DNA of 64,000 bases, taken from the NCBI GenBank assembly GCA_021811235.1, contig JAJZPG010000006.1, forward strand, positions 1-64,000. The letters run 5' to 3'. The notes under the pieces are model-generated. The model was not told the origin of the DNA. It saw nothing but the letters and a program-made list of their open reading frames with translations, and did no database searches. This DNA comes from Pseudomonadota bacterium (GTDB lineage: Bacteria > Pseudomonadota > Gammaproteobacteria > Burkholderiales > Thiobacillaceae). Positions 1 through 64,000 of this stretch are shown one piece after another. The position numbers were made by a program, and so were the translations under genes. Position 1 is the stretch's first letter; the number at the start of each line of letters is the position of its first letter.

Positions 1-54
1 GCGAAACGGGAAGGCAAGCACACCTTCCGCGAGGCCAAGGCGTCGGCCGCGTAA
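1..54 (+). CDS. Possible C-terminal fragment of an unidentified protein (partial)
   Basis: Frame 1 reads open from the window edge for 17 codons to a TAA at 52-54. The visible residues are basic and Ala-rich, starting AKREGKHTF. It would converge on cbbO with about 20 bases between the two stops. Nothing identifies the family and the stretch is too short to prove coding. Confidence 0.3.
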   Translation, partial: AKREGKHTFREAKASAA

Positions 55-74
55 GGCGACGCGCGCCAGCCCGC

Positions 75-2339
75 CTATTTCGTCAACGCCATGAACAGCT
101 GCGGCAGCCGCTCCGGCAGCCGCTCGATGTGGTCGATGACGGTGAACTGGCGGCCGAAGATGTCGCCGACGTATTCGTCAGCCTTGGGGTCGAGGCTGAT
201 GCAGTAGGGGAAGATGCCCTGCTGGTCGAGTTCCTTGACGGCCTGGCGGGCGTCCTCGATCAGCAGGCGCTCATCGTGGGTGTCGATGTCGGACGGGCGG
301 CCGTCGGTGAGGATGAGCATGAGCTTCTTGTCGGCCGGACGCGCGCCGAGATAGTGCGCGGCGTGGCGCATCGCCGCGCCCATGCGGGTGGAGTAGCCCG
401 CTTCCATCGCGGCCAGGCGCGCCTTGACGTCGTCGTTGAAGTGCTCGCCGTAGCCCTTGATGTGCAGGTAGCGCACGTCGTGGCGGGTATTGGAGTGGAA
501 GCCCGCGATGGCGAACGGGTCGCCCAGCTTCTCGATCGACCAGGCCAGCAGCGACACCGCTTCCTGGGAGAGTTCGAGGATGGTCTGGTCGGACCCGCCC
601 GCCTTTTCGTTCAGCGACTCGGACAAATCCAGCAGCAGCATCACCGCGATGTCGCGGCCGGCGGTCTTGTGGCTCATGTTGATGCGCGGGTCGGGGGTTG
701 CGCCGCCCTTGAAGTCGATCAGCGAGCGGATGGCGACGTCGAGGTCGAGTTCGCTGCCCTCTTCCTGATAGCGGATGCGCACCTTGTCCTGCGGCTTCAA
801 GAGGTCGAGCATTTTCTTCAGCCGCTTGGCGAGCGCGCTGTGCTTGGCGAGCAGACGGTCGATGTCGGCGGCGTTGCCGCTCGGGTGCAGCGCCTCGTAC
901 ACGCTGGCCCAGTCGGGGCGATAGGTCTGGCTCGCGTAGTCCCACTCGGGATAGTGGCGCGGCGGCAGGCCCCGAATTTCTTCGCCCGGCTCGATCTTGC
1001 GCTTCTCGTCGAAGGCTTCTTCCTCGTCGCCTTCCTCGATGAATTTCCACAACTGACGGTTGTCGTCGCGGTAGTCGACCACGGTGTCGTCGAAGTGCAC
1101 GCGGGCGAACTGGTCGCTCTGGCGGCGCGTCTTCGCGACGTAGGAAAGCGCCAGCGCGGCGATTTCGCGCGTAGAGGATTCGCCTGTTTCCATGATCGAG
1201 CGGAAACGCTGCACGTAATCCAGCAGGTCGGCATCCAGATAGCCGTGCTCCGGATCGAGCAGCGCGCGCGACAGCATCGCCATGCGGTGGCGCAGGCAGG
1301 ACGTGGTTTCGGGATCGCAGGCGGTCGCCAAAGGTTTCGGATGCAGCGCGAGGAACAGGCGCCGCAAACCGGGGTATTCGCGGATCAGCAGCGTCTCGAT
1401 GCGGCAGTCCTCGAAAGACTCCACCGCCATGCGCTGGAACGGGCTCCAGTTGTCGGCGACCTGCGCCTCGGACCAGCGGCGGTGGCCGACCACGTGGGCG
1501 AGCGCAGCGCGGTAGCGGTCAAGGCCGCTGATGTCCCCTGCATCGTCGTACACGTCGGGCAGGCGGATGCCGAGCTTGTCGTAATAGGGAACCGGCTTGC
1601 GGATTTCGTCGAACGCGGTGGAATACGGCACCAGGTGGTCATGGTCCTGCCACAGCCCGCGCAGGTACAGATCGAGCTTGCGCTCGACGTCGACCAGCAA
1701 GGTCCCGTGGCGCTCGCGCTGCAGCACCGCGCGGGCGTCGGCCGACTGCAGGCTGAAGTAATCCTTCTGCCGCTCGGGGTGGCTGCGGTAGTTGCGGATG
1801 CCGTATTCGACCCAGTTCTTCAGGCCAGCGAGCGTGAGCTGGCTGAGCAGGTTGGGCGCCTGCGCGAGAAACTCCGGCAGGCCGGGGCTGGGGAAGGTGG
1901 TGTGGTGGCCGTGGATGGAGCCGGTGGTGCGCGCCTTCAGGTCCAGCGTGATGTCGAGGTAGTGCTGCAACAGTTCCTGCGACTGCAGCCGGCGCGCAAC
2001 CGGCGCCAAGGTCTGCAGGAATGGGGTGATGGCCTTCCCGTTGGGCGACTTCTGCAGGCGCTGGATCAGCGCCATCACGGCGGGCAAGGCGGATTCGCCG
2101 ACGGCCCTGGCGGTGGACGGCCACTCTTCCATGAACGCCAGCATCGGTTCGACGCCGCGTCCCAGCTTGCCGATCACGCGCGCGGCTTCGAGGTAGGCGT
2201 CGATGCCGTCGCGCGTCAGCACCGCCAGCGCTTCCGCCATGACGTCGTCGAACACCTCTTCGACCTGCGGGAAGCGGGTGTCTAGCTGCTTCCAGTAGGC
2301 GGCCATCAGCGGGTGCTGGTATGCGGTCGTGGGGCTCAC
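75..2339 (-). CDS. cbbO: CbbO, von Willebrand factor A protein of the RuBisCO activase complex
   Basis: The protein has 754 residues from a GTG at 2339; an ATG 33 bases further in (2306) is the alternative start. The C-terminal third is a von Willebrand factor A domain: its metal-ion site DLSES begins near residue 571, and LTDGRPSD lies further on. CbbO is the adaptor that pairs with the AAA+ protein CbbQ to clear inhibitory sugar phosphates from RuBisCO. The gene starts 9 bases after the cbbQ stop, behind cbbM, which is the arrangement linked to form II RuBisCO. NorD is a related family, but the cbbM-cbbQ context argues for CbbO. Confidence 0.93.
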   Translation of the reverse strand: MSPTTAYQHPLMAAYWKQLDTRFPQVEEVFDDVMAEALAVLTRDGIDAYLEAARVIGKLGRGVEPMLAFMEEWPSTARAVGESALPAVMALIQRLQKSPNGKAITPFLQTLAPVARRLQSQELLQHYLDITLDLKARTTGSIHGHHTTFPSPGLPEFLAQAPNLLSQLTLAGLKNWVEYGIRNYRSHPERQKDYFSLQSADARAVLQRERHGTLLVDVERKLDLYLRGLWQDHDHLVPYSTAFDEIRKPVPYYDKLGIRLPDVYDDAGDISGLDRYRAALAHVVGHRRWSEAQVADNWSPFQRMAVESFEDCRIETLLIREYPGLRRLFLALHPKPLATACDPETTSCLRHRMAMLSRALLDPEHGYLDADLLDYVQRFRSIMETGESSTREIAALALSYVAKTRRQSDQFARVHFDDTVVDYRDDNRQLWKFIEEGDEEEAFDEKRKIEPGEEIRGLPPRHYPEWDYASQTYRPDWASVYEALHPSGNAADIDRLLAKHSALAKRLKKMLDLLKPQDKVRIRYQEEGSELDLDVAIRSLIDFKGGATPDPRINMSHKTAGRDIAVMLLLDLSESLNEKAGGSDQTILELSQEAVSLLAWSIEKLGDPFAIAGFHSNTRHDVRYLHIKGYGEHFNDDVKARLAAMEAGYSTRMGAAMRHAAHYLGARPADKKLMLILTDGRPSDIDTHDERLLIEDARQAVKELDQQGIFPYCISLDPKADEYVGDIFGRQFTVIDHIERLPERLPQLFMALTK

Positions 2340-2348
2340 GTTCCGGAC

Positions 2349-3152
2349 TCAGGCAAACGTGGCGTCAATCGCGTGGTCGAGCGTTTCGCGGATGTCGGCG
2401 TCGTCGGTGATCGGTCGCACCAGCGCCATGCGGCAGGCATCCGTCGGGGCCACGCCGTCCTTGATCAGCGTCGCCGCGTACACCAGCAGGCGGGTGGAGA
2501 TGCCTTCGTCCAGCCCGTGCCCTTTCAGGCTGCGCGCGACGCCGCCGATCTTCACCAGTTGCGCGGCGACGGCTTCGTCCATGCCGGTTTCCTTCGCCAC
2601 GATCTGCGCTTCCAGTGCGGCATCGGGGTAGTCGAAGTCGAACGCGGTGAAGCGCTGCTTGGTCGACTGCTTCAGGTCCTTCATCAGCGTCTGGTAGCCG
2701 GGGTTGTAGGAGATCACCAGCTGGAAATCGGGATGCGCATGGATCAGTTCGCCCTTCTTGTCCAGCGGCAGGGTGCGGCGGTGGTCGGTCAGCGGGTGGA
2801 TCACCACGGTGGTGTCCTGGCGCGCCTCGACGATTTCGTCGAGATAGCAGATCGCGCCGATGCGCGCGGCGGTGGTGAGCGGGCCGTCGAGCCAGCGGGT
2901 GCCGTTGGCTTCCAGGAGATAACGCCCGACCAGGTCCGACGCCGTCATGTCCTCGTTGCAGGCCACGGTGATGAGCGGCTTGCCGAGCTTCCACGCCATG
3001 TATTCGACGAAGCGCGACTTGCCGCAGCCGGTGGGGCCCTTCACCATCACCGGCAGGCGGTTGCGGTAGGCGGCCTCGTACAGCGCGACCTCGTTCTTCT
3101 GCTGCTGGTAGAACGGCTCCTGCTCAATCTTGTACTGGTCTTTGTTGGTCAT
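2349..3152 (-). CDS. cbbQ: CbbQ, MoxR-type AAA+ ATPase of the RuBisCO activase complex
   Basis: The protein has 267 residues, the usual CbbQ length. The Walker A motif GPTGCGKS is at residues 39-46, and a Walker B-like segment ICYLDEI lies near residue 100. CbbQ forms a ring ATPase that works with CbbO to remodel inhibited RuBisCO. It lies between cbbM and cbbO, in the same direction. It is separated from cbbM by a terminator-like hairpin, so it is probably transcribed by read-through at a lower level. NorQ is the closest other family, but no nor genes are present. Confidence 0.93.
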
Positions 3153-3173
3153 CTTGATTCCTCACGACGGAAG

Positions 3174-3202
3174 AAAAAACGCCCCCGGGAAGCCGGGGGC
3201 GT
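3174..3202 (-). terminator. Intrinsic terminator or attenuator between cbbM and cbbQ
   Basis: Read on the minus strand, the arms ACGCCCCCGG and CCGGGGGCGT form a perfect 10-bp stem with a 4-base loop, followed by six T residues. This is a standard rho-independent terminator placed after cbbM and before cbbQ. It should stop most transcripts after the abundant RuBisCO mRNA while letting some through into cbbQO. Confidence 0.8.
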
Positions 3203-3256
3203 GGAGCACGGGACGGTTTTCGACGGCTAGGAGATCGCTTCAAACGGGTCCCGCGT

Positions 3257-3276
3257 GGGGATGAGGTTCCATCCCC
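3257..3276 (-). other. Hairpin just after the cbbM stop codon
   Basis: GGGGAT and ATCCCC form a 6-bp stem around an 8-base loop, beginning a few bases past the cbbM stop (3283-3285). It has no T tract, so it is more likely an mRNA 3'-end stabiliser or processing hairpin than a terminator. It precedes the stronger hairpin at 3174-3202. Confidence 0.45.
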
Positions 3277-3282
3277 GCTTGC

Positions 3283-4662
3283 TTATTTGTGCACGCCCAG
3301 CTTTTCACGCCAGCCCGGATACAGCTTGTCGGCGTCGCCCGGGAAGGATTCGAACGCGCGGGCAAATTCCTTGTGCTCCTTGGCAAACTCGATCGGGTCG
3401 GCGCCCGACTTCCAGCACTCGTACGACTGGCGCAGCGAGATCGCACCGGCCGCCGGGCTGTCGATGTGGCCGTAGGAGCCGCCGCCGGAGGTGTTGATGA
3501 CGTTGCCGTGGCCGAGGTTCTCGAAGAAGCCGGGCAGGCGCAGCGCGTTCATGCCGCCGGAGATGATCGGGGTGGTGGGCTTCATGCCGTACCACTTCTG
3601 GAAGTAGACCGGGCCCTGGCACTCGTCGCGCTCGATCATGTAGGCGATGCCCTTGTCGGAGGCTTCGCCTTCCATCTTGCCGTAGCCCATGGTGCCGACG
3701 TGGATGCCGGACGCACCCTGGAGACGCGAGATCTTGGCCAGCACGAACGCGGTGTAGCCGCGCTTGGCGGACGGCGAGGTGATCATGCCGTGGCCGGCAC
3801 GGTGGTAGTGCAGGTACTGGTTGGGGTACTGACGACGGGCGGTGGTGATCATGCCGGGGCCGCCGACGAAACCGTCGACCAGGAAGGCCAGCTTGTCGGC
3901 GTCGGGGCCGAAGGTTTCCAGCGCGAAGTCGGCGCGGGCGCACATTTCGTAGTGGTCGTCGGCGGTGATGTTCATCGAGAACAGCTTGGCCTGGCCGGTT
4001 TCGTCCTGGGCGCGCTTCATCGCGTCATAGACGAGGGGAATGGTCTTCTTCAGCGGCGAGAACACCTGGTTGCCCTGGGGTTCGTCGTTCTTGATGAAGT
4101 CGCCGCCCAGCCAGAACTGGTAGGCCGCATTGGCGAAGGGCTCGGGACGCAGGCCCAGCTTCGGCTTGATGATGGTGCCGGCGATGTAGCCGCCGTCCTT
4201 GACCGGGCGGCCGAGGATGCGCCACAGGTCGGAGATGTCCTTGGAGGGACCGTCGAACAGCTGGATCGCGCGCTCCGGGAAATAGATGTCGATCATCTTG
4301 GCGTGCTCGATGTCGCCCATGCCCTGGTTGTTGCCGATGGCAAGCGTCAGGAAGGAGACGATCATCATGCGGCCGTCGGTGACGTTGCGGTCGAACAGGT
4401 CGAGCGGATAGGCGATCCGCATGTCTTCGGTGGCTTCGTCGATCAGGTACACCAGCGCGTCGACGCCCTTGGTGAACTCGTCGGTGGTCGACACTTCGAC
4501 GTTGGTGCCGGTCGAGGATTCCGCAGCAAAATGCGCGGCGGCTTCCAGGTAGCCGTGGCCCGCCTTGGGCTTCATCTTGTAGGCGACGAGGATGTGCTTG
4601 CCACCCTTGATCAGGTCTTCCTCTTTCAGGGAGAGGTCGGCGTAACGTGCGGATTGATCCAT
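3283..4662 (-). CDS. cbbM: Ribulose-1,5-bisphosphate carboxylase, form II
   Basis: The protein has 459 residues, typical of form II RuBisCO. It carboxylates ribulose-1,5-bisphosphate in the Calvin cycle, with only large subunits. Active-site segments are clear: IIKPKLG with K166 and GGDFIKNDE with K191, the carbamylated lysine, the same numbers as in Rhodospirillum rubrum. An AGGAG ribosome binding site precedes the ATG at 4662. It leads cbbM-cbbQ-cbbO, with a LysR regulator divergently transcribed upstream. It is the only RuBisCO in the window. Form II enzymes usually have low CO2/O2 specificity and work outside carboxysomes. Confidence 0.98.
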
Positions 4663-4724
4663 TGCATGACTCCTGCGAGTGAAAAAAGCTTCAGGAGCGA
4701 GGCCCCCGAAAACGACTGGGGCGG

Positions 4725-4730
4725 ACTATA
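4725..4730 (-). promoter_or_regulatory. Candidate -10 box of the cbbM promoter
   Basis: On the minus strand this reads TATAGT, extended to TATAGTCCGC. The csoS2 promoter region has TATAGTTCGC, so the two predicted promoters share a 10-base core with one difference. No good -35 hexamer is visible, as expected for an activator-dependent promoter. The transcription start would be near 4720, about 58 bases before the cbbM ATG. Confidence 0.5.
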
Positions 4731-4747
4731 CGGGCGTGCTTATATAA

Positions 4748-4793
4748 TGAATATTCAATTGTTATGATAAAAACTATATAAATTGCCTTATAT
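4748..4793. promoter_or_regulatory. Candidate CbbR binding region between cbbM and cbbR
   Basis: Two dyads lie in the AT-rich divergent intergenic region. ATATAA and TTATAT (4776-4781 and 4788-4793) form a 6-bp inverted repeat with 6-base spacing, centred about 57 bases upstream of the cbbM -10 box, or near -64 from the predicted start. The palindrome TGAATATTCA (4748-4757) is centred near -32. LysR-type regulators typically contact a recognition site near -65 and an activation site near -35, so the layout fits CbbR control of cbbM. Binding itself is inferred. Confidence 0.5.
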
Positions 4794-4805
4794 GTTGATC
4801 GAGTC

Positions 4806-5717
4806 ATGCGCCGACTGACGCTCCGCCAATTCCGGGTCTTCGAGGCCGTCGCCCGCAACCTGTCGTTCTCGCGCGCGGCCGAGGAGCTGCACCTGTCGCA
4901 GCCGGCGGTCTCGATGCAGGTACGCGGGATCGAAGTGATTCTGGGCATGCCGCTCACCGAGCAGCTGGGCAAGCGGATCTATCTCACCGATGCCGGGCGC
5001 GAGGTGCTGCACGCCAGCCAGGCAATCACCGCACGGCTGGACGACCTGCAGCACAACCTCGCGCAGCTCAAGGGCGTCTCAAGCGGCAGCCTGAGGCTCG
5101 CGGTGACGTCGACGGTCAACGCCGTCGCCACCGGCATCCTGGTGCGTTTCCGCGGCAGTTACCCGGGCGTGGCCGTCCACCTCGACGTATCCAATCGCGC
5201 GACGGTGCTGGAACTGCTGGCGAGCAACCGCATCGATCTCGCAATCATGGGCCAGGTGCCGGAGAGCCTCGGGCTGGAAGCGACACGCTTCATGGACAAC
5301 CCGCTGGTGGTGATCGCGCCGCCCGACCATCCACTGGCGGGCCGGCGCAAGGTGTCGGTCGAGGCGCTCGCCGCCGAATCCTTCCTGGTGCGGGAAGCCG
5401 GCTCCGGTACGCGCGGCGCGATGGAACGCTTCTTCGCCGCACGCGGACTGGACATCCGCAGCAGCATGGAAATGAGCAGCAACGAGGCGATCCGCCAGGC
5501 CGTGCAGGCCGGGTTGGGGCTCGGCATCCTGTCGCTGCAGACGCTGGAAATGGAATTGGCCTTGAAGCGGCTTTCGGTGCTGAACGTCGAGGGCTTTCCC
5601 ATCATGCGCCACTGGTACTTAGTGCACCGCGCCGACAAGCGGCTGTCGCCGGTGGCGCAGGCGTTCAAGCAGTTCGTGCTGGCCGACGCCGGCACGAAGC
5701 CGGCGCGGCGCAGCTAG
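4806..5717 (+). CDS. cbbR: LysR-type regulator CbbR, cbbM-linked copy
   Basis: The protein has 303 residues. An N-terminal helix-turn-helix (TLRQFRVFEAVARN, then FSRAAEELHLSQPAVS, about residues 4-37) precedes a LysR substrate-binding domain. It is divergent from cbbM with a 143-base shared promoter region, the classic position of CbbR, which senses Calvin-cycle metabolites and activates RuBisCO genes. Its stop overlaps the convergent SulP stop by 4 bases. A paralogue with the same architecture sits beside csoS2 (14920-15870). The CbbR name rests on position plus family. Confidence 0.9.
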   Translation: MRRLTLRQFRVFEAVARNLSFSRAAEELHLSQPAVSMQVRGIEVILGMPLTEQLGKRIYLTDAGREVLHASQAITARLDDLQHNLAQLKGVSSGSLRLAVTSTVNAVATGILVRFRGSYPGVAVHLDVSNRATVLELLASNRIDLAIMGQVPESLGLEATRFMDNPLVVIAPPDHPLAGRRKVSVEALAAESFLVREAGSGTRGAMERFFAARGLDIRSSMEMSSNEAIRQAVQAGLGLGILSLQTLEMELALKRLSVLNVEGFPIMRHWYLVHRADKRLSPVAQAFKQFVLADAGTKPARRS

Positions 5718-7828
5718 GCCGACAGCGCGGGCCCGCCGCGGTGCCCGCCGTAGCAGGCGTCGAGCGTCTTCAGCGCGATTTCCTTGGTCTTGAAAATGTG
5801 GCCGCCGGGAATCACGCTCGACAGCCCGCCCCGTTCGAACGCGGCCAGCACCTGACGCTTGAGGCTGCTGAAATAGAGGCTCACCTTGCGTTCGCGCAGC
5901 TGCTCGACCAGCGCGCGCAGTTTCTCCTCGCCCGACACATCGAGGTCGTTGATGCCGCTGCCGATGACCAGCACCGCCTGCGCCTGCGGGAAACGCTCCA
6001 GCGCCTGCAGCACCACGTCCTCGAAGTGGGCGACATTGACGAAATTGAGCGAGCCGTCGAAGCGCAGCACCACGTAGTGCTCGCTGATCGCCGGCAGCTT
6101 GTGGGTATCGATGCCGCCGAGCACGCCGTCCGGGTGGCGGCCGAGTATCTCGGCGCGCGGCCGCATGTTGCGGAACAGGTAGAGCGCAACCGTGAGCCCG
6201 ACGCCGAGCAGGATGCCATTGGCGAGGGCAGGCGCCATCGCGAGCGTGGCGACGAAGGTGGCGATGCCGATCACCGCGTCGGGACGGTTGACCTTCCACG
6301 CATGCACCAGCGGCGCGACACGCACCAGGCCGAACACCGCGAGCATGATGACGGCCGCCAGCACCGCTTGCGGCAGGTGGTAGAGCAACGGGGTGAGGAA
6401 CAGCATCACCGCGAGTACCCCGAGCGCGCTGACGATGGCGAACAGCCCGGTGCGCGCGCCCTCGCGCGCCGCCACCGCGGAACGCGAGAACGAGCCGCTC
6501 ACCACGTAGGCATGGAAGAAGCTGCCGACGATGTTGGCCAGCCCCTGCCCCACCAGTTCGCGATTGGTGTCGATGCGCTGCCCGGTCTTGGCGCTGATCG
6601 CCTTGGAGATCGACGTGGCCTCCATGAAGCCGAGCAGGGCCATGACCAGGGCGGCCGGCAGCAGCGGCAACACCAGCGCCCAGTCGACGTGCGGTACCTG
6701 GAAGCCGGGCACGCCGGCCGGGATCGCGCCGACCACCTCGCCGCCGCCGGTGAACGTCACCTGCCCGCCGGCAACGCCGCCGAAGCGCCAGTGCCCCATG
6801 CCGAGCGGCTCGCCTTCGGGCATCTCGCCGGCGACGACGAACTGCGGCTCGCCATTCGGGCCGGTCTGGCGGGTGAAGTCGATCTGGTGCAGCTGGATGC
6901 GCAGCCGCATCATCTGTTCGCCGAGCGCCTCGGCAGCGGCCTGATTGCGCGCGATCCCGGTCTTCAGGTCGAACTGCGCGTCGAGGTTCGCGCCGCCCGC
7001 CTCGGCCTGCGCCAGCTCGGCCTGCAGGCGCGCGGTGGCCTCGCCGTTGCGCTTGAGTCCGACGGCAGTCTGGTCGAACCGCATCACCAGCGCGCGTACC
7101 GCGTCGTCCTGGATGGCCTCGATCCCTGCCTTCGCCGTGCGCTCGAAGCCGACCGCGTAGCTGACGAGCGTGGTGACGACGATCGCGATCAGCACGCCCG
7201 GCAGGCGCGGAAGGCGCTTCTGCAGCAGGAGAATGAGGCCGAACGCGCCGAGGCCGAACAGCAGCGTCGGCCAGTGGGTACTGCCGAGCTGCTGCAGCAC
7301 CACCGAGAGATCGGCGAGGAACCAGTCGCTGCGCGGCATCGGCACGTTGATCAGCTTGTTGAGCTGGGACAGGCCAATGATGAGAGCGGCGGCATTGGTG
7401 AAGCCGATGACGACCGGGTGAGACAGGAAATTCACCAGCACGCCGAGCCGGAACAGGCCGAGTGCCAGGCGCAGGATGCCGACCATCAGCGCGAGCATCA
7501 CCGACAGCGCGATGAAGGTCTCGCTGCCGGCCGCGGCATAGGGGATCAGCGCCGCCGCCGACATCAGCGACAGCATCGCGGTCGGGCCCGTGTGCAGCTG
7601 GCGCAGCGAGCCCCACAGCGAGGCGACGATCACCGGCAGGAAGCCGGCGTAGAGGCCGTACACCACCGGCAGGCCGGCGAGCTGGGCGTAGGCCATGCCC
7701 TGCGGCACCAGGATGAGGGCGACGGTGATGCCGGCGAGCAGGTCCGCACGCACGCTCTCGCGCGTCATGGGAAACCATGCCAGGAAGGGCAGCAGGCGCG
7801 TCAGTACAGGATTCGGGCGCGTCAACAT
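5714..7828 (-). CDS. SulP-family anion transporter with STAS domain, candidate bicarbonate importer
   Basis: The start at 7828 is chosen for its AAGGAGAG ribosome binding site; the protein then has 704 residues. Hydrophobic transmembrane segments with the SulP signature (VPQGMAYAQLAGLPVVYGLY, residues 41-60) are followed by a C-terminal STAS domain (about 580-690). Residues about 228-363 form an unusual hydrophilic insertion, partly coiled-coil-like, between two membrane segments. SulP proteins carry sulfate or bicarbonate. The position between cbbR/cbbM and the carboxysome operon suggests bicarbonate, as proposed for SulP genes beside other autotrophs' carbon-fixation loci. Sulfate transport cannot be excluded. 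Confidence 0.88.
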   Translation of the reverse strand: MLTRPNPVLTRLLPFLAWFPMTRESVRADLLAGITVALILVPQGMAYAQLAGLPVVYGLYAGFLPVIVASLWGSLRQLHTGPTAMLSLMSAAALIPYAAAGSETFIALSVMLALMVGILRLALGLFRLGVLVNFLSHPVVIGFTNAAALIIGLSQLNKLINVPMPRSDWFLADLSVVLQQLGSTHWPTLLFGLGAFGLILLLQKRLPRLPGVLIAIVVTTLVSYAVGFERTAKAGIEAIQDDAVRALVMRFDQTAVGLKRNGEATARLQAELAQAEAGGANLDAQFDLKTGIARNQAAAEALGEQMMRLRIQLHQIDFTRQTGPNGEPQFVVAGEMPEGEPLGMGHWRFGGVAGGQVTFTGGGEVVGAIPAGVPGFQVPHVDWALVLPLLPAALVMALLGFMEATSISKAISAKTGQRIDTNRELVGQGLANIVGSFFHAYVVSGSFSRSAVAAREGARTGLFAIVSALGVLAVMLFLTPLLYHLPQAVLAAVIMLAVFGLVRVAPLVHAWKVNRPDAVIGIATFVATLAMAPALANGILLGVGLTVALYLFRNMRPRAEILGRHPDGVLGGIDTHKLPAISEHYVVLRFDGSLNFVNVAHFEDVVLQALERFPQAQAVLVIGSGINDLDVSGEEKLRALVEQLRERKVSLYFSSLKRQVLAAFERGGLSSVIPGGHIFKTKEIALKTLDACYGGHRGGPALSA

Positions 7829-8033
7829 CGTTCTCTCCTTCAAACTTGCAAGCGAGGTCGTGGCGCTCATCCATTGCCGGGCTTCAGTCCGGCGCACTCA
7901 TCCGGGCCGCCGCGACCCGGCCGCAGCGGCGACGCGAATCACCGCACGGTGTGCACGCCGGCAGGCGGGTGCCGCGTCCCCGCGGCCGCTGGGGGTGACC
8001 CGGCGCTGCGGCACACGCCTGCGACGTACACGG

Positions 8034-8201
8034 TCAATCCGGCCAGACGCGGGCCGGATGTAAAGTCGCCGCAGCGGTCGGAGGCGTGGCAGCCTCGCGC
8101 TTCGGCGCAGATGGCGCCGCCTTGTCGACGGCGGCCGGCGCCTTCTGCTGGATCTTCACCTTGCGCACGCCCGCGGCGAGCTTGCCTGATGCCTTGTTCA
8201 T
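8034..8201 (-). CDS. Small disordered protein, candidate McdB carboxysome-positioning partner
   Basis: The protein has 55 residues and starts at an ATG overlapping the mcdA stop by 4 bases (ATGA). A strong AAGGAGGT ribosome binding site lies 9 bases upstream, which strongly supports translation. The protein is rich in Ala, Pro and Lys, has no recognisable fold, and ends in ARVWPD. Alpha-carboxysome McdB proteins are short and disordered, are encoded directly after mcdA, and have a conserved tryptophan near the C-terminus; this protein matches all of these. McdB would link carboxysomes to the McdA gradient on the nucleoid. It is shorter than the McdBs I know, so the name is inferred from position and composition. 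Confidence 0.7.
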   Translation of the reverse strand: MNKASGKLAAGVRKVKIQQKAPAAVDKAAPSAPKREAATPPTAAATLHPARVWPD

Positions 8202-8836
8202 GAACTCAATACCTCCTTGATGATTGCTTCGACGTCCTCGACCGCCGCCGCGCCGCGGCTGCCCAGCGCATACACACTGCCGCCTTCCAGCGCGGCGCTG
8301 CGGAAGGCTGCGCGCCGCGTCAGTCCGCTCGCCAGCGCCGGCAGGCCGAATTCGACCAGCGCCTGCCGCATCGCGCCCGACAGCGCATTGCGGCGGTCGA
8401 GCTGGTTCACCACCAGATACGCGCGCAGCTGCCGGTTGCGCCGCTGCGTCTCGCGCACCGCCTCGGCCATGTCGACGCTCGCCCACAGGTCCAACGGCGA
8501 CGGTTGCACCGGGATCAGCACCACGTCGACCGCCTGCATCACCTGCTGCAGCGCGCCCGACTGCAGGTGCGGCGGGCAGTCGACCAGCACGTAGCGATGC
8601 TTGCGAGCCGCGTCGCGGATCGCGGCGTCGACTGCGCCCTCGCCGAGCCGGCGTACCGGCGGCAGATCGCCGGATTCGCTGCCCACCCGCGCCCAGTGGC
8701 CGGCCGAGCCTTGCGGATCGGCGTCGAGCAGGGTGGTCGCGCCGCGCCGGTGCAGGCCGGCGGCGAGATTCACCGCCAGCGTGGTCTTGCCGGTTCCGCC
8801 CTTCTGGTTCGCCAGCGCGATGCGCAAGGCGGCCAT
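8198..8836 (-). CDS. mcdA: ParA-type ATPase, likely McdA carboxysome-positioning protein
   Basis: The protein has 212 residues. The deviant Walker A motif KGGTGKTT is near residues 12-19, and the Walker B-like segment VLVDCPPH follows, both typical of ParA/MinD ATPases. No plasmid or chromosome parB is nearby. The gene lies at the 3' end of the cso operon, 4 bases after acRAF and overlapping the small candidate mcdB. ParA proteins here (McdA) distribute alpha-carboxysomes along the nucleoid. Function is assigned from family and operon position. Confidence 0.87.
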   Translation of the reverse strand: MAALRIALANQKGGTGKTTLAVNLAAGLHRRGATTLLDADPQGSAGHWARVGSESGDLPPVRRLGEGAVDAAIRDAARKHRYVLVDCPPHLQSGALQQVMQAVDVVLIPVQPSPLDLWASVDMAEAVRETQRRNRQLRAYLVVNQLDRRNALSGAMRQALVEFGLPALASGLTRRAAFRSAALEGGSVYALGSRGAAAVEDVEAIIKEVLSS

Positions 8837-8840
8837 CGCT

Positions 8841-9110
8841 TCAGGCCGCGCCCGGGGCGAGCGCGTCGATCTGCTGCGCCAGCGCGACGAGATCGGGTCC
8901 GACCTTCTTGCCGTCGGCGTCGAGCGTGACGCTGACGTAGGTCTTGCCGAAGCTGAGGTTCGGGTAGTGCTGCGCCGCTTCGGCGACTTTCGCCACGCCG
9001 TCGAGGAAACGCCGGGTCTCGGCGTAGGTCTCGAACTCGTAGCGCCGGCTCAGCATCGGCGGCAGATCCTGCCGCTGCCAGTGCGGGATCGGATTGTTGT
9101 CCTCAGGCAT
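8841..9110 (-). CDS. Pterin-4a-carbinolamine dehydratase-like protein, carboxysome RuBisCO assembly factor (acRAF)
   Basis: The protein has 89 residues and belongs to the pterin-carbinolamine dehydratase fold, with the segment SFGKTYVSVTLDADGKKV. Members encoded in cso operons act as acRAF, a chaperone for form I RuBisCO assembly, and not as dehydratases. The start overlaps the end of the bfr gene by 8 bases, showing translational coupling. Its persistence here is notable because no form I RuBisCO genes are in this operon. Confidence 0.85.
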   Translation of the reverse strand: MPEDNNPIPHWQRQDLPPMLSRRYEFETYAETRRFLDGVAKVAEAAQHYPNLSFGKTYVSVTLDADGKKVGPDLVALAQQIDALAPGAA

Positions 9111-9546
9111 AACGTTTCTCCTTCGATCGCAGGTCGGCTTCCATCCGGTCGAGTTCCTGCAGATGTTCCAGCTCGTCGTGCAGGATCATCTGGAACAGCC
9201 CGTGGTGGGCGGCATCGCGCACCCGCGCGCAGTAGGCGGCGGCTTCCTCGTAGAGGCGCACCGCCTCGACCTCGAGCACACGGTCGATCGCGAGCATCTC
9301 CTCCAGCGAGCGGCCCAGCCGGACCGGCGGCAGCTGCGTGGCGTTGGGCGCCGCGCCGAGCTTCAGCAACGCATCGGTCAGGCTCGCGACGTGGCCGAGT
9401 TCCTCGATGACGTCCTGATGGAAGTGGCTGCAGTAATCCGCCAGCTGCCACAGGTCGCACAGCCTGGACTGGGCCATGTATTGCTGCACTGCAGCCATTT
9501 CATGCCCCAATGCCCGGTTGAGATATCCCAGTAGTCGTGGATCCAT
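9103..9546 (-). CDS. Bacterioferritin-like protein of the carboxysome operon
   Basis: The protein has 147 residues and a predicted four-helix ferritin-like fold: YLNRALGHEMAAVQQYMAQ, then SHFHQDVIEELGHV, then HDELEHLQELD. These carry Glu/His residues able to bind two metals. The start ATG at 9546 follows a GAGGAT ribosome binding site. Such genes are regular members of cso operons, between csoS1B and acRAF, but their role is not settled; iron storage or redox protection are the usual suggestions. Confidence 0.87.
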   Translation of the reverse strand: MDPRLLGYLNRALGHEMAAVQQYMAQSRLCDLWQLADYCSHFHQDVIEELGHVASLTDALLKLGAAPNATQLPPVRLGRSLEEMLAIDRVLEVEAVRLYEEAAAYCARVRDAAHHGLFQMILHDELEHLQELDRMEADLRSKEKRYA

Positions 9547-9568
9547 CGCCGTATCCTCGCTCACCCGC

Positions 9569-9943
9569 TCAGAAGTTGACGCAGGCCACCTCGCCGTCGC
9601 GCCCGCCGCCGCCGGCATCCGCCTCGGTCGGCAGGATGCCTTCGACTTCGTTGTGGACGCGGGCGATGATGTGGGCGGCGACCAGGCCGTCGCCCACACG
9701 CTCGCACGCATCCGCACCGGCACGCACCGCCGCGTTGACCGCGCCGGTTTCGCCGCGGACGAGCACGGTGACGTAACCGCCGCCGACGAACTGGCGGCCG
9801 ATCAGCCGCACTTCCGCCGCCTTGGTCATCGCGTCCGCCGCCTCGATCGCGGGAACCAGACCGCGCGTTTCGATCATGCCGAGCGCGATGCCGGTGGCCG
9901 TGCCCGTCATGACCGAACGCTTCGTTTCAACTGCCATGTCCAT
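9569..9943 (-). CDS. csoS1B: Carboxysome shell hexamer protein CsoS1B (BMC domain)
   Basis: The protein has 124 residues and a single bacterial microcompartment domain: GIALGMIETRGLVPAIEAAD, GGGYVTVLVRGETGAV, then AHIIARVHNEVE. It forms hexamers that tile the shell facets and pass small anions through a central pore. It is about 25 residues longer than its two neighbours because of an N-terminal extension and a Gly-rich C-terminal tail, the usual mark of CsoS1B. It is the last of three tandem csoS1 genes. An in-frame ATG at 9937 is an alternative start. Confidence 0.95.
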   Translation of the reverse strand: MDMAVETKRSVMTGTATGIALGMIETRGLVPAIEAADAMTKAAEVRLIGRQFVGGGYVTVLVRGETGAVNAAVRAGADACERVGDGLVAAHIIARVHNEVEGILPTEADAGGGGRDGEVACVNF

Positions 9944-9955
9944 GGCGCACCCCGA

Positions 9956-10255
9956 TCAGGCCGCGGCCGCGGTCGGCAGGATGTTTTCGACTTCGTTGTG
10001 GACGCGGGCGATGATGTGGGCGGCGACCAGGCCGTCACCCACGCGCTCGCACGCATCCGCACCGGCGCGCACCGCCGCGTTGACCGCACCGGTCTCGCCG
10101 CGAACGAGCACGGTGACGTAGCCACCGCCGACGAACTGACGGCCGATCAGGCGCACTTCCGCCGCCTTGGTCATCGCGTCCGCCGCTTCGATCGCGGGAA
10201 CCAGGCCGCGGGTTTCGATCATGCCCAGGGCAATGCCAGTCATACCAGTAGCCAT
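9956..10255 (-). CDS. csoS1A: Carboxysome shell hexamer protein CsoS1 (A/C type)
   Basis: The protein has 99 residues and a single BMC domain. It is nearly identical to the product of 10292-10591, differing only at the extreme N-terminus (MATGMTG against MANAMTG). It makes the main hexagonal tiles of the icosahedral shell. It sits 36 bases downstream of its twin and 12 bases upstream of csoS1B, in the conserved order. Which copy is A and which is C is assigned by position and cannot be told from sequence. Confidence 0.95.
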   Translation of the reverse strand: MATGMTGIALGMIETRGLVPAIEAADAMTKAAEVRLIGRQFVGGGYVTVLVRGETGAVNAAVRAGADACERVGDGLVAAHIIARVHNEVENILPTAAAA

Positions 10256-10291
10256 TTCAATCTCCTTAAGACAAAGTTGTGTTCAATCAAA

Positions 10292-10591
10292 TCAGGCGGC
10301 GGCGGCGGTGGGGAGGATGTTCTCCACCTCGTTGTGCACGCGGGCGATGATGTGGGCGGCAACCAGGCCGTCACCCACGCGCTCGCACGCATCCGCGCCG
10401 GCACGCACCGCCGCGTTGACCGCACCGGTCTCGCCGCGCACCAGCACGGTCACATAGCCGCCGCCGACGAACTGGCGGCCGATCAGGCGCACCTCGGCGG
10501 CCTTGGTCATCGCGTCGGCAGCTTCGATCGCCGGCACCAGACCACGCGTTTCAATCATTCCAAGGGCGATGCCCGTCATTGCGTTTGCCAT
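10292..10591 (-). CDS. csoS1C: Carboxysome shell hexamer protein CsoS1 (C/A type)
   Basis: The protein has 99 residues and one BMC domain (ALGMIETRGLVPAIEAADAM, then FVGGGYVTVLVRGE). It is the first of three tandem csoS1 genes, following csoS4B by 12 bases, and its protein is almost identical to that of 9956-10255. It is a major facet protein of the shell. The near-identity of the copies points to gene conversion or recent duplication. Confidence 0.95.
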   Translation of the reverse strand: MANAMTGIALGMIETRGLVPAIEAADAMTKAAEVRLIGRQFVGGGYVTVLVRGETGAVNAAVRAGADACERVGDGLVAAHIIARVHNEVENILPTAAAA

Positions 10592-10603
10592 GATGTTTCT
10601 CCT

Positions 10604-10894
10604 TTACACGGTTAATGAAAATGCCTTGCCTGCCTCGTGGTGCTCATCCACCACATCCCACTGATCGATGATCCCGAGGATCGTCAAATCGGTAAGAATC
10701 CTGTAATCGCCGGCGCCGTAGCGGGCGGCCGAGCCGCCGGCGGTGAATACCCATTTCCCTTCGGGCACGCCCACCGGGTCGACCGCCACGGAAAGCTTGC
10801 CCTTGTCGTCGGCCAGCACGCGCAGCGACGCGTTGAACAGGCCGGGAATGCGGCGGGTGCACACCAGATCCGACACCACGCGCATGACTTCCAT
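10604..10894 (-). CDS. csoS4B: Carboxysome shell vertex protein CsoS4B
   Basis: The protein has 96 residues of the EutN/CcmL family of bacterial microcompartment vertex proteins, with the motif VDPVGVPEGKWVFTAGGSAAR and a LTILGIIDQWD segment. These form pentamers that cap the shell vertices. It directly follows csoS4A, with its ATG one base after that stop. The C-terminal extension after the IID motif is typical of the B form. Confidence 0.93.
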   Translation of the reverse strand: MEVMRVVSDLVCTRRIPGLFNASLRVLADDKGKLSVAVDPVGVPEGKWVFTAGGSAARYGAGDYRILTDLTILGIIDQWDVVDEHHEAGKAFSLTV

Positions 10895-10895
10895 G

Positions 10896-11147
10896 TCAGT
10901 GCTCCTGCCAGTGATCGATGATGCCGATGATGGTCAGGTCGCTCGGGAAGTCCTTCGCGCCCGCTGCCTCGCGCGCCGCCGAACTGCCGACGCAGATCAC
11001 CCAGTCGCCCGGGATGCAGCCCACCGCATCGACCGCCACGCTGCGCGCGCCGCCGGTTTTCTCGCGCACCACCAGCAGCGGGCGGTGGCCCATTTCGCGC
11101 ACGCGGTTGGTCGAGACCAGGGTTTTCTCCACTTGCATGATCTTCAT
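10896..11147 (-). CDS. csoS4A: Carboxysome shell vertex protein CsoS4A
   Basis: The protein has 83 residues of the EutN/CcmL family. It has the conserved VDAVGCIPGDWVICVGSSAAR and LTIIGIIDHW segments. It forms vertex pentamers of the alpha-carboxysome shell. It lies 9 bases downstream of csoSCA and one base upstream of the csoS4B start, in the conserved operon order. Confidence 0.94.
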   Translation of the reverse strand: MKIMQVEKTLVSTNRVREMGHRPLLVVREKTGGARSVAVDAVGCIPGDWVICVGSSAAREAAGAKDFPSDLTIIGIIDHWQEH

Positions 11148-11156
11148 GCCTTCACC

Positions 11157-12734
11157 TCAATGCCCATGCGAGTTGGTATCGATGTCCGAAACTTCTTCCT
11201 GCGCACTGCCGGGGGCCTTGCCCTGCACCGTCATGCCGCAGAACAGCAGACCATCCTTCGCCAGCGTCGGGTAACGCGCCGCGATCGCCGCCTTGATCCG
11301 GCGGCAGCGCGCCACCGCACGCTCGCGTGAACCGGGCACCTGCTCGTCGTAGCGGTAGTGAATCGCGATCGGGATCGGCAGGCCGCGCGCCACGTTGAGC
11401 CCGCTGAAGATCTTGATGCCGACGTCCATGTCCGCCGCGCCTTCCTCGATCGTGTACAGATGGCCGAAGTAGGCGAGGTTGCGCAGATGCACTTCGTCGA
11501 AGCCGTCGCCGATGTTGATAAAGCGCTCGGCGTGGCCGATGTCGGCGTAGCGTCCGTTGTGCTGGGCGCACACGTAGTCGATCTGCGACAGGTTGTTCGT
11601 CAGCAGGCGCTCGATCAGGCGGCGCATGCCCGCCTCGGGCGCGCTGCGGCCCTGCTCGCGCACCGCTTCGTCGATCGCCGCGCCGAGGCGCCAGCGTGCT
11701 TCCGAGGCCGCCATGCCGGTGGTCTGGTGGTACACGGCGAGGTTGTCGACGAAGCATTCCGTGCTCATTTCGCCGCTGGCGTCCGGCACGTGGACCTTGA
11801 TCGCGTCATTGTCGGTGTCGACGCCGATCAGCAGCGTCGCCACCGAAGCGCCGCAGCAGAAACCGTTCTCGATCGCGGTGCGGAACGCGGCCAGGCGGTC
11901 GATCGCGGCCTGGGCGGCCTTCCGGTCGTCGCTGCCGTGGGCCGCGCAGCCCTCGTGATGCGGATCGGAACTGCTGAAGTGGTAGACCGCGATCTTGAGG
12001 TAGCGCGTGCCGGCGTCCGACAGCGTCGGCAGGCCTTCACGGAAGCGGCGCAGCTCGGTCTCGGTCCACTGCCGCACGTTGAGTTCGACGTCGAACATCG
12101 CGCCGGCGTAGGACTTGCGGCGGCGCACCGCCTGGTACGGCAGGCGCAGCACGAACTGCAGCAGGCCCTTGAGGCGACCGTCGGCACAGGGGCTGATGTC
12201 GATTTCGTGGAAGCCGCACTCGATGAAGAAGCGATGCATCGCTTCCGCCTCGGCATGTCCGTTCCAGCGCGCGGTGAAGTCGCGCGCCAGCGCGTGATAG
12301 GTCTGCAGCACGCTGTGACCGTAAAGCGTGCGCATGTCGAGGGTGGTCACCCAGGCGTCGGCGAGCACGTCCTGCGGCAGCTCGAAGCCGAGCCGTTCGC
12401 GCGCAATCTGCTGCGCCCGCTGCTCGAAGCCGGCTTCATGCTGCTGCGCGGCGATCTCCCTGAGCGCAGGCACGATGGCGTCGAAACGCTGGCGCACCGT
12501 GCGCTCGTACTCGGCCAGTTCCGCATTGCGCGCGGCGTCGATCAGCGGATGGACACGCGGCGCACACACGCCGCTCACGCACTCGCCGCCCCGTTCCTGC
12601 ATGCCGGGCGGACAGAAGCTCACGCGCTGCGGCCAGTTCGGCAGGCTGCTCGAGGCCGGTGCGGTGCGCATCGCCATGCCCGCCGGGGCGGGTTGGCGCG
12701 CGCGCATCGCATCGAGACGTTGACGGGTATTCAT
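11157..12734 (-). CDS. csoSCA: Carboxysomal carbonic anhydrase CsoSCA (CsoS3)
   Basis: The protein has 525 residues, the usual length. It converts bicarbonate to CO2 inside the carboxysome. The epsilon/beta-type zinc site is intact: C183 with the D185-R187 pair (PCADGR), H252 (YHFSSS) and C263 (HHEGC). The H-to-C spacing of 11 matches the known enzyme. The N-terminus is a low-complexity, Arg-rich region, the part that tethers the enzyme to its partners in characterised carboxysomes. It follows csoS2 by 25 bases. Confidence 0.96.
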   Translation of the reverse strand: MNTRQRLDAMRARQPAPAGMAMRTAPASSSLPNWPQRVSFCPPGMQERGGECVSGVCAPRVHPLIDAARNAELAEYERTVRQRFDAIVPALREIAAQQHEAGFEQRAQQIARERLGFELPQDVLADAWVTTLDMRTLYGHSVLQTYHALARDFTARWNGHAEAEAMHRFFIECGFHEIDISPCADGRLKGLLQFVLRLPYQAVRRRKSYAGAMFDVELNVRQWTETELRRFREGLPTLSDAGTRYLKIAVYHFSSSDPHHEGCAAHGSDDRKAAQAAIDRLAAFRTAIENGFCCGASVATLLIGVDTDNDAIKVHVPDASGEMSTECFVDNLAVYHQTTGMAASEARWRLGAAIDEAVREQGRSAPEAGMRRLIERLLTNNLSQIDYVCAQHNGRYADIGHAERFINIGDGFDEVHLRNLAYFGHLYTIEEGAADMDVGIKIFSGLNVARGLPIPIAIHYRYDEQVPGSRERAVARCRRIKAAIAARYPTLAKDGLLFCGMTVQGKAPGSAQEEVSDIDTNSHGH

Positions 12735-12759
12735 GCCGGTTCGTCCTCGCTACGCCGCT

Positions 12760-14748
12760 TCAGCCCCGGGCGCCGCCGGACACGGTGATCGTCGCGCCCG
12801 CGCTGGAATTGCCGCTGCTGCCGGTGATGCGGCTGGCGGTCGGCGCCGGCGTCTCGACGTCGCGAAAGGCACGTGCGCTCATCCCGTTGCCGCGCGCATC
12901 GCCACGCAGGGTCGGGTTGCGGCGGGTCGCCGGGCCTTCGGTGCCGGTCACGCGGTCGCCGCGGTCCCAGGCGTCGCCGGTGATGCGGCGCTCGCGCCCT
13001 TCGCCGGTGATGCGCTCGGGCGCGGCTTCAGCTTCCGGCTGGGGGGCGGCCGGAACGGCGCCGGTCTCGTCGCGGTAGCGGAATTCGGGCGTGCCCGACA
13101 CCAGGCCGGTGGCGCGCGCCAGCGGACCGGTGACGCGGCCGCCGACGCCGTAGGCGCTGCCGGTGATGCGACGGGTCTCGCTCGACTGCGCAGCGCGGGC
13201 CGGCGACACCACGGAAAAGTCGCCGGTGCGGTTGCCGCCCTGGCCGGCGTCCATCGCGTTGCCGGTGATCGCGGCCGGGGCCTGCGAGCCCTCAGGACCG
13301 CGGCTGCGGAAAGCCTGCGCCATCGGCGCACGGCCGCACACGGCGGCGGTCTGGCCCTCGCCCTGGTAGGGGGTGCCGCTCACCGGCTGGCAGGCGCCGC
13401 GCTCGTTACCGGTCATCTTGTCGTCCGGGCCTGGCTGGATGCCGGTGAGGTCGGCGCTGCGGCCGAGGCGGGCACGGTTGATCGCTTCCGCCGCGGTACG
13501 CGCCGCGCAGAACTCGGCGTACTGGTCGGCGCCGATGTAGGACGTTCCGGTCACCGGCTTGCAGGTGCCATGCTCGTCGCCGGTCACACGGGACGAACGG
13601 CCGACCTGGCTGCCCGATACATCCAGGCCCTTGAGTGTGCGCGACACGCCCACCTTGGCCGGCGACTGATAGGGTTCGGTGCGGCAGTAAGACTTGAATT
13701 CTTCGGTGTTGACGTAGTCGGAACCCGTCACGCGCGCGCAGGCGCCCGGCTCATCGCCGGAAAGTTTCGACGAGCGACCCGGTAGGGTGCCGCTCACCGT
13801 TGCGCCAGCGCTCGTGCGACGGGTTTCCACCTTTTTTGGGGCATTGCCCTCCGTGGCGGGGCGCGCCAACGCGTCGGCGTAGGCGCTGCCGGTGATGTTG
13901 CGGGCCGCGCCGGACTCGCCGCCGGTCACCTTGACGGCGCGGGCGAGGTCGCTGCCGGACACGGCATTGCGTGCCGCCGTCATGCCCATCACCGCCTTTT
14001 CCGGGCGCGGCTCGGGCGCCGTGCCGCAGAACTCGCCGGCCTGCTCGGCGGCCAGATATTCGGTGCCGGTCACGCGCTTGCAGGTGCCGGTCTCGTCACC
14101 GGTCACGCGGGTGCTGCGGCCGACTTCGGTGCCGGTCACGCGGCGGCCGCCGCTGGTGCTGGTCAGGCCGACCTTGGCCGGCGCCGGCTCGGGCAGCGTG
14201 CCGCAGAATTCGCCGAACTGCTCGGCACCGACGTATTCGGTGCCGGTCACGGTGCGGCAGGTGCCCGCCTCGTTGCCGGTCACGCGCGCGGTGCGCTCGA
14301 CCTGGTTGCCGGTCACGGTGCTGCCGGCGAGCGTCGTGCCGATTTCCACCTTCGGCGGCTCGGGCTTGATGCGGCCGCAGGGGCGGCAGGGCGGCGCGTC
14401 GCCACGGCCGCGCAGCGACTGCTCGATGCGGCGCTGGCGAACGGCGGAGATCGGCGCCAGTTCCACGGGCGTAGCCGGACGCGCTTCCTCGATGCGCGCG
14501 GAAAAGGTCTCGCCGTGCTGGCAGCCGCAGCTCGGTGTTTCCGCGGGTGCCGCAGGCGTCGCGGCGGCGGTTGGAGCGGGTGCGCTGGTGTGCGCAGCCA
14601 TGCGGGCTTCGGTCGCGCTCCTGGGCGCGGCGGCCTGGCCGGCCTTGAGCGCACCCTTCCCGTGGAGGGAGAGCGCCTGGCGGCGGGCGATGGCCGCTTC
14701 CCGGCCGCTGAGGCGTTCGGCCGTGGCGGTTGCTGTCGCTTCACTCAT
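12760..14748 (-). CDS. csoS2: Carboxysome scaffold protein CsoS2, with a shortened N-terminal region
   Basis: The protein has 662 residues; many CsoS2 proteins have 750-900. It is the disordered scaffold joining cargo to shell. The N-terminal part (1-128) holds one full RuBisCO-binding-type repeat (GREAAIARRQALSLHGKG, residues 15-32) and one degenerate copy (RQRRIEQSLRGRG, about 104-116); characterised long forms carry about four. The middle region (about 129-475) has six repeats built on VTG/VSG triplets, with paired Cys such as GTC and EFCG; repeats 3 and 6 are divergent. The C-terminal region (about 490-662) has the RITG motifs and conserved end that anchor to the shell. It is the first cso gene, with no cbbL or cbbS upstream. 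Confidence 0.95.
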   Translation of the reverse strand: MSEATATATAERLSGREAAIARRQALSLHGKGALKAGQAAAPRSATEARMAAHTSAPAPTAAATPAAPAETPSCGCQHGETFSARIEEARPATPVELAPISAVRQRRIEQSLRGRGDAPPCRPCGRIKPEPPKVEIGTTLAGSTVTGNQVERTARVTGNEAGTCRTVTGTEYVGAEQFGEFCGTLPEPAPAKVGLTSTSGGRRVTGTEVGRSTRVTGDETGTCKRVTGTEYLAAEQAGEFCGTAPEPRPEKAVMGMTAARNAVSGSDLARAVKVTGGESGAARNITGSAYADALARPATEGNAPKKVETRRTSAGATVSGTLPGRSSKLSGDEPGACARVTGSDYVNTEEFKSYCRTEPYQSPAKVGVSRTLKGLDVSGSQVGRSSRVTGDEHGTCKPVTGTSYIGADQYAEFCAARTAAEAINRARLGRSADLTGIQPGPDDKMTGNERGACQPVSGTPYQGEGQTAAVCGRAPMAQAFRSRGPEGSQAPAAITGNAMDAGQGGNRTGDFSVVSPARAAQSSETRRITGSAYGVGGRVTGPLARATGLVSGTPEFRYRDETGAVPAAPQPEAEAAPERITGEGRERRITGDAWDRGDRVTGTEGPATRRNPTLRGDARGNGMSARAFRDVETPAPTASRITGSSGNSSAGATITVSGGARG
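12850..14360 (-). repeat. Internal tandem repeats of csoS2 coding DNA
   Basis: The middle and C-terminal coding regions repeat GC-rich units encoding VTG(T/D/N)E and EYxxxEQxxxFCG at about 50-60 codon intervals. These are protein repeats of the CsoS2 scaffold and not a CRISPR array or a mobile element. The unit sequences are diverged at the DNA level. Confidence 0.8.
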
Positions 14749-14826
14749 AATCTGGTTTCCTTATGCTTCAGCCGTTGATCATTAGGGTCTGGCGTCGGGC
14801 AGCCGTGCCTATTGCCCTTGTTGCGA

Positions 14827-14832
14827 ACTATA
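14827..14832 (-). promoter_or_regulatory. Candidate -10 box of the csoS2 (carboxysome) promoter
   Basis: On the minus strand this is TATAGT, extended to TATAGTTCGC, almost identical to the cbbM box at 4725-4730. The predicted start near 14822 leaves a leader of about 74 bases before the csoS2 ATG. No clear -35 hexamer is present, which fits activation by the divergent CbbR. Confidence 0.5.
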
Positions 14833-14876
14833 AAGAGGCGATTGCATAATAAAAAATGAATAATATTTATTGTTAT

Positions 14877-14894
14877 CATTCACTATGGTGAATG
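14877..14894. promoter_or_regulatory. Candidate CbbR operator between csoS2 and cbbR
   Basis: CATTCAC and GTGAATG form a perfect 7-bp inverted repeat with a 4-base spacer. Its centre is 56 bases from the csoS2 -10 box, about -64 from the predicted start, where LysR regulators usually bind. The same half-site recurs in the inverted repeat upstream of dabB (22008-22065). Binding is inferred. Confidence 0.55.
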
Positions 14895-14919
14895 GTTAAA
14901 CCTTCAGAAAGGGAGCGGC

Positions 14920-15870
14920 ATGAACGTCACGTTTCGCCAATTGCGCCTGCTGGAAGCGGTGGCGCGCCATTCCAGCTTCACCCGGGCCTCCGAGGAGCTG
15001 CATCTGACCCAGCCCGCGGTCTCGACCCAGATCAAGCAGCTCGAGGAGGAGGTCGGCATGCCGCTGTTCGAGCAGATGGGCAAGAAGATCTTCCTCACCG
15101 AGGCGGGCAAGGAGGTCTATGCCTTCAGCCGCACCATCGCCCAGCAGTTCCGCGACATCGAATCCGTGCTCGACGACATGAAGGGCGTGAAGCGCGGCAC
15201 GCTCGCGCTCACCGTCACCAGCACCGGCAAGTACTTCGCGCCCTACCTGCTGGCGGCCTTCCTCAAGCGCCACCCCGGCACCCAGGTGCATCTCGAGGTC
15301 ACCAACCGCGAGGAAGTCGTGCAACAGCTGCAGGACAACACGCCGGACATGGCGATCATGGGCACGCCGCCCGACAACATCGAACTGCAGTACCAGGCCT
15401 TCATGCAGAACCCGCTGGTGATCATCGCCCCGCCGGACCACCCGCTCGTCGGCGCCGCCCGAGTGCCGCTCGCCCGCCTGGTGGAAGAGAACTTCATCCT
15501 GCGCGAGCGCGGTTCCGGCACGCGCAACGCGGTCGAGCGCTTCTTCCAGCAGCGCGGCGTCAAGCTCAACACCTCGATGGAGATGAGCCGCAACGAGGCG
15601 ATCAAGCACGCGGTGATGGCCGGGCTGGGGCTGGGCATCGTCTCGCTGCACACGCTGGAGTTCGAGCTGGCGCTGGGCCGCGTCGCCATCCTCAGCGTCG
15701 AGGGCTTCCCGATCATGAAGGAGTGGTACATGGTCCACCGCAGCGGCAAGCGCATGTCGCCGATCGCGCAGGCCTTCCACGAATTCGTGCTGAACGAGGC
15801 GGACCGCATCATGAAGCTGCCGCAGCCCAAACCGGTGACGCGCTCGCGCCGGCGCGTGACGCGCTCCTAG
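14920..15870 (+). CDS. cbbR: LysR-type regulator CbbR, carboxysome-linked copy
   Basis: The protein has 316 residues: an N-terminal helix-turn-helix (FRQLRLLEAVARH, then FTRASEELHLTQPAVS) and a LysR effector-binding domain. It is divergent from csoS2 and overall similar to the regulator at 4806-5717, so the island has two paralogous CbbR-type proteins, each beside its own operon. It probably activates the cso operon in response to Calvin-cycle metabolites. The basic tail (KPVTRSRRRVTRS) is an addition compared with the other copy. Confidence 0.9.
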   Translation: MNVTFRQLRLLEAVARHSSFTRASEELHLTQPAVSTQIKQLEEEVGMPLFEQMGKKIFLTEAGKEVYAFSRTIAQQFRDIESVLDDMKGVKRGTLALTVTSTGKYFAPYLLAAFLKRHPGTQVHLEVTNREEVVQQLQDNTPDMAIMGTPPDNIELQYQAFMQNPLVIIAPPDHPLVGAARVPLARLVEENFILRERGSGTRNAVERFFQQRGVKLNTSMEMSRNEAIKHAVMAGLGLGIVSLHTLEFELALGRVAILSVEGFPIMKEWYMVHRSGKRMSPIAQAFHEFVLNEADRIMKLPQPKPVTRSRRRVTRS

Positions 15871-15893
15871 CCGCGGTATCCCGCGCCGGATGC

Positions 15894-16220
15894 TTAACTC
15901 TTGAACTTCACCAGGCGGCTCACCTGGATGTCGGAGATGAACACCACGCCGGTGTGGCTGCTGAAGAAGGGCGAGAAGCCCTCGAGGATCGGCTCGACCA
16001 GCTCGGTCGGCACGGCGACGATGATCATGATCAGCACGGCATCCTCGTTGAACATCAGGTGGCCTTCGTGGAAGCCGTGGCGGCCCTTGCCCGAGAGGTT
16101 GCCGACGAGGGTGTAGCCGGTTACGCCGGCGCGGTCGAGCAGGTCGGTGGCGAATTCCTGGTGCGCACCCTCGAGGATGATCTCGATCTTTTTCACGGGA
16201 CTGAGGTTGAGGTGGTTCAT
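15894..16220 (-). CDS. Carboxysome-associated PII-like protein (CPII type)
   Basis: The protein has 108 residues starting MNHLNLSPVKKIEIILEG; a GAGCTCGC purine-rich stretch precedes the ATG at 16220. It has PII-like ferredoxin fold segments, including GVTGYTLVGNLSGKGRHG where the T-loop would be. PII-like proteins coded beside cso and dab genes (CPII) have been shown to bind adenine nucleotides and bicarbonate. This gene overlaps the dabA stop by 4 bases, so it is probably made with the DAB transporter and may gate it according to bicarbonate and energy state. Confidence 0.85.
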   Translation of the reverse strand: MNHLNLSPVKKIEIILEGAHQEFATDLLDRAGVTGYTLVGNLSGKGRHGFHEGHLMFNEDAVLIMIIVAVPTELVEPILEGFSPFFSSHTGVVFISDIQVSRLVKFKS

Positions 16221-19200
16221 AGCGCGAGCTCCTTTTCTTCGACGGCGCCGCCGGCGGCGTGCAGCGGACGCTGCTGCCAGGCCCCGTCCTCGAATACATG
16301 GGCGGCGTGGGTTTCGGGGTCCACCACGGCCATGCGCAGCCAGCCGTTGTGCACGAGGTTCCTGACCTTGACCACGCCTTCGATCGCCGCCCGCGCATGC
16401 GCGAACGGCGCCTCGATCACCGTGAGCAGGCGCAGCGGTTCGTGGTAGGGCGCGCCGTCCTTGAGCACGGTCTGCGCCGGCAGCCCGGTGCGCAGGTCGG
16501 AGAGGTTGCCGGTCATGACGCCGAAGCGGCCGGCGATGTTGTGATAGACCTTGCTGCCGCTGCCGTAGTGGGCGTTGTCCACCGCCGAGAAGTAGTGCTC
16601 CATGTTGATCCACTGTCCCACCACGAGCGGACCGGCGAGGATGTTCTCCAGCAGCCGCCCCCTGGGGTCGCAGCGGTAGTCGTAGGAGTGCAGGAACACG
16701 CGGCCCTCGAGGTCGAGCTGGCCGGTGACATGTCGGCGGCCGATGACGAAGGCCGCGTTGCGCGCCAGCCCCCACTCCGGGCGTACTTGCGACCAGTCCA
16801 TGGCGTTGCGCCGCGCCAGCCGGTAGGCGCTCGCCGGATCGCCGCCCCCGCCCGTTACGGCGGCCTCGCCCTCGAGCGTAGCCATGCGTTCGGCCGCACA
16901 CAGGCGCGAGGCCGCCTGCAAGCCGTTGCTCAGGCGTTCGGTGTAGACAAGATGGCTCGGCGGCAACAGGTCGAGGTCGTACAGGCGCAGCTCGTCGGTA
17001 GTGGTGTTGTGGAAGGCCGGGACGAACCAGGTGTCGTCGGGGATCGCGACGCCCTGCTCGCGCAGGCGCGCGCGCACCGCCGTCTTGTTGGCGATCTGCG
17101 CCAGTACGCGGGCGTTGGTGATGCCGTGGTTGCCGCCGCAGGCGCCGCAGTCGAGCGCGGATTCGTAGGGATTGTTCTCGGAGGTGCTGCCGTGGCCGGC
17201 CAGCAGCACGAAGCGCGAGAAACCTTCGACGAGGCCGATCGAGCGCAGCGCCTGGCCGACGAAATGCACCTGCTCGTCGAGCGTGAAGCCGATGCGCCCG
17301 AGGCGTTCGAGCTGGATCTGCGCATAGCCGCGGTTGATGCGGTAGACGGTCTGCAGGCGTTCGACGAAGCGCGCCTCGGCCTCGGCGTCGAGCTTGAATG
17401 CACGCGCGAAGCCGGTGGCCCCGGCGTGGTTGCCGAGCGCCGTCTCGCGCAGTTCACGGATCATCTCGTCGGTGATCGCCTCGCGCTGGACGCCAAGCTC
17501 GCGCCCCACCGCCTTGACGATCAGGGCGCGCTGCAGCGAGCGGATGATCGATTCGGCCTGCTCGCGCGACAGCTTGTCGAGCAGCAGGCGGCTGTCCGGC
17601 TTGTCCGGATGCAGCCGCTGGCGCCAGCGGGCGTAGGCGAGCGGCGCGAGACTCTTGCCGAACATGTCGAGGCCGAACAGCAGCCCGATCGCCTCCACCG
17701 TGATGAAGGGCGACAGCACCGAAGCCTTGAGCTCGTGGAATACCTGTTCCAGCGTCGAGACGAAGGCCTCGTCGTCGGTGCTGCGCGCGATCGCGAGTTC
17801 CAGCACCACGTTCTTCGGGCTCGCCACCACCGGGCAAAGATGGGTCTCGCTGCCCTTCTCCAGGCCGATGAAACTGACCGGCACGCCGAAGAAGCCGGCG
17901 ATGCCGAAGGTCTGGTAGTCGCCAACCTTCTCCAGATGGCGCCGGATGCGTTCCGAGCGCACGTCGATGCAGAACATCACCTGCGCGAACGGCCGCTTCC
18001 CGCGTGGCGCCGTCCGGGCCAGGTCGAGGCCGCTCAGCAGCCGGTTCATGTAGTGCGCCTCCAGCGCGCCCAGCCACATGCCTCCCTCCTGCTGCTCGAA
18101 GCGGGCGAGCAGAGCTGTGAGCCGGGCGACATCGTCGGGCGCCAGACGCGGCAGGGCGTCGGCCATGCCGGCGCAGGTCGCGAGCCGGCGCAGCGCGGCA
18201 GCGTGGCGCCGCGCTTCGTGATCGCGCTTGCGCGCGAGGTACTGCGGCAGCAGGCGGGCAATGCGCGCCGGGCGCCGCGCGGCGATGGCGTCCTCGACCG
18301 CGTGCGCCATCTCCGGCAGCACGTGGCCGCCGTGGAACTCGCGCCGCAGATACGCTTCCGCCGGATGCGACTCGACGAAGCGCGCGAGGTCCGCAAGATT
18401 CGCCGGCGTGCCCTTGCGCTCGGCGTGTTCGCGCAGCAGCGCAAGGCCCAGCACGAGGCGGATCGCGAGATAGTCGACCAGGTCGGCGGGATAGTGGCGG
18501 GCCCAGTGATAGTGCTTGGCCCCCGCGCGCCAGCGGATGAAGCCGGCCCAGCCGTGCAGCCGCGTCAGCTCGCAGGTGAAATGGTTCATCCAGTCGTCTT
18601 CGGGCACGCCGAGCTCGTCCATGACGTGGCTGATGATGCCTTCCGGGGTGTCGTCGACGGCGAGGATGCGCTTGATGTGCAGGCCGCGGATGAACAGGCG
18701 CAGGTTGCGCCGCGCCACCGCGCTCCAGGCCGCGAACAGGCCCTTTTCGCGGCCCGGCATCTGCCACACCGACTGCCCCTCGTCGAAGAAATCGAGGCAG
18801 CTCTTGATCACCAGCTCGTCGAGCGTCGCGCCGATCTCGGTGCCAAACAGCATGTCGACGATGGCATAGAGCGGCCGCCCTGGCGGCATGTCGGCGCCGA
18901 CCTGCGCCGCCAGCGCCGCGCCGCCGATCTCGCGCGGCGGCAGCGCATGGCCGGCCAGCACGGCGTGGATGTCGTCCGCGTGGGCGAGTGCAGGCGGCGC
19001 GCCGATCGGCGCCTCGATCCCGGTCAGCAACGTCATCAGCAGCCGTTTCCGATCGAGTCCTGGAATGTCCGGCTGCCCGGCGAGGAAGCGCGTCACCTGG
19101 TCCGCCAGCACGGCGCAGTCCACCTTGCCCGCGGCCAACTGGCGCTGCTGCAGCGCGCGCGGCAGGTAGCCGCGCGCACGGAACAGGCGTTCGCCCGCGG

Positions 19201-19348
19201 CTACGGCCTGCTCGAACGGCAGGTGTTCCAGCCCGTAGAGCGGGTTGTGATGAATGAAGGTACGCATCGGCCAGAAATAGGGGATAGGCTCCCCGGCCAC
19301 GTGGACGATGGCGCGGATCTTGAGACGCCGACCGAGCGCCAGGTTCAT
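16217..19348 (-). CDS. dabA: DabA, inorganic-carbon concentrating subunit (DUF2309)
   Basis: The protein has 1043 residues from the ATG at 19348. DabA is a membrane-associated, beta-carbonic-anhydrase-like protein that hydrates CO2 vectorially with DabB. The zinc site is intact: C460, D462 and R464 in FCIDVRSER, H719 in AGHGSTSE, and C734 in ALDCGACGG; the 15-residue H-to-C spacing matches characterised DabA. The gene overlaps the upstream membrane-protein gene by 4 bases and the downstream PII gene by 4 bases, forming dabB-X-dabA-cpII. A long antisense frame over this gene is only a GC artefact. Confidence 0.94.
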   Translation of the reverse strand: MNLALGRRLKIRAIVHVAGEPIPYFWPMRTFIHHNPLYGLEHLPFEQAVAAGERLFRARGYLPRALQQRQLAAGKVDCAVLADQVTRFLAGQPDIPGLDRKRLLMTLLTGIEAPIGAPPALAHADDIHAVLAGHALPPREIGGAALAAQVGADMPPGRPLYAIVDMLFGTEIGATLDELVIKSCLDFFDEGQSVWQMPGREKGLFAAWSAVARRNLRLFIRGLHIKRILAVDDTPEGIISHVMDELGVPEDDWMNHFTCELTRLHGWAGFIRWRAGAKHYHWARHYPADLVDYLAIRLVLGLALLREHAERKGTPANLADLARFVESHPAEAYLRREFHGGHVLPEMAHAVEDAIAARRPARIARLLPQYLARKRDHEARRHAAALRRLATCAGMADALPRLAPDDVARLTALLARFEQQEGGMWLGALEAHYMNRLLSGLDLARTAPRGKRPFAQVMFCIDVRSERIRRHLEKVGDYQTFGIAGFFGVPVSFIGLEKGSETHLCPVVASPKNVVLELAIARSTDDEAFVSTLEQVFHELKASVLSPFITVEAIGLLFGLDMFGKSLAPLAYARWRQRLHPDKPDSRLLLDKLSREQAESIIRSLQRALIVKAVGRELGVQREAITDEMIRELRETALGNHAGATGFARAFKLDAEAEARFVERLQTVYRINRGYAQIQLERLGRIGFTLDEQVHFVGQALRSIGLVEGFSRFVLLAGHGSTSENNPYESALDCGACGGNHGITNARVLAQIANKTAVRARLREQGVAIPDDTWFVPAFHNTTTDELRLYDLDLLPPSHLVYTERLSNGLQAASRLCAAERMATLEGEAAVTGGGGDPASAYRLARRNAMDWSQVRPEWGLARNAAFVIGRRHVTGQLDLEGRVFLHSYDYRCDPRGRLLENILAGPLVVGQWINMEHYFSAVDNAHYGSGSKVYHNIAGRFGVMTGNLSDLRTGLPAQTVLKDGAPYHEPLRLLTVIEAPFAHARAAIEGVVKVRNLVHNGWLRMAVVDPETHAAHVFEDGAWQQRPLHAAGGAVEEKELAL

Positions 19349-20088
19349 AGGCCGCCTCCTGTCAGATAAAGACCGGCGATCACGAAAGCGCCCAGCACGC
19401 CGGCGTAGGCCAGGCTCGGGGTGCGCCCGATGTCGCCGGAGGGCATGGCGGCCTCGGCGCCGAAGATGAAGCCCTGCAGCAGCTTCGTCGCGGCCCAGCC
19501 CCACACCAGCCAGATCGCCAGCACGCCCAGCGCGCCGCTCCAGTCGAGCCTGTGCAACAGATTCAGCAGCGCGAAGAAACCCGGGAAAGGCGGCGTGGCG
19601 ACGGCCGCCAGCACCGTCAGCGCCAGCATCCCTGACAGGCGCGGCAGGCTGCCGATGAGCCCGCCCTGCAGTCCCGCGTAGGCGGCGCCAAAGCGGCGTG
19701 CCAGCGGACGCGCGAGCAGGGCCACCAGCGCCGCGGGCAGGCTGAACCAGAAGGCAAACGCATGCAGTTCCGCGCGATCGGCGCCGCCGGCGGCGAGCGC
19801 CCAGGTCAGCGCGAGCGCGGAGGTGGCGAGAAAGCCGGCCCACTGGCCCATGTCGCGCACGGTAAGCAGGCGCAGGGCGTAGAACCCGGCCGTCGCCAGC
19901 GCCCACGGCACGACGTAGTGCGGTACCGCGTGAGGCGCGAGCTGCAGCAGCGCCACGCCGAGCTGCGGCCACGCGAGCAGCAGCACGCAGCGCGCGACCG
20001 GCTCGCGCAGCTGCGCGAGGGCGCCGTTGAGCACGACGCTCAGCGGGAACAGCGGCAGGAAAAGTGCAATGATCAGCAGCGTCGTCAT
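19345..20088 (-). CDS. Integral membrane protein between dabB and dabA
   Basis: The protein has 247 residues and is almost entirely hydrophobic, with roughly seven predicted membrane segments and short loops. It resembles pieces of NADH-dehydrogenase/Mrp-type membrane subunits, for example the PPFPGFFALLNLLHRLDW stretch. It starts one base after the dabB stop and overlaps dabA by 4 bases, so it is probably a third component of this DAB-type complex. I do not recognise a named family; the function is inferred from the operon. Confidence 0.8.
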   Translation of the reverse strand: MTTLLIIALFLPLFPLSVVLNGALAQLREPVARCVLLLAWPQLGVALLQLAPHAVPHYVVPWALATAGFYALRLLTVRDMGQWAGFLATSALALTWALAAGGADRAELHAFAFWFSLPAALVALLARPLARRFGAAYAGLQGGLIGSLPRLSGMLALTVLAAVATPPFPGFFALLNLLHRLDWSGALGVLAIWLVWGWAATKLLQGFIFGAEAAMPSGDIGRTPSLAYAGVLGAFVIAGLYLTGGGL

Positions 20089-20089
20089 G

Positions 20090-21769
20090 TCATACCCACC
20101 GCAGCCAGACGTTGAGCCGCCGCGACAGCCCCAGCACGGCCTGCGTCAGCCAGGTATAGACGTCGGCGACGTAGAACTCGCGCGACAGCAGCGAATAGAG
20201 CGCCAGCCGCAGCGGCGAGGCCGCGCCGCTGCGCGAGCCGCCGTTGGCGGTGGCGTAATAGGTGGCCAGCCAGCCGCCGACGACTGCGACCGTGAGGATG
20301 GCTGCGAGCGCCTCGAAGGTCCCGAGCGGGATGCTCGCCGCCGCGTATAGGCGGTCGCTGAACGCGCGGTCCGGATAGAGGAAGAGGTCGAACGCGTGGC
20401 CGATCCAGGTGTAGCCGGCGACGACGATGACCAGCGACAGGATGATCATCGCCATCAGCCGCCACGGGCTGCCGGCGCGCAGGCGGTAGGTCACGAACAA
20501 GAGCTGTGCGCCGGTGACCCAGCCGAAGAACAGCAGGATGATCGCGCCCTGGCGCCCGACGAAATCGTCGTCGACCAGCCAGTGCGACAGGCCGAGGATG
20601 ACGAAAGGCACGACCACGGTGAGCGCCGCGGCGACGACCCAGGGCAGGCGGTAGGCAACCGGCTTGCGCTCGACCACGAAGGTGTAGACGTCGTCGTGCG
20701 GCACGCCGTCGTGCTTGCGCGCGTTGTTGATCACGCTGCCTGCGCCGAGGAACAGCGTGCCCTTGAACAGGCCGTGCGCAATGAGGTGATAGATCGCCAG
20801 CGAGAACGCGCCGACGCCGGCTTCGACGAACATGAAGCCCATCTGCCCCATGGTCGAATAGCCGAGCGACTTCTTGATGTCGTTCTGCATCAGCATCAGC
20901 ACCGAGCCGAGTATGGCCGTGACGAGACCGACCACGAACACCAGGTGCAGCACTTCGCCGGCGTGCACGAACACCGGGGCGAAGCGGTTGAGGATGAACC
21001 CGCCGGCATTGACGATGCCGGCGTGCATCAGCGCCGACACTGGCGTCGGCCCCTCCATGGTGTAGGGCAGCCAGGTGTGCAGCGGAAACTGCGCCGAGCG
21101 CGCAAAGGCGGCGAGCGCGACCAGTAACGCGACCACCGTCGTCAACGGCAGGCCAAGGATGTTGTGCGCGCCGGGATCGGCAGCGATCTGCTGGAACAAC
21201 GCCGGAAGCGACGTCGTCCCGTAGGCCTGATAAAGCAGAACTGCGGCCAGGATCAGCGGCAGGTCGCCGAGGCGATAGGTGAAGAATGTCCAGAAGGCAT
21301 AGCGCTGCGCAGCGGGCCGCGCGGCGTCGTGGCCGAGCAGGAAGTAGAGCAGCACCCCGATCAGGTGCCACGCCACCAGCAAGGTGACGAGATCGCCCGC
21401 GGCCACCATCAGCAGGATCGCCGCGACCATCAGATCGAGCAGGATGTAGAAGCGCGCATAGCCCGGCTCCTCTGCCATGTAGCGCACCGCGTAGACGTGG
21501 ACCACCAGGCTGATGCCGGCGACCATCAGGGCCATCAGGCTGGCCAGCGGATCGAGATAGAGGCTGCCCCAGCCCTGGCCGAGCGACACCCAGTGCGGCC
21601 GACCCTCGGCCAGATAGAACGCGAGCGAGGCTGCGGCGAGCAGGAAGGTGAGCACGGCGACAGCGACGCTCAGGCGCGCGATGCTGCGCCGCGGCCGATC
21701 CGCAAGCAGCGCGATCAGCAAGGCCGAAAGCAAGGGCATGGCCGGAAGCAGAACCGTGAGTTTGTCCAC
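20090..21769 (-). CDS. dabB: DabB, NuoL/MrpA-like cation-coupled subunit of the DAB transporter
   Basis: The protein has 559 residues with many membrane segments of the proton-conducting membrane transporter family (LHTWLPYTMEGPTPVSALMH, then HALFKGTLFLGAGSVI). DabB couples DabA activity to a cation gradient. The GTG at 21769 is chosen as start because AGGGGGAA lies just upstream; an ATG at 21739 is the alternative. It heads the operon ending in the PII gene. Similarity to respiratory NuoL is general, but the neighbouring dabA settles the assignment. Confidence 0.93.
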   Translation of the reverse strand: MDKLTVLLPAMPLLSALLIALLADRPRRSIARLSVAVAVLTFLLAAASLAFYLAEGRPHWVSLGQGWGSLYLDPLASLMALMVAGISLVVHVYAVRYMAEEPGYARFYILLDLMVAAILLMVAAGDLVTLLVAWHLIGVLLYFLLGHDAARPAAQRYAFWTFFTYRLGDLPLILAAVLLYQAYGTTSLPALFQQIAADPGAHNILGLPLTTVVALLVALAAFARSAQFPLHTWLPYTMEGPTPVSALMHAGIVNAGGFILNRFAPVFVHAGEVLHLVFVVGLVTAILGSVLMLMQNDIKKSLGYSTMGQMGFMFVEAGVGAFSLAIYHLIAHGLFKGTLFLGAGSVINNARKHDGVPHDDVYTFVVERKPVAYRLPWVVAAALTVVVPFVILGLSHWLVDDDFVGRQGAIILLFFGWVTGAQLLFVTYRLRAGSPWRLMAMIILSLVIVVAGYTWIGHAFDLFLYPDRAFSDRLYAAASIPLGTFEALAAILTVAVVGGWLATYYATANGGSRSGAASPLRLALYSLLSREFYVADVYTWLTQAVLGLSRRLNVWLRWV

Positions 21770-22035
21770 CGCGTCAGTTCCCCCTGGTTAAGCGTCGTCT
21801 TCGTTGGGCAGCCCGCAGGGACTGCCGACTGCGCAGCGCGGCGACTGCGCGCGTGCTCGAGAAACGGCGGGATAACCCATAAACCGCCAGCACAACAAAG
21901 ACCCTGATGACAAATCGGATTCTTATCGCGTGATGGCGGCCATTGAGGTCGATACAGACGTACCAAGCCACCATCCAGGCGATGACAGGCACAATCCTAG
22001 AATCGTCGATCCATTCACAACAGTCTTAATTTTTT
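21770..22035. other. Intergenic region upstream of dabB and the chrA remnant
   Basis: These 266 bases separate dabB (leftward) from the chrA remnant (rightward) and must hold the dab promoter. The left arm of the inverted repeat at 22008-22065 falls here. A 72-codon minus-strand frame (21774-21992, GTG start) ends next to dabB; it is Arg-rich at its C-terminus and I do not call it a gene. No convincing -35/-10 pair was found. Confidence 0.5.
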
Positions 22036-22065
22036 ATGGGAACAATAAATCATGGTGAATGGATC
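22008..22065. promoter_or_regulatory. Perfect 11-bp inverted repeat upstream of dabB
   Basis: GATCCATTCAC (22008-22018) and GTGAATGGATC (22055-22065) are exact reverse complements separated by 36 bases. The inner CATTCAC/GTGAATG is the same half-site as the inverted repeat in the csoS2-cbbR region. It may be a looped CbbR site for the dab operon. It also straddles the 5' end of the truncated chrA, so a rearrangement scar is the alternative. Confidence 0.5.
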
Positions 22066-22371
22066 AGGCCGCAGGAAAGACTCTGCACGCTGCGGGTCGA
22101 GGCCACGCGCGGCGAACCCAGATTCGCCGCACCGCCCACCGGCATCACCGCTGAGGTGGTGGGCGTGGTGCTCAATCTGGCGGTATTCTTCGCCTGGCAC
22201 ACCTTCTGGCCGCAGGGCACAGCGATGGCACCGTTCGCCGGGGACTTCGAGCGGTTTCCGCTCATCGTCGCCGTCGCCGCCTTCGTCGCGCCGTGGAAGT
22301 ACCAGGCGGACATCATGAAGGTGATCGGCGTGTGCGCCCTGCTGGGGCTGGCTTGTTCGTTCTTTAGCTGA
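22036..22371 (+). pseudogene. Remnant of a ChrA-family transporter (C-terminal part only)
   Basis: The frame has 111 residues. From about residue 21 it matches the C-terminal end of CHR-family transporters: VEATRGEPRFAAP, GITAEVVGVVLNLAVFFAWH, then a last hydrophobic pair. Full ChrA proteins have about 390-450 residues, so more than three quarters is missing and no upstream remnant was seen. CHR proteins export chromate, but family members beside carbon-fixation genes of autotrophs have been proposed as inorganic-carbon transporters. It could survive as a small two-span membrane protein, as it keeps an open frame and is followed 7 bases later by the rhodanese gene. Confidence 0.65.
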
Positions 22372-22378
22372 GGATCAT

Positions 22379-22753
22379 ATGGAACCCGTCTCCCAACCCA
22401 TGAAGCGCTGCGGCTGCGGCACGCCATCCGAGAAGTGCGAGGAACTGGCGCGCACCATCCAGCCCGCCAAGCTCGACCCCGACCGCACCCTGGTGTTCGA
22501 CGTGCGGCGCGAAGCGGATTACACCGCGTCCGACGAAATCATCCCCGGCGCGATGTGGAAGAACCCGGACAAGATCGACGCCTGGATCGGGGCGGTGCCG
22601 CGCACGCTCGACGTGGTGGTCTACTGCGTGCGCGGCGGCGCGGTGTCGAACAACGTGGTCGACCGCCTGCAGGCCGCAGGCGTGAAAGCGCGCTTCATCG
22701 AAGGCGGGCTCGAGGCGTACAAGGCGGCGGGTGGAAAACTCGCAGCCAAATAA
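22379..22753 (+). CDS. Rhodanese-like sulfurtransferase domain protein
   Basis: The protein has 124 residues and a single rhodanese domain: VFDVRREADYTASDEIIPGA, then the active-site loop YCVRGGAVSNNV with its candidate catalytic Cys. A GAGGAT ribosome binding site precedes the ATG. It has a Cys-rich N-terminus (KRCGCGTPSEKCEE). Single-domain rhodaneses of this type often accompany chrA genes, which fits the remnant just upstream. It precedes a DsrC-like gene, so a role in sulfane-sulfur relay is possible. Confidence 0.82.
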   Translation: MEPVSQPMKRCGCGTPSEKCEELARTIQPAKLDPDRTLVFDVRREADYTASDEIIPGAMWKNPDKIDAWIGAVPRTLDVVVYCVRGGAVSNNVVDRLQAAGVKARFIEGGLEAYKAAGGKLAAK

Positions 22754-22778
22754 TTCCACCCCTACCCATCGGGAGTGG

Positions 22779-22807
22779 TTGACTAAATTACTTGGTTATT
22801 CTATGGT
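22779..22807 (+). promoter_or_regulatory. Sigma-70 promoter of the dsrC-like gene
   Basis: TTGACT at 22779-22784 and TATGGT at 22802-22807 are separated by exactly 17 bases. The predicted start near 22814 gives a leader of about 32 bases with AAGGA before the ATG at 22846. Together with the strong terminator at 23199 this makes the dsrC-like gene a single-gene unit. Confidence 0.65.
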
Positions 22808-22845
22808 TCGTCATCGCAATTTTTATTGAACGCAAGGACTGCATC

Positions 22846-23178
22846 ATGGAACGTGAAATCAACGGAAAAATCGTCGAAACCGACCCCGAAGGCTACCTGG
22901 TCAATCTGGAAGACTGGTCCGAGGAACTGGCCATCGAACTGGCCAAGGAAGACAAGCTGGAACTGCAAGAGAACCACTGGAAGGTCATCCACTACATGCG
23001 CGACCAGTTCGCCCAGAACGGCACCGCCCCCAACCTGCGCTTCCTGCAGAAGGGCCTGAAGGAAGAATTCGGCGACGAATGGGGCGACAAGAAATTCCTG
23101 TTCGACCTGTTCCCGTTCGGCCCTGCCAAGCAGGCCGGCCGCTACGCCGGCACCCCGAAGCCGACCGGCTGCGTTTGA
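22846..23178 (+). CDS. DsrC/TusE-family sulfur-relay protein with a single C-terminal cysteine
   Basis: The protein has 110 residues. The start at 22846 (MEREINGKIVETD) is preferred because the family begins there. The C-terminal arm ends PKPTGCV, keeping the penultimate Cys that carries persulfide. The second DsrC Cys, expected 11 residues earlier, is replaced by Gly (QAGRYAG). It is therefore a DsrC-like/TusE-type carrier and not a canonical two-Cys DsrC able to form the intramolecular trisulfide with DsrAB. It has its own promoter and terminator. In sulfur oxidisers such paralogues may act in sulfur transfer or regulation. Confidence 0.9.
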   Translation: MEREINGKIVETDPEGYLVNLEDWSEELAIELAKEDKLELQENHWKVIHYMRDQFAQNGTAPNLRFLQKGLKEEFGDEWGDKKFLFDLFPFGPAKQAGRYAGTPKPTGCV

Positions 23179-23198
23179 GCCGCCGCCGCTTCAGCCAG

Positions 23199-23227
23199 AG
23201 CCCCGCACCTGCGGGGCTTTGTTTTTT
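23199..23227 (+). terminator. Rho-independent terminator after the dsrC-like gene
   Basis: AGCCCCGCA (23199-23207) and TGCGGGGCT (23210-23218) pair perfectly, followed by a T-rich tract (TTTGTTTTTT). It lies 20 bases after the stop codon and faces the convergent cupin gene. Confidence 0.9.
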
Positions 23228-23239
23228 GGCGAGGCCAGA

Positions 23240-23707
23240 CTAGTCCGGCGCCCCGGCGATCGCATCGACGGGCGACTCGAACGCGATGAACAGCACGCAA
23301 GGTCCGCTACCGCCACAGGTCGCGTGGTGAGGCTGGCGCGCCGGACCATAGGCGTAGCTGCCCGCTTGCAAGGTGACGGGCGGATGTCCGTCGTACGTCA
23401 CCGTGAGCGTGCCGGCCACCAGCACCATGCGCTCCGCCGAGCTGTGCCAGTGGCGCGGAATCACTGCATTCGCGGGCACCTTGAAGAAGACATCGGCATT
23501 GTTTCCGGCGGGGTCGCCGTGGAGCACCGCGATCTCGCAGCCCCGGGGCATGAAATCGGGGCAGCCGCCCCACTTGAGCGATGCTTCGCCGGCGCTGCGC
23601 GAAAGCGGAGGTTCCTGGGCGCAGGCCGCGGCAGGCAGGCCGGCGAACAGCAGCGCCGACAAGGCCGCGCTGCGGGTCAAACGGCGGATTCTGATCGGGG
23701 TGGCCAT
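23240..23707 (-). CDS. Exported cupin-domain protein
   Basis: The protein has 155 residues. A signal peptide of about 30 residues (Arg-rich start, hydrophobic core, AAACAQ) precedes a small cupin barrel. The first metal motif is visible as PRHWHSSAERMVLVAGTLTV, with two His and a Glu; a later His pair is in RQPHHATC. It probably binds a metal in the periplasm, but the substrate is unknown. It stands alone, convergent with the dsrC-like gene. Confidence 0.8.
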   Translation of the reverse strand: MATPIRIRRLTRSAALSALLFAGLPAAACAQEPPLSRSAGEASLKWGGCPDFMPRGCEIAVLHGDPAGNNADVFFKVPANAVIPRHWHSSAERMVLVAGTLTVTYDGHPPVTLQAGSYAYGPARQPHHATCGGSGPCVLFIAFESPVDAIAGAPD

Positions 23708-23778
23708 GGCATCTCCTGGTGGTTCAGGACTGCGCCGGACGGGCGCCCGGCAGCTACCACCTTAGACGACAATCCGCC

Positions 23779-24126
23779 CTACTGCGCCCCGCGGAACATG
23801 AAATACACCGCGCCCACCAGGCACAGCGACGCCCACAGGAAATCCCACTTCAGCTCGACCTTCATGTAGAGCACGGCGAACGGGATAAATACCGACAGCG
23901 CGATGACTTCCTGCATGATCTTCAGCTGCGGCAGGCTCATCACGGTGTAGCCGATGCGGTTGGCCGGTACCTGCAGCAGGTACTCGAACAGCGCGATGCC
24001 CCAGCTGGCGAAGGCGGCGACGATCCACGGCTGGTTGTTCATGTCCTTGAGATGCGCATACCAGGCGAAGGTCATGAACACGTTGGACAGGGTGAGCAGG
24101 ATCAGGGTCTGCAGGGAAGCGGGCAT
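23779..24126 (-). CDS. DUF486 family small membrane protein
   Basis: The protein has 115 residues and four predicted membrane segments, starting MPASLQTLILLTLSNVFMTF. The segment YAHLKDMNNQPWIVAAFASW is typical of DUF486, a family distantly related to small drug/metabolite transporters. No function is established. It is divergent from purE and shares an intergenic region of 76 bases with it. Confidence 0.8.
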   Translation of the reverse strand: MPASLQTLILLTLSNVFMTFAWYAHLKDMNNQPWIVAAFASWGIALFEYLLQVPANRIGYTVMSLPQLKIMQEVIALSVFIPFAVLYMKVELKWDFLWASLCLVGAVYFMFRGAQ

Positions 24127-24169
24127 GGTCGTCTCCGATATCGCGCGCCATTGTAGGGTCTGCGCGCGG

Positions 24170-24175
24170 TAAAAT
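24170..24175 (+). promoter_or_regulatory. Candidate -10 box of purE
   Basis: TAAAAT lies 27 bases before the purE ATG, in the context GCGGTAAAATGCCGC. Similar GTAAAAT or TATAAT boxes occur before purM, purC and the first acp gene of this window. No clear -35 was found. Confidence 0.4.
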
Positions 24176-24202
24176 GCCGCCTTTCGCACTGCAGGGAACG
24201 GC

Positions 24203-24700
24203 ATGATGAACGCGCCTCAGGTAGGGGTGGTGATGGGATCTTCCAGCGACTGGGAGGTGATGAAGCACGCGGCGATGCTGCTGAAGCAGCTCGGCATCCA
24301 TTTCGAGACCAAGGTCGTCTCCGCCCACCGCACGCCGGATCTGCTGTACGAATACGCCTCGACCGCGGAAGCGCGCGGCATCAAGGCGATCATCGCCGGC
24401 GCCGGCGGCGCCGCGCACCTGCCGGGCATGATCGCGTCGAAGACCATCGTGCCGGTGCTCGGCGTGCCGGTGCCGTCGAAATACCTCAAGGGCATGGACT
24501 CGCTGCTGTCGATCGTGCAGATGCCGAAGGGCATCCCGGTCGCGACCTTCGCCATCGGCGAAGCCGGCGCCGCCAACGCCGCGCTGTTCGCCGCCGCGCT
24601 GATCGCGCGCTACGACGTCGGGCTCGCCCAGCAGCTCAACGACTTCCGCCGTGGCCAGTCCGACTCGGTGCTGGCGATGGAGCTGCCCGATGTCGAGTAA
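24203..24700 (+). CDS. purE: N5-carboxyaminoimidazole ribonucleotide mutase PurE
   Basis: The protein has 165 residues. It moves the carboxylate of N5-CAIR to C4, giving CAIR in purine synthesis. The class I signature is complete: [10 protein letters not shown] at the N-terminus, SAHRTPD, and [17 protein letters not shown] precedes the ATG. It overlaps purK by 11 bases; the two products act in sequence. Confidence 0.97.
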
Positions 24701-25826
24701 GTCGCTGCCCATCCTGCCCGGTGCGACCCTGGGCATCCTCGGCGGCGGCCAGCTCGGTCGCATGTTCACCATCGCAGCGCGCACCATGGGTTACAAGGTC
24801 ATGGTGCTCGATCCCGATGCGTCCAGCCCCGCCGGCCAGATGGCCGACGTCCACCTCAAGGCGAACTACGCCGACGAGGCCGCGCTGCAGCAGCTCGGTG
24901 GCGCGTGCGCCGCCGTCACCACCGAATTCGAGAACGTCCCTGCCGCCAGCCTGATCGCGCTGGCGAAGTATTGCCGGGTGTCGCCCGGGGCGGAGGCGGT
25001 CGCCATCGTGCAGGACCGCAGCCACGAAAAATCCTGGCTCGCGCAGAACGGCTTCGCCACCGCGCCGTTCGCGCTGGTCTACGGCGAGGGCGACCTCGAC
25101 GAGGCACTGGCGGAGACCGGCACGCCGGCGCTGCTGAAGGTGGCGCGTTTCGGCTACGACGGTAAGGGGCAGGCGCGCGTCAACACGCGCGAGGAGGCGC
25201 GTGCCGCATTCGGCGAATTCGGCGACCAGCCCTGCGTGCTGGAGGGTTTCGTCAAGCTGGAAAGCGAAGTATCGGTCGTGCTCGCGCGCAGCGACGCCGG
25301 CGAATGCAGGCTGTTCCCGGTCGCCGAGAACCGCCACGACAACGGCATCCTCGACGTCTCCATCGTCCCGGCCCGCGTGCCGGAATCCCTCGCCGGGCAG
25401 GCACGCTCGATGGCGCGCGCGGTCGCCGACAAGCTCGGCTACGTCGGCGTCATGGCGGTCGAGTTCTTCGTCGCCGGCGGCCAGCTGATGGTCAACGAGA
25501 TCGCGCCGCGCCCGCACAACTCCGGCCACTACACGCTCGACGCCTGCGTCACCGACCAGTTCGAGCAACAGGTGCGCGCCTTGTGCGGCCTGCCGCTCGG
25601 CGATACCCGCCTGATGTCGCCGGTGGTGATGGTCAACATTCTCGGCGACCGCTGGCACGACGGCGGCCCGCACTGGGATGCATTGCTCGCCCACCCCGCC
25701 ATCAAGCTGCACCTGTACGGCAAGGAAGCCGCACGGCCGGGACGCAAGATGGGGCACTTCAACGTGCTCGACGCCGACCCGGCCGCCGCGCTGCTGCTCG
25801 CCGAACAGATGCGCGATGCGCTCTAA
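24690..25826 (+). CDS. purK: N5-carboxyaminoimidazole ribonucleotide synthase PurK
   Basis: The protein has 378 residues from the ATG at 24690 ([11 protein letters not shown]), chosen because the Rossmann motif [12 protein letters not shown] should lie near the N-terminus. It is an ATP-grasp enzyme that carboxylates AIR with bicarbonate and ATP to form N5-CAIR, the substrate of PurE. Conserved ATP-grasp stretches are visible (FGYDGKGQ, then [13 protein letters not shown]). It overlaps purE upstream and the DUF192 gene downstream. Confidence 0.97.
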
Positions 25827-26283
25827 CCCACTTCAAGCCAGCCGTTCTGGCGCATCCGTTCTAGGCCGGCACTGGCGCGCATTCGCCGGCTTGCTTGCGC
25901 TGTACGGCACGTCGAGCGCCGCCGGCGCAGGACTGCCGCTGCACATCGGCCCGCACGCTTTCCAGGTGGAGCTGGCAGCCACCCCGCTGCAACGCCAGCG
26001 CGGCCTGATGGGCCGCACCCACCTCGCCGCCGACGGCGGCATGCTGTTCGTGTTCGAGGAGCCGGGCCGGCACTGCTTCTGGATGCGCGACACGCCGCTG
26101 CCGCTCTCGATCGCCTTCATCGACGAAGCCGGCCGCATCGCCGGCCTCGCCGACATGCAGCCGCGCAGCGAGGTGCAGCACTGCCCCGCAACCGACATCC
26201 GCTACGCGCTGGAAGTCCGGCAAGGCGAATTCCAGCGCCGCGGCATCGCCCCCCGCATGCAGGTCGGGGGCCTGCCGCGCTGA
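25816..26283 (+). CDS. DUF192 family secreted protein
   Basis: The protein has 155 residues. A hydrophobic N-terminal stretch (HWRAFAGLLALYGTSSAAGA) looks like a signal peptide or anchor. The DUF192 core follows: TPLQRQRGLMGRTHLA, GMLFVFEEPGRHCFWMRDT, then PLSIAFID. The function of this family is unknown. It overlaps the end of purK by 11 bases, so it is probably co-transcribed with purEK, although the link is likely incidental. Confidence 0.85.
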   Translation: MRSNPLQASRSGASVLGRHWRAFAGLLALYGTSSAAGAGLPLHIGPHAFQVELAATPLQRQRGLMGRTHLAADGGMLFVFEEPGRHCFWMRDTPLPLSIAFIDEAGRIAGLADMQPRSEVQHCPATDIRYALEVRQGEFQRRGIAPRMQVGGLPR

Positions 26284-26286
26284 GGT

Positions 26287-27312
26287 TCAGGGCGCGATCG
26301 ACTGTATCCGCAGTTCCATCGCATTGCCCGTGTCGTCGCTCTTCAGCACACGCACCGGCAGGTAATGCCGGTCGACCGCCAGCCAGGCCTCGAAGCGCCC
26401 GTCGGCGTCGGCCGTCCGCGCTAGATGCAGCGTGCGCAATGCACCGAGTGCCGTCTCCAGGGTTTCCTCGCCGAGCACTTCGTAGCTGTAATCGCGCAGC
26501 TTCTTGCCGTTGAACACAGCGTAGGTAAAGCGGCCGGCCGGCGGCGGCGCCGTCAACGCCAGCTGGAAGAACAGGCTGAGCGCATCCTGCACTTCGCCCG
26601 CGTAGCCGAAGTGGCGCGGCGCCCCCTTCGCCGGCATCAGCGTGATCCGGCCCGCGGCCGCGTCGAATCGGGCGCTGCTGTGCCTGTCTCCGCGCTGGTC
26701 CCAGAATTCCTCCGGCTGCAGGCCTTGCGGGGTGATGCGGCCACGGCTCGTCTGCACGAAGCGCCCGCGATAGAACACCCCCGCCAACCCGGTGGCGCTG
26801 GCCACGCTGGACAGCGTATAGCGCTCGCCTTCGTTCACCCACTGCAGGACCTGCTCGCCCGATACCAGCCCGTAGCGCACCTGATAGCGCAGGTCGAGGC
26901 GCGGCGGCAAGGCGTTCAGCGGGGGCGGGGCGATTTCTGCGGATGCAGCTTCGTCCGGCACGGGCTCGGGCGTTGCCGCTTCCCCGGCGGGTGCGGCTGC
27001 GATGCCATCCAACCCGGCCTCGTCGAGGACTGCAGGCGCAACGACCTCGTCGGGTTGCGCCTGAGGCGTCGGTGCTGCGGTCGGGGCCGGCAACCGGGGA
27101 GGCGGCACCTGCTGCGGAAGCGTGCGCCGGACAGGGGAAGGGGGTGGAATCGCCGGCGCGGGCGGCAGCGGCACAAGCCGCGCCTCGAACACGGGCGCCG
27201 GGGGCGGTGCATCCCATTGCGGCAGCATCCGGACGAGGCCGCCGAGCAGGCTGCCATGCAGCAGCAGCGATACCGCCAGGGCGAGCCACGGGCGAGCGCT
27301 GCGCCCCGTCAC
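26287..27312 (-). CDS. DUF3108 protein with Pro-rich TonB-like N-terminus
   Basis: The protein has 341 residues from a GTG at 27312, immediately after the stop of the next DUF3108 gene; this start places a membrane anchor (ARPWLALAVSLLLHGSLLGG) at the N-terminus. A Pro/Ala-rich linker of about 100 residues follows, then a DUF3108 beta-rich domain (RYQVRYGLVSGEQVLQWVNE onward). The layout recalls TonB: one inner-membrane span, an extended periplasmic linker, and a folded tip. Function is unknown. It is the downstream gene of a DUF3108 pair. Confidence 0.75.
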   Translation of the reverse strand: MTGRSARPWLALAVSLLLHGSLLGGLVRMLPQWDAPPPAPVFEARLVPLPPAPAIPPPSPVRRTLPQQVPPPRLPAPTAAPTPQAQPDEVVAPAVLDEAGLDGIAAAPAGEAATPEPVPDEAASAEIAPPPLNALPPRLDLRYQVRYGLVSGEQVLQWVNEGERYTLSSVASATGLAGVFYRGRFVQTSRGRITPQGLQPEEFWDQRGDRHSSARFDAAAGRITLMPAKGAPRHFGYAGEVQDALSLFFQLALTAPPPAGRFTYAVFNGKKLRDYSYEVLGEETLETALGALRTLHLARTADADGRFEAWLAVDRHYLPVRVLKSDDTGNAMELRIQSIAP

Positions 27313-27314
27313 GC

Positions 27315-28013
27315 CTAGCCTTTGACGTGGGCGCTCACCAGGCGCTGCTCGAGGGTGACGCCGTCTTCGCTGACGCGGATTTGCACCGGCAGGTTGTTGC
27401 GTGCGGGGGCGACCCACACGGTGACGGCTTTCTGGTCCGGCTTGTCGGTGATGCGCTGGTACTGCTGGGTGGCCAGTTCTCCCAGCGGCGTCTGGATGGC
27501 GCCACCGTCGCTCTTCGCATAGCGGTAGTCGTTGAGGTCGCGTCCGCTGATCACCTGCAGGCCGTAATCGGCGGGCAGGCGCGGTGCGAACATGAACTGG
27601 TAGAGCTGCGACAGCTGGTCCTGGGCACCGGTCTGCAGGCCGTTCATTTGCCACGCCTGGCCTTTGTACTGCCAGGCGATACTGCGCTGCTTCCAGTCGA
27701 GGCGCGCGGTCGCCAGCTTGTGCGGCGCATCGCTGCGGGCGTGCTGGAATTGCGTGGGGCGCAGGCCCTGCGGCGTCACCACACCGGTGCTTTCGAGGCG
27801 GATGGTGCCCGGCCACAGCATCTTCAGCGGACCGCTCGCGCGCGTCTCGCTGGTCAGCGTATAGCGGCTGCCGGTGCGGGTGAAGGTATCGGTGACCTGA
27901 CCGAGCTTGTGGCCGTTGCGATACAGGTCGTACACCAGGTTCATCTGCTGCGGCACCGCCGCTTCGGCGGCGGCGGCAAACAGGCTGGCGGCCAGGAAAA
28001 GGGATTTGAGCAT
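27315..28013 (-). CDS. Secreted DUF3108 protein
   Basis: The protein has 232 residues. A short signal peptide (MLKSLFLAASLFAAAAEA) is followed by a DUF3108 domain (NLVYDLYRNGHKLGQVTDTF), with LESTGVVTPQGLRPTQFQH in the middle, also recognisable in its neighbour. It is periplasmic or exported, function unknown. It is 2 bases downstream of purN and 2 bases upstream of the second DUF3108 gene, in a likely purM-purN-DUF3108-DUF3108 unit. Confidence 0.82.
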   Translation of the reverse strand: MLKSLFLAASLFAAAAEAAVPQQMNLVYDLYRNGHKLGQVTDTFTRTGSRYTLTSETRASGPLKMLWPGTIRLESTGVVTPQGLRPTQFQHARSDAPHKLATARLDWKQRSIAWQYKGQAWQMNGLQTGAQDQLSQLYQFMFAPRLPADYGLQVISGRDLNDYRYAKSDGGAIQTPLGELATQQYQRITDKPDQKAVTVWVAPARNNLPVQIRVSEDGVTLEQRLVSAHVKG

Positions 28014-28015
28014 GG

Positions 28016-28644
28016 TCACATTCCGTTGGGAAACACAGACTGTGACGCCCAATCGTCCTTCAAGTTTACCCGGCCGTCGCAAATGGCCAGCCGTCCTTCG
28101 GCGAACCAGCGGATCGCCTGCGGATAGACGCGGTGTTCCTGCTGCAATACGCGCGCCGCCAGCGTCTCCGGGCTGTCGTCCGCGCGCACCGGCACCGCGG
28201 CCTGGATGACGATGGGCCCATGATCGAGGTCGGCGGTGACGAAATGCACGGTGCAGCCGTGGATCTTCACCCCTTCGGCGAGCGCGCGCTCGTGGGTTTT
28301 CAGGCCCGGAAACATCGGCAACAGCGAGGGATGGATGTTGAGGAGCCGCCCCTCGAAGCGCGCGATGAAGGCCGGACTGAGGATGCGCATGTAGCCGGCG
28401 AGCACGACAAGGTCGGGCCGGTGGCACTCGATTTCGTCGGCCAGCAGCGCATCGAAGGCTTCGCGGTCGGGGTGCTGGGTGTGGTCGAGCGCGATCGCGG
28501 CAATGCCATGCTCACGCGCGTAATCCAGCCCCGCCGCCTGCGGCCGGTTGCTGATGACCGCAGCGATCTCGATCGGCAACCGCGCCTCGACGATCGCGCG
28601 GAAATTGCTGCCGCGCCCGGACAGCAGCACGACGGCGCGGCAGG

Positions 28645-28648
<4 letters not shown>
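28016..28648 (-). CDS. purN: Phosphoribosylglycinamide formyltransferase PurN
   Basis: The protein has 210 residues from a GTG at 28648 that overlaps the purM stop as GTGA. It formylates GAR with 10-formyl-tetrahydrofolate in purine synthesis. Signature stretches are present: [28 protein letters not shown] and [16 protein letters not shown]; the catalytic Asn, His and Asp of the family lie in the last three. Confidence 0.96.
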
Positions 28649-29673
<1,025 letters not shown>

Positions 29674-29701
29674 GCCCGGCTCCAGAATCAAAAAGTGCGG
29701 T

Positions 29702-29707
29702 ATTTTA
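29702..29707 (-). promoter_or_regulatory. Candidate -10 box of purM inside a small palindrome
   Basis: On the minus strand TAAAAT lies in GCGGTAAAATACCGC, whose arms GCGGTA and TACCGC pair over 3 bases. The predicted start near 29695 gives a leader of about 22 bases. The palindrome overlaps the region just before the divergent permease ATG (29714) and could serve both directions. Confidence 0.4.
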
Positions 29708-29713
29708 CCGCCT

Positions 29714-31699
29714 ATGTCGACTCCCCGCCCGTTCGCCCTGCCGTGGTTCGCGCTGGCCAGCCTGCTGGCGTTCGGCTGGCTGGTCTACTTGCTGGGGCCC
29801 ATCCTCACCCCCTTCCTCGCCGGTGCGCTGCTCGCCTACATCTTCGACCCGCTGGTCGACCGCCTGCAGGCGCGCGGGCTGTCGCGCACGACCGGCACGC
29901 TGATCGTCATCGTGCTCGCCGGACTGGGCGTGTTCACGCTGTTGCTGGTGGCGCTGCCGCTGTTCCAGGGGCAGTTCACCGAACTCTCGCAGCGCGTGCC
30001 GGCTGCGCTCGATCTCCTGCAGACCCGCTTGCTGCCGTGGCTGGAACAGATCTTCGGCCTCGCCATCGACCCCAACCTCTCCGCACTGAAAACCTGGCTG
30101 ACCGAGAAGGCCACGCAGAACGGCGCCGCCTGGCTGCCGACGCTGCAGACCGGCGCGCTCGCCATCGTGGGCGTGCTGGCCAACCTGCTGCTGATCCCGG
30201 TGGTGATGTTCTATCTGCTGAAGGACTGGGACGTGATGGTCGGACGCGTCGCCGCACTCACCCCGCGCGCCTGGATGGGCCGCGTCACCCGCGTCGCGCG
30301 GGCGATGGACGCGGTGGTCGGCGAATTCCTGCGCGGCCAGGTGGCGGTGATGGCCGCGTTGTCGCTGTATTACACCCTGGCACTCTGGGCGGTGGGGCTG
30401 GATTACGCCCTGCCGATCGGCCTCCTCACCGGCGTGCTGTCCTTCGTGCCTTTCCTCGGCTTCGGCCTCGGCATGATCCTGGCCCTATTGGTCGCGCTGC
30501 TGCAGTTTGCCGACTGGACCGGGGTGGCCTGGGTGGCCGGCATCTATCTCGCCGGGCAGGTGCTGGAAAGCTATGTCGTCACGCCGCGCCTGGTCGGCGA
30601 GCGCGTCGGCCTGCATCCGGTGGCGGTGATCTTCGCTCTGGCGGCGTTCGGCCAGTTGTTCGGCTTCGTCGGCGTGCTGTTGGCGGTGCCTTTGGCAGCG
30701 GTGCTGCTGGTGGCCCTGCGCGAGTTGCGCGGAGCCTACGAGGCCAGCGCCTTCTATCGCGGCGGCTATAATGCCGGCTCTTCCGATTCAGCTCTACCCG
30801 CCATGTCCGCACCGCGCCCCGGCCGCCCCCTGTTCGAATCGTGCATCGCTTCGCTTCCGCTGGTCCATCGCGGCAAGGTCCGCGACATCTATGCCGTCGG
30901 CGACGACAAGCTCCTGATCGTCACCACCGACCGGTTGTCCGCTTTCGACGTCGTGATGCCCACCCCGATCCCCGGCAAGGGCGAGGTGCTGACCAAGGTG
31001 TCGGCCTTCTGGTTCGACAAGCTGAAATCCATCGTGCCGAGCCAGGCGCTCGACATCGCGCCGGAATCGGTCGTCCACGAATCCGAGCGCGACCAGGTCG
31101 CGGGTCGCGCCATCGTGGTGAGAAAGCTCAAGGCGCTGCCGGTCGAAGCCATCGTGCGCGGCTATCTGGTCGGATCGGGCTGGAAGGAATACCAGGTGAG
31201 CCAGTCGGTGTGCGGCATTGCGCTGCCCGCCGGGCTGAAACAGGCCGACCGCCTGCCCGCGCCGATCTTCACCCCGTCGACCAAGGCTGCGGTCGGCGCG
31301 CACGACGAAAACATCGCATTCGAACAGATGGCCCAGCTGACCGGCGCCGACCTGGCGAAGCAGGTGCGCGACGTCAGCCTTGCCCTGTATCAATCTGCCG
31401 CGGAGTACGCGCTCACACGCGGCATCATCATCGCCGATACCAAATTCGAATTCGGGCTGGACGAAGCCGGCAGGCTGGTGTGGATCGACGAGGCGCTGAC
31501 CCCGGATTCGTCGCGCTTCTGGCCGGCCGACCAATACCGCCCGGGCAGCAATCCGCCCAGCTTCGACAAGCAGTTCGTGCGCGACTGGCTGGAAGCCAGC
31601 GGCTGGAACAAGCAGGCGCCGGGACCGGAACTGCCGGCCGAGATCGTGGCCAAGACCAGCGAGAAATACCGCGAGGCGATGGCGCGGCTGCTGGCCTAG
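29714..31699 (+). CDS. AI-2E family permease reading in frame, without stop, into PurC
   Basis: From the ATG at 29714 the frame is open for 661 codons to the purC stop. Residues 1-356 form an AI-2E (PerM-type) permease of ordinary length, with seven or eight membrane segments: [20 protein letters not shown] at the start, then [15 protein letters not shown] and [15 protein letters not shown]. The usual stop is missing and a short linker ([14 protein letters not shown]) leads into the complete SAICAR synthetase. Either the genes are truly fused or a stop was lost through mutation or sequencing error. A separate purC start and promoter-like box exist inside (30767, 30803), so PurC is probably also made alone. 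The permease's substrate is unknown. Confidence 0.75.
30767..30772 (+). promoter_or_regulatory. Candidate purC -10 box inside the permease frame
   Basis: A perfect TATAAT sits 30 bases before the purC ATG, in the context GGCTATAATGCCGG. No consensus -35 is visible 17 bases upstream. It would give purC an own transcript independent of the permease. Confidence 0.5.
30803..31699 (+). CDS. purC: SAICAR synthetase PurC
   Basis: The protein has 298 residues from the ATG at 30803 ([13 protein letters not shown]), the natural start for the eukaryote-like longer form of the enzyme. It joins aspartate to CAIR with ATP. Signature stretches: [48 protein letters not shown] and DTKFEFG. It is in the same frame as the upstream permease with no stop between. 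Its pathway partners purE, purK, purN and purM are all within 7 kb. Confidence 0.95.
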
Positions 31700-31738
31700 A
31701 CCCGTTCCTCCGTGCAGGAAACAGCGAGTCGCCTCATG

Positions 31739-31765
31739 CGAAGCACGATTCCTTCGTATGCTTCG
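31739..31765. terminator. Weak hairpin between convergent purC and hydrolase genes
   Basis: CGAAGCA and TGCTTCG pair over 13 bases, with a further CGA/TCG pair inside. There is no T tract. Its position between two convergent stops suggests a bidirectional terminator, but the support is modest. Confidence 0.3.
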
Positions 31766-31783
31766 TGCCCTTCCGGGGCTGTC

Positions 31784-32533
31784 TTACTTCAGCGTCGCGT
31801 TCAGGAAATCCGCCACGGCCGCCACCATCTCGGCCTCGTGCCCGCTGAAGAAATGGTCGGTGCGCGCCACCACCACCTGCTTCGAATCCGGGCTGGCCAG
31901 GCTTTGCTTGCGCTTGGCGGCGTTCGCCAGTACCGGCGGCAGGTCGTTGGCGCCGTAGAGATCGAGGATAGGCAGCTTGACCGCACCGTAACCCTCGAAG
32001 GAGGGCCCGAGGCTCGCCCAGGATTTCACGGCGGGATCGGACTTGCCGGCGAAATACACCAGGCTCATGCGCGAGCCCATGCTGTGCGAGACGACCGCCA
32101 GCTGGCCGTAGCCCTTGGCCTTGAGGAATTCGACCGCCTCGGCGATGCGCTCGGCCGCTTCGGGGAAGGTCGGCGGATAGGCCTCGCTCTTGGCATCGGC
32201 GGCGAGGATCGGCATCTGGATCGACAGGGTGGCGAAACCGCGGTCGGCGAGCTCGGTACGCAGGGTGCCGACCATGCCCCAGTCGGGGTGGATGCCCATG
32301 CCGTGGACGACGATGGCGGCCTTGCCGGTGTCGGCCGGCGTGTATAGCGTGAGGAATTTATGGTGGCCACGCGGGGTTTGCAGGTAGACCGGATCGCCCA
32401 CCACCAGGCCCGGAAGGACCTCGTCGGCCCATTTCTTCTCGCGGGCGTAATCGGCGCCCCCGCCGGCGAGCGCACCCAGTGAAACCAGCGCAGTCCATGC
32501 AGCAAGCAGCCCTAACAGCATGTTTTTCTTCAT
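31784..32533 (-). CDS. Secreted alpha/beta-hydrolase (DUF3530-like)
   Basis: The protein has 249 residues from the ATG at 32533, chosen because GGAGG lies 6 bases upstream; an ATG two codons earlier abuts that site. A signal peptide (MLLGLLAAWTALVSLGALAG) precedes an alpha/beta-hydrolase core with the nucleophile elbow SHSMGS and an oxyanion stretch VVHGMGIHPDW. A late YGANDLPP segment and TDHFFSG supply the likely acid and His. The substrate is unknown; it acts in the periplasm. It is convergent with purC and divergent from rpfG. Confidence 0.8.
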   Translation of the reverse strand: MKKNMLLGLLAAWTALVSLGALAGGGADYAREKKWADEVLPGLVVGDPVYLQTPRGHHKFLTLYTPADTGKAAIVVHGMGIHPDWGMVGTLRTELADRGFATLSIQMPILAADAKSEAYPPTFPEAAERIAEAVEFLKAKGYGQLAVVSHSMGSRMSLVYFAGKSDPAVKSWASLGPSFEGYGAVKLPILDLYGANDLPPVLANAAKRKQSLASPDSKQVVVARTDHFFSGHEAEMVAAVADFLNATLK

Positions 32534-32592
32534 GTCCATCCTCCGGAGCGTTAAAGTTCAACATCCGCCAACCCGATAATTCAACGAAACCG

Positions 32593-32607
32593 TGGTTAGA
32601 TCAACCA
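32593..32607. promoter_or_regulatory. Small dyad upstream of rpfG
   Basis: TGGTT and AACCA form a 5-bp inverted repeat around AGATC, 17 bases before the rpfG GTG. It could be an operator or part of the promoter region shared with the divergent hydrolase gene. Short dyads like this also occur by chance. Confidence 0.25.
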
Positions 32608-32623
32608 TTCAAGGTAGCAAAAA

Positions 32624-33745
32624 GTGACTGCCCATCCACTGCGCGTCGTACCATCTGCCGCGACCTCCTCCCCGCAACGCGACGCGCGTTCGCGCGGTAG
32701 CGCGCGCGTGGTCATCGTCGACGACCGCGGCACCGCACGCAGCCTGCTCGAAGGCCTGGCACGGACGCTCGAACCGGGCGTGATCGTGGAAAGCTACGCC
32801 GATCCGCAGGACGCGCTGGCGCAGATGCAACTCTCTACGCCCGACCTCATCATCACCGATTACCGCATGCCCGGCATGGACGGCATCGAATTCACCCGCC
32901 GCATCCGCTCCGAGCGCCGCCTCGCCGACGTGCCGATCATCATCGTCACCGTGGTCGAGGACCGCCAGATCCGTTATCAAGCGCTGGAAAACGGCGCCAC
33001 CGATTTCCTCACCCGCCCGATCGATCCGCAGGAATGCCGCGCCCGCTGCCTCAACCTGCTGGCGCTGCGGCGCAGCCAGAAAATGGTGACCGACCGCGCG
33101 CTATGGCTGGAAGAACAGGTGATGCAGGCGACCCGCGAAGTGCGCACGCGCGAACGCGAAACCCTGCTGAAGCTGGCCAAGGCGGGCGAATACCGCGACG
33201 AGGAAACCGGCAACCACATCTTCCGCATGGCGAAATATGCCCGCCTGATCGCCGAGGAACTGAAGCTGACAGCGATGGAGTGCGACGAGATCGAGGCCGC
33301 CGCACCGATGCACGACATCGGCAAGATCGGCATTCCCGACGTGATTCTGCTCAAGCCCGGCCGCCATACCCCGGAGGAGCAGGAAATCATGCGCCGCCAT
33401 CCGCTGATCGGCCACGAGATCCTCGCCGACAGTCCGTCGCGCTACCTGCAGATGGGCGCGGTGATCGCGCTCGGCCACCACGAGAAGTTCGACGGCAGCG
33501 GCTACCCGCAGGGCCTGGCGGGCGAAGACATCCCCCTCCCCGCGCGCATCGTGGCCGTCGCCGACGTTTTCGACGCGCTCACTTCCCATCGCCCCTACAA
33601 GCGCGCCTGGTCGTTCCAGGATGCGCTGAAATTCGTCCAGACCGAAAGCGGACGTCACTTCGACCCGGCATGCGTACGGGCCTTCGAACTGCGCATCGAC
33701 GCCGTGGCGGCGATCATGCGCGACCTCGGCGACGCGTTGGACTGA
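32624..33745 (+). CDS. rpfG: RpfG-like response regulator with HD-GYP phosphodiesterase domain
   Basis: The protein has 373 residues from a GTG. A receiver domain with phospho-acceptor D79 (IITDYRMPGMDG) precedes an HD-GYP domain with the catalytic HD pair H230-D231 (MHDIGKIGIP) and HHEKFDGSGYPQGLAG. The motifs are complete, so it should degrade cyclic di-GMP when phosphorylated. It is 11 bases upstream of a hybrid kinase with RpfC architecture and near an RpfF-like synthase, so it is very likely the output of a DSF-sensing pathway. Confidence 0.9.
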   Translation: MTAHPLRVVPSAATSSPQRDARSRGSARVVIVDDRGTARSLLEGLARTLEPGVIVESYADPQDALAQMQLSTPDLIITDYRMPGMDGIEFTRRIRSERRLADVPIIIVTVVEDRQIRYQALENGATDFLTRPIDPQECRARCLNLLALRRSQKMVTDRALWLEEQVMQATREVRTRERETLLKLAKAGEYRDEETGNHIFRMAKYARLIAEELKLTAMECDEIEAAAPMHDIGKIGIPDVILLKPGRHTPEEQEIMRRHPLIGHEILADSPSRYLQMGAVIALGHHEKFDGSGYPQGLAGEDIPLPARIVAVADVFDALTSHRPYKRAWSFQDALKFVQTESGRHFDPACVRAFELRIDAVAAIMRDLGDALD

Positions 33746-33756
33746 AGCGCCGCCCC

Positions 33757-36279
33757 ATGTCCAAGCTGCCGCTGCCTATCTTCGCCAGACGCCTGCAGGA
33801 AAGGATCCGGGCGCGCCCGGATACCGAGTTCCAACAAGCGGCGATCCGCTTCGCCATCGGTGTCATTTCCTATTTTTATTTCAGTTCCGGCTGGGTCGAC
33901 CATCCTGAATACATCTACTCGAGCATCCATTTCGTCGCGCTGTTTTTCATATCGACTTCCGCGCTGATCCTGGTCGGTACCCTGAGCAATCCGCAGATTT
34001 CCCCCAAACGGCGGTTGTTTGGGGCAGTCGTGGATTTCTCGACCGCCTCGTTCCTGCTGCTGATTGGCGGCGAAACCTCGGCTCCGCTGGTGGGCGTTTA
34101 TCTGTGGGTCGCGCTGGGCAACGGTTTCCGGTACGGCGTGCCGTACCTGTATTTCTCGACGGTTCTGGCTGCGATCGGTTTCGGCTCGGTGCTGGCCTTC
34201 AATCCTTTCTGGCACTCACACCTTGCACTGGGAATCGGCATCCTGTTCACCATGGTGATCGTGCCGTTGTATGCCGCCTCGTTGACGCGCCAGCTGCATG
34301 CGGCAGTCAATCGCGCCAATGAGGCCAGCCTGGCCAAGTCGAACTTCCTCGCCAACATGAGCCACGAACTGCGGACCCCGCTCAATGGCGTCATCGGCGT
34401 CGCCGATCTGCTGGCGGAAACGAAGCTCGACAAGGAACAAAAGGAATTCGCCCAGATCATCCGCGCGTCGGCCGATACCCTGCTCGAGCTGATCGACAAC
34501 GTGCTCGACATCTCGCGCATCGAATCTGGCCACATCGCCACACACGGCGAGGATTTCGACCTGCACCGCATGGTCAACGGCACCGTCGCCATGATGGAAA
34601 CGCAGGCCCAGGCCAAGGGACTGGTGCTGGGTGCGCATATCGCGCCGCAGACGCCGTTCCATCTCCACGGCGACGCACGCCACCTGCGCCAGATCCTGAT
34701 CAACCTGATCGGCAACGCCATCAAATTCACCGAGCACGGCCGGGTCGACGTCTACATCCGGCCGGTCGGGCAAGGCAGCCCGCAGCGCCTGCGCTTCGAG
34801 GTCGTGGACACCGGCATCGGCATTGCCGAAGCCGCGCAAGCGCGCATTTTCGACAGTTTCACCCAGGCTGACCCCTCCATCACGCGCCGCTTCGGCGGCA
34901 CCGGGCTGGGCACGACGATCGCCAAGCAGCTGGTGGAGACGCTCGGCGGCCAGATCGGCCTGCACAGCCGCGAAGGCGAAGGCACGACGTTCTGGTTCGA
35001 GCTGCCGTTCACCCTGCAGCCCGCCCAAAACATGGCAACCGACGAACACTTCGATGGACCGATGCGGGTGGCGATCCTGGCGGGAGGCGAACTGGCGGCC
35101 CGCCTCCAGACCGTGATACGTGCCTGGGGTGCCGACACCGTGGCCGTGGACAATACCGCCCGCCTCGCCGCCGAGCTGTCCGCCTATCTGACCGGCGGCA
35201 CGCTGCTAGGCGCAGTGGTGGTCGAGCGCAGCGCCCTACCGGGCGACCCGGCCGCCTTCCTGCGCCTGCTGCACGACGATCCCAGCCTGTCCGCCCTGCC
35301 CGTCATCCTCATCGAGTCCGACGCCAGCACATCCGTATCGCACGACACCCATTGGGTGCGCGAAGGCTACGCCTCGGTGCTGCGCACGCCGGTCAACACC
35401 ACCCTGCTGTTCAACGCCATCCACGCCGCCGTCAGCCACGACATGCCGGCGAACGTGGTGTCGCTGGCCAACCGCTTCCAGTCCCAGGCCGGGCACGCGC
35501 CGGCGCTGCACATCCTGGTGGCGGAAGACAACCCGGTCAACCAGCGCGTGATCCGCGGCCTGCTGGAACACGCCGGACACAAGACCTATCTCGCGCACGA
35601 CGGCGAGGAAGCCTTGGCCATGCTCGAGGCCGACGAACAGGCGTTCGACCTCGCCATCATCGACATGCACATGCCGCAGCTGTCCGGGCCCGAGGTGGTG
35701 CAGCGCTGGCGCTTCATGGAGAGGGGCCACTTGCCGGTCATCATGCTGACCGCCGACGCGCGCGCCGAAGCCCAGGCCGCCTGTGAGGACGCCGGGGCCG
35801 ACACCTTCCTCACCAAGCCGGTCAACGGCCGCGAACTGCTCGACATCATCGCCCGACTGGCCGGACAGCAGGCGCAACCCACCGTTGCCAGCGCAGCCAC
35901 GGCCACACAAGCCATCGAGGAACTGGATGAATCGGTGCTGGACGAACTGGCCAAGCTGGGCGGCGTTGCTTTCGTGGAGGACCTGGTGGCCAGCTTCGGG
36001 GAAGACAGCGAACGCGCATTGCGCGACATCGAGCGCGCGCTGGCCGCCCAGGAGTATGGCCAGTGGCACGACCAGCTGCACATGCTGAAAGGCGGTGCCA
36101 GCGACGTCGGCGCCAATCTGCTGGCGCAGCGCTGCGCCGAAGCCGAGCGCGTCAAGCCGTTCGAACTCGCAACCAGCCTGGCACAGACCCGACTGGACGA
36201 GGTGCGAACCGCACTGGCCCACACCCAGACCGCCCTTGCCGCGTATCAGGCGAGCAAATTACGCGCTGAACGCCTGTGA
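33757..36279 (+). CDS. rpfC: RpfC-like hybrid sensor histidine kinase
   Basis: The protein has 840 residues. About five N-terminal membrane segments (residues 30-175) lead into a histidine kinase with H203 (NMSHELRTPLNG) and an ATPase domain (DTGIGI, FGGTGLGT). After a degenerate receiver-like region comes a receiver with D636 (IIDMHMPQ), and an Hpt domain with H775 (LHMLKGGA). This domain order, membrane input-kinase-receiver-Hpt, is that of RpfC, the receptor for diffusible signal factor (DSF) fatty acids. It follows rpfG by 11 bases and its 3' end overlaps the convergent rpfF by 21 bases. Confidence 0.9.
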   Translation: MSKLPLPIFARRLQERIRARPDTEFQQAAIRFAIGVISYFYFSSGWVDHPEYIYSSIHFVALFFISTSALILVGTLSNPQISPKRRLFGAVVDFSTASFLLLIGGETSAPLVGVYLWVALGNGFRYGVPYLYFSTVLAAIGFGSVLAFNPFWHSHLALGIGILFTMVIVPLYAASLTRQLHAAVNRANEASLAKSNFLANMSHELRTPLNGVIGVADLLAETKLDKEQKEFAQIIRASADTLLELIDNVLDISRIESGHIATHGEDFDLHRMVNGTVAMMETQAQAKGLVLGAHIAPQTPFHLHGDARHLRQILINLIGNAIKFTEHGRVDVYIRPVGQGSPQRLRFEVVDTGIGIAEAAQARIFDSFTQADPSITRRFGGTGLGTTIAKQLVETLGGQIGLHSREGEGTTFWFELPFTLQPAQNMATDEHFDGPMRVAILAGGELAARLQTVIRAWGADTVAVDNTARLAAELSAYLTGGTLLGAVVVERSALPGDPAAFLRLLHDDPSLSALPVILIESDASTSVSHDTHWVREGYASVLRTPVNTTLLFNAIHAAVSHDMPANVVSLANRFQSQAGHAPALHILVAEDNPVNQRVIRGLLEHAGHKTYLAHDGEEALAMLEADEQAFDLAIIDMHMPQLSGPEVVQRWRFMERGHLPVIMLTADARAEAQAACEDAGADTFLTKPVNGRELLDIIARLAGQQAQPTVASAATATQAIEELDESVLDELAKLGGVAFVEDLVASFGEDSERALRDIERALAAQEYGQWHDQLHMLKGGASDVGANLLAQRCAEAERVKPFELATSLAQTRLDEVRTALAHTQTALAAYQASKLRAERL

Positions 36280-37170
36280 TGCTTCTGCTGGCGCCGTTGC
36301 CGGGGTATCGGTTTTCCCTGTCTGACGGCTGACCAGACGCTCCATCATGCGCAGATCCTTGGCTTCAAGACGCAAGGCTGCATCCACCCAGATGTCGGCC
36401 ACACGCATCAACTCGGCATACGCGATAGGCTGAATTTCACTGCGGACGCAGCGCAAGGCGAGCGCGCCGTTGCGGGAGCGCGCTTCGCGTCGAATGTATT
36501 CGTGCACCGCCATTTCACCTTCTCCCGGCTCGGCCAGCACGTCCACCACACCCAGGGCATGCAGCTCTTCCGCGAGAAAAAGCCGGCCACTCAGAATCAT
36601 CTGTTCCGCCTTTTGATAGCCCACCCGGCGACCCAGCAGGCTCAGCGCCCCCATCCCCGGGAACAGATTGAAGAGGATTTCAGGAAATCCGAGTTTGGTC
36701 CCGCGTTCCGCGATCAACACATTGCCGGACAGCGCGCACTCGAATCCGCCCCCCAGCGCGTCGCCCTGAACCAGGGCGATCGACTTCAAGCCCGGCCGGT
36801 TGAGGTTCACGGCATTCAGATAGAGCGGTTCAATGCACGCCTTGGCATATTGAGCCAGGCGGTCACGGTCGCCTGAAGCGATCAACTCCGCAAAACGATT
36901 CAGATCCCCGCCATAGTTGAATACGCCGGGATGGGACGATGCCGTGACCATATAGCGCACGTCGGGCTGCTCGGGATCGTCAATCTGCCCGGCAACGGCA
37001 TGACACCAATTCAACAATTCCTGCAAAAGGGTCGGGGTAAAGCAGGGGCGCGGCTCACTGTGCATGTAACCCCATGCGACCTGGCTATGCGGATCGAAAT
37101 ACGTGGTGAGTTGGGTGTAGGAAGTATGCTGCGGTTGCAGCGTGGAACGGACAGCTTGCAGGTGTGCCAT
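36259..37170 (-). CDS. rpfF: RpfF-like DSF synthase (crotonase family)
   Basis: The protein has 303 residues from the ATG at 37170, supported by GGAGAT just upstream. RpfF makes cis-2-unsaturated fatty-acid signals from acyl-ACP by dehydratase and thioesterase action. The two catalytic glutamates are present as E144 (GGGFECAL) and E164 (GFPEILFNLF), offset by three from Xanthomonas RpfF E141 and E161. It is convergent with the rpfG-rpfC operon. Ordinary enoyl-CoA hydratases are the alternative, but length, motif context and neighbours favour RpfF. Confidence 0.92.
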   Translation of the reverse strand: MAHLQAVRSTLQPQHTSYTQLTTYFDPHSQVAWGYMHSEPRPCFTPTLLQELLNWCHAVAGQIDDPEQPDVRYMVTASSHPGVFNYGGDLNRFAELIASGDRDRLAQYAKACIEPLYLNAVNLNRPGLKSIALVQGDALGGGFECALSGNVLIAERGTKLGFPEILFNLFPGMGALSLLGRRVGYQKAEQMILSGRLFLAEELHALGVVDVLAEPGEGEMAVHEYIRREARSRNGALALRCVRSEIQPIAYAELMRVADIWVDAALRLEAKDLRMMERLVSRQTGKTDTPATAPAEASQAFSA

Positions 37171-37345
37171 GAATATCTCCACGTACGTTGTTGATCGACA
37201 TAGGTGCCGAGATTTCGGCACGTAAGGGAAGACTAACTCGGGCGGTGGGGCGGCTCAAGCGCGAAATCATTACACACCGCGGATTTCAACATCTGGTGGA
37301 GCTACACACAGGGAAACCCTAAATCATGGTTCAACCCCGTCTTGC

Positions 37346-38152
37346 CTAGAACGTCCATACCATGCGCAGCGCCAGCACCAGCAGCAGCAGGGCAAAAATC
37401 CGCTTCAGCGGACGGACCGGCAGGCGGTGCGCGGTGAGGGCACCGAGCGGTGCGGTGAGCACGCTGCCAAGCACGATGCCGGCGAACGCCGGCAGGTAGA
37501 CGAAGCCGACGCTGCCGGCGGGCAGGCCGGGCGTGGACCACCCCCCCAGCACGTAGCCCAGCGCACCGGCCATGGCGATCGGGAAGCCGATCGCCGCCGA
37601 GGTGGCGATCGCGCGATGCAACGGCACGTTGTGCCACAGCATGAAGGGCACCGACAGGGTGCCGCCGCCGATGCCGACCCAACTCGACACCGCGCCGATC
37701 ACACCGCCCGCCAGCGTCGTCCCGGCACGTCCCGGCAGCCCGCGATGCGGCGCCGGCCTGAAATCCAGCCACATCTGGAACGCGGCATAGAACAGGAAGG
37801 CGACGAAGAACAGCTTCAGCACGAAGGCCGGGACCTGCGCCGCCAGCAGCGCGCCGGCCAGGGTGCCGGCGAGGATGCCGGGCGCGATGCGCCGTACCAA
37901 GGACCACTCGACCGCGCCGTGTCGATGGTGCGCGCGCACGCTGGACAGCGAGGTGAAGAGGATGGACGCGAGCGAGGTGCCGAGCGCCAGCTGGGGTTCC
38001 ATGCCGGCGGCCAGACCCTGCGCGTGCAGCAGCATGATCAGCGCCGGCACGATGATGAGGCCGCCGCCGACACCGAGCAGGCCGGCGACGAAGCCGACCG
38101 CCAGGCCGAGGCCGACATAGGCCGCCAGCAACGCGGGGGCCAGCCCGGACAT
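37346..38152 (-). CDS. TauE/SafE family sulfite exporter-like permease
   Basis: The protein has 268 residues with about eight hydrophobic segments and the glycine-rich family motif GFVAGLLGVGGGLIIVPAL near residue 20, repeated as VSSWVGIGGGTLSVPF. TauE/SafE proteins export sulfite, sulfoacetate or related anions across the inner membrane. Sulfite is a plausible substrate in a sulfur oxidiser, but sequence alone does not fix it. The start overlaps the EVE-domain gene stop by one base. Confidence 0.85.
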   Translation of the reverse strand: MSGLAPALLAAYVGLGLAVGFVAGLLGVGGGLIIVPALIMLLHAQGLAAGMEPQLALGTSLASILFTSLSSVRAHHRHGAVEWSLVRRIAPGILAGTLAGALLAAQVPAFVLKLFFVAFLFYAAFQMWLDFRPAPHRGLPGRAGTTLAGGVIGAVSSWVGIGGGTLSVPFMLWHNVPLHRAIATSAAIGFPIAMAGALGYVLGGWSTPGLPAGSVGFVYLPAFAGIVLGSVLTAPLGALTAHRLPVRPLKRIFALLLLVLALRMVWTF

Positions 38153-38607
38153 CAGAGATGCTTGACGATGAAGGCGTACTCGGCCGGATCGACCGGGGTG
38201 ATCGACAGGCGGTTGCCCTTCTGCAGGATGCGCATGTTGGCGAGCTCGGGATAGCCGCGGATTTCAGCCAGCGGCATCAGCCGCGTCTTCTTCACCAGTT
38301 TCACGTCGACGTTGAACCAGCGCGGATTCTCCGGCGTGGCCTTGGGGTCGAAGTACTTGTTCTTCGGATCGAACTGGGTGGCATCCGGGTAGGCCAGCAC
38401 GCTGACCTCGGCCAGTCCGGCGATGCCAGGCTCGGCACACGACGAATGGTAGAACAGCACCTTGTCGCCGGGCTTCATCTGATCGCGCATGAAATTGCGC
38501 GCCTGGTAATTGCGCACGCCGTACCAGGCGACGCTCTGCTTGGGCATGGTAGCGAGATCGTCGATGCTGACGTCGCTCGGTTCGGATTTCATCAGCCAGT
38601 AGCGCAT
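38152..38607 (-). CDS. EVE domain protein (thymocyte nuclear protein-like)
   Basis: The protein has 151 residues from the ATG at 38607 and is a complete EVE domain: MRYWLMKSEPSDVSIDDL, WYGVRNYQARNFMRD, KPGDKVLFYHSSC, and a Pro-containing RLSITPVDPAE end. EVE domains are related to PUA and YTH folds and bind modified nucleotides; the bacterial members' target is mostly unknown. It is coupled to the downstream permease gene by a one-base overlap. Confidence 0.88.
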   Translation of the reverse strand: MRYWLMKSEPSDVSIDDLATMPKQSVAWYGVRNYQARNFMRDQMKPGDKVLFYHSSCAEPGIAGLAEVSVLAYPDATQFDPKNKYFDPKATPENPRWFNVDVKLVKKTRLMPLAEIRGYPELANMRILQKGNRLSITPVDPAEYAFIVKHL

Positions 38608-38693
38608 GTCTATTCTTCCTCGTCGTTCCTGGAGCACCTGCCCGATCGACAGACCCGGACGGGGTGCAGGCATGCAAGCGGCGGCCCGGACGA

Positions 38694-39353
38694 TCAGCAC
38701 ACGCCTCGCGTTTGGCGAAAAGACAATGCGGCGAATACGGCGCCCACGACCACGCCGCCTATTGCATCCAGGACGACATGTTGGCGGGTTGCAATGGTCG
38801 ACCAAATAATAACCGAACAGTGCAGCGCGCTCAGCAGCGGCAGGATTTTCGGTGCGTCCATCTGGACGAACAGACGGTTCAGCCAGAAAGCGGAAAAAAC
38901 GGCGGATGCGACATGCAGCGAGGGGAAGGCGTTGCCTGCCGCATCGATGCCCTTGATGAGGGCAAACTCGGGGTAGGCCTTCCAGTCGATGCCGGCCGGA
39001 GGGGTACTCGTCGGGAATAGCCAGAAGATCGCCAGGCAGAACAGGCAGAGCCAGCCGATCCACAGGCCGAACCTGAGCAGGGCTCGCAGATTGCCGAGCA
39101 AGGCCGGCGGCAGCGAGACATAGAACCACAGCGAAATGTAGGCCGGCAAGGCGGCAGGCGAAAATCCGATCCAGGTATCGAGCCAGGTCACCGGCATGAC
39201 GACGGGCGGCGTGAGCGGATTGCGAAGAACGGTGAAATAGCCCCAGAAGAAAAGGACCATGAACGTCATGGTGCCCAAGGCCTTGAGAGGCCACATGATG
39301 ACCAGGCGCTGCGCCATCTGGCGGTGCCAAGGGGGGGTGAGTGGAGACGCCAT
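38694..39353 (-). CDS. PAP2-superfamily membrane phosphatase
   Basis: The protein has 219 residues with about six membrane segments. The PAP2 signature is visible as PSLHVASA and, further on, ATRQHVVLDAIGG, which supply the catalytic His residues. Such enzymes dephosphorylate lipid phosphates, including undecaprenyl diphosphate and phosphatidic acid. It is divergent from the first gene of the aryl-polyene cluster with 101 bases between them. Confidence 0.82.
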   Translation of the reverse strand: MASPLTPPWHRQMAQRLVIMWPLKALGTMTFMVLFFWGYFTVLRNPLTPPVVMPVTWLDTWIGFSPAALPAYISLWFYVSLPPALLGNLRALLRFGLWIGWLCLFCLAIFWLFPTSTPPAGIDWKAYPEFALIKGIDAAGNAFPSLHVASAVFSAFWLNRLFVQMDAPKILPLLSALHCSVIIWSTIATRQHVVLDAIGGVVVGAVFAALSFRQTRGVC

Positions 39354-39439
39354 GTATTAGCTTGAGTTGTCTTGGAGGAACGAGACCGGATTGGATGAGC
39401 GGGACGGGGGAAAGCCTTGGGGCTGGGGGGGTGATCGGC

Positions 39440-39445
39440 TAAAAT
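39440..39445 (+). promoter_or_regulatory. Candidate -10 box of the aryl-polyene operon
   Basis: TAAAAT lies 9 bases before the ATG of the first acyl carrier protein gene. If used, the transcript would begin within a few bases of the start codon, so the mRNA could be nearly leaderless; no ribosome binding site is visible. An unseen promoter further upstream is possible. Confidence 0.35.
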
Positions 39446-39454
39446 CCGCGCGGT

Positions 39455-39694
39455 ATGAAATCCATTGAACTGATACGCAATTTTCTCAATGCCCGACAAG
39501 GCATCGAGCCGGCAAAGATTGTTCCTGAAGCGTTGTTGGCCGATCTCGGCGTCGACTCGCTGATGATGCTCGAGCTGATCTTCGAATTCGAGGACAAGTT
39601 CGACCTCAAGCTTCCCGAGGACCTGAAGAGCCCGCAGACCGTCGGCGAAATGGTCACGCTGATGGACGGGCTGATCGCCAGCCAGAAGAGCTGA
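39455..39694 (+). CDS. Acyl carrier protein 1 of the aryl-polyene cluster
   Basis: The protein has 79 residues and is a typical acyl carrier protein. The serine that takes phosphopantetheine is in LGVDSLMMLEL (about residue 34). It is the first gene of a 13-kb plus-strand biosynthetic operon and lies 3 bases before a ketosynthase gene. It would hold the growing aryl-polyene chain. Confidence 0.9.
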   Translation: MKSIELIRNFLNARQGIEPAKIVPEALLADLGVDSLMMLELIFEFEDKFDLKLPEDLKSPQTVGEMVTLMDGLIASQKS

Positions 39695-39697
39695 ACC

Positions 39698-40954
39698 ATG
39701 AACCCGCGGCGCGTGGCAATCACCGGCCTCGGTCTGGTCAGCCCCTACGGGGGTGATCTTACCGACTTTTTCGTCCGCCTGGCCGCCGGAGAATCCGCCG
39801 TTCGCCATTTGCTGACCGACGACCGGCCGCGCCCGCTTTCCATCCCCTTTGTCGACTGCCCGGCTTTCGATCCCGATGCGGCGCTCGGCAAGCCGCTTGC
39901 TTCGATGATGGACCGCTTCGCCCAGCTTGGCATGGCCGCAGCCTTCGCAGCCTGGGACGATGCCGGCCTGCCACGCGCCGCCGGCGGCGAGTCGCGCGAT
40001 GACTGGGGGGTCTCCTGGGGCACCGCGCTGGGCGGTACGCTGGCCTACGAAAAGGGCTACCGGGATCTATGGCAAAAGGGCCGCGACCGCCTGTCGCCGC
40101 TCACCGTCGTCCTCGGCATGAACAACGCGGCCAACGCCCACATCTCGATCCAGCTCGGCCTCGGTGGCGTGAGCATGAGCCACACGGTGGCCTGCGCCTC
40201 GTCGGCCATCGCGATCGGCGAAGCCTTCCGCCGCGTGCGCAGCGGCGAGGCGCCGGTGATGCTCACCGGCGGCTCCGACGCGCCCCAGGCCTATGGTGTC
40301 GCCCGCGCGTGGGAGGCCCTGCGGGTGATGGCGCCCGCCGATGCCGACAGCGCCGCGTCCGCTTGCCGCCCCTTCGCCGCGGACCGGCGCGGCCTGGTGT
40401 TGGGCGAAGGCGGCGCGGCGCTGGTGCTGGAGGACTGGGACCGTGCCGTCGCACGCGGCGCCCGCATCCACGGCGAAATCGTCGGCTACGGCACGAATTG
40501 CGACCACAGCCATCTGGTCCGCCCGGAAACCGCCGGCCAGGTCCGCGCCTTGCACGCAACGCTGGCCGATGCCGGCCTGGCCGCCGGCGACATCGATTAC
40601 ATCAACGCCCACGGCACGGCGACCGCCGAGGGCGACCCGGTCGAGATCGCCGCGCTGAAGAGCGTTTTCGGCGAGCGCGCCACGCGGCTTCCGGTCAGCG
40701 CCACCAAGTCCATGCACGGCCACCTGCTCGGCGCGGCCGGGGCCATCGAGGCCATCGCCACCGTGCTCGCCCTGCGCGAGCAGGCCATCCCGCCGACCGC
40801 CCAGCTGAACCCGGACAATCTCGACCCGGCTTGCAGCGGCATCGACCACGTCTTCAGCAGCCGGCACGGCGTGCCCTTGCGCGCCGCGCTGTCCAATTCC
40901 TTCGCCTTCGGCGGCAGCAACGCGGTGCTCGCGTTTCGCGCCGTCGCCCAGTAA
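39698..40954 (+). CDS. Beta-ketoacyl-ACP synthase (FabF-like), aryl-polyene cluster
   Basis: The protein has 418 residues, full FabF length. The Cys-His-His triad is intact: VACASSA, INAHGTAT, and KSMHGHLLGA. It extends acyl-ACP chains by condensation with malonyl-ACP. It is one of two apparently active ketosynthases in this cluster, the other being at 49561-50751. It lies 3 bases after the first acyl carrier protein and 18 bases before the second. Confidence 0.93.
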   Translation: MNPRRVAITGLGLVSPYGGDLTDFFVRLAAGESAVRHLLTDDRPRPLSIPFVDCPAFDPDAALGKPLASMMDRFAQLGMAAAFAAWDDAGLPRAAGGESRDDWGVSWGTALGGTLAYEKGYRDLWQKGRDRLSPLTVVLGMNNAANAHISIQLGLGGVSMSHTVACASSAIAIGEAFRRVRSGEAPVMLTGGSDAPQAYGVARAWEALRVMAPADADSAASACRPFAADRRGLVLGEGGAALVLEDWDRAVARGARIHGEIVGYGTNCDHSHLVRPETAGQVRALHATLADAGLAAGDIDYINAHGTATAEGDPVEIAALKSVFGERATRLPVSATKSMHGHLLGAAGAIEAIATVLALREQAIPPTAQLNPDNLDPACSGIDHVFSSRHGVPLRAALSNSFAFGGSNAVLAFRAVAQ

Positions 40955-40972
40955 ATCCACGGAAAGTTCGCC

Positions 40973-41257
40973 ATGTCCCAAGCCCCCGCCCCGGAAACCG
41001 TTGACGCCCTGCTGCCGGAAGTCGCCGCCCTGATCGTCGAAGCGCTGAACCTCGAAATGGCCCCGGAAGAAATCGCCCCCGACGCGCCGCTATTCGGCGA
41101 AGGCCTCGGGCTGGATTCGATCGACGTGCTGGAAATCGCGCTGGTCATTTCCAAGCAATACGGCTTCCAGTTGCGTTCGGACAACGCCGACAACGTGCGG
41201 ATCTTTGCCTCCCTGCGCGCACTGACCGCCTACATCGCCAGCCAGCGGACAAAATGA
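40973..41257 (+). CDS. Acyl carrier protein 2 of the aryl-polyene cluster
   Basis: The protein has 94 residues and the phosphopantetheine site GLDSIDVLEI (Ser about residue 45). It is longer at the N-terminus than the first carrier. Two carrier proteins are a common trait of aryl-polyene clusters, one for loading the aryl starter or for the finished product. Its stop overlaps the next gene as ATGA. Confidence 0.9.
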   Translation: MSQAPAPETVDALLPEVAALIVEALNLEMAPEEIAPDAPLFGEGLGLDSIDVLEIALVISKQYGFQLRSDNADNVRIFASLRALTAYIASQRTK

Positions 41258-41907
41258 CCATGAGCGCGACCCAGGTGCTGCGCAGCCTGGCCCTGGTCGC
41301 CCTGATGGCCACCTGGGCCATTGCCGCATTTTTCGGCAGCACCGGGCAGGGCCGACCCGATTTCAACACGGCCGTCGGCGCAGCCCCTTTCGTCGCCGTC
41401 CTCGCCATGCTGCTCTGGCGGGTACGGCACCCGTTGGGGATGGCCGCTGGCAGCGTGCTCGTGGTCGCTGCGCTGGCCTGGCTGTGGCCGTCGCTGCGCC
41501 AGAACGTCGGCCTGCTCTATTTCATCGAACACCTCGGCACCAACCTGGCGTTTGCTGCGCTGTTCGGCAAGACCCTGTTCGGCCCCGGCGAGCCGCTGAT
41601 CACCCATTTCGCGCGGATCGTCAACAACGGCGTGCTGTCCGGACGCCAGCTCCGCTACACCCGCCGGGCCACGCTGGCGTGGACCCTCTTCTTCCTTGCC
41701 AACGCCACGCTGTCGGCGCTGCTCTATGCACTGGCGCCGCCTGCTGTCTGGTCGTTCTACGCCAGCCTGCTGACCGCGCCGCTGATCGGTCTGATGTTCG
41801 CCGCCGAACACCTGTGGCGCATGCGCGCGCTGCCGCCCGAAGAACGTCCCAGCCTCGCCCAGGTCGCCCATGCCTGGCGCCAGCGTGCCACGGCCAAGGG
41901 TTCATGA
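41254..41907 (+). CDS. COG4648-type integral membrane protein of the aryl-polyene cluster
   Basis: The protein has 217 residues with five or six predicted membrane segments and an Arg-rich cytoplasmic tail. Proteins of this kind (COG4648) are regular members of aryl-polyene clusters; their role is unknown, perhaps in anchoring the synthesis machinery. It is coupled on both sides by ATGA overlaps. An alternative ATG lies two codons in. Confidence 0.8.
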   Translation: MTMSATQVLRSLALVALMATWAIAAFFGSTGQGRPDFNTAVGAAPFVAVLAMLLWRVRHPLGMAAGSVLVVAALAWLWPSLRQNVGLLYFIEHLGTNLAFAALFGKTLFGPGEPLITHFARIVNNGVLSGRQLRYTRRATLAWTLFFLANATLSALLYALAPPAVWSFYASLLTAPLIGLMFAAEHLWRMRALPPEERPSLAQVAHAWRQRATAKGS

Positions 41908-43247
41908 ACGCGCTGCCGCTGATTTCCGGGCTTGACCTCGACGGCACGTTCGCGTGGCTGCCGACCGGGCCGCGCCGCGTGCGCGATTTCCTGGCCGACG
42001 CCCGGGCGCTGGCCGAACGACTGCCGGCCGGCGGCGCGCTGCTCAACCTCTGCCACGACCGCTACCGCTTCGCGGTCGGTTTCGCGGCCGGGCTGCTCGC
42101 CGGCAAGGTCAGCCTGCAACCCGCGTCGCAGTCGGCCGAGACACTGCGGCGGATCGGCGACGACTTTCCGGATGTCGTCTGCCTGTGCGACGGCGACTTC
42201 GACACCCAGGACCTGCCGCGCTGCGACTTCCCCGATCTGTCCGCAGCCGACCCGGGCCAGGTCGCCGACATTCCGCGGATTTCCAGCGACCGGGTGGCCG
42301 CCATCCTGTTCACCTCCGGCTCGACCGGCCTGCCGCAGCCGCATCGCAAGACCTGGGGCAGGCTGGTCGCCAACGGCCGTGCCGAGGCAGCGGCGCTCGG
42401 CCTCGACCGGACACCGCACGTCCTCGTCGGCACCGTGCCGGTGCAGCACAGCTTCGGCTTCGAATCGACCTTCCTGCTCGCCCTGCACGGCCGCTGCGCC
42501 TTCTGGGCGGGCAAGCCCTTCTACCCGCAGGACATCGCCGCCGCGCTCGATGCGGTGCCGCGACCGCGCCTCCTGGTGACCACGCCCTTCCACCTGTCGA
42601 CGCTGCTGGCGTCCGGCATCGAACTGCCTGCCATCGACCAGCTGCTTTCCGCCACCGCTCCCTTGTCGAGCACGCTCGCCGCCGAGGCGGAAGCGCGCAG
42701 CGGCGCGCCGCTCGACGAAATCTACGGCTCGACCGAGAGCGGCCAGCTGGCTCACCGGCGCACCACCGCCGGGGCGGAATGGACGTTGCTGCCAGGCATC
42801 CGCCTGGAACAGGACGCTGACCGCACCTGGGCCTGCGGCGGCCACGTCGAAGGCCGCGTCCCCCTGTCCGACCGCATCGAGCTGCTGCCGGACCAGCGTT
42901 TCCTGCTGCACGGCCGCCACACCGACCTGATCAACATCGCCGGCAAGCGCACCTCGCTCGCCTACCTGAACCACCAGATCGCTGCCGTACCCGGCGTCGT
43001 CGACGCCGCCTTCTTCCTGCCGGACGACGAGGCGCCCGACGGCATCACGCGTCTGACCGCCTTCGTCGTCGCGCCCACGCTCGACAGCCGGCGGCTGCTC
43101 GCCGCGCTGCGCCAGCGCATCGACCCGCTCTTCCTGCCGCGCCCGGCGATCTTCGTCGACGCTCTCCCGCGCAACAGCACCGGCAAGCTGCCGCGCAGCG
43201 GGCTGCAGGCGCTGTATGCACAAAAGGTCCAGCATGGCGGCCGCTGA
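41904..43247 (+). CDS. AMP-dependent acyl-activating enzyme, aryl-polyene starter ligase
   Basis: The protein has 447 residues from the ATG at 41904 (ATGA overlap). The ATP-binding motif is ILFTSGSTGLPQPHRKTW, then YGSTESG, and the C-terminal GKLPRSG carries the catalytic Lys. It probably activates the aromatic acid (hydroxybenzoate from the chorismatase at 57084) and loads it on a carrier protein. It is shorter than most ligases of the superfamily, as is normal for this cluster type. Confidence 0.87.
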   Translation: MNALPLISGLDLDGTFAWLPTGPRRVRDFLADARALAERLPAGGALLNLCHDRYRFAVGFAAGLLAGKVSLQPASQSAETLRRIGDDFPDVVCLCDGDFDTQDLPRCDFPDLSAADPGQVADIPRISSDRVAAILFTSGSTGLPQPHRKTWGRLVANGRAEAAALGLDRTPHVLVGTVPVQHSFGFESTFLLALHGRCAFWAGKPFYPQDIAAALDAVPRPRLLVTTPFHLSTLLASGIELPAIDQLLSATAPLSSTLAAEAEARSGAPLDEIYGSTESGQLAHRRTTAGAEWTLLPGIRLEQDADRTWACGGHVEGRVPLSDRIELLPDQRFLLHGRHTDLINIAGKRTSLAYLNHQIAAVPGVVDAAFFLPDDEAPDGITRLTAFVVAPTLDSRRLLAALRQRIDPLFLPRPAIFVDALPRNSTGKLPRSGLQALYAQKVQHGGR

Positions 43248-43539
43248 ATTCGCCTGGGCCGTTCCGCCCGATCACCCGGCCTTCCCCGGCCATTTTCCCG
43301 GCCGCCCGATCGTGCCGGGCGTGGTGCTGCTCGACCAGGCCATCCTGTTCGCGGAGAAGATGCTCGGGATGCGCGCCGAACGCTGGCAGATCGGAAACGC
43401 CAAGTTCCTCAGCCCGGTCGGGCCGGCCGAAACCCTGGTTTTTTCCCTGCAGCCCACACCGCGCGGCGCCATCGCCTTCACGGTGAAGTCCGGCGACCGC
43501 GACGTCGCGTCCGGCAGCCTGACCCCGTCCGCGCCATGA
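43234..43539 (+). CDS. FabZ-like hotdog dehydratase 1, aryl-polyene cluster
   Basis: The protein has 101 residues from the ATG at 43234, which overlaps the previous gene; an ATG at 43216 would add six residues. The FabZ/FabA signature DHPAFPGHFPGRPIVPGVVLLDQ carries the catalytic His. It should dehydrate 3-hydroxyacyl-ACP so that conjugated double bonds accumulate. It is short for FabZ but typical for aryl-polyene dehydratases. Confidence 0.87.
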   Translation: MAAAEFAWAVPPDHPAFPGHFPGRPIVPGVVLLDQAILFAEKMLGMRAERWQIGNAKFLSPVGPAETLVFSLQPTPRGAIAFTVKSGDRDVASGSLTPSAP

Positions 43540-44441
43540 TCGGACAGACGACGCCAGGCTGGATGCGCCAGCAGGAACGCAGCAACCTCGCCATCCTCAA
43601 GCTGATGGTGTGGATTTCGCTGGCCTTCGGCCGTGCCGCCGGTCGCGTCGTGCTCGCCGGCATCGCACTGTATTTCACCTTGTTCGCTCCGCGGGCCCGC
43701 CGCGCCAGCCGCGCCTACCTGAAGCGGGCGCTCGGGCGCTGGGCGGAATGGGCGGACGGCTATCGCCATGTATTCAGCTTCGCGACCACCATCCACGACC
43801 GCATCTACCTGCTCAACGAACGCTTCGACCTGTTCGACATCGAAGTCGTGGGCGCCGAGGCGCTGCACGCTGCGCTCGCCCGGCAACCGGGCGCCCTGCT
43901 GATCGGCGCGCACCTCGGCAGCTTCGAGGTGCTGCGCGCGGTGGGACGCGGCCAGGCGGGGCTCAAGGTGGCGATGCTGATGTACGAGGAAAACGCCCGC
44001 AAGATCAACGCCACGCTCGAAGCCATCAACCCCAGGGCCACCCAGGACATCATCCCGCTCGGGCGCATGGACTCGATGCTCGAAGCCCGCGACAGGCTGG
44101 AAGCGGGCTATCTTGTCGGGATGCTGGCCGACCGCTCGCTCGGCAGCGACGACACGATGGAGTGTCCGTTTCTTGGAGAAGCGGCCCCGTTTCCGGTCGG
44201 ACCGTGGCGGCTGGCGGCGATGCTGCGCCGCCCCGTGTTCTTCATGACCGGGCTTTACCTGGGCGGCAACCGCTACCAGCTCCACTTCGTGCCGCTGGCC
44301 GATTTCTCCGCGACGCCCCGGAGCGAACGCGACGCCGCCATGGCGGCCGCGATGCAGCACTACGCCGACTGCCTGACGCATGTCTGCCGGCTGGCGCCCT
44401 ACAACTGGTTCAACTTTTTTGATTTCTGGCAGAAAAAATGA
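43536..44441 (+). CDS. HtrB/LpxL-like acyltransferase, aryl-polyene cluster
   Basis: The protein has 301 residues. One hydrophobic N-terminal segment (VVLAGIALYFTLFAPRARRA) anchors it; the acyltransferase motif is AHLGSFE, with the HxxxxE form used by lauroyl transferases. It probably moves the finished polyene acyl chain to a membrane lipid acceptor. It is linked to its neighbours by ATGA overlaps. A second acyltransferase of another type is at 55473-56255. Confidence 0.88.
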   Translation: MIGQTTPGWMRQQERSNLAILKLMVWISLAFGRAAGRVVLAGIALYFTLFAPRARRASRAYLKRALGRWAEWADGYRHVFSFATTIHDRIYLLNERFDLFDIEVVGAEALHAALARQPGALLIGAHLGSFEVLRAVGRGQAGLKVAMLMYEENARKINATLEAINPRATQDIIPLGRMDSMLEARDRLEAGYLVGMLADRSLGSDDTMECPFLGEAAPFPVGPWRLAAMLRRPVFFMTGLYLGGNRYQLHFVPLADFSATPRSERDAAMAAAMQHYADCLTHVCRLAPYNWFNFFDFWQKK

Positions 44442-45007
44442 TCCGTCACCTGTTTTCCGCCCTCGTCCTCGCCTGCCTGGCGGCGACCGCTCACGCCGCC
44501 TTCGACGTCGAGCAGCTGATGGCCGGTCTCGCCGAGCACAAGGGCGGCCGCGCGAAGTTCGTCGAAAAGCGCTACCTCGCCGTGCTCGACCGGCCGTTGA
44601 CCGCCACCGGCGAGATGACCTACACCGCGCCCGACCGCCTGGAAAAGCGCACCCTGACGCCCAAGCCTGAAACCCTCCTGCTCGACAAGGATCTCCTCAG
44701 CATCGAGCGCGACAAGCGCAAACTGTCGATCAACCTGGCCAGCCGGCCGGAGGCGCTGGCCTTCGTCGACAGCATCCGCAGCACGCTGGCGGGCAACCGC
44801 GAGGCGCTGGAACGGAGCTACGCGCTGCAACTGAGCGGCAGTTCCGACAATTGGGTGCTCACGCTGTCGCCGCGCGAGCAGAAGATCGCGGCGCTGCTGC
44901 AGCGCATCACGATCAGCGGCAGCAAGAACCGGATCCGCAATATCGAATACCTGCTCGCCGACGGCGACCGCTCGGAACTCTTCATCGAACCCCTCGAACA
45001 GCCATGA
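44438..45007 (+). CDS. LolA-like periplasmic lipid carrier, aryl-polyene cluster
   Basis: The protein has 189 residues with a signal peptide (LFSALVLACLAATAHA) and a LolA-type half-barrel (MAGLAEHKGGRAKFVEKRYLA onward). LolA-like proteins in aryl-polyene clusters are thought to carry the lipid product across the periplasm, working with the MMPL exporter encoded next. It is ATGA-coupled on both sides. Confidence 0.87.
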   Translation: MIRHLFSALVLACLAATAHAAFDVEQLMAGLAEHKGGRAKFVEKRYLAVLDRPLTATGEMTYTAPDRLEKRTLTPKPETLLLDKDLLSIERDKRKLSINLASRPEALAFVDSIRSTLAGNREALERSYALQLSGSSDNWVLTLSPREQKIAALLQRITISGSKNRIRNIEYLLADGDRSELFIEPLEQP

Positions 45008-47343
45008 GCCGAACCGCCGCGCGCACCTTCCTGCTGTGGTTGCTCGCCATGCTGGCCGGGGCGGCCATCGTCTGGAACAGCCGCTTTTCGGCCGACATCT
45101 CCTTCTTCCTGCCGGCTCGACCGAGCGCGGAGCAGCAGGTCCTGGTCGACCAGTTGAAGGAAGGCGCCGTCTCCCGCCTGCTGATGCTCGCCCTCGAAGG
45201 CGGGAATGCCGCGCAACGCGCCGAGCTGTCGCGCGCGCTGCGCGACCGGCTCGCCGCCCTGCCCGAATTCGTCTCGGCACAGAACGGCGACGCCGGCAGC
45301 CAGGACGCCGAGCGCGACTTCCTGCTCAGGCATCGCTATGCGCTCAGCCCGGCGGTGACGCCGGAACGTTTCACGACCGCGGGCCTGCAGGCGGCCATCT
45401 CGAACAGCATCGACCTGCTTGCCTCGCCGGCCGGCCTGCTGCTCAAGCCCTACCTGACCCGCGACCCGACCGGCGAACTGATCGAACTGATCGACACCCT
45501 CAACGCCGGCGCGCAGCCCGCCATCCGCGACGGCGTCTGGTCGTCGCCCGACGGCCAGCGCGCCCTGCTGCTCGTCCAGACCCGTGCGCTCGGCTCCGAT
45601 ACCGACGGCCAGGCACAGGCCATCGCACTGATCCACGAACACTTCGCCGCCATGACCCGGCACCCCGGCCTGAACGCCATCTCGCTGCAGCTGTCCGGCC
45701 CCGGCCTGTTCGCCGTCAAGGCGCGCGAGACGATCAAGAGCGAGGTCTCGCGCCTGTCGCTGATCAGCCTCACCGCCATCGCCGCCGTGCTGTTCTTTGT
45801 CTATCGATCGCCGCGCCTGATGCTCCTCAACCTGTTGCCGGTCGCCAGCGGCACCCTGGCCGGCATCGTCGCCGTCAGCCTGGCCTACGGCACGGTCTAC
45901 GGCATCACCGTCGGTTTCGGGGCGGCGCTGATCGGCGAGGCGGTCGACTATGCGATCTATTATTTCGTGCAGTCCGGCCGGCTCGGCCCGGTCGAATGGC
46001 GGCGACGCTTCTGGCCGACCATCCGGATCGGCGTGCTGACGTCCGTGTTCGGCTTCGGCGCGCTGCTCTTTTCGGGCTTTCCCGGCCTGGCGCAGCTCGG
46101 CCTTTATTCGCTGGCCGGCGTGCTGACCGCCGCCCTCGTCACGCGTTTCGTGCTGCCGCCACTCACCGGGCCGGATGTCCATGTCCCCCTGCCGCGGCGC
46201 GCCGACGCCGCGCTGCACGCCGCCCTGCGCCGCGCGCGGGCGTTGCTGTGGCCGCTCATCGGCCTGGCGCTGGCCGCCGCCGCCTATCTCGCCGCCCAGC
46301 GCGAGCCGCTGTGGCTACCCAACCTGTCGGCCCTGTCCACGGTCAGCGAAGCGGATGCCGCGCTCGACGCCCGCCTGCGCGCCGACCTCGGCGCTCCCGA
46401 CGCACGCTACATGGCCGTGGTCACCGCCCCCGACCGCGAAGCCGCGCTGCAGGCAGCCGAACGGGCGGGGCGCCGGCTCGACCGGCTGGTCGACGACGGC
46501 GTGATCGGCGGCTACGACAGTCCGGTCCGCTTCCTCCCCAGCGCCAGGACGCAGGCCGACCGCCTCGCCAGCCTGCCCTCGGCGGCGACGCTCCGCCCCC
46601 GCCTGCAGGCGGCACTCGCGGAGTCGCCGCTGTCCGCCGCCAAGCTCGAGCCTTTCCTCGCCGACGTCGAAGCCGCACGCCGGCAGCCCCCTCTCGGCCG
46701 GCAGGATCTCGACGGCAGCGCCCTGGCGCTGGCGGTCGACTCGCTGCTGCTGCACGGGCCGGGCGGCTGGAGCGTGCTGCTCCCGCTGCGCCCGGCAGGC
46801 GGCGAACAGGGGCTGGACATCCCGGTGGCGACCGTGCGCGCCGCGCTGGCCGGCAGCGGCGCCTTGTTCGTGGACATGAAGGGCGAATTCGACAGGCTCT
46901 ACGGCGACTACCTCGATGAAGCGGTCGGTTTGTCGACCGCCGGTTTCGTCGCCATCGTCGCGCTGCTCGCGCTCACCTTGCGCTCGCCGCGCCGGCTGGT
47001 CGGCGTGCTGCTGCCGCTGGTGTTGTCGGTGGGCATCGTCATCGCCGGGCTGCACCTGGCCGGCGAGCGCCTGCACCTGCTGCACCTGGTCGGCATGCTG
47101 CTGATCGTCGCGGTCGGTTCCAACTATGCGCTGTTCTTCGACCGCATTGCCAGCGGCGCCGCACTGGATTCCGGCACGCTGATGTCGGTGGCCGTCGCGG
47201 CCACGACCACCGTGATCGGATTCGGTACGCTGGCCCTGTCTTCCGTGCCCGTCCTGCACGCCGTCGGCGTCACCGTCGGACCGGGCGCCCTTCTCGCGCT
47301 GCTGCTGTCGGCCGTGTTCGCTTCGCGCGCCCTGGCAAGATGA
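45004..47343 (+). CDS. MMPL/RND-family exporter, aryl-polyene cluster
   Basis: The protein has 779 residues, with two MMPL repeats: each has a large periplasmic loop followed by about six membrane segments (LSLISLTAIAAVLFFVYRSP in the first, AGFVAIVALLALTLRSPRRL in the second). The membrane segment GEAVDYAIYYFV has the acidic residues expected for proton use. It probably exports the aryl-polyene lipid from the inner membrane to the LolA-like carrier. Confidence 0.9.
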   Translation: MSRTAARTFLLWLLAMLAGAAIVWNSRFSADISFFLPARPSAEQQVLVDQLKEGAVSRLLMLALEGGNAAQRAELSRALRDRLAALPEFVSAQNGDAGSQDAERDFLLRHRYALSPAVTPERFTTAGLQAAISNSIDLLASPAGLLLKPYLTRDPTGELIELIDTLNAGAQPAIRDGVWSSPDGQRALLLVQTRALGSDTDGQAQAIALIHEHFAAMTRHPGLNAISLQLSGPGLFAVKARETIKSEVSRLSLISLTAIAAVLFFVYRSPRLMLLNLLPVASGTLAGIVAVSLAYGTVYGITVGFGAALIGEAVDYAIYYFVQSGRLGPVEWRRRFWPTIRIGVLTSVFGFGALLFSGFPGLAQLGLYSLAGVLTAALVTRFVLPPLTGPDVHVPLPRRADAALHAALRRARALLWPLIGLALAAAAYLAAQREPLWLPNLSALSTVSEADAALDARLRADLGAPDARYMAVVTAPDREAALQAAERAGRRLDRLVDDGVIGGYDSPVRFLPSARTQADRLASLPSAATLRPRLQAALAESPLSAAKLEPFLADVEAARRQPPLGRQDLDGSALALAVDSLLLHGPGGWSVLLPLRPAGGEQGLDIPVATVRAALAGSGALFVDMKGEFDRLYGDYLDEAVGLSTAGFVAIVALLALTLRSPRRLVGVLLPLVLSVGIVIAGLHLAGERLHLLHLVGMLLIVAVGSNYALFFDRIASGAALDSGTLMSVAVAATTTVIGFGTLALSSVPVLHAVGVTVGPGALLALLLSAVFASRALAR

Positions 47344-47981
47344 CTGCCTTGCGGACGATACGCCAGGGGACCGGAGCGCCGAACCTGATGGTGCTGCTGC
47401 CGGGCGCCCATATGCAGCCCGAGCACTACGCGGAGGCCGGCTGCTTCGCTGCCGTCAGCCGCCGCGGACTGGCGCTCGACCTGCTCGCCGTCGATCTGGG
47501 GCCGGAAGCCTCGTCAGGCAGCGCCCCGCTCCCCGCCCTGCAGGCGCAGATTCTCGGCCCGGCCCGCCAGCAATACCGCCGCGTCTGGCTCGGCGGCATC
47601 TCGCTCGGCGGCCTGCTGGCGCTGTGCCACGCCGCCGACACGCCGGACGCGTGCGACGGCCTGTGCCTGCTCGCACCCTATCCCGGCAGCCGTCTGACCA
47701 CGAACGCCATCGAACGCGCCGGCGGCCTCGATGCCTGGCACCCCACGCCGGAGCAGATCGCCGACCCCGAGTTCCGCACCTGGCGCTGGCTCAAGCAGCC
47801 CCCGGCCGACTTGCCGGTCTTCGTCGGCTACGGCACCGAGGACCGCTTCGCTGCCGGCATGCGGCAGCTCGCCGAGCGCTTCCCGCCCGCCACGCGCTGC
47901 GCCATTCCCGGCGGCCACGACTGGCCCGTCTGGCAACGGCTGTGGGCGCACTTCCTCGACCTCGGCCATTTTTCCGCCTGA
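47340..47981 (+). CDS. Alpha/beta-hydrolase of the aryl-polyene operon
   Basis: The protein has 213 residues, no signal peptide. The nucleophile elbow is LGGISLGG, with VFVGYGTEDRF and PGGHDWPVW near the end giving the acid and His. It is ATGA-coupled to the exporter gene and 3 bases before a deacetylase. Aryl-polyene clusters do not always have this gene; it might be a thioesterase for the chain or edit errors. Confidence 0.78.
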   Translation: MTALRTIRQGTGAPNLMVLLPGAHMQPEHYAEAGCFAAVSRRGLALDLLAVDLGPEASSGSAPLPALQAQILGPARQQYRRVWLGGISLGGLLALCHAADTPDACDGLCLLAPYPGSRLTTNAIERAGGLDAWHPTPEQIADPEFRTWRWLKQPPADLPVFVGYGTEDRFAAGMRQLAERFPPATRCAIPGGHDWPVWQRLWAHFLDLGHFSA

Positions 47982-47984
47982 ACC

Positions 47985-48785
47985 ATGCCACGCCCCTGGA
48001 AACCCGCTCCCGCAATCAAGGCGACCTTCGCCCTGCATGGCGCCGCCGCGCTCGGCACGCTGGCCGTGCCGGCCGCCTGGCCCTGGGCGCTCGGCGCGCT
48101 GGCCGCCAACCATGCGGTGCTGACCCTGGCCGGACTGTTGCCGCGCTCGACCCTGCTCGGCCCCAACCTGACCCGCCTGCCGGATGCCGCCGCCGCCCGC
48201 GGGGAAATCGCGCTGACCATCGACGACGGCCCCGATCCCGACGTCACCCCGCGCGTGCTCGACCTGCTCGACGCCGCCGGCGCCCGCGCCAGCTTCTTCT
48301 GCATCGGCTGGCGCGCCCGCGAAAACCCCGCGCTGTGCCGCGAGATCGTCGCACGCGGCCACCGCGTCGAGAACCATGGCGACGCCCATTCCAAGGCCTT
48401 TTCCGCGTTCGGCCCCGGCCGCATGAAAGCCGACATCGCCGCGGCGCAAGCCGTCCTCGCCGACATCACCGGCCAGGCACCGCGCTTCTTCCGCGCCACC
48501 GCCGGCCTGCGCAACCCCTTCCTCGACCCGGTACTGGCCGCGCTCGACCTGCAGCTCGCCGCCTGGTCCCGGCGGGGGTACGACACCCGCGAGGGCCGGC
48601 ACGACATCGTGCTCGCCCGCCTGACGCGCGGTCTCGGCCCCGGCGACATCCTGCTGATGCACGACGGCCACGCCGCCCGCACGCCGGACGGCCTTCCGGT
48701 GATCCTCGCCACCCTCCCGCCCCTGCTGCGCACCCTGGCCGAACAGGAATTGAAGCCGGTGACGCTGATCGATGCCCTGCCATGA
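47985..48785 (+). CDS. Polysaccharide deacetylase (NodB fold) in the aryl-polyene operon
   Basis: The protein has 266 residues. One or two N-terminal hydrophobic stretches precede a NodB domain: LTIDDGPDPDVTP with the metal-binding Asp pair, then VENHGDAHSKAF with the metal His residues, and GDILLMHDGH. It removes N- or O-acetyl groups from a glycan or glycolipid. With the nearby glycosyltransferase it hints that the polyene is attached to a sugar. It overlaps the next gene by 4 bases. Confidence 0.83.
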   Translation: MPRPWKPAPAIKATFALHGAAALGTLAVPAAWPWALGALAANHAVLTLAGLLPRSTLLGPNLTRLPDAAAARGEIALTIDDGPDPDVTPRVLDLLDAAGARASFFCIGWRARENPALCREIVARGHRVENHGDAHSKAFSAFGPGRMKADIAAAQAVLADITGQAPRFFRATAGLRNPFLDPVLAALDLQLAAWSRRGYDTREGRHDIVLARLTRGLGPGDILLMHDGHAARTPDGLPVILATLPPLLRTLAEQELKPVTLIDALP

Positions 48786-49510
48786 CCGCCACCCGTTCTT
48801 TCCTCAAGCGCCTCGTCGATGAAGCCAGCCTGCCGTTTCGCTCGGGCGGCCATTTCGCCTACCACTACGCGCGCGGCAAGCTGTCGTCCGACTGCATCTT
48901 CCGCGAACTGCTGAAGCGCGGCCTCCTGCCGGCCGAAGGCCGCTACCTCGACCTCGGCTGCGGCCAGGGCAGCCTGTTCGCCTGGCTGCTCGCCGCCCGC
49001 AAACTGTACGAACAGGGCAACTGGCCGGACGGCTGGGCGCCCGCGCCCAGGCCGCTCAGCCTGCGCGGCGTCGAACTGATGCAGCGCGACGTCGTCCGTG
49101 CCAGCCGCGCCTTCGGCAAGGACCACCCCGTCGTGCGCATCGAGCAGGGCGACATGAACCAGGTCGATTTCGGCAGGGTCGACGTGATCACCATCCTCGA
49201 TGCGCTGCATTACTTCGATCACGCGCGCCAGCAGGACGTGCTGGCGCGCATCCGCGCCGCGCTGCCGCCCGGCGGCCTGTTCCTGACGCGCGTCGGCAAC
49301 GCGTCCGCCGGCCTGCCCTACCATCTGTGCAACTGGGTCGACCACGCCGTCACCTTCATGCGCGGCCACCGCCTGCCGCGCCTGTACTGTCGGCCCGTCG
49401 CCGAATGGAGCGACCTCCTCCGCGGCATCGGCTTCAGCGTCGAACCCGTGCCGATGAACGCAGGCACGCCCTTCGCCAACGTCATGCTCGTCTGCCGCGT
49501 GGCGGAATGA
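48782..49510 (+). CDS. Class I SAM-dependent methyltransferase, aryl-polyene operon
   Basis: The protein has 242 residues from the ATG at 48782 (ATGA). The SAM motif is YLDLGCGQGSLF, with LRGVELM and DVITILDALHYF following. It is a small-molecule methyltransferase that could methylate the aromatic head group. A second, UbiE-like methyltransferase is at 53934-54692. The substrate is inferred from context. Confidence 0.83.
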   Translation: MTATRSFLKRLVDEASLPFRSGGHFAYHYARGKLSSDCIFRELLKRGLLPAEGRYLDLGCGQGSLFAWLLAARKLYEQGNWPDGWAPAPRPLSLRGVELMQRDVVRASRAFGKDHPVVRIEQGDMNQVDFGRVDVITILDALHYFDHARQQDVLARIRAALPPGGLFLTRVGNASAGLPYHLCNWVDHAVTFMRGHRLPRLYCRPVAEWSDLLRGIGFSVEPVPMNAGTPFANVMLVCRVAE

Positions 49511-49527
49511 AGCGGCAGTCGCTCTGC

Positions 49528-49533
49528 TAGAAT
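49528..49533 (+). promoter_or_regulatory. Possible internal -10 box before the second ketosynthase
   Basis: TAGAAT falls in the 50-base gap before the TTG start of the ketosynthase at 49561. This is the only gap of any size between 41 and 52 kb in the operon, so an internal promoter is plausible. No -35 was recognised. Confidence 0.3.
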
Positions 49534-49560
49534 TTTCGATTCGCCAACCGGACCCTCGCA

Positions 49561-50751
49561 TTGACTCCGCTGCTTCTTTCCGCCTACACCGCCACCAGCT
49601 GTCTCGGTCGCGGGCTCGACGCCACGCGGACTGCACTGCGCAACGGCCGCAGCGGACTGGCGCCTTGCGCATTCGAAACGGTGGCACTCGACACCTGGGT
49701 CGGCGAGGTCGCGGGCGTCGACGCCGAAAGGCTGCCCGCCCCCCTGGCCGACTTCGACTGCCGCAACAACCGGCTGACGCAGATGGGGCTGGAGACCGAC
49801 GGCTTCGCCGGCCGCGTGCGCGAGGCCGCCGCCCGTTACGGCAAGACCCGCGTCGGCGTCTTCCTCGGCACCAGCACCGCAGGCATCCTGCAGACCGAGC
49901 TCGCCTACCGCCGCCGCGACCCCGCAACCGGCGCTCTGCCGGACGACTTCATCTACCGCACGACGCACAATTCCTTCTCGCTGACCGAATTCACCCGCGC
50001 CTATTTCGGCCTGGAAGGCATGGCGATGACGATCTCGACCGCCTGCTCGTCGAGCGCCAAGGTATTCGCCGCCGCCGCCCGCCAGCTCGAGCTGGGCCTG
50101 ATCGACGCCGCCATCGTCGGCGGCGTCGATACGCTGTGCCTGACCACGCTCTATGGTTTCGCCTCGCTGCAGCTGACCTCCGCCCAACCCTGCCGCCCCT
50201 ACGACGCGGCGCGCGACGGCATCTCGATCGGCGAGGGTGCCGGCTTCGCCCTGCTCGAACGCGCGGCCGCCCCGGCTCCCGGCGCGGTGCTGCTGCTCGG
50301 CGCCGGCGAATCCAGCGACGCCTACCACATGTCGTCGCCGCACCCGGAAGGCCTGGGTGCGAAACGCGCGATGGAAGCCGCGCTGCGCTCGGCCGGCCTG
50401 GCACCCGACGACATCGACTACATCAACCTGCACGGCACCTCGACGCCCGCCAACGACGCGGCCGAGGGCCGTGCGGTCGCCACGCTGTTCGGCGACCGCG
50501 TGCCCTGCTCGTCGACCAAGGGCGCCACCGGGCACACGCTGGGCGCGGCCGGCGCCATCGAAGCGGTGATCTGCGCGCTGGCGCTGACCGACGGCCTGTT
50601 GCCGGGCAGCCCGGGCACGGCCACGCCGGACCCGGCGATTCCCGTGCAATACCTGCTCGACGGCCGCCAAGGCCGCGTGCGCCACGCACTGTCCAATTCC
50701 TTCGGCTTCGGCGGCAGCAACTGCAGCCTCATCTTCGGGGTCGCCGCATGA
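49561..50751 (+). CDS. Beta-ketoacyl-ACP synthase 2, aryl-polyene cluster
   Basis: The protein has 396 residues from a TTG at 49561; an in-frame stop at 49528 bounds the frame and no ATG precedes the conserved start. The triad is complete: STACSSSAK, LHGTSTP and GATGHTLGA. It is probably the partner of the chain-length-factor-like protein coded next, in an ATGA overlap. Together they would set the polyene length. Confidence 0.9.
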   Translation: MTPLLLSAYTATSCLGRGLDATRTALRNGRSGLAPCAFETVALDTWVGEVAGVDAERLPAPLADFDCRNNRLTQMGLETDGFAGRVREAAARYGKTRVGVFLGTSTAGILQTELAYRRRDPATGALPDDFIYRTTHNSFSLTEFTRAYFGLEGMAMTISTACSSSAKVFAAAARQLELGLIDAAIVGGVDTLCLTTLYGFASLQLTSAQPCRPYDAARDGISIGEGAGFALLERAAAPAPGAVLLLGAGESSDAYHMSSPHPEGLGAKRAMEAALRSAGLAPDDIDYINLHGTSTPANDAAEGRAVATLFGDRVPCSSTKGATGHTLGAAGAIEAVICALALTDGLLPGSPGTATPDPAIPVQYLLDGRQGRVRHALSNSFGFGGSNCSLIFGVAA

Positions 50752-51548
50752 GCCCGCCCTTGCGCGCCTGGATCGAAGGTGTCGGTCTGCTCGCCCCCGG
50801 CCTGCCGGACTGGCCGGCCGCACGCGCGGTGCTGCGCGGCGAACAGCCCTATGCCGCCGCGCCGTCGATATTGCCGGCGCCGGCCATCCTGCCGCCGGCC
50901 GAGCGCCGCCGCGCCAGCCGCGTCGTCAAGCTGTCGCTGGCCGTCGGCCTGGAGGCCGTCGCCCACGCCGGTGCCGATGCGTCGAAGCTGGCGACGGTGT
51001 TCGCCGCGTCCGGCGCCGACGGCCACAACTGCCACGCACTGTGCGAACAACTGGCAAGCGATGACCGCCAGATCTCGCCGACGCGCTTCCACAACTCGGT
51101 GCACAACGCCGCCGCCGGCTACTGGGGCATCGCCACCGGATCGATGGCGCCGTGCCAGGTCCTCTGCGCCTATGACGCCAGCTTAGGTGCCGGCCTGCTC
51201 GACGCCCTCGCGCAGGTGGCGCTCGAACGCCAGCCGGTGCTGCTGATCGCCTACGACAGCGAATACCCCGAGCCGCTGCACGCCAAGCGCGACACGCCCG
51301 ATTGCGGCGGCGTCGCCCTGCTGCTCTCCGCCGAACGCAGCGCCCATACGCTGGCGGCGATCCAGGTCAGCCCGAGCGCCGACGCCGCCGGGCCGCTCGC
51401 CGACGCCGGGCTCGAAGCCCTGCGCACCGCCATTCCGGCCCTGCGCGCGCTGCCGCTGCTGCAGCGGCTGGCGAACGGCGAAGGCGGACACGTCACGCTC
51501 GACTACCTGCCGCCGATGCAACTCGGGGTGGAGGTGCAGCCATGCTAG
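50748..51548 (+). CDS. Ketosynthase-like chain length factor, aryl-polyene cluster
   Basis: The protein has 266 residues and resembles the N-terminal half of ketosynthases, but has no Cys-His-His triad in the expected contexts (it reads HNSVHNAAAGYWG and CAYDASLGAGLL). Such proteins (beta-ketoacyl synthase N-terminal family 2) pair with an active ketosynthase in aryl-polyene systems. It overlaps the upstream ketosynthase by 4 bases and the downstream dehydratase by 7. Confidence 0.85.
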   Translation: MSPPLRAWIEGVGLLAPGLPDWPAARAVLRGEQPYAAAPSILPAPAILPPAERRRASRVVKLSLAVGLEAVAHAGADASKLATVFAASGADGHNCHALCEQLASDDRQISPTRFHNSVHNAAAGYWGIATGSMAPCQVLCAYDASLGAGLLDALAQVALERQPVLLIAYDSEYPEPLHAKRDTPDCGGVALLLSAERSAHTLAAIQVSPSADAAGPLADAGLEALRTAIPALRALPLLQRLANGEGGHVTLDYLPPMQLGVEVQPC

Positions 51549-51976
51549 ACCGGCGCTGGATCGCCGCGCATATCCCGCACCAGGGCAGCATGTGCCTGCT
51601 CGATACGGTGCTCGAATGGTCGGACACGGCGATCGCCTGCCGCGCCGTGAGCCACGCCGACCCCGCCCATCCGCTGCGCGCCGAAGACCGGCTCGGCGCC
51701 GCCGCCGGGATCGAATATGCCGCGCAGGCGATGGCCGTGCACGGCGCCCTGATCGCCGGCGACGATGCGCCACCGCGCCAGGGCTATCTGACCAGCGTGC
51801 GCAGCGTCAGCCTGCACGTCGCCCGCCTCGACGACCTGCCCGGCGCGCTGGAGGTGCGCGCCGAACGCCTGTCCGGCGACGCCAACCACATCCTCTATCA
51901 ATTCTCGCTCGCCCACGCCGGCCGCTGCCTGCTCGAAGGCCGCGCTGCCGTGGTGCTCGACGCTGCAGCCTTATGA
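51542..51976 (+). CDS. Hotdog dehydratase 2 (ApeP-like), aryl-polyene cluster
   Basis: The protein has 144 residues. The start (MLDRRWIAAHIPHQGSMCLL) gives the conserved N-terminal PHQGSMCLLD motif, and AAGIEYAAQAMAVHG forms the hotdog helix. It resembles ApeP-type 3-hydroxyacyl-ACP dehydratases, which act as a heterodimer with a FabZ-like partner, here the product of 43234-43539. It overlaps the upstream gene by 7 bases. Confidence 0.85.
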   Translation: MLDRRWIAAHIPHQGSMCLLDTVLEWSDTAIACRAVSHADPAHPLRAEDRLGAAAGIEYAAQAMAVHGALIAGDDAPPRQGYLTSVRSVSLHVARLDDLPGALEVRAERLSGDANHILYQFSLAHAGRCLLEGRAAVVLDAAAL

Positions 51977-52006
51977 AAGTCGCCGCCCTGTGAAGGAACC
52001 CACATC

Positions 52007-52726
52007 ATGAAACGCGCCCTCGTCACCGGCGGCAGCGGCGGCATCGGCGCTGCGATCTGCAAGCGCCTCGCTGCCGACGGCCACCATGTTCTGGTCCACG
52101 CCAACCGCAGCCTCGACCGGGCGGCCGCCGTCGTCGCCGGGATCCGCGCCGCCGGCGGCAGCGCCGAAGCCGTCGCCTTCGACGTCACCGATCGCGCCGC
52201 GACCGCCGCGGCGCTGGACACGCTGCTCGAAGGCGGCGCCATCCAGATCATCGTCAACAACGCCGGCATCCACGACGACGCGGTGTTCCCCGGCATGTCG
52301 GGCGAGCAGTGGGATCGCGTGGTCGACGTCTCGCTGAACGGCTTCTTCAACGTCACCCAGCCGCTGACCCTGCCGATGATCCGCACCCGCTGGGGGCGCA
52401 TCGTCAATGTGTCGTCGGTCGCCGCGATCGCCGGCAACCGCGGCCAGGTCAACTATTCGGCCGCCAAGGGTGCGCTGCACGCGGCGAGCAAGTCGCTGGC
52501 GCTGGAGCTGGCCAGCCGCGGCATCACGGTCAACGCGGTGGCGCCCGGCATCATCGCGACCGACATGAGCGAAGGCACGTTCGACGCCGAGGCGGTCAGG
52601 AAGCTGGTGCCGATGCAGCGCGCCGGCCAGCCGGAGGAAGTGGCCGACCTGATCGCCTTCCTCGCCTCCGACCAGGCAGCCTACATCTCGGGGCAGGTCA
52701 TCTCGATCAACGGCGCCATGATCTGA
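52007..52726 (+). CDS. FabG-like 3-ketoacyl-ACP reductase, aryl-polyene cluster
   Basis: The protein has 239 residues. NADPH motif VTGGSGGIGAAI, NNAGI, and the catalytic YSAAKGALH (Tyr and Lys) with a preceding Ser-Ser are present. It reduces the 3-keto group in each extension cycle. With the two ketosynthases and two dehydratases but no enoyl reductase in the cluster, the chain stays conjugated. It is the last plus-strand gene of the operon. Confidence 0.92.
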   Translation: MKRALVTGGSGGIGAAICKRLAADGHHVLVHANRSLDRAAAVVAGIRAAGGSAEAVAFDVTDRAATAAALDTLLEGGAIQIIVNNAGIHDDAVFPGMSGEQWDRVVDVSLNGFFNVTQPLTLPMIRTRWGRIVNVSSVAAIAGNRGQVNYSAAKGALHAASKSLALELASRGITVNAVAPGIIATDMSEGTFDAEAVRKLVPMQRAGQPEEVADLIAFLASDQAAYISGQVISINGAMI

Positions 52727-52741
52727 GGCGGGCCGCCTCAG
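52723..52741. terminator. Hairpin covering both convergent stop codons
   Basis: CTGAGGC and GCCTCAG pair perfectly around a 5-base loop (GGGCC). The fabG-like stop and the antiporter stop lie in opposite arms. There is no T tract, so it may be a weak bidirectional terminator between the two halves of the cluster. Confidence 0.45.
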
Positions 52742-53937
52742 GCGGACCGCAGGATCAGGGCCCGCAGGCGAGCTAGTTTCGGCGCCACCATCGGCACCGT
52801 CAGCATGGTGCTCGCCACCGCCATCAGCAGCAGGGCGGTGAAGGTTTCGCTGCTGATGATCTGTTTGTCGAGCAGGATGTTGGCGAAGATGATCATGATC
52901 AGCGCCTTGGTCTGCAGCAGCCAGCCGATGATGGACGCCTCGCCCGGCGACCAGCGCAGGATGCGGCCGGCAACCTGGATGCCGATCAGCTTGCCGGCGA
53001 CGGAAGCGAGCAGCAGCAGCGCCGCGGCGACGAAGACCGCCTCGCCGCCGACGTTCCAGTTGGTGCGCAGGCCGGTGGACAGGAAGAAGACCGGCATCAT
53101 GACCAGCAGGACATGGTGGCGAAGCTGATCCATCCTGGCCTGGTCGAACCATTCGGCCTCCAGGACCGCGCCGGCCAGGAAGGCGCCGACCATGAAATGC
53201 AGGCCGGACCAGTCGGCGCCGAACGCGCAGACGGCGAGCCAGATCAGCGCGACGTACCAGCGGTCGCGCTCGGCGATGCGCACCATCAGGCGACGCAAGA
53301 GGTAGGCAGCCACGGCGAAGGCGACGAGGAAGGCCAGCTGTTTGCCGACCCGCTGCCAGTCCATCAGGATCAGGGCCAGCACCCCCCAGATCGCGATGTC
53401 GTCGAGGCTGGCGTAGCGCAGGATGCGCTGGCCGATCGGCTGGCGCAGGATGTCCAGCTTTTCCATCAGCAGGATGAGGATGGGCAGCGCCGTCACCGCG
53501 CAGGCCATGCCGACGCCGAGCACGAATTGCCAGGTCATCGCCTGCGGCCCCACCCAGCCCTCGAACGGAAGCAGCACGAGCGCAGCCGCGCAGCCGAAGA
53601 CGAGCGGCGTGCCGAGCGCGAAGCCGGCGGTGATGCCGCTTTCGCGCCGGTGCACCCAGGCCTTCTTCAGATCGAGCTCGACCCCCGCGATCATCACGAA
53701 CAGCATCACCGCCCACCACGCGATGCCGTTCAACGACTGGACGACGGCCGGATTGAAGACGAAGGCGTAATAGTCGGGAAAGGCGTGGCCGAGGATGCCC
53801 GGGCCCAGCAGGATGCCGGTGATGATCTGCACGACGACCAGCGGCGCGTAGTAGTCCGTCTTGCCGACGCGCCACACCAGCCACGGCACGGTGAAAATGA
53901 TCGTCATCGCGATCAGGAAGGTTTCGGTCGTATTCAT
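52738..53937 (-). CDS. CPA2-type cation/proton antiporter (Kef-like)
   Basis: The protein has 399 residues from the ATG at 53937, with about eleven hydrophobic segments: PLVVVQIITGILLGPGILG, then MLFVMIAGVELDLKKAWV, typical of CPA2 transporters. There is no TrkA-N regulatory domain. It is the last gene of the minus-strand half of the cluster, overlapping the methyltransferase stop by 4 bases. Its connection to polyene synthesis is not clear; ion or pH homeostasis is the general family role. Confidence 0.83.
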   Translation of the reverse strand: MNTTETFLIAMTIIFTVPWLVWRVGKTDYYAPLVVVQIITGILLGPGILGHAFPDYYAFVFNPAVVQSLNGIAWWAVMLFVMIAGVELDLKKAWVHRRESGITAGFALGTPLVFGCAAALVLLPFEGWVGPQAMTWQFVLGVGMACAVTALPILILLMEKLDILRQPIGQRILRYASLDDIAIWGVLALILMDWQRVGKQLAFLVAFAVAAYLLRRLMVRIAERDRWYVALIWLAVCAFGADWSGLHFMVGAFLAGAVLEAEWFDQARMDQLRHHVLLVMMPVFFLSTGLRTNWNVGGEAVFVAAALLLLASVAGKLIGIQVAGRILRWSPGEASIIGWLLQTKALIMIIFANILLDKQIISSETFTALLLMAVASTMLTVPMVAPKLARLRALILRSA

Positions 53938-54692
53938 GCCCTGCATCCTGTGTACTCGCGGAAGATCCCGAACGTGACCGAGCATTTCACGTCGGCAAAG
54001 CCGGCCCGGCGCATCGCATCGAGAATGCGCTCCGGCTCGATCGCGGCTTCGATGGTGTCGCCGTAATATTCCCACAGCCGCTTGACCTCGGCCTGGCTGC
54101 GCGTCAGCCGGGCGAGTGCCGGAACGACGGCGCCAATGTGGAAGCGCAGGAGCGCTCGCATCAGGCGGCTTGCCGGCCGGCTGATTTCCATGATGCAGAC
54201 ACGGCCGCCGGGATGCAGCACGCGCAGATACTCGGAAAACGCCCGATCGAGATCGCCGACGTGGCGCAACGCATAGCCCATGGAGACGAAGTCGACGTGC
54301 TCGTCGGGCAGCGGGATCGATTCGGCGTAGGCCTCGATGGTCTCGACCGCCACCTTCTTGCGCAATTCGGCGAGCATGCCGGGCGAAGGGTCGAGCGCAA
54401 CAACGCGACCCGAAGGGCCCACCAGCTGGTGCGCCGCGACGCTCACCAAACCGGTGCCGGCGGCGACATCGAGGACCAGCATGCCGGTGCGCAGGCCGGT
54501 TTCACGAAGCACCTTGCGCCGGTACCAGGCCCCACTGCCCAGCGCGGTGAGTCCTTCGGCGCGGTCGTAGCCCGGCGCGGCCTGGTCGAACATGTCGCGG
54601 GTGACCGCGCGCCGCTCGTCTTCATTCGCAAAATAGGCCGTCAGGCGCGTGTCTGCCTTCAGTGCCGCCTGGCGGGAGGGATTTTCTGTCAT
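53934..54692 (-). CDS. UbiE/COQ5-like SAM methyltransferase
   Basis: The protein has 252 residues from the ATG at 54692. The SAM motif is VLDVAAGTGLVSVA; other UbiE-like parts are MFDQAAPGYDRAEGL and ALDPSPGML. UbiE homologues C-methylate quinone rings, and this one may methylate the aromatic head or a polyene precursor. It is coupled by 4-base overlaps to the glycosyltransferase and the antiporter, so a cluster role is more likely than respiratory quinone synthesis. Confidence 0.82.
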   Translation of the reverse strand: MTENPSRQAALKADTRLTAYFANEDERRAVTRDMFDQAAPGYDRAEGLTALGSGAWYRRKVLRETGLRTGMLVLDVAAGTGLVSVAAHQLVGPSGRVVALDPSPGMLAELRKKVAVETIEAYAESIPLPDEHVDFVSMGYALRHVGDLDRAFSEYLRVLHPGGRVCIMEISRPASRLMRALLRFHIGAVVPALARLTRSQAEVKRLWEYYGDTIEAAIEPERILDAMRRAGFADVKCSVTFGIFREYTGCRA

Positions 54693-55468
54693 CGGATCCG
54701 TCGTGGCGTGGGTTTCAATAGTCGCCGCCAGACCAGCCATGGCAGGCGCAGCACGAAGCCGATGAACAGCCGCGCGTGCATCCAGGTCAGCAGCGCGTTG
54801 TCGCGCAGGTACTTGAAGTGCGAGACGCCGCCTTCGTCGGCGGACAGGTAGCGCACCGGCGCCTCGAGGTTGATCGGCGGGACGCCGGCCCAGCACAGGC
54901 GCACGACCGCTTCCGGATCGAAATCGAAGCGGCGCATGAAGCGGGTACGCTGCATGGTTCGCATCAGCGGCGCGATGGGATAGACACGGAAACCGTACAG
55001 GGAATCGCCGATGCCCATCCACAGCGTCTCCAGGTTGGCCCAGCCGTTCGACACCTTGCGGCCGTTGACGCGCAAGGCCGGCGCCTCCGGCCCGAACACC
55101 GGCTTGCCGAGCACCATCGCGCCCGGCTCGGCCTGCGACGCCGCCATGAAGGCGGGGATCAGCCCGGCCGGATGCTGGCCGTCGGAATCCATGGTCAGCG
55201 CATGCGTGTAGCCGGCGGCGGCGGCCTCGCCGATGCCGGCCAGCACCGCCGCGCCCTTGCCGCGATTGTGCGGCAGCACGATGACGCGCAGGCCCGGATC
55301 GGCGGCGGCCAGCGCCTGCAGCTGTTCCGCCGTGCCGTCGGTGCTGCCGTCGACGACGACCCACACCGGCGTCCAGTGCGCGCGCGCCGCCCCGACCGTT
55401 TCCAGCACCTTGGGGCCGGGGTTGTAGCTGGGGATCAGGACGAGATGGGTCGGCGAGGCCTGGGACAT
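54689..55468 (-). CDS. Family 2 glycosyltransferase, aryl-polyene cluster
   Basis: The protein has 259 residues, a GT-A fold: LIPSYNPG at the N-terminus, VVDGSTDGT and the DSDGQHP metal-binding stretch. There is no strong membrane segment except near the C-terminus (ARLFIGFVLRLPWLVW). It likely transfers a sugar or dolichol-type group to a lipid acceptor. Glycosyltransferases of this type recur in aryl-polyene clusters. It is coupled to its neighbours by short overlaps or a 4-base gap. Confidence 0.85.
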   Translation of the reverse strand: MSQASPTHLVLIPSYNPGPKVLETVGAARAHWTPVWVVVDGSTDGTAEQLQALAAADPGLRVIVLPHNRGKGAAVLAGIGEAAAAGYTHALTMDSDGQHPAGLIPAFMAASQAEPGAMVLGKPVFGPEAPALRVNGRKVSNGWANLETLWMGIGDSLYGFRVYPIAPLMRTMQRTRFMRRFDFDPEAVVRLCWAGVPPINLEAPVRYLSADEGGVSHFKYLRDNALLTWMHARLFIGFVLRLPWLVWRRLLKPTPRRIR

Positions 55469-55472
55469 GGCA

Positions 55473-56255
55473 TCAGGCAGCGATGGCTGAAGACGGCGGC
55501 GGATTCCGGCCCATTTCCGTGCGGAAGTAGGCCTCCAGCTCGGCAGTGAAGGCGGGGATGTCGGCCGGCACCGGAAAGCGCCGGCCGAGACGGATGCGGC
55601 AGGACAGCGGCAGCATCGGGCGGCGGAACAAGGGCCAGGACTTGCCGAGGTAGGGCGTGGAGAAATCGATGAGCAGGGTCTGTACCGGCACGCCGGAACG
55701 GCGCGAGATCAAACCGATGATGGGCTGGCAGGCATCGACCGGAAAATCCTTCGTCCGCGTGCCCTCGGGAAAGATCACGACCTGCGCGCCGCGCCGCAAT
55801 TCCTCGCGCGTGTTCAGGATCATTTCCAGCGGCGCATTGTTGCGGATGTAGCCGGCCAGGCGTGCCGCCGCGCCGAACAGGATGTTGTCCAGCAGGCTGG
55901 CCTTCATCACGCAGACGGCGTTCGGCAGGCGCGAGACGATCATCACCGCATCGAGCAGGGAAGGATGGTTCGCCGCGATGATGAGCGGCCCCTGGTCGCG
56001 CAGGCGGTCGAGTTCGGAGAGATCGAAGCGGCAGGCGCACAGCCACGTCAGCAGGGCGAGGTAGCCGCGGAAGCCGGCGGAGATGGCGGCCCGTCCCAGG
56101 GGGCGGCCGACGCGGCGCGGCAGCAAGGGATGGAGCAGCATCGCGAACGGCAGCCAGACGAGACAGATTGCCGCCAGCGCGCCGAGGCCGAGGGCCATGG
56201 CGAGGGTTTCGTATGCGCTCCACAGCGGGTTGCGCGCAAGCCGGCATTCAGTCAT
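55473..56255 (-). CDS. PlsC-type acyltransferase, aryl-polyene cluster
   Basis: The protein has 260 residues. Two N-terminal hydrophobic segments precede the acyltransferase motif ANHPSLLDAVMI (HxxxxD) and FPEGTRTKDFP. It belongs to the 1-acyl-glycerol-3-phosphate acyltransferase fold and may attach the polyene or a fatty acyl group to a glycerol or sugar backbone. It overlaps the MipA-like gene by 8 bases. Confidence 0.87.
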   Translation of the reverse strand: MTECRLARNPLWSAYETLAMALGLGALAAICLVWLPFAMLLHPLLPRRVGRPLGRAAISAGFRGYLALLTWLCACRFDLSELDRLRDQGPLIIAANHPSLLDAVMIVSRLPNAVCVMKASLLDNILFGAAARLAGYIRNNAPLEMILNTREELRRGAQVVIFPEGTRTKDFPVDACQPIIGLISRRSGVPVQTLLIDFSTPYLGKSWPLFRRPMLPLSCRIRLGRRFPVPADIPAFTAELEAYFRTEMGRNPPPSSAIAA

Positions 56256-57084
56256 CGGCGCGCACCCGGGTCGACGACTCGCCGAATATCCACGACACGG
56301 CCACGCCGCCGGCGAAATAATCCTGGCTGCGAACCAGCGGGCTGTCCTCGAAGCTCGCCCCGGCGAGATTGTCGTAGCGCACGAAGGCACCGACCCAGAA
56401 GCCCGGAAAACGCTTCGACAAGGCTGCCAGGTACTGCATGCCGGCGTAGCCGGCCTCGGCTTCGTAAGCGGGCCGCTCGGCGGTGGCGTACTGCGGGGCG
56501 ACGCCATAGAAATAGGCGTGCTGGCGCTGGTCGCCGAACAGCGGACCGGCGAGCAGGCCCAGATTCCAGCCGCCCATGCCCGGGATGTCGGTGATGTCCA
56601 GGTTCAGCTTGGGATGGAAAACCCAGCCGATGGCGGTGGGGGGGCCCTCCAGCGTGTACGCGGCGCGCAGCGGCAACAGCAGCTTGACGAAGCGCGCCCG
56701 GTTTTGCGAGCGCCACAGCGTAACGTCGAGCTGCGGGCCGAGTTCGAAGGTCGCCTCGAGATCGGGCATGCCGGCGCGCGCCACGATGTCGTCGCTGGCG
56801 GCCGGCGGCGACAGCGCGGCCGACACCGACAGGTCGAGCCGGTCGGAACCGAACAGCTCGCCGCGCAGGCCGTGGCGGTCGGCCTTCAGTATCTTGCCGT
56901 GGTAGGTGAAATAGGGAATCGGCAGCAGGAAATGGTCCGTCTGGTCCGAACCGCGATAGGCCGGGAAACTCAGTGCGGCGACGCCGGCCCCCAGCTCCCA
57001 CAGCGGCTTGTCCGCGCTGGCCTTCGCGGCAGGCGAGGCCAGCGCCAGGGCCAGCAGGACGGCGAGCCGGTTCGCCGCCGCCAT
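56248..57084 (-). CDS. MipA/OmpV family outer-membrane protein
   Basis: The protein has 278 residues. A signal peptide (LAVLLALALASPAAKASA) is followed by an alternating beta-strand domain ending in an aromatic/Trp segment typical of outer-membrane barrels (LWELGAGVAALSFPAYRGSD at the start). MipA/OmpV proteins are beta-barrels or scaffolds at the outer membrane. Here it could serve as a landing site for the exported pigment. It overlaps the chorismatase gene by one base. Confidence 0.85.
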   Translation of the reverse strand: MAAANRLAVLLALALASPAAKASADKPLWELGAGVAALSFPAYRGSDQTDHFLLPIPYFTYHGKILKADRHGLRGELFGSDRLDLSVSAALSPPAASDDIVARAGMPDLEATFELGPQLDVTLWRSQNRARFVKLLLPLRAAYTLEGPPTAIGWVFHPKLNLDITDIPGMGGWNLGLLAGPLFGDQRQHAYFYGVAPQYATAERPAYEAEAGYAGMQYLAALSKRFPGFWVGAFVRYDNLAGASFEDSPLVRSQDYFAGGVAVSWIFGESSTRVRADD

Positions 57085-58088
57085 CAGTCGGTCCCCAGGG
57101 GGTGCGAGGCCATCGCCTCGATCTCAAGCAGCAGGTCGGCGCGACAGATGTCGGCCTGCACGTAGAGCACGTCCGCCCCGCCGACCAGTGGCACGAGCGT
57201 ATCGCGGATCACGGGAAAATCGGCCGCGCGGCGCACATAGACGCGGTAGACCAGCTCGTCGAGCGTGAAAGGCCGCGAACGCGCCGCGCGGTTGACCTCG
57301 GCGACGACCGCGGCGACGTTGGCCATCGCCTCCCCGCATTGCCCGGCGACGTCGCCGGGATGGACCGTCAGGTAGCCGACGATGCTGGCGGTACCGGAAA
57401 CGAAGAGGCGTTCCTGCCCGGGCGGGTAGACCAGGGCCGCGCGCGAGAAGGTCGGCGCCCGCGGCCCGTATTCGGCGGGATAGTTGTAGGCGCTGACCTG
57501 ACGGGGATTCTCGAACGGCACGGCCGGCGTCGCGCCGGCCAGAAAGGCGATCGACAGCGGCCCGCCGGCCAGTCCGATGGCGCAGGCCGCCGGCACGTTG
57601 CCGCGGGTGCCGCGATGGTAGGCAAGGAACGCATCCTGGCGGCCGACGTTGAACTGGCGGTAGCGCTCCAGTCCGTGCGTCTCGGCATTGATGTCGGCCA
57701 TGTAGTTCCAGACCCGCCACAGGTGCGGCAGCTTCTGCGCATCGAGCAGGCGGAAGATGCGGTCGTAGGCTTCCTCGCTGGCGGCCTGCAGCGGCGAACG
57801 GTCGGCGGCCGCAGCGAATTCGGCCTCGTCCAGATTGATGACTCCGAACAGGGTGTCGCCGGAGCGTCGCCAGGTGACGCCTTCGCTGACGCCTTGCAGA
57901 GGCGGAGTGGTGCGACGCCAGGTTTCCTGGACCACCACCGTGTCCGCCCCGAGCAAGGGGGCGCAGATCGCCTGCAGCGGCCAGCCGGGCGGCGACACCG
58001 GCAGCTGCTGACCCAGCAGGGCGCCGCCGAGCGCGCTTTCGCCATGGCGCGAAAGCGCGGGCGGCGAGGAATGGAATTGCAGCGTCAC
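57084..58088 (-). CDS. XanB2/Hyg5/FkbO-type chorismatase
   Basis: The protein has 334 residues from a GTG at 58088, which overlaps the halogenase stop by one base. The C-terminal RidA-like domain carries LFVSGTASIVG and LTVHPGD, the signature of chorismatases. XanB2 of Xanthomonas cleaves chorismate to 3- and 4-hydroxybenzoate, the starter of xanthomonadin and a precursor of ubiquinone and of the diffusible factor DF. No ammonia lyase is in the cluster, so this is the likely source of the aryl starter. Product specificity cannot be judged by eye. Confidence 0.85.
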   Translation of the reverse strand: MTLQFHSSPPALSRHGESALGGALLGQQLPVSPPGWPLQAICAPLLGADTVVVQETWRRTTPPLQGVSEGVTWRRSGDTLFGVINLDEAEFAAAADRSPLQAASEEAYDRIFRLLDAQKLPHLWRVWNYMADINAETHGLERYRQFNVGRQDAFLAYHRGTRGNVPAACAIGLAGGPLSIAFLAGATPAVPFENPRQVSAYNYPAEYGPRAPTFSRAALVYPPGQERLFVSGTASIVGYLTVHPGDVAGQCGEAMANVAAVVAEVNRAARSRPFTLDELVYRVYVRRAADFPVIRDTLVPLVGGADVLYVQADICRADLLLEIEAMASHPLGTD

Positions 58089-59422
58089 TATGTGTTGGTC
58101 AGGGCCGGATCGTCGACCCTGCGGATATTGAAGCGCCGGCGTTTCCAGCCCATGAAGGCGCGCCTGGGCTGGATCAGGTTGGCGAGGTAGTAGAGCGCCT
58201 TGAAGATCCAGATCGAGCGCCAGATCGGCGTCTTGCCGAAGATGTCGCCGGCCAGCACCGACAGCAGCGCCTCCTTCACGCGGAAGATGTTCTTCGGATA
58301 CATGAAGAAATCGCGCATGATCGGATTGGTCACCCGGTAGATGAACCACGAGAACTGGCTCGGCCCGCGCCTCATCAGCGCATCGAAGCGCTTGAGCGCG
58401 GCCGGCGCGGCGGCCGGGTTGCTGAGGCAGGTGTCGATGGCCTCGGCGCCGATCACGCCGCTGTTCATCGCCAGCCACACGCCGGACGAGAACACCGGGT
58501 CGATGAAGGCATAGGCGTCGCCCAGCAGCAGGTAGTTGGCGCCGTGGTTGCGTTCGGAGACGTAGGAGAAGTTGCCGGTCGCCTCGACCTGGGTCATCAG
58601 CTGCGCATCCTGCAGGCGCTGCGCCAGCGCCGGGCAGGTCGCGACATTGTCCAGCAGAAACTGTTGCAGGCTGCGCGTTCCCTTGGTCTTCATGTGGTAC
58701 GGCCAGGTCACCATGCCGACGCTGGTCGTGTCGTTCATCATCGGGATGAACCAGAACCAGCCGTGCTCGAACCAGAAGATCGTGATGTTGCCCTCGGCCT
58801 GCCCAGCGTGGCGCCGGGCATGGGCGAAGTGGCCATATACCGCCGAGCTGTTGTGCCTGGGGTTGCGGTGCTTCATCTGGAAACGGTGGGCGAGGAAGGT
58901 GTCGCGACCGGAGGCATCGACGACGAAACGGGCCTGCCACTCGGTTTCGCGGCCGTCGTCGTGCCGGGCGCGGACCGCCGCCGTATCGTCCGGCAGGAAA
59001 TCGACCGCGTCCACCTTGCAGCCCTCGTGCACCTCGACCCCCTTCCTCGCAGCGTTGCGGATCAGGATTTCGTCGAATTCGGCACGCTTGACCTGGTAGG
59101 CATACGGCATCGACTTGTCCCAGGCCTCGGCGAAATGGAAGACCTGCGTCGTGTCGTGGTAAGGCGAGACGAATTCCGCGCCCCATTTCTCCATGCCGAC
59201 CGCCTTCACCTCGTCGGCCACGCCGAGCCGTTCGAACAAGGGCAGATTGGCCGGCAACAGCGACTCGCCGATGTGGAAACGCGGATGGCGGGCCTTTTCC
59301 AGCATCACCACCCGATAGCCTTTTTCCGCCAGCAACGGCGCCACCGTCGATCCGGCGGGCCCGCCTCCGATCACCAGCACGTCGCACTGGCGACGCTCCA
59401 CTCCATGGTCTTGCTGTTTCAT
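58088..59422 (-). CDS. Flavin-dependent halogenase-like oxidoreductase
   Basis: The protein has 444 residues from the ATG at 59422 (a GTG three codons earlier is possible). The N-terminal FAD motif is VIGGGPAGS, then MLEKARHPRFHIGESLLP. The halogenase mark WxWxIP is seen as GWFWFIPM. It probably halogenates the aromatic head group, as in brominated xanthomonadins, using a separate flavin reductase that is not in the window. A geranylgeranyl-reductase-like role is the alternative. It is the first gene of the minus-strand operon and has its own -10 box. Confidence 0.83.
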   Translation of the reverse strand: MKQQDHGVERRQCDVLVIGGGPAGSTVAPLLAEKGYRVVMLEKARHPRFHIGESLLPANLPLFERLGVADEVKAVGMEKWGAEFVSPYHDTTQVFHFAEAWDKSMPYAYQVKRAEFDEILIRNAARKGVEVHEGCKVDAVDFLPDDTAAVRARHDDGRETEWQARFVVDASGRDTFLAHRFQMKHRNPRHNSSAVYGHFAHARRHAGQAEGNITIFWFEHGWFWFIPMMNDTTSVGMVTWPYHMKTKGTRSLQQFLLDNVATCPALAQRLQDAQLMTQVEATGNFSYVSERNHGANYLLLGDAYAFIDPVFSSGVWLAMNSGVIGAEAIDTCLSNPAAAPAALKRFDALMRRGPSQFSWFIYRVTNPIMRDFFMYPKNIFRVKEALLSVLAGDIFGKTPIWRSIWIFKALYYLANLIQPRRAFMGWKRRRFNIRRVDDPALTNT

Positions 59423-59510
59423 TGGTTCCACTCTCAGCGTCTTACCTTGCCACGGCAGGTGTGCAGCCTATCACGGTGCGCATGGCCCTCAACCCATTGC
59501 GGGCCGCGCG

Positions 59511-59516
59511 ATTATA
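59511..59516 (-). promoter_or_regulatory. Candidate -10 box of the halogenase operon
   Basis: On the minus strand a perfect TATAAT overlaps the stop codon of the radical SAM gene. The predicted start near 59504 gives an 80-base leader. A consensus -35 is not visible. It would allow separate control of the halogenase-to-antiporter half of the cluster. Confidence 0.5.
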
Positions 59517-61158
59517 CCGCCGCCGGCGCCGGCGCCGGGCTGCAGCAGGCGCCGCCTTCCGCGGCCACAGGATGGATCGACTTCATCACCTCGCGGCGCG
59601 ACAGCTTGACCGGCGACATGGAGACGATGTTGTCCACCTGCAGTTCCGGGCTGAGTTGCGGCTTCAGCCCGACGGGCTGGCGCGGATGCATCTTGAATTC
59701 GCGCTTGGCCTTCTCGATCTGCTCCTTGTTGGCGCTGAAATAGCGGGCGGCGGCAATGGTTTCGGGCAGGTGCTTGGCGACATGCCACAGGCTCCAGCGA
59801 TGCTGCCACAAGCGCCTTGCGAAACGCCGGCGGTAGCCCTTGCTGTCGTAGAAGCGCTTGACGTGCCAGTTGTACAGCGCGTCCATTTCCTCGCGCGACT
59901 GGAAACCGTGCGGCAGGAAGACGAAGTTCAGGCAATTCATCAGCCGCCAGTCCTCGATGAAATCGCCGGACACCCCCGACACGCATTCGTCCCAGATCGG
60001 CGCGCCGTGCAGCGGGCTGAACTTGGTCATGTTCATCTCGTCCAGCTCCAGCGACAGGATGAAATCGCTGGTCGTCTTCACCGTCTCCGGCGTCTCGCCC
60101 GGCATGCCGAAGATGAACAGGCCCTTGGCGCGCAGGCCGGCGGCGTGGATCTGGCGCACCGTGTCGCGCACCGCATCGAGCGTGACGCCGGCCTTGTGGC
60201 GTTCCATCATGCCCGGGTCGGCCGATTCGATTCCCATCGACACCATCAGCGCGCCGGCCTGTTTCAGCTTCCTCAGCATCTCGTCCGAGGTGTGGCCGGT
60301 GCGGATCGCGCAGTTGAACTGCACGCCGAGCGGCTTCTCGATCAAGAGATCGCACAGGTCCATGACGCGCTGCTTCTTGGCGGTGAACAGGTCGTCGTAC
60401 ATGTTGATGTGATAGACCCCGAAGCGGTCGCGCAGGTACTTCATGTGGTCGTAGGTGTATTGCGCCGAATTGGTCTTGTACAGGCGCTCGAACACCGTGC
60501 GGTCGCAGAAGGAGCAGGTGTAGGGGCAGCCGCGCGAGGTGATCATCGTCGCGCCGTGGCGCTTTTCGTAGGCGAACAGCGGCAGGTGGTAGGCGTGCGG
60601 AAAGCCGGCCAGCTTCTCGTAGGCGGGGAAGGGCAGCTCGTCGAGATCCAGGATCCGGTCGCGGCGCGGGTTGATGCGGATCTTGCCGCCGTGATCGCGC
60701 CAGATCAGGTTGCCGATCCCGGCAAGCGGCTTGCCGTCGGCCAGATCGAGCATCGCTCCTTCGCCTTCGCCCATTACCAGGTAGTCGATTTCCGGGAACT
60801 GCTCGAGGATGGGCGCGCCGAGCGAGGAGACGTGCACGTTGCCGAAGGCGATCTTGATGTCGGGCCGCTTCGCCTTGATGGCGAGCGCCATGTCGACGGC
60901 GTCCATGAAGCCGGAGGTCGTCGCCGAAAAGCCCACCATCTCCGGCTCGGTCGCCAGCACGATCTCGGCGTTGGCTTCGATGCCCGGCGGCGCGAACGGG
61001 CCCAGGCAGTCGTGCAACTGCACGCTGTGGCCGAATTTCTCCAGCCATGAGGCCAGCTGCATGATGCCGATCGGCGGCATGCGGTTGGCGAGGACGGAAA
61101 AGTCGGGTTGGCCGGGAACGAAATTGAAGCCGGCTGGATGGACGAGCGTGATGCGCAT
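59512..61158 (-). CDS. B12-binding-domain radical SAM enzyme, aryl-polyene cluster
   Basis: The protein has 548 residues from the ATG at 61158, preceded by AGGGGATC. The N-terminal 120 residues form a cobalamin-binding-like domain, but the DxHxxG ligand motif is not apparent (SVQLHDCLGPF). The radical SAM cluster is C211, C215 and C218 (CPYTCSFC). The C-terminal tail is unusual: GGACCSPAPAPAAV. The family covers BchE-like cyclases and methylases. It lies 89 bases upstream of the halogenase operon; its product is not known and may alter the polyene. It could also serve another pathway. Confidence 0.85.
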   Translation of the reverse strand: MRITLVHPAGFNFVPGQPDFSVLANRMPPIGIMQLASWLEKFGHSVQLHDCLGPFAPPGIEANAEIVLATEPEMVGFSATTSGFMDAVDMALAIKAKRPDIKIAFGNVHVSSLGAPILEQFPEIDYLVMGEGEGAMLDLADGKPLAGIGNLIWRDHGGKIRINPRRDRILDLDELPFPAYEKLAGFPHAYHLPLFAYEKRHGATMITSRGCPYTCSFCDRTVFERLYKTNSAQYTYDHMKYLRDRFGVYHINMYDDLFTAKKQRVMDLCDLLIEKPLGVQFNCAIRTGHTSDEMLRKLKQAGALMVSMGIESADPGMMERHKAGVTLDAVRDTVRQIHAAGLRAKGLFIFGMPGETPETVKTTSDFILSLELDEMNMTKFSPLHGAPIWDECVSGVSGDFIEDWRLMNCLNFVFLPHGFQSREEMDALYNWHVKRFYDSKGYRRRFARRLWQHRWSLWHVAKHLPETIAAARYFSANKEQIEKAKREFKMHPRQPVGLKPQLSPELQVDNIVSMSPVKLSRREVMKSIHPVAAEGGACCSPAPAPAAV

Positions 61159-61299
61159 GCGAGATCCCCTGGTTATCGGCACGTGCCTGCGTGGGAACGA
61201 CGGGTGGACGGCATCGCGGCCCGGATCTCCTGCGGCTTCAGCGCCGCCGGTCCGGGCCGGACGAGGGAAGGTGGACTGCGGACCGCACCGGGCGCAGGC

Positions 61300-62214
<915 letters not shown>

Positions 62215-62324
62215 TTACGCCAAGAAAAAGGGCGCGCGCAGCCGCAGGAAACGGTACATAAAAATCAGTTGCCGCCCGCCGCGGCGACCTCTAAAGTGCC
62301 GGCATCCCGCGTCCTGGATGACCG

Positions 62325-62888
62325 ATGAATTCGCTCGACGCCCACGCCTGGCTGGCCGACCACGGCGACTACCTGTTCCGGGTGGCGCGCCGCCAGCTGC
62401 ATTCCGACGAACTGGCCGAGGATGCGGTACAGGAAACCCTGCTCGCCGCGCTGGCGGCGCAATCGCGCTACGCCGGCGACGCCAGCCTGCGCACCTGGCT
62501 CACCGCCATCCTCAAGCACAAGATCGTCGACCTGATCCGCCGCCAGGTGCGCGAAACCGGCCTGCCGCGCGACGAGGACGACGCCGAGGCGGTCGACCTC
62601 CTGTTCCAGCAGGATGGCCACTGGGCCGAACCGCTGAAACCCTGGGGCAATCCGCAAGCCGAGGCCGAACTGGGCCAGCTGCGGCGCGTGCTGGACGAAT
62701 GCGCCGACCGCCTGAAGCCGGTGATGGCGCAGGTGTTCAGCCTGCGCGAAGTCGCCGGCATGGAAACCGAAGAAATCTGTAAGGAACTCGGCATCACCCC
62801 GACCAACTGCTGGGTACTGCTGCATCGCGCCCGGCTGTTCATGCGGGAATGCCTGACGCTGAACGGGTTTGGAGGCACCTCGGCATGA
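62325..62888 (+). CDS. ECF-type sigma factor of the bufferin-like locus
   Basis: The protein has 187 residues with region 2 (HAWLADHGDYLFRVARRQL, then DAVQETLLAAL) and region 4 (VFSLREVAGMETEEICKELG) of ECF sigma-70 factors. It is ATGA-coupled to a zinc-finger anti-sigma-like gene and sits upstream of an EGKCG peptide and a DUF692 enzyme. It probably turns on that locus in response to metal (copper) or envelope stress. The stimulus is inferred. Confidence 0.88.
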   Translation: MNSLDAHAWLADHGDYLFRVARRQLHSDELAEDAVQETLLAALAAQSRYAGDASLRTWLTAILKHKIVDLIRRQVRETGLPRDEDDAEAVDLLFQQDGHWAEPLKPWGNPQAEAELGQLRRVLDECADRLKPVMAQVFSLREVAGMETEEICKELGITPTNCWVLLHRARLFMRECLTLNGFGGTSA

Positions 62889-63142
62889 AATGGCGGGTGA
62901 ACTGCAGGGAAGCCACGGAACTCTTCTCGCGCACCCAGGACGAAAGGCTGCACCTGGCCGACCGGGTCGCGATGCGCATGCATCTGGCCATCTGCCGGAA
63001 TTGCACCCGCTTCGCCCGGCAGCTGCAGGACATGCGCCGCCTGCTCCGTAGCGGCGGCGCGCTGGAGGATGAGACTGCCGGCCTGTCCGCCGATGCGCGC
63101 CAGCGCATCGAAACCGAATTGCATCAAAAGCTCAAGCCCTGA
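62885..63142 (+). CDS. Zinc-finger anti-sigma-factor-like protein
   Basis: The protein has 85 residues from the ATG at 62885 (ATGA overlap with the sigma gene). The zinc-binding-type motif is HLAICRNC, with an earlier Cys in VNCREATELFS. It has no membrane segment, so it would be a soluble anti-sigma factor. It lies directly after the sigma gene, the usual layout for an antagonist pair. Function is inferred from position and motif. Confidence 0.83.
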   Translation: MKWRVNCREATELFSRTQDERLHLADRVAMRMHLAICRNCTRFARQLQDMRRLLRSGGALEDETAGLSADARQRIETELHQKLKP

Positions 63143-63212
63143 GCTTTTTGCAAGAAACCGGGTTGCACCGGTGATTTTTGATCGTCGTCATAACTTGTTA
63201 GGAGAGAACACC

Positions 63213-63527
63213 ATGTCCAAGAAATCCCTGATCGCTGCCGCCGCCGGTTCCGCCTTCGTTGCCGGTCTCGCCGCCGCTCCCCTCGCCTCCGCTGCCGAGA
63301 ATCCCTTCGCGCTGTCGAGCCTGTCCTCCGGCTACCAGGTCGCGGACCATCACATGGAAAAGGAGAAGGCCAAGGAAGGCAAGTGCGGCGGCGCGAAGGA
63401 AGCCGAGATGAAGGCCAAGGAAGGCAAGTGCGGCAACACCGCCAAGATGAAGGACGGCAAATGCGGCGAAGGCAAGTGCGGCGCCACCAAGAAGCCGGCG
63501 GACGCCAAGCCGGGCACCCCGCAATAA
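63213..63527 (+). CDS. Bufferin-like EGKCG-repeat peptide precursor
   Basis: The protein has 104 residues; GGAGAG precedes the ATG at 63213. A signal peptide (SLIAAAAGSAFVAGLAAAPL, ending ASA) is followed by a Lys/Gly-rich mature part with four KCG motifs: EGKCG three times and DGKCG once. Such peptides, beside DUF692 enzymes, are RiPP precursors whose Cys can be turned into thiooxazole or related rings and bind copper (bufferins; EGKCG peptides such as HvfA of Haemophilus). It probably sequesters metal in the periplasm. No other Cys occurs in the mature region. Confidence 0.88.
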   Translation: MSKKSLIAAAAGSAFVAGLAAAPLASAAENPFALSSLSSGYQVADHHMEKEKAKEGKCGGAKEAEMKAKEGKCGNTAKMKDGKCGEGKCGATKKPADAKPGTPQ

Positions 63528-63539
63528 GCGGGGTGCCCG
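63511..63539 (+). promoter_or_regulatory. Perfect 12-bp hairpin linking the peptide and MNIO genes
   Basis: CGGGCACCCCGC and GCGGGGTGCCCG pair completely around the 5-base loop AATAA. The peptide's TAA stop is in the loop and the MNIO ATG begins at the base after the stem. No T tract follows, so it is not a classic terminator. It could cap peptide mRNA, reduce enzyme output, and be opened by ribosomes ending the peptide, giving coupled low-level translation. Confidence 0.75.
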
Positions 63540-64000
63540 ATGCCCCGGCGCCTCTCCGGCGCGGGGCTCGGGTTTCGGCGCGAGCTCATTCCCGCGCTGA
63601 AATCCCGGGTCCCCGACGCCATCGACTTCTTTGAACTCGCTCCGGAGAACTGGATCGACATGGGCGGCGCCTACGGCCGCGACCTGCGCGCCTTCACCGA
63701 ACGCCATGCCTTCGTCTGCCACGGCCTGTCGCTGTCGCTCGGCGGTCCGTCGCCGCTCGACGAGATGCTGCTGGCGAAGATCCGGCAGTTCATGGACGCC
63801 CACGGCATCGCGCTCTATACCGAACACCTGTCGTACTGCTCGGACGACGGACACCTGTACGACCTGCTGCCCATTCCCTTCACCGAAGCGGCCGTCAAAT
63901 ACGTCGCCGCGCGCATCCGCCGCGCGCAGGACATCCTGGAACGCCGCATCGCGATCGAAAACGCCTCGTTCTACGTCGCCGCACCGATCGCCGAGATGGA
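63540..64000 (+). CDS. DUF692 (MNIO) RiPP-modifying enzyme, 5' part
   Basis: The frame runs open from the ATG at 63540 past the window end, giving 153 residues. Family stretches are clear: [31 protein letters not shown] and AIENASFYV, which carry His, Glu and Asn ligands of the multinuclear iron site. MNIO enzymes oxidise Cys in RiPP precursors; the substrate here should be the EGKCG peptide just upstream. A DUF2063 partner is expected next, beyond the window. There is no spaced ribosome binding site; translation likely depends on the hairpin. Confidence 0.88.

What the first reader, a model, noticed from the sequence alone, without database searches (positions are those of the whole stretch)
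62325..64000. Sigma-controlled bufferin-like RiPP locus
An ECF sigma factor, an anti-sigma protein, a secreted peptide with four (E/D)GKCG motifs and an MNIO enzyme form a tight unit. It matches recently described copper-buffering RiPPs, but here the precursor has evenly placed KCG units and no other Cys. The next genes, outside the window, should include a DUF2063 partner.
Basis: partly seen in the sequence, partly recalled or inferred. Interest (0 to 1): 0.66.

Follow-up and report, generated by a model that had tools for sequence, protein, structure and literature searches.

The report
Thiobacillus copper-binding peptide (HvfABC) locus
This is a Thiobacillus version of a known bacterial gene set that makes a small secreted peptide whose cysteines are turned into copper-binding rings, probably to hold copper safely in the periplasm; the family is known, and the new part is how it sits beside a stress regulator and copper-import genes.

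Summary
In order lie an ECF sigma factor, a soluble zinc-motif (ZAS) anti-sigma, a Sec-type 104-aa peptide whose only four Cys all sit in (E/D)GKCG, and an MNIO enzyme. Past the window edge the same contig gives the predicted DUF2063 partner, then PCu(A)C and an OprC-like TonB receptor. NCBIfam places precursor, enzyme and partner in the HvfA, HvfB and HvfC families: an EGKCG-type captophorin (oxazolin/fontiphorin/gonophorin) locus, not a Buf1 or Buf2 bufferin. A sigma + ZAS + hvf arrangement is already documented in Neisseria. In 56 Thiobacillus genomes the sigma occurs only where an MNIO occurs (37/42 vs 0/14), within about 1.2 kb upstream in 34. The modules are separable: two genomes keep sigma/anti-sigma without hvfABC, others keep hvfABC with sigma lost. 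Neighbouring TonB receptors keep OprC's CxxxM copper motif even at 25-31% identity, supporting a copper role. Chemistry, metal and inducer remain untested. New member of a known kind.

The parts
62268..62295 (+). Conserved promoter-like element upstream of the sigma gene (GTTG-N17-CTCTAAA)
   Evidence: Upstream regions of Thiobacillus relatives (L006, L007, L008, L015, L016, L021, L039) share TTG-N17/18-CTCTAAAGTGC; 2 exact matches in the 2.85 Mb genome against 1 for the reversed-pattern control. It can also be read as TTG-N20-TAAAGT (sigma-70-like); which holoenzyme uses it is unknown.
62325..62888 (+). ECF sigma factor, TIGR02943 family, 187 aa
   Evidence: Pfam Sigma70_r2 4.7e-14 and Sigma70_r4_2 3.8e-12; TIGR02943 188.8 bits against cut-off 162.2
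62885..63142 (+). Soluble zinc-motif (ZAS) anti-sigma factor, 85 aa; HxxxCxxC at residues 33-40 and Cys7
   Evidence: NF052368 anti-sigma 63 bits against cut-off 50; zf-HC2 22.0 bits, just under its 22.2 cut-off; HxxxCxxC in 57 of 57 relatives and N-terminal Cys in 56 of 57
63157..63172 (+). Small hairpin (ACCGG-GTTGCA-CCGGT) followed by a T-rich stretch, between anti-sigma and precursor genes
   Evidence: Terminator-like scan hit (3 hits against 1.8 expected in the region, so weak alone); a GC-rich stem with changing sequence at the same place in most Thiobacillus relatives; not tested for function or for formal covariation
63213..63527 (+). HvfA-family RiPP precursor, 104 aa: hydrophobic N-terminal signal region, leader motif ENPFALSSLSSGYQVAD, four (E/D)GKCG core motifs
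   Evidence: NCBIfam NF050137 (HvfA family KCGExKCG) 32.9 bits against 19.5; NF050188 (HvfA equivalog) 28.4 against 95, i.e. below; 62 homologous precursors in related loci share the leader/core layout
63540..64000 (+). MNIO maturase HvfB, 282 aa; gene continues to 64388 on contig C18 (same numbering). Beyond the window: hvfC/DUF2063 64363-65121 (+), PCu(A)C copper chaperone 65118-65582 (-), OprC-like TonB receptor 65873-68194 (+), RegB/RegA-like two-component pair 68434-70229 (+)
   Evidence: PF05114 8.5e-103; NF003818 HvfB 433.5 against 360; HvfC NF050145 277 against 142; PDB 3BWW 6.4e-78; 3DEE 1e-17 for the partner

Best explanation
An HvfABC-type captophorin locus of a Thiobacillus species. 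HvfA is made with a Sec-type signal and a conserved leader. The RRE-bearing HvfC (DUF2063) presents it to the multi-iron oxidase HvfB, which converts the (E/D)GKCG cysteines to 5-thiooxazoles. The modified peptide is exported and binds Cu(I) in the periplasm, buffering copper taken in by the neighbouring OprC-like receptor and handled by PCu(A)C. The ECF sigma is held by a soluble ZAS anti-sigma and released on redox or metal stress, raising the operon. Shown here: gene identities, order, conserved motifs, co-occurrence. Inferred from characterised relatives: 5-thiooxazole chemistry, copper binding, export, stress induction.
For: Curated models above cut-off for HvfB, HvfC and the KCGExKCG domain. 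The iron-site residues proved essential in HvfB (Asn175 and the Asp242-x-His244 pair; PMC13419390) fall in motifs invariant here across 114 loci: DVNN (N175/N176) and VDTHG (D218/H220). FonBC fully modifies EGKCG and DGKCG double repeats (PMC13097082), the two motif types present. Close relatives are shown 5-thiooxazole, copper-binding products (PMC13097082; PMC13419390). ZAS motif conserved in 57/57. Sigma found only in MNIO-bearing genomes, 37/42 vs 0/14, Fisher p = 2e-9 (not corrected for phylogeny), 34 of 37 lying 366-1231 bp upstream of the MNIO. Copper neighbourhood: PCu(A)C with the full HX10MX21HXM motif; TonB receptor aligned to OprC at its CxxxM site (ACPNHM) with one HxM. All near full-length neighbouring receptors in relatives keep CxxxM and an HxM even when only 25-31% identical. 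Precedent: the Neisseria sigmaE-MseR operon NMB2140-2145 (PMC2893595, PMC3240639).
Against: No chemistry, expression or metal data exist for this organism. The full-length HvfA equivalog model is not reached (28 vs 95 bits). Two of the four motifs are isolated, whereas FonBC modified a two-repeat but not a one-repeat test peptide (PMC13097082), so all four may not be modified. No DoxX gene adjoins; the one in the genome is on another contig. Sigma control is not obligatory: sigma/anti-sigma are decayed in G030 and missing in G009 while hvfABC stays, and present in G024 and G041 with no hvfABC beside them. No ECF-type promoter common to the sigma gene and hvfA was found.
Confidence: 0.85

Rival explanations
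1. A copper-supply system: the modified peptide passes imported copper to cuproenzymes (via PCu(A)C) instead of protecting against excess.
For: Neighbours are copper import and delivery genes, an OprC-like CxxxM/HxM receptor and PCu(A)C; their adjacency holds through receptor replacement in Thiobacillus.
Against: Characterised 5-thiooxazole pathways are frequently induced by excess copper, gold or oxidants, unlike methanobactin, which is induced by copper starvation (PMC13097082). The import genes stay when hvfABC is absent (L116, L117), so they do not depend on it.
Confidence: 0.2
2. Chiefly an oxidative-stress operon: the sigma/ZAS pair senses oxidants, and the peptide protects against peroxide, hypochlorite or sulfur-compound stress, copper binding being secondary.
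For: The anti-sigma has the Cys/HxxxCxxC layout of redox ZAS proteins. H. influenzae RpoE2/HrsE responds to HOCl and H2O2 and controls the doxX operon (PMC7907618); neisserial sigmaE controls msrAB (PMC2893595).
Against: Oxidants did not change meningococcal sigmaE expression (PMC2893595). The single msrA found lies on another contig. The neighbouring genes are copper genes.
Confidence: 0.2
3. The sigma/anti-sigma pair is an unrelated neighbour, and hvfABC is driven by its own promoter behind the hairpin.
For: Sigma and hvfABC are lost independently; a conserved hairpin with a T-rich tail separates them; no shared promoter motif was found.
Against: Strict co-occurrence (37/42 vs 0/14) and same-strand spacing in 34 genomes; the same sigma-anti-sigma-A-B-C order in many other betaproteobacterial loci; experimental precedent in Neisseria.
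Confidence: 0.15

Closest known systems
HvfABC / oxazolin of non-typeable Haemophilus influenzae
   Same: EGKCG precursor with Sec signal, HvfB-type MNIO, HvfC-type DUF2063/RRE partner; invariant iron-site motifs
   Different: HvfA there has three AEGKCGEGKCG tandem units (six Cys); here four Cys, two of them in isolated motifs; HvfX (DoxX) is in that operon and absent here; rpoE2 lies beside msrAB in Haemophilus, not beside hvf (PMC7907618)
Neisseria sigmaE operon NMB2140-2145 / gonophorin (ngoABC)
   Same: ECF sigma plus soluble ZAS anti-sigma (MseR) in one operon with the MNIO-pathway genes; autoregulated there (PMC2893595, PMC13097082)
   Different: DoxX gene (NMB2140) at one end and sigma (NMB2144) and anti-sigma (NMB2145) at the other; here sigma and anti-sigma precede hvfA, and PCu(A)C and an OprC-like receptor follow
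Fontiphorin (FonABC, Fontimonas thermophila) and Microbulbifer MmrABC
   Same: EGKCG core repeats, MNIO plus partner, copper binding reported for the product
   Different: More repeats (seven sites in FonA; five to eight Cys in MmrA); no link to a ZAS anti-sigma was seen in the passages read
Bufferins Buf1 (DUF2282) and Buf2
   Same: Sec-exported MNIO-modified copper-buffering RiPPs with a DUF2063 partner; Buf1 loci also carry sigma/anti-sigma genes (PMC12452194)
   Different: Different precursor (four conserved Cys in Buf1, six or twelve in Buf2, no EGKCG repeats); NrsF-type anti-sigma; BufB model not reached here (254 vs 310 bits)

Membership tests
HvfA/oxazolin (Buf_EGKCG) captophorin locus | Precursor with N-terminal Sec-type signal and repeated EGKCG-type motifs | tested here: met
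   Four (E/D)GKCG motifs, NF050137 above cut-off; hydrophobic N-terminus by hydropathy only, no signal-peptide predictor was run
HvfA/oxazolin (Buf_EGKCG) captophorin locus | Full-length HvfA equivalog model (NF050188) | tested here: not met
   28.4 bits against 95; so the claim made is 'HvfA-family precursor', not 'HvfA equivalog'
HvfA/oxazolin (Buf_EGKCG) captophorin locus | HvfB-type MNIO with iron-site residues | tested here: met
   NF003818 433.5 against 360; DVNN, HMAG, DTHG and ERD motifs invariant in 114 loci; 3BWW 6.4e-78
HvfA/oxazolin (Buf_EGKCG) captophorin locus | DUF2063/RRE partner (HvfC, PME type 1) next to the MNIO | tested here: met
   PF09836 90.6 bits, NGO1945_C 88.1 bits, NF050145 277 against 142
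HvfA/oxazolin (Buf_EGKCG) captophorin locus | 5-thiooxazole on Cys and copper binding | not testable with these tools
   Needs expression, mass spectrometry and metal assays
Bufferin Buf1/Buf2 | DUF2282 or 6/12-Cys precursor | tested here: not met
   No Pfam match for the precursor; only four Cys, all in EGKCG-type motifs
Bufferin Buf1/Buf2 | BufB-type MNIO | tested here: not met
   NF050167 253.9 against 310
ZAS anti-sigma (RsrA/MseR type) | HxxxCxxC plus an N-terminal Cys, no membrane helix, encoded next to an ECF sigma | tested here: met
   Cys7, His33, Cys37, Cys40; 85 aa; overlaps the sigma gene; absence of a membrane helix judged by reading; zinc and redox response untested
OprC-type copper TonB receptor (neighbour gene) | CxxxM in the plug and HxM in the barrel | tested here: inconclusive
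   CxxxM (C118, M122) aligned with the OprC site; HxM at 317-319 present but its alignment to OprC H323/M325 not shown; TIGR01778 copper-receptor model below cut-off (122 vs 472)

The most novel reading that the evidence does not exclude
In Thiobacillus, hvfABC is a mobile or dispensable cassette placed between a sigma/ZAS regulator and a copper import/delivery pair, so that one redox- or metal-sensing switch sets both copper uptake and a thiooxazole copper buffer; the captophorin would then work in copper supply as much as in detoxification.
Probability: 0.15. Interest if true: 0.5.

Novelty: new member of a known kind. Interest (0 to 1): 0.28.

Why it matters
The chemistry of this peptide family was settled only in 2024-2026 and its physiological job is still argued. 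Thiobacillus offers natural experiments: genomes with sigma but no hvfABC beside it, and genomes with hvfABC but no sigma. A neighbouring copper receptor that is replaced by distant relatives yet keeps the metal motif CxxxM is a genomic argument, independent of biochemistry, that these loci are about copper.

Tried and rejected
A sigma promoter shared between the sigma gene and hvfA: the conserved element before sigma (GTTG-N17-CTCTAAA) is not seen before hvfA, its spacing differs from the neisserial sigmaE consensus, and it can equally be read as sigma-70-like; regulon mapping was therefore dropped. A link to MsrAB: the one msrA found is on another contig. A DoxX partner: only on another contig. 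A sigma dedicated only to hvfABC: rejected as absolute, because of L116 and L117. No Thiobacillus paper on this locus was found in the library. The intergenic hairpin was examined only by alignment and a simple scan. Structure prediction was not run, since sequence matches to 3BWW and 3DEE already settle the folds.

Full report
What is there. The end of the window holds a sigma factor (62325-62888), an overlapping anti-sigma gene (62885-63142), a 104-aa secreted-type peptide (63213-63527) and the start of an MNIO gene (63540 onwards) on one strand. A PCu(A)C copper chaperone gene follows on the other strand (65118-65582), then a TonB-dependent receptor (65873-68194) and a RegB/RegA-like pair. 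The closest relatives in public genomes are Thiobacillus assemblies, 85-89% identical in the MNIO.

Is it more than chance. The peptide has Cys only at 58, 73, 84 and 89, each in (E/D)GKCG; shuffles of its composition give such a motif about once per thousand and never twice. NCBIfam puts the peptide in the HvfA family by the KCGExKCG domain (32.9 bits, cut-off 19.5), the enzyme in HvfB (433.5, cut-off 360) and the partner in HvfC (277, cut-off 142). It does not reach the full HvfA equivalog model or the BufB model.

What family. The MNIO landscape survey calls these Buf_EGKCG/oxazolin precursors (PMC12452194). Gadgil and colleagues showed that fontiphorin, oxazolin and gonophorin all carry 5-thiooxazoles, revised the earlier oxazolone/thioamide structure, and proposed the name captophorins (PMC13097082). 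HvfB needs HvfC and a mixed-valent diiron centre (PMC13419390). The residues whose change abolished activity in HvfB, Asn175 and the Asp242-x-His244 pair, lie in motifs (DVNN, VDTHG) that are invariant in 114 related loci here. Fifteen of the 62 precursors collected in related loci also carry EF-hand-like segments, the survey's second type.

The regulator. The anti-sigma is 85 aa with Cys7 and HxxxCxxC, the layout of zinc (ZAS) anti-sigmas; HxxxCxxC is kept in 57 of 57 relatives and the N-terminal Cys in 56. The same arrangement, sigma plus soluble ZAS anti-sigma in one operon with the MNIO-pathway genes, is documented in Neisseria meningitidis, where removal of MseR raises the operon and msrAB (PMC2893595, PMC3240639). 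In H. influenzae, RpoE2 with the small anti-sigma HrsE controls the doxX operon (PMC7907618). That one of the NMB2141-2143 products is the EGKCG precursor follows from the published gonophorin work and the gene order; I did not fetch that sequence.

Census in the genus. Of 56 Thiobacillus genomes, 42 have an MNIO and 37 have the sigma orthologue at 79% identity or more. All 37 are among the 42 and none among the 14 without MNIO (Fisher p = 2e-9, not corrected for shared ancestry). In 34 the sigma lies 366-1231 bp upstream of the MNIO. Of the other three, G022 is split between contigs, and G024 and G041 are informative: argB, sigma and anti-sigma are in place, PCu(A)C and the TonB receptor are in place, and hvfABC is missing between them; neither genome has an HvfC match anywhere, and the MNIO of G024 is a distant type elsewhere (26% identical). 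The opposite case exists too: G030 keeps hvfABC with sigma reduced to fragments, and G009 keeps hvfABC with no sigma or anti-sigma match. The unit is therefore two separable modules. These absences are read from draft assemblies; a mis-assembly at one site is possible, but the same junction in two genomes makes it less likely.

Copper context. PCu(A)C carries its full HX10MX21HXM motif. The receptor's plug aligns with Pseudomonas OprC across the copper site, ACPNHM against ACPNRM, and it has one HxM; OprC binds copper by CxxxM-HxM (PMC8610252). In the Thiobacillus loci the receptor beside the locus is sometimes a different one, only 25-31% identical, or on the other strand, yet every near full-length one keeps CxxxM and has an HxM. 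Alignment of each HxM to the OprC position was not checked. This supports copper as the metal without proving it.

Promoters and RNA. A conserved element precedes the sigma gene in Thiobacillus but does not recur before hvfA, and it may be a sigma-70 promoter; autoregulation is not shown. A GC-rich hairpin with changing sequence lies between anti-sigma and hvfA in most relatives; it might set the ratio of peptide to regulator, which is a guess.

Verdict. New member of a known kind. The parts worth following are the separability of sigma and hvfABC and the steady copper-import neighbourhood. Modification, metal and inducer all remain inferred from relatives.

Noticed in passing
65873-68194 on contig C18 (outside the window); L006, L008, L039: The TonB receptor beside the locus is exchanged for distant relatives (25-31% identity) in some Thiobacillus, yet the replacement keeps the OprC-type CxxxM motif.
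   Followed up: partly
L116 (G024), L117 (G041): sigma/anti-sigma and the PCu(A)C-TonB receptor genes are kept but hvfABC is missing between them; a 315-aa exported-looking protein gene lies between PCu(A)C and the receptor.
   Followed up: partly
L118 (G030), L119 (G009): hvfABC intact while the sigma/anti-sigma pair is decayed (G030) or missing (G009).
   Followed up: partly
L016:5656-6001: A locus with sigma, anti-sigma, MNIO and partner but no room for a precursor gene between anti-sigma and MNIO; the precursor may lie elsewhere or be lost.
   Followed up: no
L004:4219-4525 and 5598-5970: Two EGKCG precursor genes upstream of one MNIO, the first near a more distant sigma (43% identical); the anti-sigma reading frame next to the second contains a stop.
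   Followed up: no
window 63157-63172: Small GC-rich hairpin with a T-rich tail between anti-sigma and hvfA, stem sequence changing between relatives.
   Followed up: partly
G023 in the genus census: Four MNIO matches in one Thiobacillus genome, two of them scoring clearly higher than the window's type, suggesting several MNIO pathways in one strain.
   Followed up: no
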